DNA from: Kiritimatiellia bacterium
Lineage (GTDB): Bacteria; Verrucomicrobiota; Kiritimatiellia; RFP12; UBA1067
DNA: 42,529 nucleotides
Assembly (NCBI GenBank): GCA_017563185.1
Contig: JAFXIL010000061.1
Coordinates: 1 to 42,529 of the forward strand
Reading direction: 5' to 3'
Under the pieces are notes generated by a model. It saw only the letters and a list, made by a program, of their open reading frames with translations. It ran no database searches and was not told the origin of the DNA. The translations under genes were made by a program, and so were the position numbers. Each line of letters starts with the position of its first letter. The stretch's first letter is position 1. Positions 1 through 42,529 of the stretch are shown one piece after another.

Positions 1-319
1 ATTCCGAATCGGGGCTTTTCCGCACGAACCATCTGCCGCATCGCCATCCCACCGCAAGCCGCCTCTCGCCCGGCGACAACTCGCCGTCGCCGTCGAGGTC
101 CGTGCCGAACACCGCCTCCACGCAGTTGGACGGCGTGGCGGCGAAGGCAAGCGAGAACGACACGCGCCTCGTCGCCATGTCAACGGACGGCAGCGGCATG
201 TTCGCCACCGTCTCCATGTCGGCATGCGCCACGGGCGGCAGACTCACCGTCAGCGTACGTGCTAGTACGACTGCGGCGACTGCCGTGAGCAGGATCGCGA
301 TATGTCTTCTGATGGGCAT
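1..319 (-). CDS. Secreted protein, N-terminal fragment (cut by window edge)
   Basis: The first 106 codons of an open frame run off the left edge of the window. The predicted protein begins MPIRRHIAILLTAVAAVV, a basic start followed by a hydrophobic stretch, so it is probably exported. A short acidic segment near residues 78-88 (DLDGDGELSPGE) resembles a calcium-binding EF-hand or dockerin-type loop. The family is not recognised. The ATG is chosen because an extended -10 box ends exactly 6 nt upstream, which would give a leaderless message. The function is unknown. Confidence 0.6.
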   Translation of the reverse strand, partial: MPIRRHIAILLTAVAAVVLARTLTVSLPPVAHADMETVANMPLPSVDMATRRVSFSLAFAATPSNCVEAVFGTDLDGDGELSPGERRLAVGWRCGRWFVRKSPDSE

Positions 320-325
320 GCGGAC

Positions 326-334
326 ATTATAGCA
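326..334 (-). promoter_or_regulatory. Extended -10 promoter, leaderless start
   Basis: Read on the minus strand the sequence is TGCTATAAT, a perfect extended -10 element. Only 6 nt separate it from the ATG at 319, so transcription should begin at or within a base of the start codon. No clear -35 box is visible. Confidence 0.6.
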
Positions 335-417
335 TTTCACACAGGGCTCATGTTGATTAATTCCGATGTGAACTGGGAATGCGGTTCGGTGTGTGCCCCT
401 CTTCGTCCACGCTAGAA

Positions 418-714
418 TCAAGATCCGCCGTCTTTGGGCTTCTGGGCGGGATCTGCCATCACCGGCGGAGGGATGTAGTCCGCCGTGATGCCGTCGCCTT
501 TGGTATGCAGGCAGCAGCACACGGCCATCTGGCGGGCGCGGTTGACGAGCGTGTTCCCGACAGGAATCTTTAGCAGATTTCCCAGGCCAATCTTAAAGGC
601 AACTTCGGACGCCTTGCCGACAGGCACGTTCTGGGCGAACACGACAGAACCAACAACGGCAAATGTCCCGACGACAACCCGTTTCATCACTTTAGACAAA
701 AGCATACTCATCAT
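418..714 (-). CDS. Small exported or membrane protein of unknown function
   Basis: This 98-aa frame begins MMSMLLSKVMKRVVVG. A hydrophobic segment at about residues 12-28 (VVVGTFAVVGSVVFAQ) looks like a signal peptide or single membrane anchor. The C-terminal half holds a Cys triplet (CCCLH) and a proline-rich end. The frame stays open far upstream, but that extension runs through intergenic repeats. The start is therefore placed at the first Met after a weak GAGAG ribosome site; three other Met codons lie within 30 nt. It matches no family I recognise. An 18-bp perfect palindrome lies 25 nt upstream. Confidence 0.45.
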   Translation of the reverse strand: MMSMLLSKVMKRVVVGTFAVVGSVVFAQNVPVGKASEVAFKIGLGNLLKIPVGNTLVNRARQMAVCCCLHTKGDGITADYIPPPVMADPAQKPKDGGS

Positions 715-738
715 TCTCTCTGCACACTTGACGATGTC

Positions 739-756
739 CACAGTTTGCAAACTGTG
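739..756. promoter_or_regulatory. Perfect 18-bp palindrome, candidate operator
   Basis: CACAGTTTGCAAACTGTG is its own reverse complement with no spacer. It sits 25 nt upstream of the start of the small exported protein at 714, a usual position for an operator bound by a dimeric repressor. No -10 box was found next to it. An RNA hairpin is the alternative. Confidence 0.4.
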
Positions 757-933
757 AAACGTGTTTGACGACGCACCATTCGATCTCCTCGCCGACAAGC
801 CGATGGCACCCTGACTTGGAAAGCACCCCTGCCAGAGCATCCGCTCCGCGGACTCGCTGCGCTCGGAGGATATTCCATCTTGGCGGCGCTTCAACCACCC
901 GCCGGCCACCACCGCATTTCGCAAAGTCCGGCG

Positions 934-1027
934 GTAGGGTCACGCGTCCCGCATGACCGCCATCTCCCGGTGGGGCGAGGCGTCCCGCCTAGCCGCCAAG
1001 TAGGGTCGCTCGTCCTGCGTGACCGTG
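934..1027. repeat. Three imperfect copies of a ~28-bp GC-rich palindromic unit
   Basis: Copies begin at 934, 970 and 1000. Each has the form GTRGGG...CGTCC...(T/A)GACCG or a close variant. Each has partial internal symmetry; in the second copy GGC-AGGCG faces CGCCT-GCC around a TCC loop. The remainder of 715-1061 (about 350 bp) holds no gene that I can support. Confidence 0.5.
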
Positions 1028-1061
1028 TTTGCCGCCGACGGATTACCCGCGACACATCCGC

Positions 1062-1615
1062 CTAGCGCATCGCATCGACGATCCGCCTGACATCCAGCAA
1101 TGTATTCTCCGCACCCAACGAGATGCGGATCACGCCCTTCGCCAGTCGCACCGGAAGCCGAATCGCCTTCAGCACATGCGACACCTGCGTGTTCTGCGAA
1201 TCGCTCGACGAAAGAAAATCCACGCCAAGTTTCCTTGCGTCAATCGGGATGTGTCCGACGGCCTGGACCGCATCCGTGTGAAACAGCGCCCCTCGCGAAT
1301 GGGCTTCTGCCGCAAGCGCCCCCACGTCATTGACGGTTCCAATCTCGTTGTTGGCCGTCATGACCGAAACCAATCCAATCCCTTTCTGCCATGCGTCGGC
1401 AATCTGCCGTACGCCAATCACGCCGTTCCTTGTCGGTCGTGCATACACCACCATCCGTCCCCTTACCGCCTCATGTGCAGCGGCGTTCAAGACGGCGTGG
1501 TGTTCATACGCCGAGACCAGCAAACCTCCTTCCGAGCCCTTGACCGCCCAGTTATCCGCCTCCGTCCCACCGCTTGTGAAAAAAATCTCCTCCGGTTCCG
1601 CTCTTTTGCGAACAT
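1062..1615 (-). pseudogene. Cysteine desulfurase (NifS/IscS class) remnant with internal deletion
   Basis: The frame carries strong aminotransferase class V signatures: EEIFFTSGGTEADNWAVKG, SVMTANNEIGTV, LFHTDAVQAVGHIPID, LGVDFLS and, at the C-terminus, SHVLKAI followed by GVIRISLGAENT. In intact enzymes VDFLS leads into SAHK (the PLP lysine). About 150-200 residues later the loop with the catalytic cysteine precedes SHVLKAI. Here LS joins almost directly to DSQNTQVSHVLKAI, so the PLP lysine and the sulfur-accepting cysteine are both missing. The N-terminal ~60 residues are also absent; at that end the frame runs into an AlbA_2-like fragment in another frame. It cannot be active. Confidence 0.85.
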
Positions 1616-1912
1616 CAGATAAGCGGCTCGCGTGATCTCCGATTCCGACTTGACCCATTCCAGTTTCAACAAGACTTCCCACGGGTCTTCATCTTCGGAA
1701 TAGGAGCGCCGTTTTTTCTCAACAGACCGTCTCATGTACTTGCGTACGGCCTCCATGTCGAGATCGTCCTTCGTCGCGCCCGGCACGAAAACGGCATCCA
1801 TGCTTGCGCCCGTAGATTTCAGATGGCATTCGGCAATCTCCGTCGGCGTCATCTGGTGGTTCACGCTGCCCTTGCGGATGTAACACCGTCCCTTGCAGGC
1901 AACTGGTTTGTG
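1616..1912 (-). pseudogene. AlbA_2/Schlafen-like ATP-binding regulator, internal fragment
   Basis: The translation contains KPVACKGRCYIRKGSVNHQMT followed by PTEIAE, the hallmark of the AlbA_2 (Schlafen-like) domain of COG2865 proteins, and then LLKLEWVKSESEITRAAYLMF, also typical of that family. The N-terminus is missing: upstream codons are the antisense of an HsdS fragment. The C-terminal part is missing too, because the frame meets the cysteine desulfurase remnant. Such genes often sit inside type I restriction loci, which fits the HsdS fragment alongside. It is a broken fragment without its own start. Confidence 0.7.
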
Positions 1913-2593
1913 CAGTTCGACTTCCCGGACAAGAACGGCAAGCCCTGCAAATCCTCCGGCGGCAAGATGGTCTGAAACGAGCAGCTCAAGCGCGAAGTGC
2001 CGGAGGGGTGGGAAGCAAAACGACTTGAACAAGTATGCGACAGAATTCAGTCAGGTGGCACGCCGGAATCAAAAAACGAAGCGTATTATGGAGGATCAAT
2101 CCCTTGGTTCACAACGCAAGAACTGAAAGATTCATGTGTGTCTCATAGCGCAAAAACAATAACGCCTGAAGCAGTAAGCAGTAGTGCAACGAAAATATTT
2201 CCCACTGGAACTGTGCTTTTGGCTATTTACGCCGCGCCAACTGTTGGTCGATTAGCCTTGTTATCTGTTGATGCAACATTCAATCAGGCGTGTTGTGGAT
2301 TTGTGGCTGGAAAGGATATATCAAAAGAGTATCTGTTTATCACTTTATATGAAGCACGAGCCAAATTAAATTCTATCGCGGATGGGACGGCGCAGAAAAA
2401 TCTATCAGTAGGACGAATGAGGGCATTTGACATATTGGTTCCAGAGAAATCAGTCATGGCACAATGGCGAGGAGTGACTGAGCCGATTTTTGATTCCATA
2501 AAGATTGCCAGTGCCAACATCGACGATCTTACAAGTTGCAGAGACCGGATTCTCCCACTTCTGATGAACGGGCAAGTTGAAGTGGCGGGATAG
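1904..2593 (+). pseudogene. hsdS: Type I restriction specificity subunit (HsdS), C-terminal half
   Basis: The frame starts inside a gene with WFVQFDFPDKNGKPC...SSGGKMV, the conserved spacer before the second target-recognition domain. It is interrupted by TGA at 1973-1975 where family members usually have Trp (KMVWNEQL), then continues NEQLKREVPEGWEAKRLEQV...GGTPESKN..YYGG.IPWFTTQEL to a normal C-terminus ending MNGQVEVAG. A GTG at 1997 could start a 198-aa half-protein. The first recognition domain is absent and no hsdM or hsdR is in the window, so it is probably dead. A half-HsdS acting as a dimer is a remote alternative. Confidence 0.8.
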
Positions 2594-2715
2594 GGTGTAC
2601 GCCACTACCCTGCAATGAGTCACCACGACACAACGCAGAAGATGCGCCAGATCCGTTTCGGGCTAATCGAAAGTTCTACTTGCGATTGACACAGAGATAT
2701 GATGTCATACGCGCC

Positions 2716-3891
2716 ATGAAAAACATTTCAAGAGACATTGCACCGTATGCAAAATCGCTTGCGATGCAGTTTCCTGTACTTTCCATACAGGGGCCGCGCC
2801 AATCAGGCAAAACAACTCTTGCCCGCACGCTTTTCCCTGATTACGGCTATGTCAATCTTGAACATCCCGACACCCGTGCGGAGGCGGAAGGTGCTTCGTT
2901 TCTACGTCTGCACCCCGCGCCACTCATCATCGACGAAGTCCAGCGCATGCCGTCTCTTTTGAGCCGGATTCAGGTTGCGGTTGACGAACGCCCCGGCGAG
3001 AATGGGCTGTATGTCCTGACGAGATCGCACCAACCCGCCTTGCGGTCGGGTGTCGGACAGTCGCTCGCGGGACGCGTCGGCGGCTTGACACTCCTTCCGC
3101 TTTCTCTCGCCGAGCTGTCGGCGGCGGGAATTCATTCCGAGCGAGAGCGTCGCCTTGTCGAAGGGTTCATGCCGAGGCTGTTTTCGGAGCGCCAGTCTTC
3201 CTTTGAACTGTACCGGAACTACGCGGCGACATGCCTCGAAAAGGACGTGTCCCAGTTGACCCGCCTGCGGGAGCGACGTCCTTTCGAGACATTCGTCCGG
3301 CTTCTTGCGGGGCGGGTGGGACAACTTTACAACAGCGCGGGAATCTCGGACGAAACAGGCGTCAGCGCGCCGACGTTGCGTGGCTGGCTTTCGATTCTTG
3401 AAGCCTGTCACCTCGTATTCGTCCTGCCACCGTACTACCGCAACTTCGGCAAACGCTTCGTCAAGACGCCGAAGGTGTATTTCACCGAGCCCGGACTTGC
3501 GGCCTGGCAACTCGGCATAAGGGACAGCGGACAGGCCGTTCGCGATCCTGCGTTTGGAGGGCTGTTCGAAAACATGGTCGTCGTCGAGGCGCTCAAGACG
3601 CGGCTCAATGCCGGCCGGACGCCCGACCTCTACTTTATCCGCGATCAGTACGGCACGGAAATCGATCTGGTCGTTGAAGACGGGAGATCGCTCCACTTGT
3701 TTGAAATCAAGTCTTCCACATCGTTCTCCACAGATTTCACGCGCAATCTCGATGCCGTCCGCCGTGCGATTTCCGACGTCGCATCCGCAACGGTCGTATA
3801 TGGCGGCGATTCTCCCGCGGCGGTACGGGACATTGCGTTTGTGCCCTTCCGCGACTTGGCCGCGCACATGCGACGCCTTGGACTCGCATAG
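2716..3891 (+). CDS. AAA_14 / DUF4143 ATPase
   Basis: This 391-aa protein has an AAA_14 domain followed by DUF4143. Walker A is GPRQSGKT (about residues 26-33). Walker B is PLIIDEVQ. A winged-helix-like centre follows (GVSAPTLRGWLSILEA), then a C-terminal nuclease-like fold with FENMVVVEAL and EIDLVVE...LFEIKSS, resembling the D/E-(D/E)xK core of PD-(D/E)xK proteins. In relatives the sensor motif reads LTGSHQ; here it is LTRSHQ (Gly to Arg), which may impair ATP hydrolysis. The ATG at 2716 opens MKNISRD; an in-frame upstream start at 2680 has no family support. Its role is unknown, though this family is abundant in gut anaerobes and often found beside defence or mobile genes. Confidence 0.85.
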   Translation: MKNISRDIAPYAKSLAMQFPVLSIQGPRQSGKTTLARTLFPDYGYVNLEHPDTRAEAEGASFLRLHPAPLIIDEVQRMPSLLSRIQVAVDERPGENGLYVLTRSHQPALRSGVGQSLAGRVGGLTLLPLSLAELSAAGIHSERERRLVEGFMPRLFSERQSSFELYRNYAATCLEKDVSQLTRLRERRPFETFVRLLAGRVGQLYNSAGISDETGVSAPTLRGWLSILEACHLVFVLPPYYRNFGKRFVKTPKVYFTEPGLAAWQLGIRDSGQAVRDPAFGGLFENMVVVEALKTRLNAGRTPDLYFIRDQYGTEIDLVVEDGRSLHLFEIKSSTSFSTDFTRNLDAVRRAISDVASATVVYGGDSPAAVRDIAFVPFRDLAAHMRRLGLA

Positions 3892-4280
3892 CCGTCTCGG
3901 CGCGTGAGGACACATCACACAGCGGCAGGGCGCAATGTCCCCATCGCGTCGCTCCGCTTCTGAGCCTCGCACGTGGCGATGATCGCCGCAGACGCAGACG
4001 CCACGAGGGAAACGGGGTACGGCCTTGCGCGAAGCCACCTTTCGACTCCTCGGAATCCCGCGAACGCGCACCCTGCCGCCCTCACCACCCAACCGGTAAT
4101 TCGCTTTCACTTCACTGTCGTACGCATGTGGCTCTCCTAATCGCGCTGTCGTTCTGCCGCACGACCATAACTACTCCACCACTCCTACTCCAGCAATAGG
4201 GTCTGTCCCTCTCACGCTCCTATGGGATAGCATCCCCAAACATGGCGGCGTTCCACCGCACCTTTGGAACAAGACAACCT
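3892..4280. other. Gene-free stretch
   Basis: No credible gene is seen here. The long antisense frame that enters from the ATPase is a shadow. The stretch contains a degenerate copy of the GGGACTGTCCC palindrome at 4199-4209 and the first of two 10-bp CCTATGGGAT copies (4219-4228; the second is at 4335-4344). Confidence 0.5.
4199..4209. repeat. Degenerate GGGNCTGTCCC palindrome
   Basis: GGGTCTGTCCC differs by one base from the GGGACTGTCCC core found at 32335-32347 and 33369-33380. Confidence 0.35.
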
Positions 4281-4320
4281 GAAAAAAGCGAGCGGAAGCC
4301 AATGAAATCAGGGCTTCCGC
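4281..4320 (-). terminator. Rho-independent terminator of the small membrane protein cluster
   Basis: On the minus strand a perfect 9-bp stem (GCGGAAGCC pairing with GGCTTCCGC, 11-nt loop) is followed by TCGCTTTTTTC. It lies about 65 nt downstream of the lipoprotein stop codon at 4383 and is the clearest intrinsic terminator in the window. Confidence 0.85.
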
Positions 4321-4382
4321 AGACCAACTACGCACCTATGGGATGGTAGTGGTTTAGGCTATGTTTTAGTTGAATCGTGGGG

Positions 4383-4790
4383 CTAGATGACCGGGAAGTC
4401 AAACTTCTCGACCCGCCACTTGCCGCCCAGCTTGATGAGCGTCAGCGGCGTGTCTTGCCCGTTGATCTTGACCGACACCGTCACCTTGTCACCATCGGAA
4501 GGGATGTCACCGATCTCGTACTTCAGATCATCGTACGTCTCCTTGAATTTAGTAGCCTCCTTCTCGCCAAACAATTTAGCGATCTCATCGTATTTGCGCT
4601 CGGCACGGTCTATCCATGCCAACATTTCCCCTGTTGACATCTGCCTCATGCCGTCGAAGTCAGCATCCTCCAAGCAATCCACGTACTTTTTCGTAACACT
4701 GCTTGCTGAATCACCTCCGCCGCACCCGACAATGCCGAGCACCAACGTGGCCATAACAGCATACACGACCAGTTTCATTTGCTTTCTCAT
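4383..4790 (-). CDS. Lipoprotein, DUF4878-like
   Basis: This 135-aa protein has a signal sequence ending in the lipobox LGIVGC with Cys at about residue 23, followed by GGGDSASS, so it should be lipid-anchored. The mature part begins with a helix (VTKKYVDCLEDADFDGMRQM) and ends in beta strands with KWRVEKFDFPVI. That is the layout of the small NTF2-like DUF4878 lipoproteins. A good ribosome site (AAGGAAG) precedes the ATG. It is the last gene before the terminator and lies 15 nt from the gene upstream. Its function is unknown. Confidence 0.8.
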   Translation of the reverse strand: MRKQMKLVVYAVMATLVLGIVGCGGGDSASSVTKKYVDCLEDADFDGMRQMSTGEMLAWIDRAERKYDEIAKLFGEKEATKFKETYDDLKYEIGDIPSDGDKVTVSVKINGQDTPLTLIKLGGKWRVEKFDFPVI

Positions 4791-4805
4791 TTTTCGCTTC
4801 CTTTC

Positions 4806-5096
4806 TTAGTCAAGGGTAAACACGTCGGGAAACACCTTCGCGAATTTCGGCGCAATCTTCTTCTTTGAAACAGAGACCCGCACCTTGACGATGAAACCGC
4901 CGTTCTGCACTTGGGTATCCATCACCTCGAATGATCGGACATCGGCTTCCGTGATCGTCTTTATCTGAGCAACCACCTTGTCTCTATTCTCCTGAATCCG
5001 AGTCTTTGAATCTATCCAAGTACCGATAGTCCTCCACACCGCCTCGCGAATCGCCCAAAGTACCGCTGCATCCCTTGTCTTTCCTTTTCCTTGCAC
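4806..5096 (-). CDS. Small FlgT/LPP20-like domain protein, possibly 5'-truncated
   Basis: This 96-aa frame starts at GTG. The residues KGKTRDAAVLWAIREAVWRTIG, SKTRIQENRDKVVAQI and the strand GGFIVKVRVSVS follow the pattern of LPP20/FlgT N-terminal domains (Al..Av....G, T.v.n, g.y.v.v...v). The family-like reading extends upstream of the GTG (KVIRITVQGKGKT), yet no start lies between it and an in-frame TAA. No signal peptide remains although relatives are exported. The frame is cut just at a GGACTGTCC repeat (5135-5146), so the gene has probably lost its 5' end. Confidence 0.5.
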   Translation of the reverse strand: MQGKGKTRDAAVLWAIREAVWRTIGTWIDSKTRIQENRDKVVAQIKTITEADVRSFEVMDTQVQNGGFIVKVRVSVSKKKIAPKFAKVFPDVFTLD

Positions 5097-5134
5097 GGTG
5101 ATACGTATTACCTTTGAATCCTTTGTGGCCTTTT

Positions 5135-5146
5135 GGACTGTCCCCC
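5135..5146. repeat. GGACTGTCCCCC, copy of the palindromic repeat
   Basis: This copy lies between the stop codon of the DUF2752 gene (5152-5154) and the start of the FlgT/LPP20-like frame, where family-like coding sequence appears to be lost. Confidence 0.5.
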
Positions 5147-5151
5147 GTTAC

Positions 5152-5616
5152 TTAGTTCCAGAAACTCAACGCAATTTCCATTCCTCGGTACAGATAACAG
5201 CGTGGGTCGTAAATCATCGGGTATGGGCCATCTGGGAAAAACATCGCAATTCTTACGGCATAATATGCAAGCGAACCAATCAATATCGTCCATATCCACC
5301 TCTGAGAGCAAAGCCAATTGACCACCCAGAAATCAATCCGTATCGAATTTGCGGCTATTGTTAAGATGTAAGGAATAAGGAGAGCATGGTAACGCAACGA
5401 CTCAATAACCTCTCCACGAAGAAACGCAAGTCCAGCATGTGTCAAACCACACCCTGGACAGGGCAATCCCGTAACTGCCCTAAAAACGCAGAGTTGCGTA
5501 CTCTGTAGGAGAAAATAGTTTACAGCTGCGACAACAGATATTACGCCGCTGCAAACTATTACCCCAGCACAGAAAGCCGATATGGCCTTACTTGTTCGCC
5601 GCCGCGTCAATCGCAT
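5152..5616 (-). CDS. DUF2752 integral membrane protein
   Basis: This 154-aa protein carries the DUF2752 signature GLPCPGCGLTHAGLAFLRG at about residues 50-68 (CPxCG followed by L-T). Hydrophobic segments lie at roughly residues 10-38, 78-98 and 107-127. DUF2752 proteins are small inner-membrane proteins of unknown function. The ATG at 5616 overlaps the end of the upstream gene by 29 nt, which suggests translational coupling. The last codons (SFWN) run to the edge of the GGACTGTCC repeat. Confidence 0.85.
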   Translation of the reverse strand: MRLTRRRTSKAISAFCAGVIVCSGVISVVAAVNYFLLQSTQLCVFRAVTGLPCPGCGLTHAGLAFLRGEVIESLRYHALLIPYILTIAANSIRIDFWVVNWLCSQRWIWTILIGSLAYYAVRIAMFFPDGPYPMIYDPRCYLYRGMEIALSFWN

Positions 5617-5968
5617 TAAGTCTCTTGATCAGACCCACCACATACATCGGTCCCAACAACCCGCAGAAAAGAGCCGCAACGCCCATGACCTTCATGTTAG
5701 GTGCTACATTGGCAATCCCGAGTTCCTGTTCCTTCTTAGTGAGAATCGGATCCAAGATGAGTGCGCTGACGATCGGGAGCAGAACACAAATGACATTTCG
5801 ACCTGTTGATTCGGGAAAGTCTTTGCCTAACACCTGAGATGCTGCCTTGAGAACCCCTAGATGAACTAAGACAAAAGGAATCCAACAGCAACACATCGAG
5901 AGATACAGGAGAGCCACATTCGGCTCTTCTCCCCGATTGTACCCCATGAATCCGTGACCTTTCGCCAT
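5588..5968 (-). CDS. Small membrane protein, unknown family
   Basis: This 126-aa protein has hydrophobic segments at about residues 17-38, 58-76 and 91-112, with charged loops between them. A CCC triplet lies in the first segment. A purine-rich leader (A10 then GAAAGGTAGG) precedes the ATG. It overlaps the DUF2752 gene and follows the zinc-ribbon/TM2 gene, so it is probably in the same transcript. I do not recognise the family. The neighbours suggest a small envelope-protein cluster. Confidence 0.7.
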   Translation of the reverse strand: MAKGHGFMGYNRGEEPNVALLYLSMCCCWIPFVLVHLGVLKAASQVLGKDFPESTGRNVICVLLPIVSALILDPILTKKEQELGIANVAPNMKVMGVAALFCGLLGPMYVVGLIKRLNAIDAAANK

Positions 5969-6085
5969 GTGAATGACCTACCTTTCTTTTTTTTTTGCGA
6001 ACAGCAAACGATGGCGCTATTATCCACTCGGACATAGAGACCGTTAACTGAACAGCATTTTGCATTCTATCAAACTATTCTTGCC

Positions 6086-6493
6086 TCATTTGCTGAACGG
6101 CACACCTGAAGCGTCTTTATCAACAGTTACTGCCTCTATGATTCCCCAAATCCACGAGACAAACGCCAAAATGCCGCAAGATAAAACTGTGAGGCAAAGC
6201 TGAAGGATACCCTTTGCCGTATATCCAGCATAAAAATTATGAACTCCAAATTCACCTAACAAAATACCAAGCACCAAAAACGTTGTCTTGTTTTTCGCTG
6301 TGCCATCTTGCTGCTGCACCACAGTCTTTTGCACATTCAGAGCATATCCACATTCTACACAAACAATCTGTTCTGTCGCAATTTCAACGCCACAGTTTGG
6401 ACAGTACTTATTCCCCTTGCGAGGATCGCAGCCACAACCCATGCATGCCAAGGCGGCGGCGTCCACTTCCTTACCGCAATTTTTGCAAAACAT
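6086..6493 (-). CDS. Zinc-ribbon and TM2 domain membrane protein
   Basis: The protein opens MFCKNCGKEV and carries two zinc-ribbon units (CxxC...CxxC: CKNC/CMGC and CPNC/CVEC) in the first ~50 residues. A short linker leads to a TM2 domain: KTTFLVLGILLGEFGVHNFY, then AGYTAKGILQL and SWIWGIIEAVTV. TM2 proteins are two-helix membrane proteins common in host-associated bacteria; their function is mostly unknown. The ATG at 6493 is preferred over GTG at 6499 because relatives start at the first zinc-ribbon and AGAGAG lies at a suitable distance. Confidence 0.9.
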   Translation of the reverse strand: MFCKNCGKEVDAAALACMGCGCDPRKGNKYCPNCGVEIATEQIVCVECGYALNVQKTVVQQQDGTAKNKTTFLVLGILLGEFGVHNFYAGYTAKGILQLCLTVLSCGILAFVSWIWGIIEAVTVDKDASGVPFSK

Positions 6494-6740
6494 ACTCACT
6501 CTCTTTCTTAGCGCCTTCTACCGCACTTACAACACGTACTTCTCCCATAATCGTTGAAACCATGCACAGTTTCTGGAAAACCTTCCTGAGCGCGCACGTT
6601 CGCATCTGCTGCCATACTTTTTCCTACTTCCTTTTGCCCTTGTTCCGTTTGCGGCAAAAGAAAGAGGGCGTAATCCTCTGCCGTGTTGTGAGCTCAAGCG
6701 GCTAATACTTGAATCTCATTACATTATTAGCAAAAGTGAT

Positions 6741-6797
6741 GAGGACGTTACACTTCAAACGAAAAAAGTTTGAAAAAACTGTGGCTTGGCGTACGAC
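6741..6797. repeat. 57-bp direct repeat, left copy
   Basis: It begins GAGGACGTTACACTTCAAAC and includes a small inverted repeat, TTCAAAC then an A-rich loop then GTTTGAA. The right copy is at 8131-8187. The two differ at only a handful of positions including one A in a homopolymer. They enclose one gene, the AAA_14/DUF4143 ATPase. Confidence 0.85.
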
Positions 6798-6827
6798 GCG
6801 GCGGAGTTCGTGCCGCCGAGAACTATA

Positions 6828-6870
6828 CCATTCTAGTGCCTTGAACAGTTCGGTATTTGCCATTCTAGTG
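6828..6870. promoter_or_regulatory. Two 11-bp direct repeats 32 bp apart upstream of the ATPase promoter
   Basis: CCATTCTAGTG occurs at 6828-6838 and 6860-6870, a spacing of three DNA turns, ending 17 bp before the -35 box at 6888. This is the arrangement of paired activator or repressor sites. A hairpin (CGGCGG/CCGCCG) lies just before at 6799-6818. The rest of 6494-6923 holds no gene. Confidence 0.45.
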
Positions 6871-6887
6871 GATGCACTGGTTTGGCA

Positions 6888-6916
6888 TTGACAGGAAATG
6901 CCAGATCTGGTACACT
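6888..6916 (+). promoter_or_regulatory. Near-consensus sigma-70 promoter with leaderless start
   Basis: TTGACA (6888-6893), a 17-bp spacer, and TACACT (6911-6916). The ATG follows after 7 nt (6924), so the transcript should begin at or one base before the start codon. No ribosome site can be present on that mRNA. Confidence 0.8.
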
Positions 6917-6923
6917 GTGAACC

Positions 6924-8132
6924 ATGAAAAACACCTCCCTGAGAAAACGAATCTACGAAGCCGTGCTTGAAGAACATCTTCGCGACAATCGCCAGATGGC
7001 GTTTCTCACCGGCCCTCGCCAATGCGGAAAGACAACGCTCGCCAAGGCTCTTTCGGACAAATACTTCACCTGGGACGACCTCGCAACGCGGCGTCTCGTA
7101 GCAGGCGATGCCGCAGGGCTTGCCAATGCGGCCGACCTCGGCATCGCGTCCCACCGGAAAACCGTCATCACGCTCGACGAAATCCACAAGTTCGTCCGCT
7201 GGAAATCGTTTCTCAAGGGATTCTTCGACCTTTACGAAGACAGAATGAGCCTCATCGTCACCGGCAGCGCAAGACTTGACATATACAAAAGAGGCGGAGA
7301 CAGCCTGATGGGGAGATACTTTCTCTACCACATGCACCCGCTCGGAGTCGCAGAACTCGTCCGCCCCGGACTTGAAGCGACCGAGACTCATGCCCCGCTT
7401 CCCGTTCCCGAAGAAGACTGGAATGCTCTCTGGGCGCATGGCGGCTTCCCTGAACCGTTTGTCAGGCGCGATGTGCGATTCACGCATCGTTGGCGCAAGC
7501 TCCGCCGCGAACAGCTTTTCCGCGAGGACTTGCGCGACCTCACGAAGATTGCCGACATTGCCGGAATCAGGATCCTCTCCGAGCTCCTTCTTGCCCGCGC
7601 AGGCAGCCAAATCGTCACGGCCTCGCTTTCCCGCGAAATCGGCGTCGCCGAAACGACGGTGAAGGCGTGGATCGCAACCCTGGAGTACTTTCATGAAGGC
7701 TTCACCGTCCGCCCGTGGTTCAGGAACATCGAGAACTCAATACGGAAAACGCCCAAGTGGTATCAGAGAGACTGGTGCGAAGTGGCAGATGAGGGCGCAC
7801 GGTTCGAAAACCTTGTTGCCTGCCATCTGCTCAAGGCCGTTGACATGTGGAACGATCTCGGCCTTGGCGACTACGCACTCTTCTACATAAGGAACAAGGC
7901 CAAGGCGGAGGTGGATTTTCTCGTCGCGAAGAACGGTTCGCCTTGGTTTCTTGCAGAAGCGAAGACGTCCGACACGCGTATCACCCCTGCGCTTGCGGCG
8001 ATGCAGGAAGCCACGCAGGCCGCACACGCCTTTCAGGTCGTGCGAGACCTCCCCTACTCCGAAGCCGATGCGTTTTCCTACCGCGAGCCTATCGCGGTTT
8101 CCGCGCAGTCCTTCCTGAGCCAGCTTTTCTGA
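6924..8132 (+). CDS. AAA_14 / DUF4143 ATPase on a repeat-flanked segment
   Basis: This 402-aa protein has Walker A GPRQCGKT at residues 30-37, Walker B VITLDEIH near 82-89 and the sensor LIVTGSAR intact. The C-terminal DUF4143 half has RFENLVACHLL and a PD-(D/E)xK-like core (AEVDFLV...FLAEAKTS). It shares only family-level similarity with the ATPase at 2716-3891, so the two are not a recent duplication. The gene has its own strong promoter and is bracketed by near-identical ~57-bp direct repeats; the right repeat starts within its stop codon. It may be an acquired single-gene cassette. Its cellular role is unknown. Confidence 0.9.
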   Translation: MKNTSLRKRIYEAVLEEHLRDNRQMAFLTGPRQCGKTTLAKALSDKYFTWDDLATRRLVAGDAAGLANAADLGIASHRKTVITLDEIHKFVRWKSFLKGFFDLYEDRMSLIVTGSARLDIYKRGGDSLMGRYFLYHMHPLGVAELVRPGLEATETHAPLPVPEEDWNALWAHGGFPEPFVRRDVRFTHRWRKLRREQLFREDLRDLTKIADIAGIRILSELLLARAGSQIVTASLSREIGVAETTVKAWIATLEYFHEGFTVRPWFRNIENSIRKTPKWYQRDWCEVADEGARFENLVACHLLKAVDMWNDLGLGDYALFYIRNKAKAEVDFLVAKNGSPWFLAEAKTSDTRITPALAAMQEATQAAHAFQVVRDLPYSEADAFSYREPIAVSAQSFLSQLF

Positions 8133-8187
8133 GGCCGTTACACTTCAAACGAAAAAAAGTTTGAAAAAACTGCGGCTTGGCAGACGA
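8131..8187. repeat. 57-bp direct repeat, right copy
   Basis: It begins GAGGCCGTTACACTTCAAAC; the first two bases are the end of the ATPase stop codon. It matches 6741-6797 with a few substitutions and one extra A. Confidence 0.85.
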
Positions 8188-8210
8188 CAGAAGCGGTGCA
8201 AGGCAAACGC

Positions 8211-9278
8211 TCAGCGTCTGTCACCGGAGGCGTCGCTCTGCGCACGGATTATGCTCGTGTCCGACAAGCCCCATGGATAGCCGTCCATCGCGCGCACTTC
8301 TTCCAAAGTCCTTCCCTTGAAAACGACGCTTGCCAGTTTGCCGCATCCAGCCAATGCCTCGGCGCCCAGCGACTTCAACCCCTTCCCAAACGTGATGCTT
8401 GCAAGCCTCTTGTTGTACGAAAACGCATTGAAGCCGATGGTCTCCACGCTGTCTGGAATGATCCAGTTTGAAACACGCACGTCCTTGAAAGCCGTGGCTC
8501 CTATATGTTTCAATCCCGTCGCCAGGGTCACGTTCGTCAACGCGGAACAATGCATGAACGCCCAATTCTCGATTTTCGTCACGTTGCCGGGTATCGCGAT
8601 GCTCGCGAGTTCCCTGCATACGGCGAACGACTTGCCCCCGATTCTGCCAACGGAGTCTGGAATCGTCACGCTGCGCAGCTTGGCGCAATGACTGAACGCA
8701 TTCCACCCGATGTCCGTCACGGCGTTTCCGACGTTCAGGGACGTCGCCGCACTTTTCACGTTGACTGGTATGGAAGAGTCAGTCAACTCCCCCTGGATGT
8801 CGTAGCGGATGATCGCCGGCGCACCGTTTGACCCCACATACGCCATGACGGTCTGCTTTCCGCCATTTACGCACTCAACCAGCTCCGCAAGCCGGGCATC
8901 CTTGTCCACCGGCATATTGCGAAGAGCCGATTCAACGATGTTCGACACGACCGCCGGGGGAATGTCCGGAACCGCCGAATTGAGCGTCCTGAGCGCGTCC
9001 GCCGCCTCGTCGAACGCGCCCTGCCGCACGTAGAGCGTGAACGCGCCCTTGAGAAGCAATGTCCGCACCGCATCGGAATCCACCTTTTCCGCGTACGCGA
9101 CGGCGGCCTTGGCAACGTCCGCACGCGTTTTCTTGCCGGCTCCGAGCGCCTCCCGTTCCGGGCGCATGATCTCCAGCACAGGCCCCTCGGCCCGCTTGAG
9201 TTCCTGCCTCGTCGGCATCGCAACGAGCGGCGTCGTAACCGCCGCCAGTGAAGCAAGGGCAATCGTCCGAAGTCGCAT
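8211..9278 (-). CDS. Secreted BspA-type leucine-rich repeat protein (LRR_5)
   Basis: This 355-aa protein has a signal peptide (MRLRTIALASLAAVTTPLVA). A helical region follows at about residues 25-140, where AFTLYVRQGAFDEAADAL suggests a TPR-like pair. Five or so BspA/LRR_5 repeats come next, of the type W.AFSHCAKLRSVTIPDSV, FAVCRELASIAIPGNV and FMHCSALTNVTLATGL. Such domains mediate surface binding in Treponema, Tannerella and gut bacteria. The gene lies 6 nt after the ECF sigma factor gene, so it is probably the last gene of the kinase-sigma operon and could be its output or sensor. Confidence 0.85.
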   Translation of the reverse strand: MRLRTIALASLAAVTTPLVAMPTRQELKRAEGPVLEIMRPEREALGAGKKTRADVAKAAVAYAEKVDSDAVRTLLLKGAFTLYVRQGAFDEAADALRTLNSAVPDIPPAVVSNIVESALRNMPVDKDARLAELVECVNGGKQTVMAYVGSNGAPAIIRYDIQGELTDSSIPVNVKSAATSLNVGNAVTDIGWNAFSHCAKLRSVTIPDSVGRIGGKSFAVCRELASIAIPGNVTKIENWAFMHCSALTNVTLATGLKHIGATAFKDVRVSNWIIPDSVETIGFNAFSYNKRLASITFGKGLKSLGAEALAGCGKLASVVFKGRTLEEVRAMDGYPWGLSDTSIIRAQSDASGDRR

Positions 9279-9284
9279 CCCGGT

Positions 9285-9899
9285 TCAGCCTTTCGTATCT
9301 TCGTCGGAAAGTTCGGCCTCGACGAGGGAGATCGCCTTCTCGACGCGGAACTTGATCTGCCGGAGGTGGTTGTCGTCGATGCCGAACTCCCTGCATACCT
9401 CTTCTGCGGACTTGCCTTCGAGCACATGTGCGCGATAGACGGCCTTGGTCTTGGCCGAAAGCGCGGTCTTCGTGAGAACGTGCCGCACCGCCGCTTCGCG
9501 CCTTGCCTTTTCCCATGCAAGGTCGAGCGCGACGCCCTGTTCTGGCTGGACGATCAGCGACTCCTGCAAATCGTCCAGTGAAACGCCGGCGCCCGCGCCA
9601 TGGGACCGTTCGCGCCTGTACATCCCGATGAGCCGCCTCCGTATGAGCATTTTAAGGAAAGTGCGGAACTGCGATTTTCCCGCATCGTATCGCCGCTCCG
9701 ACAAAATCTTCACGAGATGCATGTACACATCCTGGACCACGTCGTCGGGATCGTGGTTGTGGTCGACCATCTGGACGAATCGCTTCATCACGGGCGTGTA
9801 GAGGGAAAAGAAGCGCGTCCACGCAGCGCCTACTTCGCCCGTTGCCTCGGCCGCCAGCTTTTCCAGAAGCGTCTGCGATGTACTTGGGAAGTCGTTCAT
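9285..9899 (-). CDS. ECF-type RNA polymerase sigma factor
   Basis: This 204-aa protein has sigma region 2 at about residues 28-98 (RFVQMVDHNHDPDDVVQDVY, then FRTFLKMLIRRRLIGMYRRE). Region 4 at about 145-195 has the helix-turn-helix KSAEEVCREFGIDDNHLRQI. Its ATG overlaps the stop of the kinase gene in an ATGA tetranucleotide, indicating coupled translation. The open frame extends upstream through the kinase, but only this start gives a normal ECF length. ECF groups linked to Ser/Thr kinases are known in Planctomycetes and Verrucomicrobia. No anti-sigma factor is present, so the kinase is the obvious candidate regulator. Confidence 0.9.
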   Translation of the reverse strand: MNDFPSTSQTLLEKLAAEATGEVGAAWTRFFSLYTPVMKRFVQMVDHNHDPDDVVQDVYMHLVKILSERRYDAGKSQFRTFLKMLIRRRLIGMYRRERSHGAGAGVSLDDLQESLIVQPEQGVALDLAWEKARREAAVRHVLTKTALSAKTKAVYRAHVLEGKSAEEVCREFGIDDNHLRQIKFRVEKAISLVEAELSDEDTKG

Positions 9900-10906
9900 T
9901 TCTGCACCTCGAATATGCCGTCCGCGCTGAACGCCTCCGCGAAATCGTCTTCCGCCGCCGAAGGCGCAGGGGCGCGGAAAGCGAACCATGCCGCAACGCA
10001 AACGGAGATGGCCGCGGCAAGTCCGCAGCCAACCACTGCAACGGCCTTCCATCCCCGTGCCGGCCTTCTGCCAGACCGCGCCTCCGGCGCGAGCCGCTTC
10101 GCCAAGGCGCGGAGTTCGGACGGGCGTTTCCCCGGATCCTCGGCAAGCATCTGCGGCAACACCTGCGACCACGGGAGTTCAAGCGTCTCGAGGAGCTCCA
10201 GCGCGCGCGAACCGGGTTCGTACCACACGCCGGTGAGCAGGTATACGGACATCAGGGCGAACGAATACACGTCGGCCGCCGGAGTCGCCACCTCGCCACG
10301 CGCCACCTCCGGCGCCATGCAGCCATGCGTTCCCATCACGAGGCGCGAGCCCGTCGCCTCCGCGACCATTGTGGCGGCGGCATGAACCTCGCGGCGCAAG
10401 CTGTCCGAGAAAAGGCGCGACACGCCGAAGTCGGAGAGGACTACGCTCCCGTCGTCCGTCAGCAGCACGTTGCCGGGCTTGATGTCGCGGTGGACGATTC
10501 CCTGCGCGTGGATGTAGTCGATTGCGGACGCAAGTTCCGTGAACCAGCTGCGTACGGTTTCCTCTTCGAGGCCCTCGCCCGCGGCGTCCGAAAGGGTACG
10601 CGGCGCGCCGTCCGCTCCGAGCACGAGATCCATCACGAAATACGGCGTCTGGGTCGCATCGTCGAAATCGAGGTCGAACACGCGGATGACATTTGGATGG
10701 CGCTGCCGCGCCAGAACCCGCCCCTCCGACAGGAACTTCTCCTTCAGGACGTCGACGTGGCCCTTCTTCGGCGTGAACGACTTCAGCGCGTAGTGGACGC
10801 CGAGCTGCCCGTGCACGACTTCGTACACCGCTCCCATCGCGCCCTTGCCGAGGAGCCGGACGACGCGGTACGCGCCGATCTCGTCATCTGGACCAAACTC
10901 CGCCAT
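9896..10906 (-). CDS. Hanks-type Ser/Thr protein kinase, membrane-anchored
   Basis: This 336-aa protein has all the main kinase motifs: glycine loop GKGAMG (20-25), Lys42, Glu61, HRDIKPGN (139-146), SDFG (158-161) and MAPE (197-200). A single membrane helix at about residues 287-309 is followed by a ~27-residue tail, so the kinase domain should be cytoplasmic. No PASTA or other extracellular sensor is present; the outer tail is short and acidic. It is coupled to the sigma factor gene by ATGA. Phosphorylation of the sigma factor would be a plausible signal path; this is inference from gene order. Confidence 0.95.
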   Translation of the reverse strand: MAEFGPDDEIGAYRVVRLLGKGAMGAVYEVVHGQLGVHYALKSFTPKKGHVDVLKEKFLSEGRVLARQRHPNVIRVFDLDFDDATQTPYFVMDLVLGADGAPRTLSDAAGEGLEEETVRSWFTELASAIDYIHAQGIVHRDIKPGNVLLTDDGSVVLSDFGVSRLFSDSLRREVHAAATMVAEATGSRLVMGTHGCMAPEVARGEVATPAADVYSFALMSVYLLTGVWYEPGSRALELLETLELPWSQVLPQMLAEDPGKRPSELRALAKRLAPEARSGRRPARGWKAVAVVGCGLAAAISVCVAAWFAFRAPAPSAAEDDFAEAFSADGIFEVQK

Positions 10907-10913
10907 TCTTCGT

Positions 10914-10988
10914 TCACTTCCCTGCGGAAAAGGCCCTGCGTTTTATGCCGATGTATTCGCTCGTTGCCTTTCGCGACATGTTTTTCAT
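10914..10988 (-). CDS. 24-codon ORF between the HzsA-like gene and the kinase
   Basis: A short frame (MKNMSRKATSEYIGIKRRAF, then SAGK) starts 7-8 nt after a GGAGG ribosome site and ends 7 nt before the kinase ATG. Its start loosely resembles the N-terminus of some integrase/transposase families, so it might be a remnant. It might also be a leader peptide that controls kinase translation. Neither can be settled from the sequence. Confidence 0.25.
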   Translation of the reverse strand: MKNMSRKATSEYIGIKRRAFSAGK

Positions 10989-10997
10989 GCCTCCATT

Positions 10998-13900
10998 TTA
11001 CACATAGTGTCCTGTATTTGGCAAACGGGGGCGTTCGAAACCTTGTCTGCCTTTGTTGAGAGTGTCCGGTATTATGGCAAACTGCGCCCTTCCGTCTGCG
11101 TCCACGCACGGTTCAAGCACGAGGCGCACGCCCACGTTGAAGACGCGCTGCCAGGGGAAGTATAGGTTTCTGCGGCCGAAGGTGGCCATGCGGGGCAGCA
11201 CGTTGAACGCACCGCCGCGCGCGACGGCCTCTCCCGACGGCCCCACGCACCATTCCTCCACGTTTCCGATCATGTCGAAAAGCCCCGCCGCATTCGCGCC
11301 GTAGCGATGCTTGACGGCGGAGGCAACGGTCATCTCGCCGTCGTTCGCCCCCATGAAGCGCAGGTGGTAGTTGAACACCTTGAACTGGTTAGGCAGATTC
11401 TCGACAGACGCATCCGAGAGATTCGCGACCTTCGCGAAATCGGCCATATTCTCGCCCCATGCGTAGTCGCCATTCGTCCCCGCGCGCGCCGCATGTTCCC
11501 ATTCCTCCTCGGTCGGCAGGCGCACCCTCGCGCCCGTCTTCGCGGAAAGCCATGCGGCGTATGCCTTGGCCTCGTCGAACGAGACGCGGATTACGGGATG
11601 ATCGGGACGCTCGACGGACGTGCCTGGGGCATAATGGTCTTTTCCCACCCAGTCGATGAAGCCGTTCCGATGCTCCGGCTCGTAGGCAAGCCAGTTCGAA
11701 AGCGGCAGTTCCCCCTCGGCCATCCACACGCCACGCCCAGTCGGACGGAATGCGATCTTTCCGCCCGGAGCGTCCAGCTCCAGACGAAGCCTTGAGAACT
11801 TCCATTCCTGCACGTTCACCTTCCGCACGGGCTTTATCGCCGGTTTCTTCGGAGGTTCGAAGGCAATCTTCGGAATGTCCTTCTCGGCATCGCGGTAGGT
11901 GTAGCGGTCAAGCTCCGGATCGTTCTTCGGATCCCAGAATCCCTGGAAGTTTCGCTCGCCGTACTGGCGGCGCGCATGTGAATACTCCAGCAGCTTCTGC
12001 TGCTCCTCGTGCGTACGGCCCGAACCGGCCCAGCCGCGGTCGCCGCGCATGCGGAAGTACTCGACCTGGTCCGTCCAGGTGCCCCAGAAAGGCGCGTTTA
12101 GGTCGATCCACGTGTAGATGCGGCGCCATTCCGCATCAGTCAGCTCCACGCCGTGATGCCCCGCCTTGAGCATCTGAACGAGCGGGCTTGTGTTGGCATG
12201 GTATTCAAGCGGATTCTGCAGATAGTAGTCCGATTCAGGCCCAGGACGCCGCACGTAAGGCTGAAGGTAGAAGTAGCTCTTGGAATAGCTCCCCACGTGA
12301 TCGTCCCTGAATCTCTTGATCTGTATCTCCATCGGACGGAAATCCGCCAGGTTTGGCTTGTCGCCGCGCGTGAAGAGCGGGTACGCGCTCATTGGGAACA
12401 CGAACACTCCCTGCTTGTCCTGCGGGCACTTCGCCACCTCTTCGCAAGGATCCTTGTCGTGGCAGCCCGAGCAGCGCCGCTGGAGGATCGGCTGTATCTC
12501 GCGCAGGAAGCTCCAGGTGCGCGGCTTCGCGCGCCCCTCCGGCGGCTTGATCGCGTCCGGCGCGCGCTGGACGATCTGCAGCGGGCGAGCCGTCACGCTG
12601 GGATTCTCGTGGCAGCCGATGCAGGAGACGTATTCGCCCGGCATGCCGACGGTCCAGGAGCGCATGAGCTGCACGGCGCGTCCCTCCGCGTCGAGCGGCT
12701 GTATCGAGATCGGCGTGTTGACGGGCGCGTTGAAGAATATGCCGCCCTTCTCCGTCACAGGCACTTCGCCGAGAACGTACTTCATGTCCCACGACGACTC
12801 CACGCCGACGGCCTGGTGGCTGCCGGTATGGTTGAACGCGTAGTGGTAGGCGAAGATGCGTGCGGACTTCACCGTTCCGCGCGGAAGCCCCTTGAGGCCT
12901 TCGCCCTGGTAGAGGTCGCCGCAGTACATGGTGCAGTACGGCACGTTCTCGCGGCGGCGGTCGGGAATGGACGGCGGGCGTTTGCGCGCGGCGAGCGCAA
13001 TCGGCTCGTTGAGGCACCAGCCCTCGCACTCGGCAAGGAGCGTTATGTTGTCGAAGACGTCCACGAGGTAGATGCCCCAGAGAGAATTCTTGGACGCCTT
13101 CATCGCCGCGAGGAAGAACTTGCCCGCTCCGTCCGCCGGAGAGCTTCCAAGCGGGAATGGCTGAAGGAAACGCGGATAGCTGCCCACGTAGAGCTGGTCC
13201 ATGATCTTGTCGTCCGGCGGCTTGCCCCAGCCGGGCAGCATCTGGACGCACCCCTTGGGGCCTGCATGCGCGCGCGCGGCGTCGAACAGGACAAGGCGCC
13301 CGCTCTTGGGGGCGTGGTGGCCCGTGGCGACGGCTATGAATTTGCCGTTGTCGCCCGGGATAGCCAAGGGGCTGCCGATGTGGTTGGGCCAGTAGTCGTT
13401 TGATCCATAGAAGCCCATCTGGCGCGTGCCGTCGGGATTCATCGTCATGAGCACCCGGCTGAAGAAGTGCGGCACGTCGCAATATTCCCAGCGCACATAC
13501 TGGATGCGTCCGTCGTTGAGTACGCTTGGATACCAGTTCGAGTCCTGATCGTAGGTGAGTCGGTCCACCTTGCCGTTCGTGGGGTCGAGGCGGTAGCTGT
13601 TGCTCATGCGCAACCGCCCCGACTCGCATGGAAGCCCCTGTTCGCCGGCGTCGGAAGTGAACACGACGCGCCCGTCGGGCAGCCAGCAGCAGTCCGCCGC
13701 CTCGTGGATGAAGTTGGTGGGCAGAAGCGTCTTCGCCGGCGTGCCGTCCGCATCAGTCTCGAAGAGCCTCCAGGCATTGCCGCGCGCACGGTCCACGCCT
13801 ACGAAGAGGATGCGCCGGCCGTCCCAGTTGAGGTCCACGGAATGGATGGTGCCGGTGTGCTTGTAGAGCTCGCGCTCCTTGGGCGACTCGTCGCGGAAAC

Positions 13901-14375
13901 CGGAAAGGACGACCAGCGAGGCGGACCTGTTCGGATTGACTATGAGGTGGTTGTAGCACGAGAGATTCGGCTGTGCCGGGTGATCGTCCCGTCGCGGATT
14001 GCCGCCGCGGTGCTTCACGGCGAGAATGGACAGATCCCTCACCAGCGGATGCGCGGCCAGAAGACGGCGCTGGCGCGCGATGAGCGCCTGTGCGGGAACG
14101 GCGTTCCCGGCGGCAAGCGCCGCGCCAGCAGCCTTCTTCTCGTTCTCCACCATCGCGGCGAAATCCCGCACTGCGGCGATGTCCTTCGAATCGGCGCCTG
14201 GCGTCTTGGACCAGTCGTCCGCAAGGCGTTTCAGCGCTTCGGCATTTATCAGCTTCACCTGCGCAGTGCATTCCTCCAGAATCTCCTTCGACACGCCATG
14301 TGCATCAAGGCCCGCAAGCGCGACGAACGCTATAAAGGGAGAAACAAGGATACGGAGCTTAAGATTGTTTTTCAT
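10998..14375 (-). CDS. Secreted HzsA-like/PD40 beta-propeller, two c-type heme sites, SUMF1 domain
   Basis: This 1125-aa protein has a signal sequence (residues 1-26) and then a propeller-like part. Its WD40/PD40-type strands (LNWDGRRILFVG, CCWLPDGRVVFTS, SVLNDGRIQYVRWEY) and overall order resemble the hydrazine synthase alpha-subunit family. Two heme-c motifs follow, CIGCH at 585-589 and CSGCH at 635-639. A C-terminal SUMF1/FGE-fold domain (about 870-1095) contains RLPTEEEWEHAARAG, GNVEEWC and RGGAF. The cysteine pair that makes true FGE catalytic is not seen near the end, so the SUMF1 part is probably structural or binds another ligand. The ATGA overlap couples it to the upstream DUF6717-like gene. 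A paralogue is at 24762-28718. The electron-transfer partner and substrate are unknown. Confidence 0.85.
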   Translation of the reverse strand: MKNNLKLRILVSPFIAFVALAGLDAHGVSKEILEECTAQVKLINAEALKRLADDWSKTPGADSKDIAAVRDFAAMVENEKKAAGAALAAGNAVPAQALIARQRRLLAAHPLVRDLSILAVKHRGGNPRRDDHPAQPNLSCYNHLIVNPNRSASLVVLSGFRDESPKERELYKHTGTIHSVDLNWDGRRILFVGVDRARGNAWRLFETDADGTPAKTLLPTNFIHEAADCCWLPDGRVVFTSDAGEQGLPCESGRLRMSNSYRLDPTNGKVDRLTYDQDSNWYPSVLNDGRIQYVRWEYCDVPHFFSRVLMTMNPDGTRQMGFYGSNDYWPNHIGSPLAIPGDNGKFIAVATGHHAPKSGRLVLFDAARAHAGPKGCVQMLPGWGKPPDDKIMDQLYVGSYPRFLQPFPLGSSPADGAGKFFLAAMKASKNSLWGIYLVDVFDNITLLAECEGWCLNEPIALAARKRPPSIPDRRRENVPYCTMYCGDLYQGEGLKGLPRGTVKSARIFAYHYAFNHTGSHQAVGVESSWDMKYVLGEVPVTEKGGIFFNAPVNTPISIQPLDAEGRAVQLMRSWTVGMPGEYVSCIGCHENPSVTARPLQIVQRAPDAIKPPEGRAKPRTWSFLREIQPILQRRCSGCHDKDPCEEVAKCPQDKQGVFVFPMSAYPLFTRGDKPNLADFRPMEIQIKRFRDDHVGSYSKSYFYLQPYVRRPGPESDYYLQNPLEYHANTSPLVQMLKAGHHGVELTDAEWRRIYTWIDLNAPFWGTWTDQVEYFRMRGDRGWAGSGRTHEEQQKLLEYSHARRQYGERNFQGFWDPKNDPELDRYTYRDAEKDIPKIAFEPPKKPAIKPVRKVNVQEWKFSRLRLELDAPGGKIAFRPTGRGVWMAEGELPLSNWLAYEPEHRNGFIDWVGKDHYAPGTSVERPDHPVIRVSFDEAKAYAAWLSAKTGARVRLPTEEEWEHAARAGTNGDYAWGENMADFAKVANLSDASVENLPNQFKVFNYHLRFMGANDGEMTVASAVKHRYGANAAGLFDMIGNVEEWCVGPSGEAVARGGAFNVLPRMATFGRRNLYFPWQRVFNVGVRLVLEPCVDADGRAQFAIIPDTLNKGRQGFERPRLPNTGHYV

Positions 14376-14863
14376 TTGCTGCTGAAGACGTTATTGGTGA
14401 TGGAGTGGATGTAGATGTCGGTTGGATGTTCGCCGCCGAAGACGGTGTGCGCCACGTTGCAGAGCCAGGCCAGACGGAATCCGCTTCGGTTTTTCGCCTT
14501 GACCCTGTAGGTGGCGCCGTATTTGTCGTGTTCCACGATATGAAGCCAGAGCTGCCACGCGTCTGGGTTCTTGACGTCGGACGAAAGCACCGTCTTCACC
14601 TCGTTTCCTCCGCCCGCCACGCTTTCAAGAAGCTTGTCTGCGCCTGCCACCATCTGATTCTGCGCCTGGGCATGCTGCGGAACGTCGGCGTACCATTTGC
14701 CCCCCTCCTTGTAGAACCGCAGTTCCTTCTTCTCGACGGTCGTGTTCACGGCCGTATTGCGCCTCGACAGCACCGGCAGCATTGCCACCGCACCTCCGGC
14801 AACCGCCGCCACAACTGCGAGAACAATAAAGACGATTATGCGCAGCCACCTTCTCTTTTTCAC
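14372..14863 (-). CDS. Membrane-anchored DUF6717-like protein
   Basis: The predicted 163-aa protein starts with a basic stretch and one membrane helix (RRWLRIIVFIVLAVVAAVAG, then GAVAMLP). An outer domain follows with LRFYKEGGKWYADVP, QMVAGADKLLESVAGGG and DAWQLWLHIVEHDKYGATYR, which fits the DUF6717 pattern (WY-D-P...MVaGAD). The frame is open well upstream, but that part belongs to a decayed beta-helix gene. The GTG at 14863 is chosen because AGAGAGG lies 6 nt before it. The stop overlaps the start of the HzsA-like gene (ATGA), so the two proteins are probably made together and may cooperate at the membrane. Confidence 0.65.
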   Translation of the reverse strand: MKKRRWLRIIVFIVLAVVAAVAGGAVAMLPVLSRRNTAVNTTVEKKELRFYKEGGKWYADVPQHAQAQNQMVAGADKLLESVAGGGNEVKTVLSSDVKNPDAWQLWLHIVEHDKYGATYRVKAKNRSGFRLAWLCNVAHTVFGGEHPTDIYIHSITNNVFSSK

Positions 14864-14899
14864 CGCGAACCTCTCTTTCTGATTTCCTCGAACGCTCCT

Positions 14900-15226
14900 A
14901 TTATACAAAAATCCATCCTTGCGCACAATGTTCGTGCCTCCGAGGATTATCGTGGCATCGCCGTCGCACGTGATGCCTGCCCATTTGCAATTGGTGTAGT
15001 CGCGTCCATAGATGGTCACGTTACGAAGCGTCACCGTCGCACCGTCGAGAATCGTGACCATGCATGGATTTTCGGTCGATCAGTTAAGAGTGCCCGTGGA
15101 GATGTCGCCATCCGTGAGAGTCAGAACGTCTATGGCGACCGCAGGGTCGGAAAGGTCGATCACCTCCGCGAAAGCGCCCGTTGCGATTCCGATCGCCGCC
15201 GCGATTGCTGCAAGTAGTTTTTTCAT
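14900..15226 (-). pseudogene. Secreted beta-helix/carbohydrate-binding protein, decayed
   Basis: A clear signal peptide opens the frame (MKKLLAAIAAAIGIATGAFA) and is followed by EVIDLSDPAVAIDVLTLTDG. After 48 codons a TGA (15080-15082) interrupts. The same frame then continues with MVTILDGATVTLRNVTIYG, WAGITCDGDATIILGGTN, a pattern typical of right-handed beta-helix or DUF4353-like carbohydrate-binding domains. The coding pattern is lost after NIV. Both a nonsense codon and a 3' truncation are therefore seen. The remnant still supplies the promoter and leader in front of the DUF6717-like and HzsA-like genes. Confidence 0.7.
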
Positions 15227-15319
15227 GGCAGATTATTCCTGTTGGAGGTTAATGGAACGCTTTACTGGACCAAAAGCCTGATTGGCAATGGTCCTCCTCT
15301 TTTATGCAAAGACGATGAC

Positions 15320-15325
15320 ATTATA
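15320..15325 (-). promoter_or_regulatory. -10 box upstream of the decayed gene
   Basis: TATAAT on the minus strand with TGGGCA 17 bp upstream (4 of 6 -35 matches). It is about 95 nt from the ATG at 15226 and probably also drives the DUF6717-like and HzsA-like genes. Confidence 0.5.
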
Positions 15326-15348
15326 TCAAACTCACACCGCTCTGCCCA

Positions 15349-16479
15349 TCACAAACTGGGCTGGCGAACGACCATGCAGGTGTCTGGAGAGGCGTGGATG
15401 CCGTGACAGGCGGCGATGGCGATTCCGTAGTTCACGATCGGCACGCCCGCCTCGCGGCACCGGGAGATGCGCGCCTGAACCGCGCGGCGCGTGAGCATGC
15501 ATCCGCCGCACTGCACCACGAGGGCGAAGCGCGAAAGATCGTCCGGAAACGAGTTGCCGGAGGCAAACTCGAATCGCAGGCTGCATCCCGCGTGCGCCTG
15601 CAGCCACTTCGGCAGTTTCACGGTGCCGATGTCGTTGCACTGGCGATGATGCGTGCAGCCCTCCGCAATCAGCACCAGGTCGCCGTCCTTCAGGCGCTTC
15701 ATCGCCTCCGCGCCGGCGCAGTATGCGGCGAGGTCGCCCTTCGCGCGGGCGAAGACGATAGAGAAGCTCGTGAGCGGCACGTTGGGCGGCACGGCGCGCG
15801 CCACCTCGCCGAAGGCCTGTGAGTCGGTGACCACGAAACGCACGCCGCCGGAGCGATCGAGAACAGCCTTGAGCTGCGCAGGCTGGCAGACGAGCGCGGC
15901 GCATCCCGCGTCCAGAAGCTCGCGCACCACCTGCTGCTGCGGCAGGATGAGGCGGCCCTTCGGCGCAGATTCGTCTATGGGGCAGACGCACGCCACAACG
16001 TCGCCAGGCTCCACGAGGTCTGCCACGAGCGGACGCGGCGCCTCGGCGAGCTTCACGCCCGCGATCTTCGCCTTCAGCCCCTCCACCGAGTCGCCGCGCC
16101 TGTACTTCAGCACCGGCACGTTTCGCGCGCGGCATGCCGCGTCGAAGCGCATCTCCTCCGCGCTGCCGGCATCCCCGCCGGACGCCACCCACACCGCCAC
16201 GTCGGTCTTCTCAAGCACCTCCAGGGAACGCCTAACCCGCTCCTCGCCAAGCGGCCCCTCGTCGTCGAGCCCAGCGGTGTCCGTTATCAGGCACGGTCCG
16301 AGCGGCAGTATCTCCATCGCCTTGGAGACAGGATCCGTGGTCGTGCCCGCAACGTCGCTCACAATCGCGATCTCCTGCCCCGTGAGCGCGTTGACGAGCG
16401 TTGACTTTCCGGCGTTGCGAAGCCCGAAGAACGCTATGTGCGTGCGGTTTCCCGACGGTGTCTCGTTGAGTTCAGCCAT
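15349..16479 (-). CDS. hydF: [FeFe]-hydrogenase maturation GTPase HydF
   Basis: HydF is the scaffold on which the 2Fe subcluster of [FeFe]-hydrogenase is assembled before transfer to HydA. The 376-aa protein has the GTPase P-loop GLRNAGKS (19-26), switch residues AGTTTDPV and the DTAG motif (67-70). The C-terminal cluster-binding set is C275-x-H277 within EGCTHHRQC and C324-GG-C327, and the conserved NDIGTVKLP is present. The length is normal for the family. HydE, HydG and the hydrogenase are not in the window. The gene lies 4 nt after the GH20 gene and is probably co-transcribed with it. Confidence 0.95.
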   Translation of the reverse strand: MAELNETPSGNRTHIAFFGLRNAGKSTLVNALTGQEIAIVSDVAGTTTDPVSKAMEILPLGPCLITDTAGLDDEGPLGEERVRRSLEVLEKTDVAVWVASGGDAGSAEEMRFDAACRARNVPVLKYRRGDSVEGLKAKIAGVKLAEAPRPLVADLVEPGDVVACVCPIDESAPKGRLILPQQQVVRELLDAGCAALVCQPAQLKAVLDRSGGVRFVVTDSQAFGEVARAVPPNVPLTSFSIVFARAKGDLAAYCAGAEAMKRLKDGDLVLIAEGCTHHRQCNDIGTVKLPKWLQAHAGCSLRFEFASGNSFPDDLSRFALVVQCGGCMLTRRAVQARISRCREAGVPIVNYGIAIAACHGIHASPDTCMVVRQPSL

Positions 16480-16483
16480 GACT

Positions 16484-17992
16484 TCACTTTATCGGCGCGC
16501 AGTTGATGTGGGAATTGATCAGGCGGCGGCGATACTCGGCCGCGCGCTGCGAGAACTCGGCGAAGTCGCGCTTCGCAGGGTCGGGATACGTCCAGAGCAC
16601 CTCGGCCATCGCGAAGCCGCGCGGCCACAGCTTCCACTCCATGTCGTAGCGGTTCCATGTGTGCGACGTCCAGTTGCAGCACTGCCCGCCCACCACGTTC
16701 TTCCGCGCCTCGGGCGCCACGCCGATGTAGGGATCGAACGTATACACCTTGGCGAGCGGCAGATTGCCGCCGATGTAGATGTAGGGGTCCTCGGGAAGCC
16801 CCTGCCTGTAGTCGAAGTAGCAGTGCGACGTGGGGCAGCGCACGATCTCGTATCCCTTGTTCGCCGCGAGCGCGCCCGCGCCGTGGTTGCGCCAGCACAT
16901 TCCCATCGTCGTCTCGGGAAGGAACGACGTGAAGGCGCTGCCTCTCGCGTCCTGGTTCTTGGAGTCGACGAATATCTCGTCCCAGCCGATCGTGCGGCGC
17001 CCCTTCTTCGCAAGGTATTCCACGAAGTGCCTCGTCACCCACGGCTGGATGTCCTCCACGCCCTTGAGACCCTTCTCCTTGATGAACGCCTGGCACTTGG
17101 GGCACTTCGCCCATGCGCGGCGCGGACACTCATCGCCGCCGATGTGGATCACCTCGCTCGGGAACAGCTCGCACACGTAGTCAAGCACCTTCTCCACGAA
17201 GCGGACCGCGTCCGGATTGCCCACGCACATCACCTGGCTGAGGACTCCGCGCGAGAGCGGCTGGCGTCCGTTTCTGCGGATCTCGTCTGGATCGCAGCAG
17301 AACTCAGGATACGCGCACGCCGCGCACAGAAAGTGGCCGGGGAACTCGATCTCCGGCACCACCGTGATGTGCCGGTCCTTCGCGTAGGCAAGAATCTCCT
17401 TCACGTCGTTCGCGGTGTAGTAGAACGGCCCCACCTTCTCGCCGAACGTGCGCGGCTTCTGTCCGGCGCGCGTGACCCATTCGTCGCCGTACTTGACGAG
17501 CTCAGGGAACTCCGGGATCTCCAGCGTCCACGACTGGTCGTCCGTCATGTGCCAGTGAAACACGTTGAGCTTGAACCACGACATCTGCTCGAGCGTGCGC
17601 TTCACCACTTCCTTGCCGAAGAAGTGGCGCGCGTCGTCGAAGTGGACGCCGCGCCATCTGAACTGGGGCGAATCCTTTATCTCGAGGCAGGGATACACGA
17701 CGCATCTCTCCTTGGCGTCGTGGCGGCCCATGTGGAAGAGCGTCATGCGCGCGTAATACGCGCCAGCGGCGTCCGAATGGCGTATGGTCATGCCGTCCTT
17801 CGTGATCGAAAGCTCGTAGCCCTCGGGCGGGATGGAGGCCACCTTCTCGTACTTAGGCGGCTTCTTCGCCCAGTACTCTCCGCCCGTCACGGTCATCTCG
17901 CGCGGAGCGGGAATTATCGTCGCCGTGCGCGGCATCGCCGCAGACGCCGCCGTTGCAAACACCAATCCTGCCAAGGCAATTCTGCACTTCAT
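16484..17992 (-). CDS. Secreted beta-N-acetylhexosaminidase, GH20
   Basis: GH20 enzymes release terminal GlcNAc or GalNAc by substrate-assisted catalysis. The 502-aa protein has a signal peptide (MKCRIALAGLVFATAASA), an N-terminal GH20b domain to about residue 110 and the catalytic barrel with FRWRGVHFDDARHFF, LNVFHWHMTDDQSW and HIGGDECPR. D287-E288 are the catalytic pair. Of the possible starts, the ATG at 17992 is best placed for the AAGGAG ribosome site (8 nt); an ATG two codons earlier is only 2 nt from it. An 8-bp tandem repeat ends directly upstream of the ribosome site. Likely substrates are mucin or other host glycans; this is inference. Confidence 0.95.
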   Translation of the reverse strand: MKCRIALAGLVFATAASAAMPRTATIIPAPREMTVTGGEYWAKKPPKYEKVASIPPEGYELSITKDGMTIRHSDAAGAYYARMTLFHMGRHDAKERCVVYPCLEIKDSPQFRWRGVHFDDARHFFGKEVVKRTLEQMSWFKLNVFHWHMTDDQSWTLEIPEFPELVKYGDEWVTRAGQKPRTFGEKVGPFYYTANDVKEILAYAKDRHITVVPEIEFPGHFLCAACAYPEFCCDPDEIRRNGRQPLSRGVLSQVMCVGNPDAVRFVEKVLDYVCELFPSEVIHIGGDECPRRAWAKCPKCQAFIKEKGLKGVEDIQPWVTRHFVEYLAKKGRRTIGWDEIFVDSKNQDARGSAFTSFLPETTMGMCWRNHGAGALAANKGYEIVRCPTSHCYFDYRQGLPEDPYIYIGGNLPLAKVYTFDPYIGVAPEARKNVVGGQCCNWTSHTWNRYDMEWKLWPRGFAMAEVLWTYPDPAKRDFAEFSQRAAEYRRRLINSHINCAPIK

Positions 17993-18010
17993 CGTCATTT
18001 CTCCTTGTCT

Positions 18011-18088
18011 CAAACCCTCAAACCTTCAAACTTTCAAACCCTCAAACCTTCAAACTTTCAAACCTTCAAACCTTCAAACTTTCAAACA
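18011..18088. repeat. 8-bp tandem repeat array CAAACCYT/CAAACTTT
   Basis: Nine full 8-bp units run from 18011 to 18082, ordered as a 24-bp super-unit (CAAACCCT, CAAACCTT, CAAACTTT) three times with one change, plus a partial unit. The array covers the last codons and stop of the methyltransferase gene and ends just before the GH20 ribosome site. Confidence 0.95.
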
Positions 18089-18911
18089 CCGCGCGGCAGT
18101 ATATGCCGGATGGACAGCACGCCGAAGGCCCCTCAAGCAGCATCTCTCCGCTTTCCACGGCGGCGCCGGGAAAGGCCTGGGCGATGACAAGCTCGGCGAC
18201 GCGGCAGGATAGGCCCGGCGTGTGCGATGAGAAAAGCACGAAGAGCGGACGATCCGAAAGCACGTCCCTCACCAGTGAGATAGTCTCCTGAAGGTCGCGT
18301 TCGATCTTGTATGTCTCGCCGTTCGCGCCGCGACCAAAGGTGGGAGGATCGAAGATCACCGCGTCGTAGCGCCGGCCGCGCCTTGCCTCGCGACGCAGGA
18401 ACTTGTGCGCGTCGTCGGCGATCCAGCGTATCGGGCGGTCCTGCAGACCGTTCAGCGCGGCGTTCTCGCGCGCCCACTGCACCATGCCCTTTGCCGCGTC
18501 GAGGTGACACACCTCCGCGCCGCCCTGAGCGGCGGCTAGCGTCGAACCGCCGCTGTACGCGAAGAGGTTGAGCACGCTCACGGGGCGCGCAGCCGCGGCG
18601 CTACGCACAGTCTCGCGAATCCACTTCCACTGCGCGCGCTGTTCGGGGAAAATGCCGAGGTGGCCGAAGTCGGTGCCGGCGATGCGGAAGCAGATGCCCG
18701 CGGTCTCTATGGTCCACTCCTTCGGCAGAGCGCCGCGTCCGTGCCAACGGTTTCCGGCCTCGCGGTCGAAGGAGGCAGTGGCACGGCCCCAAGCCGTCTC
18801 GTCGCGCGCACGCCACAGGGCCTGCGCGCAGGGGCGCACCACGGTGTACGGCCCGAAGCGCTCGAACTTTCGCCCGCCGCCGGCGTCTATGAGCTCGTAG
18901 TCGTCAGCCAT
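18066..18911 (-). CDS. Class I SAM-dependent methyltransferase (RlmI/COG1092-like)
   Basis: This 281-aa protein has SAM-binding motif I VLNLFAYSGGSTLAAAQGGA, followed by the acidic residue in CHLDAAKG. Motif IV is FDPPTFGRG, a form typical of the RlmI/RlmK group of 23S rRNA cytosine methyltransferases. The N-terminal PUA domain of full-length RlmI is not obvious, so the target is uncertain. The stop codon and last residues (ESLKV) are encoded by the 8-bp tandem repeat, so the original C-terminus has probably been altered. The gene begins 7 nt after pfk and should share its transcript. Confidence 0.85.
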   Translation of the reverse strand: MADDYELIDAGGGRKFERFGPYTVVRPCAQALWRARDETAWGRATASFDREAGNRWHGRGALPKEWTIETAGICFRIAGTDFGHLGIFPEQRAQWKWIRETVRSAAAARPVSVLNLFAYSGGSTLAAAQGGAEVCHLDAAKGMVQWARENAALNGLQDRPIRWIADDAHKFLRREARRGRRYDAVIFDPPTFGRGANGETYKIERDLQETISLVRDVLSDRPLFVLFSSHTPGLSCRVAELVIAQAFPGAAVESGEMLLEGPSACCPSGIYCRAVFESLKV

Positions 18912-18918
18912 GGTCGCC

Positions 18919-20277
18919 TCAGGGAGCCAGCTCCCCGCCCTTCACGCCGCCCTTGAAGTAAACCTCCTGGCCGGTGGCGTCCATCACGCTGCGCCAGAGG
19001 TCGCTGTCGAGCCGCACCTGCTGGCGCTCGATCGTGGCGAGCTTTATGGGCACGAGCGTGAACATCTCCCCAACGGTCCCCACCACGCAGTTTGTGCGCC
19101 CGCTCATCGCGGCGTGCACGGCGTTGCGCGCGAGCATGTAGCAGCGGATCGCGTCGGTGCCGCGCGCGGGAACGCTGCGGATCATGTAGCTAGGGTCGAA
19201 GTACTTCACGCTGCACGTGACGCCCTTCGCCTTGAAGTGGGCGGATATGGACTGCCTGAGGAACTCGCCGATGTCCTTCTTGAGCACGTTCCCGCTCGCG
19301 TCGCGCCCCGCGTCGCCCTCCATCAACCGCTGCCCGGCGCCTTCCGCGACGACGATCACGGTGTGAGTCTTTCCGCTCGCGAAGCGCCGCTCAAGCGCCG
19401 CGAGAAGTCCGTGCCGGCCCTCCATCTCGAAGTCCATCTCCGGCACGAGGCAGAAGTTCACCACGGGATTCGCCACGGCCGCGTAGGCTGTGATGAAGCC
19501 GGAATCGCGGCCCATGAGCTTTACGAGGCCCACGCCGTTGAACGTGCCCTTCGCCTCCACGTGGGCGCTGCGGATCACGTTCGTGGCCTCCGCCACGGCG
19601 GTCTCGAATCCGAACGAAGGGCCGACGAACTGGAGGTCGTTGTCGATCGTCTTCGGCACGCCCACCACCGAGATGGACAGCTTGCGCGCGAGGCACGTCT
19701 CGGCTATCTCCCGCGCGCAGCGCAGCGAGCCGTCGCCGCCGATGCAGAAGAGCACGTTGATGTTCATGCGCACGAGAGTGTCGACGATCTCCTCGGTGGA
19801 CTGCTGCCCCCGCGAGCTGCCGAGGATCGTTCCGCCCTTCTCGTGGATTGTGTCCACGACGTCCGGATTGAGCATCATCGGCTCGTACCCGCCGCGCGGC
19901 ACGAGACCGGCGTATCCGAAGCGGATGCCGTAGATCGTCTTGATTCCGTAGTCGAAGGAGAGGATCTCCACGAGGCCCTTGATCACGTTGTTCAGGCCGG
20001 GGCAGAGCCCGCCGGCCGTGAGGATGCCCACGCGCGTCCAGCTCGGGTCATGGAATATCTTCTCGTGCGGACCCGCCCGTTCGAAGCTTGGCTCGTGACC
20101 CAGCTTCTCCGAGAGTGTTTTCAAGAGCGGCACGCTCTCCGTCATGTACACCCTATCGCCCTCCGGCACGAAGGCGTGATGGCGCACCGGCGATGGGATC
20201 CCGCACTCGCCCAGCACGTCGATGTCAAACGAATACGCCGCAGGCTCCGCGGCCACCTTGTCTAGCGTTGATTGCAT
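18919..20277 (-). CDS. pfkA: 6-phosphofructokinase, group X (TP0108-like)
   Basis: The enzyme phosphorylates fructose 6-phosphate in glycolysis. The 452-aa length and the long N-terminal extension fit group X/group II enzymes. Motifs are GILTAGGLCPGLNNVI (84-99), GGDGS (180-184), PKTIDND (208-214) and the substrate loop MGRDSGFI. The two positions that separate donors are mixed: Gly in GGDGS is the ATP form, while Lys in PKTIDND is the form seen in PPi enzymes. Enzymes with this Gly/Lys pair, such as those of trypanosomes, use ATP, so ATP is the likelier donor. It has its own extended -10 promoter and a GGAG ribosome site. Confidence 0.9.
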   Translation of the reverse strand: MQSTLDKVAAEPAAYSFDIDVLGECGIPSPVRHHAFVPEGDRVYMTESVPLLKTLSEKLGHEPSFERAGPHEKIFHDPSWTRVGILTAGGLCPGLNNVIKGLVEILSFDYGIKTIYGIRFGYAGLVPRGGYEPMMLNPDVVDTIHEKGGTILGSSRGQQSTEEIVDTLVRMNINVLFCIGGDGSLRCAREIAETCLARKLSISVVGVPKTIDNDLQFVGPSFGFETAVAEATNVIRSAHVEAKGTFNGVGLVKLMGRDSGFITAYAAVANPVVNFCLVPEMDFEMEGRHGLLAALERRFASGKTHTVIVVAEGAGQRLMEGDAGRDASGNVLKKDIGEFLRQSISAHFKAKGVTCSVKYFDPSYMIRSVPARGTDAIRCYMLARNAVHAAMSGRTNCVVGTVGEMFTLVPIKLATIERQQVRLDSDLWRSVMDATGQEVYFKGGVKGGELAP

Positions 20278-20297
20278 GTTGTCGTCTCCGTGCGAAT

Positions 20298-20306
20298 ATT
20301 ATAGCA
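20298..20306 (-). promoter_or_regulatory. Extended -10 promoter of pfk
   Basis: TGCTATAAT on the minus strand, 20 nt upstream of the ATG. The resulting short leader contains GGAG, so this gene is not leaderless. Confidence 0.6.
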
Positions 20307-20365
20307 CAAATCTTGTGCGCGCAGCGGCGAACCGCGAACAAGAGCCCCAAAAGCGGACAGCATCC

Positions 20366-23005
20366 TTAACGGCAAACGACCACATCGGCCCTGCGGGAGG
20401 CCGGCGTGACCACGAGACCCTTCAGCACGCCGTTCTCCACGCGGCCCTCGACAATCGTGTTGCGCGGAGCATGTAGCCTGAACGCGCAGTCCCATTCCTT
20501 CGGCCATGCCGGAAGAAGGAAAATCTTGTCGCCCTCGTACTGCAATAGCATGGACTGAATGATGTTCTGGATGTTGCCGCCGGCGCACTGGTCGGGACGC
20601 CAGTCGAAGTTTGGCCCCCAGTACGCGGGCCAGCGGAATCCTGCTGCGGAATTGTGGAGAACGCGGTTCACCAGATGCGCCGCCGCCTCGTCTGCCATGC
20701 CGAGATACGCCGCGAAGAGCTCCTCCTGCTTCCAGCCGTTGTATTTGCGGTCGACTCTGGCGTCGCAGGCGGCCCGGCCGAGCGCGGCGTTCGGCTTCTC
20801 GAACGAGCAGAGCCTGAACGGGAAGACGCAGTACAGCTCGGGATGCTCCTCGTTGCGCTTCTTGTCGAACCGCTCCGCCGGCGCGTACGCCGTGCGCCCG
20901 TCCCCGAGCTTGCGCACGGGCAGATCGGGAACGCGCGAGCGGATGCGCGCGAAGAGAGCGCGGTCAGCCTCGGGCAGCAGCCCCTTTGGCAGCGCGAGCA
21001 GACGCTCCGTCACGCACATGAGGCCGGCGACCTCGGGCATGGGGTTCGTGCAGTCCCACCACGTCTCCAGGGCCTGCGCCGGGTTCATGAGGTAGCGTCC
21101 CCTGGCGTCGAGCCTGTAGTGCTCGTCGAAGAAGCGCACGTACTCGCGTATCACGGGAAGCGCCTTCGCCACGAACCAGGCGTCGTCCTGCGTGTAGGCG
21201 TGGTAGTCGAGCATCATAAGCGAGAACTCGAGCTGCCCCACCCACTCGTACTTGTGCCAGCCGCCGTCCTGCAGCTTGTCCGGACGGTCCTTCCAGTCGT
21301 GCTCCACGCCGTAGACGTAAGGGAAATGGTCGCCCCACGGCATCATGCATTCGGGGAAGAAGGCGCCCCCGTGGCCGAGGTACTTCCTCACGCGCCGGAC
21401 GTTGAACCCGGCAAGATCTCCGTACATTCTGAAGAGCGGCTGCATCACCTCGAAGTCGCCCGCGGCGAAGACGGGATAGTAGGGCAGGCGCGTGTTCTGC
21501 CACCAGTAGCCGTGACCCCAGCGGCGGTAGTCTGGATCGCCGTTCTCGGAGGTGGTGAAGATGGAGCCGTTGAAGCGTATTGGCAGCGCGCCCGTGCCGG
21601 CGCAGGCGGTGGTGTAGCGCTGCGCGGCCCACGCGCGCGTCACGGCGGCGCACGTCGCCGGCGCGGCGATGGACGCGTCGGCAAGATCGGCCGTATGGAA
21701 CTTTCCGTCAAGGTACATCTTCACCTTGCCGTCGGGGGATACGCGCACCGCCACGGACACGTCGCGCCCGGCCGGCACCGTCGACGGATGGTAGACGGCC
21801 TTTTGGGCGACGAGCAGACGAAGCCGGCCGCCGAGGATGTCCACGAGCGACCCGTCGGTGCCGCCCGGCGTGATGTTGTCGATTATGCGCTGGTTGCGCC
21901 GCACGTCCTTCGCGTTGAACGTCGCGACGAGGGCGAGCCCGTCCTTGTCGATGCGCGAGGCGGGGTCCACCTTGAGCGAGCCCATGAACTTCGTTCCGCC
22001 TTTGCTGTCGCACCCGTGCGAAACGGGCAACTTGGCGTTGTAGGGGAAGGCGAAACGGACGCGAGGAGAACTGCCGGACGCAGGCGTGACCGCGATGTGG
22101 CTGCGGTTCCAGAACGCGCGCCAGGCCGCTTCGTGTGCAGCGCGGCGCGCGGCCTCGCCCGCGACGCTCCAGCCTTTCGCCTCGATGAGCGCCTCCGTGC
22201 GGCGGCGCCATTCGGCGGCGGTGGAGCACGGCTGGAAGCGGGTGACCGCGGAGATGAAGAGCGTGCGCGCGCCCTCGCACACTCTGCGCGTGAGGCCGCC
22301 GAAAGCCACGTTGGAGAGCACGTCCGGCTTGCCGAGGCCCTCGGTCGCCTGCCACTTCTCGTACAGCCTCATCATCTCGGCGACCGTCTCGTTGCGGTTC
22401 ACGTGGCACCAGCCGCCGGGCACCAGGACGTCGGCGGCCACCGTGAACTTCAGCGGCTTTCCGTCCGCTCCATTGATGCGGCTGAACTGGTTGCCGAGCT
22501 CGATCCATTCGCAGCCCATCGTCTTCGAGCCGCCCGGGTACAGCCGCCAGTTGACCACCTTAGCTTCGGCGGCAGGCGCGCCGGTGACGTCGCAAACGGC
22601 AAACGGCTCGTCGCCGTGCTGCACACGGTAGTGCACCGACACCGCGTTGCCGCCGCTGCGCCACGAAGCGTTGAATTCGCCGTTCGCGAGCGACAGCTCC
22701 TGATGGAACGTCCCCTCGTCAATCTTCATGCCGGTGACGTAGTCTATCGCGCCCGCCTTGACGTGGCGGGCGGCCTCGTTCCACGTGTCGGAGCGTTGCA
22801 GAACGGTGTGCAGCGTTCCGTCCGCTGAAACCCACGCGAGCGCGCCAAGTTCGCCGTTTCCGAGGATCATCGCGCCTCGGTCGTTCTCGGCGGGCGTGTC
22901 GAAGACGATTGGCTTGGGCGTCTCAACCGCTGCAAGCGCGCAGCACGCAAACGCCATGGCGACCATGCAAAACCGCCGACCTGTGATCTCAATTGTATTG
23001 TTCAT
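20366..23005 (-). CDS. Secreted DUF5703/GH95-like glycosidase with inserted LamG-like domain
   Basis: This 879-aa protein has a signal peptide ending near residue 26 (CCALAAVE). An N-terminal sandwich domain follows with DRGAMILGNGELGALAW, typical of DUF5703/GH95-type enzymes. At about 330-470 there is an inserted LamG/concanavalin-like segment (LVATFNAKD..., VRVSPDGKVKMYLDGKF). The (alpha/alpha)6 barrel comes next (HGYWWQNTRLPYYP, ECMMPWGDH, AQALETWWD, GGNIQNIIQSMLLQYE), and the C-terminus ends IFLLPAWPKEWD...VEGRVENGVLKGL. GH95 members are alpha-L-fucosidases or galactosidases, but the catalytic residues cannot be assigned here, so the substrate is open. It diverges from rtcR across a 150-bp region. 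Confidence 0.85.
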   Translation of the reverse strand: MNNTIEITGRRFCMVAMAFACCALAAVETPKPIVFDTPAENDRGAMILGNGELGALAWVSADGTLHTVLQRSDTWNEAARHVKAGAIDYVTGMKIDEGTFHQELSLANGEFNASWRSGGNAVSVHYRVQHGDEPFAVCDVTGAPAAEAKVVNWRLYPGGSKTMGCEWIELGNQFSRINGADGKPLKFTVAADVLVPGGWCHVNRNETVAEMMRLYEKWQATEGLGKPDVLSNVAFGGLTRRVCEGARTLFISAVTRFQPCSTAAEWRRRTEALIEAKGWSVAGEAARRAAHEAAWRAFWNRSHIAVTPASGSSPRVRFAFPYNAKLPVSHGCDSKGGTKFMGSLKVDPASRIDKDGLALVATFNAKDVRRNQRIIDNITPGGTDGSLVDILGGRLRLLVAQKAVYHPSTVPAGRDVSVAVRVSPDGKVKMYLDGKFHTADLADASIAAPATCAAVTRAWAAQRYTTACAGTGALPIRFNGSIFTTSENGDPDYRRWGHGYWWQNTRLPYYPVFAAGDFEVMQPLFRMYGDLAGFNVRRVRKYLGHGGAFFPECMMPWGDHFPYVYGVEHDWKDRPDKLQDGGWHKYEWVGQLEFSLMMLDYHAYTQDDAWFVAKALPVIREYVRFFDEHYRLDARGRYLMNPAQALETWWDCTNPMPEVAGLMCVTERLLALPKGLLPEADRALFARIRSRVPDLPVRKLGDGRTAYAPAERFDKKRNEEHPELYCVFPFRLCSFEKPNAALGRAACDARVDRKYNGWKQEELFAAYLGMADEAAAHLVNRVLHNSAAGFRWPAYWGPNFDWRPDQCAGGNIQNIIQSMLLQYEGDKIFLLPAWPKEWDCAFRLHAPRNTIVEGRVENGVLKGLVVTPASRRADVVVCR

Positions 23006-23040
23006 TACAGTGTATCCTCCATGCTGCCTGAATTGAAGTC

Positions 23041-23049
23041 ATTATAGCA
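23041..23049 (-). promoter_or_regulatory. Extended -10 promoter of the GH95-like gene
   Basis: TGCTATAAT on the minus strand, 35 nt upstream of the ATG at 23005; the leader contains GGAGG. It has the same TGTGCTATAAT core as the pfk promoter. Confidence 0.6.
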
Positions 23050-23087
23050 CAGACGCCCCCTTCTCGCCATATTTTTCGGGAGCCATT

Positions 23088-23103
23088 CGCAATGGGCATT
23101 GCG
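23088..23103. promoter_or_regulatory. 16-bp inverted repeat between divergent promoters
   Basis: CGCAATGGGCATTGCG, a 7-bp perfect inverted repeat around GG. It lies midway between the -10 boxes of the GH95-like gene (23041) and rtcR (23144), a position suited to a shared operator. No sigma-54 -24/-12 element was found in this region. Confidence 0.45.
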
Positions 23104-23140
23104 GAAAACGCCGGCTCGCATCTTGTGCCGCGCTAAAGTG

Positions 23141-23149
23141 TGGTATAAT
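23141..23149 (+). promoter_or_regulatory. Extended -10 promoter, leaderless rtcR
   Basis: TGGTATAAT with a perfect -10 hexamer at 23144-23149, followed after 6 nt by the ATG at 23156. Transcription should start at the A of the ATG. Confidence 0.7.
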
Positions 23150-23155
23150 AGCGCC

Positions 23156-24751
23156 ATGAAAACGACAGTGATATCCGTTCTTGGAACGCAGAAGGACGCG
23201 CATGGCGGAACTGGTCCGGCGCGCTGGGACACCTGGCGCCCCACGATCGGGCTCGTGCAGCAGGAAGACCTCCCCATCGACGAACTGCACCTGATCTTCA
23301 ACAAGGAGCACACCGCCCTCGCCGAACGCATCAAGGCCGACATACACAGCGTCTCGCCAGACACCGACGTGGTCTTCGACGTGATCCAGCTTGCCGACCC
23401 GTGGGACTTCGAGGAAGTCTACGAGAAGTTCTACGACTACGCACGCCGCCCCTGCTTCCACAGCGAGCATACAAAGTACTACGTCCACATGTCTACCGGC
23501 TCGCACGTGGAGCAGATATGCCTCTTCCTGCTCGCCGAGTCGCGCCATCTCCCGGCCAAGCTGATCCAGACTACCCCCAAGGAGGGGCACGTGCGACACT
23601 CCAAGGACCCCAAAGGCACGCACAACGTCATCGACCTCGACCTCTCGCGCTACGACAAGCTCGCCAAGCGCTTCGAGAACGAGCGGCAGGACGACCTCTC
23701 CTTCCTCAAGCAGGGAATCGACACAAACAACGCCGCCTTCAACAAGCTCATCGAGACGATCGAGCGCGTGGCGGTGCGCTCGGCCGACCCCATACTCCTC
23801 ACCGGCCCCACAGGCGCCGGCAAGAGCCAGCTCGCAAAGCAGATCTACCTTCTGAAGAAGCAGTCCAACAAGATCAATGGCAAGTTCGTGGCCGTCAACT
23901 GCGCCACCCTCGGCGGCGACCTCGCGAAGTCGGCGCTATTCGGCCACCGCAAGGGATCCTTCTCGGGCGCAGGCGCAGACCATGACGGCTTCCTCAAGGA
24001 GGCCGACGGCGGCATAGTGTTCCTCGACGAAATCGGCGAGCTGCCACTCGAAGCCCAGGCCATGCTGCTCAAGGCCATCGAGGAGAAAACGTTCCGCCCG
24101 CTCGGCGCTTCCAGAGACGAACACAGCGACTTCCAGCTGATATGCGGCACGAACCGCGACCTCGGCGACGCCGCGAAGTTCCGCCCGGACCTCCTTTCGC
24201 GCATCAACCTCTGGAGCTTCCGCCTGCCCGGCCTCGCCGACAGGCGCGAGGACATCGAGCCGAATCTCGACTACGAGCTTTCGCGCTTCGGAGAGAAGAC
24301 CCACAAGCACTTCTCGTTCAGCAAAGAGGCCCGCGCCCGCTTTCTCGCCTTCGCCCTCGATCCCGCCAACCGCTGGGACGGAAACTTCCGCGACCTGAAC
24401 GCGATGGTCGTGCGGATGTGCACTCTTTCGGAGGGCGGACGCATCACCGAAGACCTCGTGGAGGAGGAGATAGCGCGCTGCCGCGATGCCGCCGCCATCC
24501 ACTCCCGCGCGACAGCGCCGCAGGCCGTGGACCTCGCCGCGCTTCTCGGGCCGGACTACGCCGAGCGCTTCGACGACTTCGACCTCGTGCAGCTCGCGCA
24601 CGTTGTGGAGGTGTGCCGCGGCTCGGAGTCGATGGCCGCCGCAGCGCGGAAGCTGTTCTCGGTGTCGATCAAGGCCAAGCAGTCCTCAAACAACACCGAC
24701 CGCCTCTCGAAATACCTCGCGAAGTTCAAGCTCCACTTCAAGTCGCTTTAG
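23156..24751 (+). CDS. rtcR: RtcR, CARF-domain sigma-54-dependent activator
   Basis: RtcR activates the RNA-repair operon rtcBA with sigma-54 when its CARF domain senses an RNA-derived ligand. At 531 aa it matches E. coli RtcR almost residue for length. The CARF part is about 1-185, with RWDTWRPTIGLVQQEDL, NPWDFEEVY-like ADPWDFEEVY and HMSTGSHVEQICLFLLAE. The AAA+ part has Walker A GPTGAGKS (217-224) and Walker B IVFLDEIGEL (287-296). The sigma-54 contact loop is GSFSGA (267-272) instead of GAFTGA. A C-terminal helix-turn-helix follows. No rtcB, rtcA or Ro gene is in the window. It ends 10 nt from the convergent HzsA-like gene with no terminator between them. Confidence 0.95.
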   Translation: MKTTVISVLGTQKDAHGGTGPARWDTWRPTIGLVQQEDLPIDELHLIFNKEHTALAERIKADIHSVSPDTDVVFDVIQLADPWDFEEVYEKFYDYARRPCFHSEHTKYYVHMSTGSHVEQICLFLLAESRHLPAKLIQTTPKEGHVRHSKDPKGTHNVIDLDLSRYDKLAKRFENERQDDLSFLKQGIDTNNAAFNKLIETIERVAVRSADPILLTGPTGAGKSQLAKQIYLLKKQSNKINGKFVAVNCATLGGDLAKSALFGHRKGSFSGAGADHDGFLKEADGGIVFLDEIGELPLEAQAMLLKAIEEKTFRPLGASRDEHSDFQLICGTNRDLGDAAKFRPDLLSRINLWSFRLPGLADRREDIEPNLDYELSRFGEKTHKHFSFSKEARARFLAFALDPANRWDGNFRDLNAMVVRMCTLSEGGRITEDLVEEEIARCRDAAAIHSRATAPQAVDLAALLGPDYAERFDDFDLVQLAHVVEVCRGSESMAAAARKLFSVSIKAKQSSNNTDRLSKYLAKFKLHFKSL

Positions 24752-24761
24752 GTGCTGCCCG

Positions 24762-27700
24762 TCAATCCTCCACGACAACGCGGAAGCCCACGTCGAACGG
24801 ACGCATCCACTCGGGATAGCGCCAGCGCCATGCGCTCGACGACACCACGGGACGCCTGTACCACGAGCCGCCGCGCACCACCTTCAGGTCGCGCGGCGCC
24901 GCGTTCTCGCTGTACGGATACGAATGCCACGAGCTCGACGTCCACTCCGCCGCGTTTCCGTGCATGTCGTAGAGTCCCCATGCGTTCGGCGCATAGCTGC
25001 CCACCTTGGCGAGATGCAGCACATGGTCGTTGAACCTGCGGTCGCGCAGCTCGTAGTCCCATATTCCCGGTGGCCGGCGCCTCGGATTCGGGTCGCTGCC
25101 GCGCGCGAACGGCTGCGGGTTAACGCCAACCACGGCAAGCTCGATGAACATGTAGTCGGCCAAGTTCTCGTGCGTGGAGAAGTCATCGTCCTTCGTGCCG
25201 TAGTTGAACTCGGTGTCGGTTCCCGCGCGGCACGCCCACTCCCATTCGGCCTCGGTGGGCAGGCGCACCTTCCTGCCGAGCTTCTTCGAGAGCCATTCGC
25301 AGTAGCGCTGCGCCATCTCCCAGCTTACGCGCACGGCAGGGAACTTCTCGTGGCCGGGCTGGGCGAAGTCTGGATCCTCGTCGCCCATGTAGTAGCCGCG
25401 CTTCACCTGGTCCTTGTAGTGCATGTCATAGACGCCATTGTCGAACTTCGGGTCCATCAGGCGGAACTGCGCCTGCGTGATCTCCTTCGTGGCCATCCAG
25501 AAGCCCTTCTTGATCTCCACCCTGCCAACGGGACGCTCCGCCGCCGTCAGCTCGTCCGAGCCCATTGCGAATGCGCCCGCGGGGATGTATGCGCACTCGA
25601 TGCTCTCGTCGCCTCCGAGCGAGAACTTGCGCGGCGCTCTTCCTCCCTGCATAGCCTTGGCGCGCTCGGCGTCGAAGGGCCAGCCAGCAATCGGCGCGCT
25701 CGGCGATCGCGCCCTGCCGGGCCGCGGCACCACGAACTTCTCCGTGCCTGGCACGTACGGATTCACGATCTCCTCGGGATCGTACTTGTCGCCGGCCCAC
25801 TTCTCCGCCATCTCCTTGCGGCGGGCCAGGTTCCTCTGCGCGCGCGCGTTCCTTCCGCCCGTCTCCTCGTTCCAGGTGCCCCAGAAGGGAACGTTGAGGT
25901 CCATCCACGTCACAAGCCTATCCCACTCCTCTGCGGTGAGCTTCACGCCGTGGTGCCCCTTCGCGAGCCTCTGGTAGAGCTCCGACGTGGAGACGTGGAA
26001 CTCAAGCGGCGTGAGCAGATGGTAGTCGCCTTCCGGACCGTTCCGGCGCACGTAGGGCATCAGGTTCACGTACGACTTCGAGTAGTGCCCGCTCATCGCG
26101 CTGCCGTCGAAGTCCGGAAGCGGAGCCCCCATGCGCGTCTTGGCCTTGCTCGACGCATTGTGGCAGCCTACGCACTTTCTGTCGAGAACGGGCTGGACCT
26201 CGCGGACGAACGCGTAGTTGCGGCGCGGGCCGTACCAGGGCCTGGGCGTCTGCGGCTTCTTGCGCGAGGCCACGGACATCGCGGCAGGCGGCGCCTCGTT
26301 CTGGTTCTCGTGGCAGCCCGTGCACGAGATCACCTCGCCCGGCACGCCCACGAACCAGGAGCGCATCTCCTGCAGCTTGCATCCGCGCTCGTCGAGAGGC
26401 TGGATGGCGAACGGAGTGTTCGCGGGAACTGTGAAGATGGCGCTGCCGTCCTTCTCGAGATCGACCTCGCCGAGGATGTTGCGCGCGTCCCACGGACCCT
26501 CGAAGCCGATGTTGTAGTGCCCGCCCACGTTGCGCGGCGAGTAGCTGTAGGAGAAGAGGCGCAGCTTCTTCGCGACGCCCTTCGGAACGCCCTTCAGGCC
26601 TTCGCCGAAGTTGACGTTCTGCAGATAGACGGTGCAGGTGTCCACCTTGTCGTTGCGCCTGTCGATGGACATCCTCGGGCGCTCGCGCTTCTTGACCGGC
26701 AGCGGCTCCATGCAGTTCCATTCCGAGAATGCGCACACGGGCACGATGTTGTCGTAGATGTCGGCAAACGCCACTATGAACGGATCGCCGTTGCCCTTGT
26801 GAACGGACACCAGGAACAGTTCGTCCGAAAGCGGGTACGGATGGAGGAAGCGCGGGCTCGAGCCGTTGACGAGCATGTCGCGCGCCTTGTTCGCGACTGG
26901 CTTGCCCCAGCCAGGAATGCGCTGCATCACGCCGGCCGTCTCGTTGCGGCCCTTCATCACGTCGAAGAGCACGAGCTCTCCCTCGCGCGCGACGCCGTGG
27001 TGGCCCGAGACGACGCCGCAGAACTTCGTGACGGATCCCGGCAGCGGCCGCGCGTAGAAGAGCGAGTTAGGCCAGTAGGAATTCGAGCCGTAGAACGCCT
27101 TCTGGTCGGAGCCGTCCATGTTCATCGTCATCATCACGCGCGAGAAGTAGTGGGCGCTGTCGGTGTACTCCCACCTGAGGTAGAGTACGCGGCCGTTGTT
27201 CATCACCACGGGGCACCAGCTGTTGTCCTGGTCGAACACGAGGCGCTTCACCGAGCCGTCCTTCTCGAGAAGATGCGTGTTGCCCACGTAGTCGGAGCCG
27301 CTCACGCAGGGAACGCCGTGGAACCCGCTTGTTGAGACGAAGAGCATGCGCCCGTCGGGAAGGTAGCAGGGATCGTAGCAGTCGATGTCGTCAAGGCCGG
27401 CAGGCGACTTGAGCGTCTTCGTGAGTGGCCTGTCGAGCGGCGTCTCGATGACGCACCATCTCTTTTCGCTGTCGAGTCCGCCGGAGTAGGCGATCTTCTC
27501 GGCGTCGAAGTCGAGGTCGACGTCGCCGAGGAAGTAGTTGGACGCGGCGATCGTGCGCCCACGCTCGCCGGAGCTGCGGCGGATGGGCATCGAGACAATG
27601 GAGTTGATGTAGCCCTGCAGCGGCACGGACGAATTGCCCTGCCAGTTGTGCGGCAGGCCGGAGTGCGACCTCCTGCTGCGCTTCACCATCAGGAAATGGG

Positions 27701-28718
27701 TGAAGTCCACGCCGGGATGACGCAGATACACGTCCTCCTGCAGCTTCATCAGCGCGGCGGCTGCCTTGAGCCGCGCGTCGTCGTCCTTAGCGCCCTCCAC
27801 GCACGCCTTCACCTCCGCGAGCTTCGCGAGAAGCGCGTCGGGCGAGCCGTACACATTCGGATATTTCGCGGCGTAGGCGCGGATTGCGCGCTCCATTGCC
27901 TCGGCGTTGAACCATTTCAGCGTGCCAAGCGCGAACAGCTTCGACTCGTCGGCGCCTGGCGGCAGCTTCGGCGCGCCCCTTTTGAGCGCGGACTTCGAGA
28001 ACTGCCGGCTCGAGATGTGCTCCATGATCTCGTCGGCCGAGGCGGGGAAGTCCTCCAGCAGCCTGTCGACGATCGGCATAAGCGAACTGTAGTTGCGCAG
28101 CTTTGCTGCGGTGGCCACGGCGGAATCCACCCACGTAGCGCGCTTCTCGTATGCGGCGCGGATCTGGGCGGGAGTGGCGGGCGGGGGTGGCACTTCCGGA
28201 ACCTCCTCGCCGACGAACTCCGCACAGGCGTCCTTCGCGAAATCCATCTCTAGAACGAGCGGCCCCGCATCTGCGAACGTCCTGCCGCGCACTACCTTGC
28301 GCTTCTCGTCCATAAGCAGCACCTCCACGCCGTCGGAACGATGGCTGTACCCCACGCGGTTGTGCAGCACTATCTTCTCGACGTTGAAGCTCTCCGTGAG
28401 GTCAACCTCCCACCACTGCGGGCTGTGCTTGCGCCTTTCGTCGGTATGCGTTATGGAGCCGTTGCCCCATTCAGGATCGGCGTTTCCGTCCACAGCCCGC
28501 GACGGCACGCCGCCGTAGCCCACAGAGCTCTGCACGGCGGGCTTGCCCTTGGCCACATTGCGCCCGCCGGAGAACACCTCGAGCTCGGCGATCGAGAGAA
28601 TCGCCGGATCGCTCTCAAGGCGTATACGTACATATCGTCCATTTGTCGGCGCAGCCATCGTCACTCCAACGACAATGCATGCGCAGACCGTAAAGATCGT
28701 TGCTTTGATTTTATGCAT
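24762..28718 (-). CDS. Secreted HzsA-like protein with discoidin domain, two c-type heme sites and SUMF1 domain
   Basis: This 1318-aa paralogue of the 10998-14375 product has an added N-terminal F5/8C (discoidin) carbohydrate-binding domain at about residues 25-150 (AVDGNADPEWGNG, WWEVDLTESFNVEKIVLHNR). A signal peptide occupies 1-22. The propeller-like core shares whole phrases with its paralogue (WEY.D..HYFSRVMMTMN, FYGSN.YWPN, PGWGKP, SSPRFLHPYPL). Heme-c motifs are CTGCH (799-803) and CVGCH (849-853). The SUMF1 domain, about 1010-1318, has VRLPTEAEWEWACRAGT, YDMHGNAAEW and VVRGGSWYRRP. As in the paralogue, no FGE-type catalytic cysteine pair is seen. Its start follows an extended -10 by 9 nt. 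Confidence 0.9.
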   Translation of the reverse strand: MHKIKATIFTVCACIVVGVTMAAPTNGRYVRIRLESDPAILSIAELEVFSGGRNVAKGKPAVQSSVGYGGVPSRAVDGNADPEWGNGSITHTDERRKHSPQWWEVDLTESFNVEKIVLHNRVGYSHRSDGVEVLLMDEKRKVVRGRTFADAGPLVLEMDFAKDACAEFVGEEVPEVPPPPATPAQIRAAYEKRATWVDSAVATAAKLRNYSSLMPIVDRLLEDFPASADEIMEHISSRQFSKSALKRGAPKLPPGADESKLFALGTLKWFNAEAMERAIRAYAAKYPNVYGSPDALLAKLAEVKACVEGAKDDDARLKAAAALMKLQEDVYLRHPGVDFTHFLMVKRSRRSHSGLPHNWQGNSSVPLQGYINSIVSMPIRRSSGERGRTIAASNYFLGDVDLDFDAEKIAYSGGLDSEKRWCVIETPLDRPLTKTLKSPAGLDDIDCYDPCYLPDGRMLFVSTSGFHGVPCVSGSDYVGNTHLLEKDGSVKRLVFDQDNSWCPVVMNNGRVLYLRWEYTDSAHYFSRVMMTMNMDGSDQKAFYGSNSYWPNSLFYARPLPGSVTKFCGVVSGHHGVAREGELVLFDVMKGRNETAGVMQRIPGWGKPVANKARDMLVNGSSPRFLHPYPLSDELFLVSVHKGNGDPFIVAFADIYDNIVPVCAFSEWNCMEPLPVKKRERPRMSIDRRNDKVDTCTVYLQNVNFGEGLKGVPKGVAKKLRLFSYSYSPRNVGGHYNIGFEGPWDARNILGEVDLEKDGSAIFTVPANTPFAIQPLDERGCKLQEMRSWFVGVPGEVISCTGCHENQNEAPPAAMSVASRKKPQTPRPWYGPRRNYAFVREVQPVLDRKCVGCHNASSKAKTRMGAPLPDFDGSAMSGHYSKSYVNLMPYVRRNGPEGDYHLLTPLEFHVSTSELYQRLAKGHHGVKLTAEEWDRLVTWMDLNVPFWGTWNEETGGRNARAQRNLARRKEMAEKWAGDKYDPEEIVNPYVPGTEKFVVPRPGRARSPSAPIAGWPFDAERAKAMQGGRAPRKFSLGGDESIECAYIPAGAFAMGSDELTAAERPVGRVEIKKGFWMATKEITQAQFRLMDPKFDNGVYDMHYKDQVKRGYYMGDEDPDFAQPGHEKFPAVRVSWEMAQRYCEWLSKKLGRKVRLPTEAEWEWACRAGTDTEFNYGTKDDDFSTHENLADYMFIELAVVGVNPQPFARGSDPNPRRRPPGIWDYELRDRRFNDHVLHLAKVGSYAPNAWGLYDMHGNAAEWTSSSWHSYPYSENAAPRDLKVVRGGSWYRRPVVSSSAWRWRYPEWMRPFDVGFRVVVED

Positions 28719-28727
28719 AACGTTTAT

Positions 28728-28736
28728 AGTATATCA
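28728..28736 (-). promoter_or_regulatory. Extended -10 promoter, nearly leaderless
   Basis: TGATATACT on the minus strand, 9 nt from the ATG at 28718. The predicted leader is 2-3 nt. Confidence 0.55.
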
Positions 28737-28772
28737 GATTTCAGCAAATCATGCAAAGCAGCAACTATCTTC

Positions 28773-28795
28773 GTTTGAAGTTTTGAAGGTTGAAG
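28773..28795. repeat. Short imperfect 8-bp tandem array after the nucleoside hydrolase gene
   Basis: GTTTGAAG, TTTTGAAG and GTTGAAGG follow one another. They lie about 22 bp beyond the stop codon of the nucleoside hydrolase gene and resemble the units at 18011-18088 read on the other strand. Confidence 0.5.
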
Positions 28796-28817
28796 GCGTG
28801 AAAGTGCGAGAGGAACG

Positions 28818-29942
28818 TCATTTGCCGTTCTTCGGCTTGCGCGTCATGAGCTCGTCGATGACGCGGGCGACTTCGGCCTTGGACATGCGCTCGGTGATGC
28901 GGATGTGCGGACCATTCTCGGCGTCGGGCGCCCATTCGTCTGCGCCCTTGTCGCCGACCATGCGGTATTTGCCGCGCTCCGCGTTGAAGTACGGCTCTAT
29001 GCCGCGCACGGCGGCCAGCACGGCCGTCTCGTCCCACGCGGAGCGTCCGCCCATGCCGAAGCCTCTCCTGAGCCACTTGTGGGAGTCTTTGCGCACTTCG
29101 TCGCGCGAGGGGATGTTGCCGGCGAAGACGTCCTTCACGGGGCTGCGCTCCACGTCCATCTCCGCCACAGCGCGGCCGGCGAAGCAGTCGTGCCCGTACT
29201 GCCAATCGGAGAACACGACGGGCGTGGGCCAGTTCTCGAACGCGATGCGCGAGGATTCGTGGTCCCACATCGAATTGTACTCCTTGCCGTCGGGATACCG
29301 GCAGGCCATCGCCACCCACTTCTTCACCTTCCTGGCGACGAGCGCCTTGCCGTCAAGAGGAGAGATTGCGTCGGGCTTCGTCTCGAGAAGACGGCGCATG
29401 TTGGTGATGAAGCCGACGGAGCAGATGACAACGCTGCCGTCCGGCTGGGCGGCGAGAACGCGGCGGTAGACTTCGTTCGCGTCAGGCGCGTCGTCGGAGT
29501 CGGCATAGCGGTACCAGCCGGGATAGTCCGCAAGCAGCTTGCGGTACTTGTAGTGCCCGCCGTCCCCGCCCCCCTTCTCGCCGAGCGGCGCCTTTGGATC
29601 GACCTTCGCCTTTGCGCCGGGGTGCGCGCCCATCACGCCCATGCCCTTCGGCGAGCCCACGGGAAGATCGCCGCGCCCGTAGTAGTGGTTGATCACCTCG
29701 ACCGCGCCCACCGAGGCGTTGCCGCGTGTGGAGCTAATCGTGGCGAGGATTTCGCACTCCCCCGCGTCAGCAAGCGCGTGGAGGCACGCAAGCGCGCCCA
29801 CGTCGTCGAAATCCGTGAGCATGTCCGTGTCGAAGATGATCTTGACAGGTTTCTGGTTTCGAGTTTCTGATTTCGCGCCTCCATACGCCGCACAGGCGAA
29901 CATAGCCGAAGCACACGCCAAAAGAACTGCTGCCTTTTTCAT
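28818..29942 (-). CDS. Secreted inosine/uridine-type nucleoside hydrolase
   Basis: The enzyme cleaves nucleosides to base and ribose. The 374-aa protein starts MKKAAVLLACASAMFACAAYG, a signal peptide, behind an AAGGAAG ribosome site; further in-frame codons upstream are not needed. The ribose and calcium-binding motif IIFDTDMLTDFDDVGAL (DTDxxxDxDD) lies just after the linker. ATISSTRGNASVGAVEVIN and VVICSVGFITNM are family features. The linker KSETRNQKP is encoded by four 7-bp repeats (29849-29876). It is the last gene of the ribokinase-permease-hydrolase operon, so it probably releases ribose in the periplasm for uptake. Confidence 0.9.
   Translation of the reverse strand: MKKAAVLLACASAMFACAAYGGAKSETRNQKPVKIIFDTDMLTDFDDVGALACLHALADAGECEILATISSTRGNASVGAVEVINHYYGRGDLPVGSPKGMGVMGAHPGAKAKVDPKAPLGEKGGGDGGHYKYRKLLADYPGWYRYADSDDAPDANEVYRRVLAAQPDGSVVICSVGFITNMRRLLETKPDAISPLDGKALVARKVKKWVAMACRYPDGKEYNSMWDHESSRIAFENWPTPVVFSDWQYGHDCFAGRAVAEMDVERSPVKDVFAGNIPSRDEVRKDSHKWLRRGFGMGGRSAWDETAVLAAVRGIEPYFNAERGKYRMVGDKGADEWAPDAENGPHIRITERMSKAEVARVIDELMTRKPKNGK
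29849..29876. repeat. 7-bp tandem array within the nucleoside hydrolase gene
   Basis: Plus-strand units GTTTCTG, GTTTCGA, GTTTCTG, ATTTCGC. They encode the linker between the signal peptide and the catalytic domain. Confidence 0.8.
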
Positions 29943-30019
29943 TCCGATCTTCCTTTCTTTGATTTGCTTTCGCATCTGGAGTTTTGCACCTGCCAAACTC
30001 CGTTCTCAGTGAACATCCT

Positions 30020-30047
30020 CACGAACCACTAGCCACGAGCCACGAAT
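30020..30047. repeat. 7-bp tandem array at the permease stop codon
   Basis: Plus-strand units CACGAAC, CACTAGC, CACGAGC, CACGAAT. The array touches the stop codon of the permease gene at 30047-30049. Confidence 0.8.
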
Positions 30048-31066
30048 CATTGCCCGGCCGCCACGAGAAGCGCGAGGCCGGCGAGGAACAGAACGATCAT
30101 CGCGAAATTGAGAACACCTGACTTCTTCGGCGCGCCCTTGAACTCGCGCCACACGAGGATTCCCCACAGGGCCGAGACGAGCGTAGCGCCCTGGCCGAGC
30201 GCGTATGAAATTGCCGGACCTGCCGCGCCTCCGGACACGAACGAGAGGAGCGTGCCCATTCCCCAGATACAGCCGCCAAGCACGCCTACCAAGTGCGTCG
30301 AAATCGACCCGCCAAAGTAACGCTTCGCACCGTCGAGGATCGGCTCGCCCTGCACCGGCTTGCGCATCGCCACCGTGTTGAAGACGAAGTTCGAGACGAA
30401 AATGCCGATGGCGAAGAGGAAGAACCCCGTGTAGGGGGTCATCATGCCGGCTTCTGGCGCGGCCTTGGTGAACGTGAGATCGATCACCTTGTTGACGAGC
30501 GGCGAGAACCACATCATGAGAAGTCCCGCGAGGAGCGCAAGCACGAGCCCCTTCTTCGCGGCGAACCGATCCCCGCCGTCGCCATGCTTGGCCTTGAAGG
30601 CCAGCGCGTTGCAGACGATTGACGACACGATCAGCACGAGCCCCACGGCGATCAGCGCAATGCTTCCCTGCTTCTTCACGGCGTAGTTGAGAATCGTCCC
30701 GCCCACGAGCGCCAAGCCGACTCCGACCGGAAACGCCACCGACATACCAGCCACGGCGATGGCCGCGGCAAGGAGGATGTTGGACAAGTTGAACACGATT
30801 CCAGAGGCAAACGGCCAGAGCCACGATGCCCCGAACGACGACTTCAAGTTCGCCAAGAATCCCCATTGCGCGTTTTCACCACACGAGCCCATCGTGAACC
30901 CCATGACGAGCGAGAACGCGAGTATGCCTACCACGTAGTCCCAATAGAAGAGTTCATAACGCCAGGTCTTGCCCGCAAGCTTCTGGGTGTTGCCCCAGCT
31001 GCCCCAGCAGAGCATCGTTACAACGCAGAGAGCAACGGCGAGTGTGTAATTACTGCAGTAGTACAT
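30047..31066 (-). CDS. Ribose/sugar permease of the DMT superfamily (RhaT/RusT-like)
   Basis: This 339-aa protein is almost wholly hydrophobic with about ten membrane helices. It has the RhaT/GRP-type start LCVVTMLCWGSWGNTQKLAG, a Trp- and Gly-rich first helix, and later GGCIWGMGTLLSF and LVSALWGILVWREFKG, the usual end of drug/metabolite-superfamily sugar transporters. It lies between ribokinase and a secreted nucleoside hydrolase. The Bacteroides rus locus likewise combines a nucleoside hydrolase, a permease and ribokinases for ribose scavenging, so ribose is the best guess for the substrate. AGGAAA lies 4 nt before the ATG, next to the 8-bp array. Confidence 0.85.
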   Translation of the reverse strand: MYYCSNYTLAVALCVVTMLCWGSWGNTQKLAGKTWRYELFYWDYVVGILAFSLVMGFTMGSCGENAQWGFLANLKSSFGASWLWPFASGIVFNLSNILLAAAIAVAGMSVAFPVGVGLALVGGTILNYAVKKQGSIALIAVGLVLIVSSIVCNALAFKAKHGDGGDRFAAKKGLVLALLAGLLMMWFSPLVNKVIDLTFTKAAPEAGMMTPYTGFFLFAIGIFVSNFVFNTVAMRKPVQGEPILDGAKRYFGGSISTHLVGVLGGCIWGMGTLLSFVSGGAAGPAISYALGQGATLVSALWGILVWREFKGAPKKSGVLNFAMIVLFLAGLALLVAAGQ

Positions 31067-31080
31067 GGCTTTTCCTGTTA

Positions 31081-31128
31081 GGTGGTTGGGTGGTTAGGTG
31101 GTTGGGTGGTTAGGTGGTTGGGTGGTTA
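31081..31128. repeat. 8-bp tandem array GGTGGTTR x6
   Basis: Six perfect 8-bp units alternate GGTGGTTG and GGTGGTTA (three 16-bp dimers). The final TTA is the ribokinase stop codon read on the minus strand; the other end lies 4 bp from the permease ribosome site. The plus strand is G-rich and could form a two-tier quadruplex. Confidence 0.95.
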
Positions 31129-32025
31129 GTGGAGTTCGCGGCGGTAGGGGATAGAGGACTGCGCGCCGCGGCGCGTCACCGAGATTGCGGACGCCTTCTG
31201 CGCGAAGGCTATTGCATCCGCCACGGACTGCCCTTCGGCGAGCGCCACCGTGAACGCGCCGTTGAAGGTGTCGCCTGCCGCAACGCAGTCAATGGCCTTG
31301 ACCTTCTTCGCCGGGAACATCTTTCCGCAGTCGCCGCAGAAACATCCACTCGCCCCCATCGTGATGATCACATGGCCGACGCCACGCTTCTTCAACGCCG
31401 CTGACGCCTTCGCAGCGCTCGCCGTGTCGGTCACCTTCACGCCGGTTAGTATCTCCGCCTCCGTCTCGTTCGGCGTAATCCAGTCGACGAGGCCGTAGAG
31501 CGCCTTGGGCAGCTTGCGCGCCGGAGCTGGGTTGAGGATCACCGTCACGCCGGCATCGTGCGCAGTCTTTGCCGCCCACGTGACAGTCTCGATCGGAGTC
31601 TCGAGCTGGAGAAGAAGCGCGGCGGCGTTCTCTATCTCCGCCTTGAACGGCGCCACGTCGGCGGGCGAGAGAGTCCCGTTGGCGCCGAGCGCGACGGAAA
31701 TCACGTTCTGGCCCTTGGCGTCAACGAGGATAAGGGCCGTGCCGGACGGTTCATTTTTGTCGACGACGAGCCGCGCCGCGATGCCGTCCTTCTTGAGGCG
31801 CGCGGCGGTGTCGCGTCCGAACACGTCGTCGCCGACCTTCGCGATGAAGATGCATGCGCCCTTCTTCGCGGCGAGCCGCGCCACCGCAACGGCCTGGTTC
31901 GCGCCCTTGCCGCCGGGGTTCATCATGAAACGCCCGCCGCTCACGGTCTCGCCCGGAACGGGGATGCGTTTGTTGGCGATCACCATGTCGGTGTTCGTGG
32001 AACCCAAAACTACAATCTTTTTCAT
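31126..32025 (-). CDS. rbsK: Ribokinase (PfkB family)
   Basis: Ribokinase converts ribose to ribose 5-phosphate for the pentose phosphate pathway. The 299-aa protein has the N-terminal signature NPGGKGANQAVAVARLA (36-52) and the C-terminal PfkB signature IDCVAAGDTFNGAF, with D252 as catalytic base. It opens KIVVLGSTNTDMV, as usual in the family. It is the first gene of a three-gene operon with a sugar permease and a nucleoside hydrolase. It starts 9 nt after an extended -10 box that is overlapped by a palindrome, so it should be controlled by a local repressor and be nearly leaderless. Confidence 0.95.
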   Translation of the reverse strand: MKKIVVLGSTNTDMVIANKRIPVPGETVSGGRFMMNPGGKGANQAVAVARLAAKKGACIFIAKVGDDVFGRDTAARLKKDGIAARLVVDKNEPSGTALILVDAKGQNVISVALGANGTLSPADVAPFKAEIENAAALLLQLETPIETVTWAAKTAHDAGVTVILNPAPARKLPKALYGLVDWITPNETEAEILTGVKVTDTASAAKASAALKKRGVGHVIITMGASGCFCGDCGKMFPAKKVKAIDCVAAGDTFNGAFTVALAEGQSVADAIAFAQKASAISVTRRGAQSSIPYRRELH

Positions 32026-32034
32026 AGCGTGAAT

Positions 32035-32057
32035 ATCATACCATTTTCAGAATGGTA
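32035..32057 (-). promoter_or_regulatory. Ribokinase operon promoter with overlapping operator
   Basis: The extended -10 is TGGTATGAT on the minus strand (32035-32043). TACCATTTTCAGAATGGTA (32039-32057), a 7-bp inverted repeat around 5 nt, overlaps it. A half-copy, ATACCATTTTC, recurs at 32179-32189 about 140 bp upstream, which suggests a second operator. No regulator gene adjoins the operon. Confidence 0.55.
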
Positions 32058-32223
32058 AAATCAACACAGCAAAGTGATTATGCACAGAAAGCTGCTTTTG
32101 CAGGTTTGGGAAAACCCGCCGCATCGAAGCGCTCCTTGCGCGCAGAATCTTGACGCCGCACACCCAGAACGTGAAGTGATACCATTTTCTCGTGATTAAG
32201 TCAATGTATCCGCATGATGTGTC

Positions 32224-32272
32224 GATTTTTGTGCCTAATCTATCTTTGAAACGCAGATTAGGCACCAAAATC
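32224..32272. repeat. Long near-perfect inverted repeat
   Basis: GATTTT-x-GTGCCTAATCT pairs with AGATTAGGCAC-x-AAAATC: 17 pairs with one mismatch around a 13-nt loop. No U-tract follows on either strand, so it is not a normal terminator. It may be a mobile-element relic or a structured RNA. Otherwise the 32058-32334 region holds no gene that I can support. Confidence 0.7.
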
Positions 32273-32334
32273 TAATCTCAAACCCAAACCCCGGTCTCGC
32301 CCCACGCGCCCGGCAGTTTTTCCGCAACTCCTGC

Positions 32335-32347
32335 GGGGACTGTCCCC
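32335..32347. repeat. GGGGACTGTCCCC palindrome at the broken end of a DUF262 gene
   Basis: The 13-bp palindrome directly abuts the stop codon (32348-32350) of a truncated DUF262 frame. A small hairpin CCGCA/TGCGG lies immediately to its left. Confidence 0.75.
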
Positions 32348-32569
32348 TCAATCCCTTTTCACCCAGTACATGATGCCGAGGGGGAAGTTCTTGGAGACGG
32401 TGTCGATGACGGCGTTGCGCTTCGCGTCGTCGTAGATGTAGTTGCGCTGGTACTTCGGGCGGATGTTCAGGCGGCCGGAGTAGCCGTAGATGCCCTCCTC
32501 GCGGTCGGAGTCGTCAACATAGCCCGTCACAACCTCCCGCACCGTCACCTTGAGCGGAGTGATGTTCAT
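32348..32569 (-). pseudogene. DUF262 (GmrSD-type) N-terminal fragment
   Basis: The 73-aa frame reads MNITPLKVTVREVVTGYVDD, then YGYSGRLNIRPKYQRNYIYD and NAVIDTVSKNFPLGIMYWVKRD. That is the start of the DUF262 domain of GmrS-type modification-dependent nucleases. Full proteins continue with the catalytic IDGQQR motif right after this point. The frame ends before it, at the edge of the GGGGACTGTCCCC palindrome, so the nuclease is lost. The ATG lacks a good ribosome site. Confidence 0.75.
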
Positions 32570-32619
32570 TTTCTGGCTTGGTCTTGATTGTCAAAGTGTA
32601 TTGTTTGCACGTCGGCTTG

Positions 32620-32844
32620 TCATACGGGTTGTCCACAAAGCTCCGTATCGGGCTGGAAATTCTTGACCTTTTCAAACAGGGTGTCAAGCGTCTCGCCTTC
32701 AAAAAGATTCTTCTGCCAGTCGGTGTAGTCAAAGGCAGCGTTCGTGACTAAGCTTATGAAACGTTCCGCGTCAACCGGGCCTACGGAATTCATCAGCACG
32801 TTCATGCACTTTACGGACAGTTCATTGTCTGTTGTCTGGTTCAT
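32620..32844 (-). CDS. Small partner protein of a PIN toxin (putative antitoxin)
   Basis: The predicted 74-aa protein starts MNQTTDNELSVKCMNVLMNS and continues VGPVDAERFISLV, FDYTDWQKNLF and GETLDTLFEKV. It resembles the small acidic proteins paired with PIN toxins of the MRVYLDNCCYNRP type (V-G-V-x-x-E-x-FI ... FDYTxWQ). GGAGG lies 5 nt before the ATG, and the truncated toxin frame ends only 10 nt upstream. It appears complete. The antitoxin role is inferred from gene pairing. Confidence 0.6.
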   Translation of the reverse strand: MNQTTDNELSVKCMNVLMNSVGPVDAERFISLVTNAAFDYTDWQKNLFEGETLDTLFEKVKNFQPDTELCGQPV

Positions 32845-32854
32845 CCTGCCTCCA

Positions 32855-33049
32855 TTATGAAACTCGACGCTTGGGATCAGGATTGAATGAAATCTCATAG
32901 TCAAGAATCTTCGACCAGACGAAATCAACCTTGCGCATGTACATCATCAACTGCACCGTAAGCTTCGCGAGAGCTTCGAGTTTAATACGCATCTGCCGCC
33001 AGTCGTCAAACGGGCGGTTATAGCAGCAGTTGTCGAGGTACACTCTCAT
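32855..33049 (-). pseudogene. PIN-domain toxin, C-terminally truncated
   Basis: The 64-aa frame MRVYLDNCCYNRPFDDWRQM, RIKLEALAKLTVQLM, FVWSKILDYEISFNPDPKRR is the N-terminal part of a PIN-domain ribonuclease; the first acidic residue is Asp6. Intact relatives are about twice as long and need further acidic residues in the missing half. It stops 10 nt before the partner gene. It keeps a good promoter (TTGAAA-N18-TATAAT, 33076-33105), so the surviving partner may still be expressed from it. Confidence 0.7.
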
Positions 33050-33075
33050 CGTGTCAGTCTTTCTGTACGGTGGAT

Positions 33076-33105
33076 ATTATACTAAAATTTCCCCTGCGTT
33101 TTCAA
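33076..33105 (-). promoter_or_regulatory. Promoter of the PIN toxin/partner pair
   Basis: Minus strand TTGAAA (33100-33105), 18-bp spacer, TATAAT (33076-33081). Confidence 0.65.
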
Positions 33106-33181
33106 GGACACCGCGAAAAATGTTTCACGTAGAGCACGCCTCTCTCCTTGTTTTGTAATTTCTGTAATCTTTCATCTGCAC

Positions 33182-33210
33182 TTGCGTTTTTTCATGAGGC
33201 CTGTTATAAT
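33182..33210 (+). promoter_or_regulatory. Strong promoter of a broken regulator gene
   Basis: TTGCGT, 17-bp spacer, extended -10 TGTTATAAT (hexamer 33205-33210). The ATG is 8 nt downstream, so the leader would be 1-2 nt. Confidence 0.7.
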
Positions 33211-33218
33211 GCGCGCCC

Positions 33219-33368
33219 ATGAAGAAAATGCGTAACGTGCTGCTGCTCCTCACGCCGTCCACCCCCCCCGGCGGCTCGAGGGCATTGCGCTTTTTGCCAG
33301 GAGCAGGTCGTGGCACCTCACGATCGCCGACAACTGGAACGCACTCTCTCGCTGGCTAATCCCTGCGA
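33219..33368 (+). pseudogene. XylR-like regulator, frameshifted N-terminal fragment
   Basis: The frame starts MKKMRNVLLLLTPSTP. After a run of eight or nine C residues the family-like reading shifts to RRLEGIALFARSRSWHLTIAD, NWNALSRW. Together they match the ligand-binding start of XylR-type (AraC/LacI-like) regulators (V-LLL ... G-A-FAR-R-WHL). The frame shift lies in the poly-C tract and the similarity ends exactly at the GGGACTGTCCCC repeat at 33369. It is dead, though its promoter is intact. Confidence 0.6.
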
Positions 33369-33380
33369 GGGACTGTCCCC
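33369..33380. repeat. GGGACTGTCCCC palindrome at the broken end of the regulator
   Basis: Flanks are CCTGCGA on the left and GCGAATATCCC on the right. The left flank (CTGCG) is shared with the copy at 32335. Confidence 0.7.
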
Positions 33381-33419
33381 GCGAATATCCCTTAGCAGGT
33401 CTGAGCAAAAGACGCGTCG

Positions 33420-36400
33420 TCATTTAATAAAGATGACGCAAGACTGAGGCTCGTAGAAGAGACCGTCCGATTTCGAGATCATCATGCCATTGCGGTCGCC
33501 CGCAAGACGGAAGCGGATCTTGGCAGTCGGGCGTTCAGACCAGGAAAGAATCTTATCGCCCTTGTTCAAATCGAGATCGCCCACATCGATTAAGACTCTC
33601 TTCCCCTCGGAGAAGGTCAGCCAATTGTGCCCGTCGGTGTCATAGGGCAGTTCGCGTTCCTTGAGGTCTATCACCGCCGTGCCGGGGAATCCGGCGAGCG
33701 ACGTTGCCATCTCGCCGTCACGCAGGAGGAGCGTACCGGTAAACGTGTGGATTGAATTGACGGAGGCTGTGCCACCCGTGAGAATGATTGTGCCAGTGAA
33801 GTCAGACAAGCTGCCCAGAAGGCTCGGCGTGCCGCCGGCGAGCTCGAACACGCCCGTGCCGTGAGCGTGGCTGTTCGCATTGAAATGGAAGTTGCCACCG
33901 CTCGTCAAAATCGTGCCGTTGTTCTCCACGCGGCAGGGGTTGTCAGTGCCGTTGCGGTTGCCGAGCCAGAATTCGCCGGCCATGTGGTTGACCGTTCCAT
34001 CGTTCACGAAGAGTCCGCTTGTGGCAACGAACTGATACGGCGTGCTGCTTCCGGACGTCAGATTGATGTTCATCGTCGCGCCCGTCTTGTTGGTGATCGC
34101 GCCTGAGTACCAAGGAGCCATGGTCAGGAAATCGCAAGTGCATCCGCTTTCGACCGTTATGGGTCCATTGATGGAGTACCAGTAATTGTCGCTTCTAACC
34201 ACGCCGCCGCCCTCGCGCACTATGATGGGCATCGAGAACTGCTGTGTCTTGTTCTTGTCCGAATAGCTAGCCAATATACCGCCGCGCTCTAGGAAGATCG
34301 TTCCCGTTATGCCCATCACGCACCCGGAGCAGGGCTGGAACATGCCGCCGTCCGCCACCACGACATCCTTGCAGTTCAGATACGCCGTTCCGCCGCAGAG
34401 CGCGATGCAGCCCAGATTCTTGATCGTGAGGGTATGGCCCGCGCCGTCGATGCCGTAGCCGTTCCCGCGGAAGTCGATGCGCGAAGTGCCGCCGATCGTC
34501 GCGTCACCCGTCATGACGACGTGTTCAAGATGATACCCCCATTGGCTCCCGGTGGCGTTGTTGACGATCGCGCCAGAGCCGTCCGGACCTTCGCCTTCGA
34601 TGCGGAACGCCTTTCTGCGGACGGGCGAACTGCCGCCGCCCTTACTGTAGTTGATGTCAAACTGGCCCGTACCGTTCACGGTGATCGTACCGCCCGCGCC
34701 GAACACGTCGGCCGTCGTCACGCCGAGCTTGAAGGTGCCGCCGGAGATGGTGATCGGAACGTCGGCGGCGAGCACGCCGCCGCTCCACGTGAACATGCCC
34801 TCGCCATCTACGGCGAGCGAGAAGTTTCCGGCGATCGAGAAGTCCGCCGTCTTTACAAAGTTCGTTCCCGCGCCAAGCGTGAAGCGCACCTCGCCGCGAT
34901 GCGACGGGTCTGTGGAGGCATCGCTGATTGGAAATGCGGTTTCGCTGCCGGGTGCGCCATGTATGACAAGGCGGTGTCCATTGAGGCTTATCGGCCCCGC
35001 CTGCTCGCTTGAGACGAACGTCTCCCAGCCGCCGAGCGGCACGTCCGCGCCAAGCGTGACGATCGTCTCGTAGTTTGGAACGCCGTTTTCCACCACCTCG
35101 TTCGCGCTGTTCACGCACGTCCAGTTGCGTGCGTCGCCGTATTCGCCGTTCCCGGCCGCGCCGGTCCACGTGGCATAGATGGCGTCGGTGTCGCTGACGC
35201 CGTAGTAGAGGCCGATCGGCGTGGAGACGAGCTCTATGCCGCTCTGCGCCGTCTCTTCGTCGAGCGTGAAGACGAGAGAGGGCACCGTCTTCCAGCTGAG
35301 CAGCTTGTCGCCCTTCGAAAGATTGCGGCCCTTGAGGTTGATCGTCACGGGCTTGTTCTCGGGAAGCGTCGTCCAGCCGCTTCCATCAAGCCTGAAAGAC
35401 GTATCCCTTCCCGAAAGATCGAACACCACGGGGCACACCACGCTACCGAGGCTGGTTGCGACCGTGCCGCCGGCCATAACGAGCGTGCCTGTAAAATCGG
35501 AAAGGAAGGCAAACGACGCCGTTCCGCCAGAGACGCGGATCGTGCCCGTGAAGTCCGAGAGGTCGCCTTCCATCCTGGCCGTGCTGCCGGCGAGGTCGAA
35601 GACGCCTGCGCCGTGCGCGCTGTTCTCCGACCTGAAGTAGAAGTTCCCGCCCGTCGTGCGGAACACGCCGTTGTTCTCCACGCGGCAGGGATGCGTCTGA
35701 TCGTCTCTGCTGCCAAAATAGAAGTTCTTCGCCGTGTGGACTACCGTGCCGTCGTTCCTGAAGATACCGCCGACCGCGAAGAAGTCGCCGCCGATGTTGA
35801 TCGTGGCGTCCGTCTCGTTGGTTATGGCGGCGTACCACGGGCCGTCCGTGGGGCAGTCAAGCGTGCAGCCGTCATTCACCGTGATGGGCGCGGAGATTCT
35901 ATACCAATATGAGGACGAGAGGATTTTCCCTCCGCCCTCGCCGACGGTGACCGGGAAATAGAGCGTCTGGGTGTTCCCGTTGGCCCAGCTCGAGAGGATG
36001 CCGCCGTTCTTCAGGACGGCGCCGCCCGTGATGTCCATTATGCCGCCGTTGTTGCACGGCTCCAGCGAGCCGCCGTCCGTGATGACGACGTCTTTGCACT
36101 TGAGATAGGACTCGCCTTCGCAGAACGCAATCTTGCAGCCCTTCACGGTCAGCGTCTTGTCCGTGCCGTAGAGGCCGACAACATTTCCTCCCCTGCTCCT
36201 GAAGTCGATACGGGAGATGCCTCCGATGGTCGCGTCGCCTGTCATCATGACTGTGGAGAAATGCTGGGCCGAGCCGCCGATCGTTGCGTTGTTCACGATG
36301 GCTCCCGAACCATCAGGGCCTTCACCCTCGATGTAGAACTCTCTGGCGTAAGAAGGCGCCATCCAGTCGCCCCAGCCGAAGTGGATGTCATACTGGCCCT

Positions 36401-37484
36401 TGTCTTTGATGGTGAAAGTGCCGGCGGTGCCAAAGACATTCATCGGCCAGGTGTCGAGGCGGAAGAGTCCGTTCGTGACGAGAATAGGCGACTCTTCTGC
36501 CACGGTGCCGCCGCGCCACGCGAGCGTACCGGGGCCGTCCTTGACGAGCGTAGCGCCGCCCGTCACGCACCAACCGGGGTTGGGAAGCGTCTCCCCGTCC
36601 GGCACGGTCACGCACACAGTGCCGGGCGATTCCGTCTCGTCGGTGAACTCAGGCGCGTCGCCGTTGCCGCCGGGGCGGACGTAGCCGATCTTGAGCGTAT
36701 GGCCGTCGAGATGGACTTTCACGCCGGCGGAGATTGCGACTGTCTGGGCGGACCAGTCTTCGTCGCCCGTCAGATGGTAGTCCATGGAGACCACGCGGTC
36801 GGCCGCAGGAAGGAGTTCTAGCGAGCAGGAGCCGATGATCATGGTGCGATCGACGTTGGCCTCCTCTTCGCTCTCGGCGATGCCGTAGAGCTGGAACGTG
36901 TATGATTTTCCAGCTTCGAGCGGCACGTAGCGCATGACGTTGCGGTAGCGGCAGTCGTCCGTGAGCGCCACCAGCTCTTCGAGCTCGTTAGTGACGACGC
37001 CGCAGATCACGGAGATGCCGATGCGCGAGCCATCCCGATGGTAGTCATGGCGCGTGGCATACTGGCAGGTGAAGGCGTAGAGACCTGTCGTCTCAGGCGT
37101 CACGGTCTGCGCGAGCCAAGATGCGCCAGTCGCATAGTCCTTCGCCATCTGGATGAATGCGCGGTAGTTGTCCTTGTCCGAGTCCGGCAGAACGGGGCGC
37201 CATGTGGTGTCGTTACTGGCCGCGATGCCGGCCTGGCCGTAGCCCGTCCAGTTCTCCAGCAAGATCTGGCCCTTCTCGAAGTAGCCCCACTTGCCGCTGT
37301 TGCTGTTCTCGGCGATGGTTGCGCTCTCAAAGTCTGGATTGAGGAAAAGATTCGGATATCCAAACGGCCCAGTGCCCTCGGCGTTAGCCGACATGGCAAC
37401 GAACACCGCAACTGCAAAAGCAACTGTAGAGAGGAATCTTGGCGTTGTACCCCCTCTGACAATTCCATCGGTCATGATCCTCAT
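33420..37484 (-). CDS. Giant secreted beta-helix protein with internal duplication
   Basis: This 1354-aa protein has a basic start and a signal peptide ending near SANA. A galactose-binding-like N-terminal domain follows (NLFLNPDFESA..., LLENWTGYGQAGI, TPETTGLYAFTCQYATR). A long series of short Gly/Asn-rich strands comes next, as in autotransporter-associated beta-helix proteins. Two ~575-aa units repeat in tandem (IEGEGPDGSGAIVNNAT, GDATIGG.SRIDFR, CKDVV..DGG, CRVENNG, LSDFTGTI). Each ends with KGDK.LSW. No outer-membrane barrel or sorting motif is evident. The start at 37484 follows AAGGAG; the much longer open frame upstream crosses the divergent promoter region. Confidence 0.85.
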   Translation of the reverse strand: MRIMTDGIVRGGTTPRFLSTVAFAVAVFVAMSANAEGTGPFGYPNLFLNPDFESATIAENSNSGKWGYFEKGQILLENWTGYGQAGIAASNDTTWRPVLPDSDKDNYRAFIQMAKDYATGASWLAQTVTPETTGLYAFTCQYATRHDYHRDGSRIGISVICGVVTNELEELVALTDDCRYRNVMRYVPLEAGKSYTFQLYGIAESEEEANVDRTMIIGSCSLELLPAADRVVSMDYHLTGDEDWSAQTVAISAGVKVHLDGHTLKIGYVRPGGNGDAPEFTDETESPGTVCVTVPDGETLPNPGWCVTGGATLVKDGPGTLAWRGGTVAEESPILVTNGLFRLDTWPMNVFGTAGTFTIKDKGQYDIHFGWGDWMAPSYAREFYIEGEGPDGSGAIVNNATIGGSAQHFSTVMMTGDATIGGISRIDFRSRGGNVVGLYGTDKTLTVKGCKIAFCEGESYLKCKDVVITDGGSLEPCNNGGIMDITGGAVLKNGGILSSWANGNTQTLYFPVTVGEGGGKILSSSYWYRISAPITVNDGCTLDCPTDGPWYAAITNETDATINIGGDFFAVGGIFRNDGTVVHTAKNFYFGSRDDQTHPCRVENNGVFRTTGGNFYFRSENSAHGAGVFDLAGSTARMEGDLSDFTGTIRVSGGTASFAFLSDFTGTLVMAGGTVATSLGSVVCPVVFDLSGRDTSFRLDGSGWTTLPENKPVTINLKGRNLSKGDKLLSWKTVPSLVFTLDEETAQSGIELVSTPIGLYYGVSDTDAIYATWTGAAGNGEYGDARNWTCVNSANEVVENGVPNYETIVTLGADVPLGGWETFVSSEQAGPISLNGHRLVIHGAPGSETAFPISDASTDPSHRGEVRFTLGAGTNFVKTADFSIAGNFSLAVDGEGMFTWSGGVLAADVPITISGGTFKLGVTTADVFGAGGTITVNGTGQFDINYSKGGGSSPVRRKAFRIEGEGPDGSGAIVNNATGSQWGYHLEHVVMTGDATIGGTSRIDFRGNGYGIDGAGHTLTIKNLGCIALCGGTAYLNCKDVVVADGGMFQPCSGCVMGITGTIFLERGGILASYSDKNKTQQFSMPIIVREGGGVVRSDNYWYSINGPITVESGCTCDFLTMAPWYSGAITNKTGATMNINLTSGSSTPYQFVATSGLFVNDGTVNHMAGEFWLGNRNGTDNPCRVENNGTILTSGGNFHFNANSHAHGTGVFELAGGTPSLLGSLSDFTGTIILTGGTASVNSIHTFTGTLLLRDGEMATSLAGFPGTAVIDLKERELPYDTDGHNWLTFSEGKRVLIDVGDLDLNKGDKILSWSERPTAKIRFRLAGDRNGMMISKSDGLFYEPQSCVIFIK

Positions 37485-37567
37485 GCTCTTCTCCTTTTGA
37501 GTGATGACGCAAAAAGCATACCACAAATCACAGCGGAATTGTTGAACATTCCTCAATCTGCCGAAGA

Positions 37568-37585
37568 AACCTGCATTGGCAGGTT
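37568..37585. promoter_or_regulatory. 18-bp inverted repeat in the divergent region
   Basis: AACCTGCATTGGCAGGTT, a 7-bp stem with a 4-nt loop, between the giant secreted protein gene and its divergent regulator. It is followed by TTTTCT on the plus strand, so it could also be a weak terminator. An operator of the GntR-LacI protein is the better guess. Confidence 0.45.
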
Positions 37586-37629
37586 TTTCTCGTTGGAGGC
37601 GATTTCGCCACCACGACAATATCCTGAAA

Positions 37630-37638
37630 TGATATACT
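37630..37638 (+). promoter_or_regulatory. Extended -10 promoter, leaderless regulator gene
   Basis: TGATATACT (hexamer 37633-37638), then 6 nt, then the GTG start at 37645. Transcription would begin at the start codon. Confidence 0.65.
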
Positions 37639-37644
37639 AGTATC

Positions 37645-38733
37645 GTGATTGAACGTAGCGCAAAATACCTTGCCGTGGCGGACACGCTGAAGCGCGAGAT
37701 CCTGAACGGCAAATACGAATCGCACGAACGTTTCCCGAGCGAGGAGACGCTTGCGCGCAGGTTCGGCGCAAGCCGCCCCACCGTTGAGCGCGCGCTCAGG
37801 GAACTGAAGCGCGAGGGCCTGCTGGAGTCACGCAGCGGTTCCGGATCGTACCTCACCTTCGCCGCGCGCAACGCGGCCGGCGCACTCGGCGTGATTGCCC
37901 CCGACTACCACAAGATCGACTTCTTCACGGACCTATGCGACGGCATCGCGTCCGCCGCGCGCGCCGCCGGATACGACACCCTCCTCGGCGACGTCTCCGC
38001 CCCGGAGGCGCGCGACCGAGGGCGCTGGGCGCTCGACATCGCAAACGCCTACGCCTCGCGGCGCACGGCAGGCGTATTGCTGGAACCTGTGGACCTCATT
38101 CCCGGCTCGCACGAGGCGACGAAGAACGTGCTGGACGTGCTTGCGGCGAAAAACATCCCCGTCGTCCTCATCGACCGCGACTACCTGCCGCCGCCGGCGA
38201 GAAGTCCGTACGACCTCGTGGGCATCGACAACATGCAGGCCGGCTACCGGCTCGCAAAGCACCTGATCGATGCGGGCGCGCGCAACATCCGCTTCCTCAC
38301 CCAGCCCAACTACGCCAGCACCATCCGCGCGCGAATCCAGGGCGTGGCGCAGGCCGCGATCGACGCAGGACTCGTCTGGACGAATGACTTCATCGTGGAG
38401 ACTTCTCCCGGCGACATCGCCGCATTCAGGCGGCTGATGCGCGGCAAGAGCCGTCCGGACGCCTTTGTCTGCCGCAACGACCCGCTCGCGGCGCAGCTCC
38501 TCCAGACGCTGGGGACGCTCGGCTTCAAGGTGCCGGACAAGGTGCGCGTGGCCGGATTCGACGACGCGAAGATCACGAAACTGCTCAACCCGCCGCTAAC
38601 CACTATCCGCCAGCCAGTGAATCTTCTCGCCGAAACCGCGGTCGCGTCGCTTCTCCAGCGCATACGCAACCCCGGCCTCGCCCCGCGTGCAATCCTCCTC
38701 GACACGCAGATGGTCGTGCGCCGCTCAACATGA
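37645..38733 (+). CDS. GntR-LacI hybrid transcriptional regulator (AraR-like)
   Basis: This 362-aa protein has a GntR winged helix in residues 1-70 (YESHERFPSEETLARRFGAS, RPTVERALRELKREGLLESR, GSGSYL). A LacI-type periplasmic-binding-protein fold follows (LGVIAPDYHKIDFFTDLCDG, VLLEPVD, IPVVLIDRDY, VGIDNMQAG, GFDDAKITKLLNPPLTTIRQ). This is the AraR architecture, sensing a sugar and releasing DNA. It is divergent from one giant secreted protein and convergent with another, so these are its likely targets. It probably binds the 37568-37585 palindrome. The start is GTG, fixed by the -10 box 6 nt upstream. Confidence 0.9.
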   Translation: MIERSAKYLAVADTLKREILNGKYESHERFPSEETLARRFGASRPTVERALRELKREGLLESRSGSGSYLTFAARNAAGALGVIAPDYHKIDFFTDLCDGIASAARAAGYDTLLGDVSAPEARDRGRWALDIANAYASRRTAGVLLEPVDLIPGSHEATKNVLDVLAAKNIPVVLIDRDYLPPPARSPYDLVGIDNMQAGYRLAKHLIDAGARNIRFLTQPNYASTIRARIQGVAQAAIDAGLVWTNDFIVETSPGDIAAFRRLMRGKSRPDAFVCRNDPLAAQLLQTLGTLGFKVPDKVRVAGFDDAKITKLLNPPLTTIRQPVNLLAETAVASLLQRIRNPGLAPRAILLDTQMVVRRST

Positions 38734-38795
38734 CCAGCGTCTGACCCATCATTATCATCAAGGCAATAGCCCTAGCCCGAGATGCCGAAGTCGCG

Positions 38796-41700
38796 TCAGC
38801 GAACGATGATGAAAGTACCGGCGTACATGTAAAGGCCGTCGTCTTTCTTAATGATGGAAAAACGCCGTTCTTTGTCGCCGCACACGAACTTGAGCCCCTC
38901 AAGATTTTCTGGAGCGGTCTCCCAGCTGACGATCGGCGTCTTGGTCGAGGCTTTCCATCCGCCCAGCTTGACCTTGACCGTCGCGTCGTCAGCGAACTTG
39001 AGCGTGTGGTCGCCTCCCGTGAACGCCGAGACGCGCGGCAGCGCGTTCGTCCGCGACGAGAGGTCGATCGTCGAACCGTCCTGCATCGTGCAGCCGTAGA
39101 AGTAGTCGTGCTCGGACGGCTTGAACGCACCGTAAACATTCAGCGCCGCCGTGCCGCTGTTGTTGTTGAAGTTGTACGCCACCTCGTAGTCATGTACGCT
39201 CAGATCGGTGCCGATATTCAGCGCGCAGCCGACAATGAAGTCCACGGTCCGCGCGTCGCAGGCGGAGGTAAGCGTCTGAAACCAACCGCCGGAGGTGATC
39301 TTGATCTTGCCCGGGCCCTGCGGCGCCAAGTCCTGGAACTTGAGGTTCTTCGCATTCGCGATGGCGACTTCAAGCGTATGTCCGTTCAGGGCGAAATCTC
39401 CGTATTGAATGTTGAAGTCGCCGGTGGTGGTAAGATAAGAATCGGCTGTAAGGCTCGTTGCGCCGTTGAACAGCGTCGTGGAACCCTTCACCGTGCCGCC
39501 GTTGAACACCACCGTCGTGTAGCCGAAACCGTGATACCCGTTGATGTCGAGCGTCGCGCCGCCATCGACGGTGACGCGCTGCGCACTGACGTTCGCCGTT
39601 CCGTTTCCGCCCAGTGGCCAGTTTGCGGGCTCTGCCGCGTACGTCAGCGTCCCCGCCGCGACCTGCGTGCCGCCCGTGAATGCCTGGTACGCCTTCTTCA
39701 CGACAAAGGTTCCAGGTCCTGTCTTCACGAACTTCAGATTGCCCGTGAGCGCCATCTTCGTGCTGGTCGTCGTTGCGTCCTGCGGAACTTCCACTTCAAG
39801 CGATCCGACCTGCTCTGCGGAGTTCGTCACGGTGAACACATTGACGCCGCCGGCCAGCACGGCGGGCAGCTTGAGGAGTCCGCCGTTGGCGTCGAACACC
39901 GTCCCGTCTCCCACCGCAAGCGATTCCGTCCTCGTGAAGTCGAAGGTCGCGCCTGCGGCGTTCGTGAACTTGTTTGTGGCCAGCACGAACGCGGCGGGCG
40001 AAACCGCCGGCGTGACTGCGCAGATCGCGTCGTATTCCGCAGCGGTCGTGAACCGCACCTGCATGTTGCCCGTCACGTTGCCGCCCCACTCGGTGTCCTG
40101 GACGCCGCTCGTGTAGAACTGCCAGCCGTCGTTGACCCACATCGCGTACTCGGGCTCGCCTGCAGCCTTGATGTAGAGGCCATCGTCCTTCACCGCAAGG
40201 GCCTTGCCCTCCACGGCCGCACCGTTCGCCACCAACGCGAAGCCCACCGTCGATCCAGGCGCGGAACCCGAAGGCCACGAGACGAGGCACGTACCGACGT
40301 CGGAACTGCGCTCGCCGATCTCCACGTTGACTGTGACGCCCTCGGCGAACTTGAGCGTGTTGTCGCCGGTTGTAAAAGCGGATGCACGCGGCAGCGGCGT
40401 CGTCCTCGCCGAGAGGTCGATCGTCGAGCCATTCTGCATCGTGCAGCCGTAGAAATAGTCGTGGTCGACGCCGGGCTTGAACGTCCCATACACGTTCAGC
40501 GCCGCCGTGCCGGTGTTGTAGTTGGCACCGAACACCGCCTCGTAGTCGTGTACGCTAAGCGCGGTGCCGAGATTCAACGCGCTGCCGACAATGAAGTCCA
40601 CGTTCCGCACATCGTATGCGGCGTTGGCCGTCTGCATGTAGCCGCCAGAAGTGATTTTGATCTTGCCCGGGCCCTGCGGCGGGCAGTTGTCGAACTTGAG
40701 CGTCTTTCCTACGGCAATGGCGACTTCAAGGGTGTGTCCGTTCAGGACAAGCGGACTGCTGGCGGTTTGCATGTTGAAGTTGCCGGTGGCGTTGAGATAC
40801 GAATCGGCGGTCAAACTCTTTGCGCCGTTGAACTGCGTCGTGGCGCCCCTCACCGTGCCGCCGTTGAACACCACCGTCGTGTAGCCGAAGCCCGTCTTTC
40901 CGTTGACGTCGAGCGTCGCGCCGGCATCGACGGTGACGACCTGCGCGCTGGCATCCTTTGTTCCGTTTTTGCCCAAAGGCCAGTAGGCGGGAGCTGCGTC
41001 GTACATCAGCGTTCCGGAGGCTACCTGCGTGCCACCGGTGTAGGTCTGGCCGGTTTTGGAGAACATGAAAAGCCCATCCCCTTCCGTCACGAGCTTCAGC
41101 ATGTTCGCAAGCGTGATCTGGCTATTGTAGGTCAGGGTTCCCTCCGGAACGACCACGTGCAGCTCGCCCCCGCCGACGGCGTCGGTCACCGTCGTGGCGA
41201 GCCAAGGATCAAGCGTCTTCACGTAGAGCTTGTGACCGGACGTGTTGATCGTGAGGTTCGCCGCCGTCGTCATCACGGAGGCGTACGGCGTCAGGTCGGC
41301 GTCGGTTGCCATCGTGATGCTCGACGAGATGTGTACCTGCGTGTACTTGTTGGGAAGCGCGTCGGGAAGCGCCGTGCCGTCTGCGGCCTTGCACGTCCAG
41401 CTCGAAGTCTCCGCAGGATCGCCTCCGTTCCACACCGCCGTCGCGGGCGCGCCGTCCGCGTCGTGCAGCGCCACCGAAAGGTCGCACACACCGTATCCCC
41501 CCGCCCAAGCCGATGCCGATGCGATGCTGTTGTTGTTCACGACGACGCCCGTCCCGGCGTCGTTCGTGAATTTCCGCCCCAACCTGTCGTTGTAGAGACT
41601 GTAGTACCCTGCTTTGAAGGCGGTCGCATGCACGCCGTCCTCGCCGTTCGTGAAGCGGACGGCCACGCACTTCGCGTACCCGGCCGGCACCTGCATCTCG

Positions 41701-42529
41701 GCGCGGAATTCCGTGATCTCGCCGGTCGTGGAATCAGTGGCCGTGATGATGCGGTTGAAGCATTTCATCTCCTGCATCTGGTCTGAATTGCTGATGGCGC
41801 CGCCGCACGCCTTGCCGAAGATCTCGTGGTTGAAGATGTCCTTGACCCTCAAGCCGGGAAACACAAGCGTGTTGCTGCCGATGATGCTCATGACGCCCAG
41901 CTGCTTGATGCCGTACCCAGCATCATGGTCGCCCGCGGCGACGCCTGTGTTGGTGAAACCGGACGCCACGGCAACGGTGCCGGACGCATCGACCGTGAAC
42001 GGAATAGACGCCGCGTAATGCCCTGTCACATCGCCGTTTTTATTCTTCGGGTTCGCCCTGTACATCGCCTTGACCGCCTTGGCCTGGACGCCGCCCGTCC
42101 CCTGCGACAGTTCCACCACCACGTATTTCGTGTAGGCTCCGTCCGCGCACGCAAGGGCGAAGAACAGTTTCTGCAGCGGCTCGGCGGTGTCGGCGGGATA
42201 ACGCGTCACGGCGTGGCTGTAGGCGTTGACGGCGAAGCGTTCCCCGCCGCCAATTGCCGCACCTTGCATAAGCCCGTAGAACTTGAAGCCCTCCAGTTCC
42301 GACAGCGACACACCGGGGAACACGATCTGCGCCGTGCCGCCGAGATATGAGAATCTGTCGAAGAAATGCGTATTTGCCGCAGGGGTCACAGCCTCCTCCG
42401 TCACTTCGACGTTGTACATCCCGTAGCCGCTCGCCAAGATCCACGTCGGAACACCACCGACCTTGACGTTGCTGTCATCCACCTTGGTGCCGTCGTCCTT
42501 CACGAACCTCATGCCGAGTTCCGTGGTCG
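38796..42529 (-). CDS. Giant secreted beta-helix protein, 5' end outside the window
   Basis: At least 1243 residues, with the frame open through the right edge. The ATG at 42512 is internal, because in-frame TTELG precedes it. The N-terminal part seen holds repeats of the type F.....YLGGTAQIVFPGVSLSEL and YAKCVAVRFTNGEDGVHATAFK. The rest is autotransporter-like beta-helix (FNGGTVRGATT, TADSYL, LNGHTLEVAIA, PQGPGKIKITSGG, DHDYFYGCTMQ.GSTIDLS). Two ~290-aa units recur about 1.36 kb apart and share near-identical DNA stretches, so the duplication is recent. The C-terminus (DGLYMYAGTFIIVR) matches the ends of its modules. The function is probably surface adhesion or display. Confidence 0.85.
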   Translation of the reverse strand, partial: TTELGMRFVKDDGTKVDDSNVKVGGVPTWILASGYGMYNVEVTEEAVTPAANTHFFDRFSYLGGTAQIVFPGVSLSELEGFKFYGLMQGAAIGGGERFAVNAYSHAVTRYPADTAEPLQKLFFALACADGAYTKYVVVELSQGTGGVQAKAVKAMYRANPKNKNGDVTGHYAASIPFTVDASGTVAVASGFTNTGVAAGDHDAGYGIKQLGVMSIIGSNTLVFPGLRVKDIFNHEIFGKACGGAISNSDQMQEMKCFNRIITATDSTTGEITEFRAEMQVPAGYAKCVAVRFTNGEDGVHATAFKAGYYSLYNDRLGRKFTNDAGTGVVVNNNSIASASAWAGGYGVCDLSVALHDADGAPATAVWNGGDPAETSSWTCKAADGTALPDALPNKYTQVHISSSITMATDADLTPYASVMTTAANLTINTSGHKLYVKTLDPWLATTVTDAVGGGELHVVVPEGTLTYNSQITLANMLKLVTEGDGLFMFSKTGQTYTGGTQVASGTLMYDAAPAYWPLGKNGTKDASAQVVTVDAGATLDVNGKTGFGYTTVVFNGGTVRGATTQFNGAKSLTADSYLNATGNFNMQTASSPLVLNGHTLEVAIAVGKTLKFDNCPPQGPGKIKITSGGYMQTANAAYDVRNVDFIVGSALNLGTALSVHDYEAVFGANYNTGTAALNVYGTFKPGVDHDYFYGCTMQNGSTIDLSARTTPLPRASAFTTGDNTLKFAEGVTVNVEIGERSSDVGTCLVSWPSGSAPGSTVGFALVANGAAVEGKALAVKDDGLYIKAAGEPEYAMWVNDGWQFYTSGVQDTEWGGNVTGNMQVRFTTAAEYDAICAVTPAVSPAAFVLATNKFTNAAGATFDFTRTESLAVGDGTVFDANGGLLKLPAVLAGGVNVFTVTNSAEQVGSLEVEVPQDATTTSTKMALTGNLKFVKTGPGTFVVKKAYQAFTGGTQVAAGTLTYAAEPANWPLGGNGTANVSAQRVTVDGGATLDINGYHGFGYTTVVFNGGTVKGSTTLFNGATSLTADSYLTTTGDFNIQYGDFALNGHTLEVAIANAKNLKFQDLAPQGPGKIKITSGGWFQTLTSACDARTVDFIVGCALNIGTDLSVHDYEVAYNFNNNSGTAALNVYGAFKPSEHDYFYGCTMQDGSTIDLSSRTNALPRVSAFTGGDHTLKFADDATVKVKLGGWKASTKTPIVSWETAPENLEGLKFVCGDKERRFSIIKKDDGLYMYAGTFIIVR

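Follow-up and report, generated by a model that had tools for sequence, protein, structure and literature searches.

A solitary AAA-DUF4143 gene between long direct repeats at a sigma-linked promoter of a Kiritimatiellia bacterium, and its probable insertion with target duplication

The stretch of DNA analysed here (the window) comprises 42,529 nucleotides of contig JAFXIL010000061.1 from a Kiritimatiellia bacterium (assembly GCA_017563185.1). The gene at 6924-8132 (plus strand) encodes a protein of 402 aa with an AAA ATPase, a winged helix (residues ~212-264) and a PD-(D/E)XK-like domain (D331, E345 and K347). The protein matched Pfam AAA_14 (1.7e-22) and DUF4143 (2.3e-20), and the PDC-S01 models of PADLOC covered it nearly whole (1.7e-45 over residues 5-369); its conserved features include the Walker motifs and the D..ExK signature of a PD-(D/E)XK fold. 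In the structure model (mean pLDDT 91.7), a strand comes after helices at 212-255, which is the order expected of a winged helix, and Foldseek added little, with matches to generic AAA+ proteins at low TM-scores. The gene probably acts alone, in phage defence or as an addiction-type gene. A second, distant AAA-DUF4143 gene is located 3 kb to the left (2680-3891, plus strand), and a bracketing repeat was sought around it and none was found.

Two copies of a direct repeat of 58/59 bp (6740-6797 and 8130-8188; 92% identical) enclose the gene at 6924-8132, with a start-to-start distance of 1390. Their alignment has 54 identical columns out of 59, with four substitutions and one single-base indel, and its local-alignment score is 45, whereas the highest value reached when the same flanks were resampled 2000 times with a Markov-1 model was 14.5. 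The earlier note had placed the copies at 6741-6797 and 8131-8187 with few differences, which was right within 1 bp; it also correctly described exactly one enclosed gene, a right copy overlapping the stop codon (the TGA at 8130-8132 is the start of that copy) and a TTCAAAC/GTTTGAA hairpin in each copy. The setting of this hairpin is an A/T-rich promoter-upstream element, not a G+C-rich terminator. The DUF4143 gene is the sole Pfam-matched gene between the repeats, and no transposase or recombinase ORF was found there. When the 3.2-Mb genome was searched, the repeat was present in these two bracketing copies only, and no Rfam or tRNA match was obtained in the window. Elsewhere in the window (~34300-40000), strong direct repeats occur in or near very long ORFs of 1483 and 1243 aa.

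On the minus strand, the left copy (R1) appears to provide the upstream half of a promoter directed leftward, with an intact -10-like part after it. The promoter-like motif GTGTAACG-N11-TTTGCTAAT (6723-6753, minus strand) is complete at the left copy only; the right copy stops short of the -10 half, at the end of the DUF4143 gene. In genome G012, a shorter version of the repeat lies on the opposite strand, directly upstream of a gene adjoining a sigma factor, in the order GTGTAACG, 11 bases, TTTGCTAAT, ribosome-binding site and ATG. A pattern search for the motif matched in G000, G010 (twice, 1.7 kb apart), G012 and G059, and the reversed control pattern matched nowhere in the same search. Because of the G012 layout and this pattern search, the repeat is read as the upstream half of a promoter that points left and is tied to the neighbouring sigma-factor locus. 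To the right of the repeats lie the gene of a signal-peptide protein with LRR_5 repeats (8211-9278, minus strand), whose N-terminal part is common to the proteins beside the empty sites described below, and that of a Sigma-70 region 2 protein (9285-10172, minus strand), which we infer to read the interrupted promoter. Several sigma-linked signal-peptide proteins occur per genome; those in the window (8211-9278) and at L047, L048 and L050 have a common N-terminal part and differing C-terminal domains, LRR_5 in the window and other folds in the relatives.

Sites like the empty one that the earlier note proposed to look for are present in two relatives of diverged species, G010 (L048) and G059 (L047); each has a single repeat copy with the left flank of the window, and a DUF4143 gene is absent. 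The left flank common to the window and these sites consists of a hairpin element, R2 (CTTTTGCC...GGCAAAAG; 6629-6690, minus strand), and the -10 region, and to the right there is a homolog of the right-hand protein of the window together with a sigma gene. Since the right-hand proteins are 60-64% identical over the N-terminal part and have a different C-terminal domain, these appear to be empty sites of the same kind that may not be strictly orthologous. Compared with the one-copy sites, each copy in the window has a private change (A for C in the left copy, one extra A in the right copy), as would be expected from an old duplication of one sequence, and since each copy has changes of its own, the bracket arrangement is not a recent one. 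No insertion or excision event was observed at the level of strains. Conservation of the gene in place in all relatives is excluded. Close homologs occupy other places, and in G059 one is present on another contig. Without a gene, the repeat was found only as these single-copy sites at the same kind of promoter.

That R2 might mark one end of a mobile element was considered and rejected, because R2 is also present at gene-less sites and recurs elsewhere at 84-88% identity; from its distribution it is read as a low-copy intergenic element. R2, which recurs at L027 and L201-L203, adjoins several close DUF4143 homologs and is also found at sites without them. At L040 (G021:C183, 3217-3345), a decayed homolog of which only the last 43 codons are left directly follows an R2-like element.

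Long direct repeats were then sought around 129 close homologs from many phyla, 123 of which had enough flank, with a bracket defined as a direct repeat of score at least 20 between 700 bp upstream and 400 bp downstream. By this definition 25 of the 123 lay between long direct repeats, different in sequence from that of the window, a raw rate of 20% that is overstated because five of 22 repeats checked for extra copies in their own genomes were dispersed (L215, L217, L035, L033 and L107) and prove nothing; four in five close homologs had no bracket. Among spacer-matched controls (genes with an upstream spacer of at least 100 bp), 5/137 were bracketed (Fisher p=2.5e-5 against the homologs), and the corresponding counts were 6/266 in a larger set of control genes, 29/1717 at positions of the same geometry and 12/66 for distant DUF4143 genes. 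A first control set (2/218), which contained a DUF4143 gene and was unmatched for spacer, has been superseded by the spacer-matched set. The repeats range from ~30 to >200 bp, with copies 76-100% identical, and the left edge of the unit varies among cases. The repeat of the window, which the earlier note proposed to look for around other DUF4143 genes, does not accompany them: the sequence differs from case to case (L210 and L211 have one repeat in common), and in the window it is the sigma-linked promoter half. Most bracket cases should be separate events, because the repeats are different sequences although the homologs are related by descent.

Half of the repeats checked, 11 of 22, were confined to the bracketing pair: those of the window, L218, L239, L220, L206, L153, L142, L114, L113, L101 and L108, where the assignment of L206 (31 bp) rests on the pairwise repeat alignment, its second copy being below the search threshold. 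In three (G016, L109 and L098) the pair was accompanied by extra matches that were weak, partial or single, and three (L131, L133 and L111) lay in arrays. The reading that all bracketed homologs are target duplications was rejected on account of the five dispersed repeats. Some repeats consist of coding sequence, in most cases the 3' end of a neighbour gene; by names read from translations these are an lpdA-like gene (L153), a higA-like antitoxin (L113) and a vapC-like toxin (L218), with an unnamed 300-aa gene at L142, and at L153 and L113 the neighbour gene still runs to its stop codon.

These counts bear on the explanation that the promoter half had been duplicated earlier, or that dispersed repeats already existed, so that the gene merely lies between copies and no target was duplicated at its insertion. 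The five dispersed brackets and the recurrence of R2 would agree with it. It is nevertheless unlikely: the repeat of the window is nowhere else in the genome and is found once per site in the relatives; the enrichment of brackets even over spacer-matched controls, and the several repeats that are coding sequence of neighbour genes, also speak against it.

In one relative, G340 (Omnitrophota), contigs C64, C56 and C41 (L281, L280 and L282) contain recurring 3'-end pieces of a sugar-epimerase-like gene, with single cassettes between the pieces. These include four AAA-DUF4143 genes, Gp49/HigA-like pairs, Bro-N proteins, RhuM, a YhcG nuclease, an IrrE-like protein and others. The arrays look like serial insertion at one target, with a duplication each time. 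A further case, L284 (G346, contig C29), has three copies of one repeat ~1.8-2.1 kb apart, which enclose a P-loop kinase or zeta-toxin-like gene with an integrase-like ORF and then a DUF4143 gene; a nucleotidyltransferase-like gene lies beyond them.

The single gene with its stop codon overlapping the repeat, together with the array-like contigs of G340, resembles an integron gene cassette, and a classical mobile element, either such a cassette or a remnant of a transposon or insertion sequence, was therefore weighed. It is highly improbable. Transposon target duplications are usually shorter than the repeats found here, the unit contains no recombinase ORF, and the repeat is host promoter sequence. 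The integron/attC reading in particular was rejected, since the genome has two copies only and no attC-like series, and every homolog has another repeat.

Insertion of the Campbell type is a possible alternative that we regard as somewhat doubtful. A donor circle, carrying the gene and one copy of the neighbour sequence and itself formed by recombination between repeats, would have recombined with the resident copy, so that the repeats would be the region of homology and not a duplication made by cutting, with the same final structure. The unit without a recombinase, the wide range of repeat lengths and identities, and the arrays with their apparent serial insertion at one target favour this, and it could explain later spread after a first insertion. 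However, the private change in each window copy is equally explained by simple duplication, and the first linkage of the gene to each new sequence is left unexplained.

The candidate operator pair of the earlier note is present at ~6828-6889 (plus strand) as two imperfect CCA...TGG palindromes, 32 bp apart and directly before a -35-like TTGACA, and it recurs in homologs. Most homologs have two upstream 26-bp palindromes of the CCA...TGG form; in 66 of 118 genes the pair exceeded the 99th percentile of the null, and in 58 of these 66 the spacing was exactly 32 bp. The operator cores vary among homologs, and operator similarity tracks protein segment 231-260 best of all segments, with a partial r of 0.30 over 54 genes that is corrected for the rest of the protein and ignores kinship. 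The correlation drops on either side, with segments starting outside 221-261 at 0.12 or below. This points to the winged helix of the protein itself as the binder of the operators. Because operator divergence tracks this domain, autoregulation is likely, in which the protein would repress its own promoter through the two operators. At L101, a 36-bp repeat with an operator-like palindrome is found both before and after the gene (4914-4949 and 6203-6238), so that the operator itself is duplicated as part of the bracketing repeat.

Considering these observations, we propose as the most plausible model, with a probability of roughly 0.65, that a self-repressing, probably defence- or addiction-type single-gene unit inserted in a sigma-linked promoter and duplicated 58/59 bp of its target. 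The DUF4143 gene and its operators would form the unit, which would have entered between the -35-like and -10-like parts of the leftward promoter; the left copy would retain the whole promoter, and the right copy would be its displaced remainder. The arrival of a one-gene cassette with long repeats, as the earlier note suggested, is supported by the gene-less one-copy sites and by the brackets around many related genes, with the change that the repeat is local target sequence. Two routes could be envisaged for the movement of the DNA. A circle with one target copy might recombine by homology, which agrees with the variation in the left edges, with the missing recombinase and with the arrays; alternatively, wide staggered cutting followed by repair would produce the duplication and would need an enzyme. 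That the nuclease-like domain of the gene itself makes the staggered cut is only a guess.

Insertion with long target duplication has been proposed for restriction-modification genes (Nobusato et al., 2000; Furuta et al., 2010; summarised in PMC3874152, PMC3031569 and PMC1643837), and the best reading of the window is a variant of this with another gene family. Both cases have a unit without a recombinase, direct repeats of variable length made of local host sequence, and genes proposed to be selfish or defence-type; the one-copy sites in diverged relatives may be a further point in common. In contrast to a restriction-modification pair, the unit here is a single AAA-DUF4143 ATPase with a nuclease-like domain, and it carries a conserved operator pair. 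Its likeness to self-regulated toxin-antitoxin and restriction-modification units (PMC3874152), which are compact, often mobile and presumed to use transcriptional feedback, is similarly incomplete, since one protein appears to combine the ATPase, DNA-binding and nuclease-like parts and its autoregulation is deduced from the operators. Integron gene cassettes share with it the single gene between repeats, the stop codon at the repeat and the array-like contigs of one relative, whereas the unit has its own regulated promoter, repeats of local host sequence, no attC family and no integrase.

PDC-S01 is described as a candidate single-gene phage defence with an ATPase and PD-(D/E)XK (PADLOC; PMC12988326, PMC13356809), an architecture that the window protein matches over nearly its whole length. 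Among defence annotations across prokaryotes it is reported to rank fourth in frequency (PMC12988326), and in a rumen survey it was the single locus found most often (PMC13356809). The available sections of these two accounts do not validate antiviral activity and contain nothing on bracketing repeats or operators. In the literature that we found, long target duplication is unreported for the AAA-DUF4143/PDC-S01 family, and nothing is said on the spread or control of these genes.

The similar but differing duplications in many relatives suggest movement of these genes one at a time, each as a self-regulating unit. A wider and quite speculative proposal is that AAA-DUF4143, toxin-antitoxin and other solitary defence-type genes use a common recombinase-free route with long target duplications, which can build integron-like arrays as in G340, and that dual-operator autorepression lets the units work in any host. 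On its own the window case would be modest; it gains weight from the brackets seen across the family and from the operator result. The pattern is real and fairly general around a very abundant, untested gene family. Long target duplications offer a signature for finding and comparing PDC-S01 insertions, and the operator pair a direct handle on the regulation of these genes. Furthermore, a family annotated in tens of thousands of copies would join the restriction-modification genes, for which this route has been proposed.
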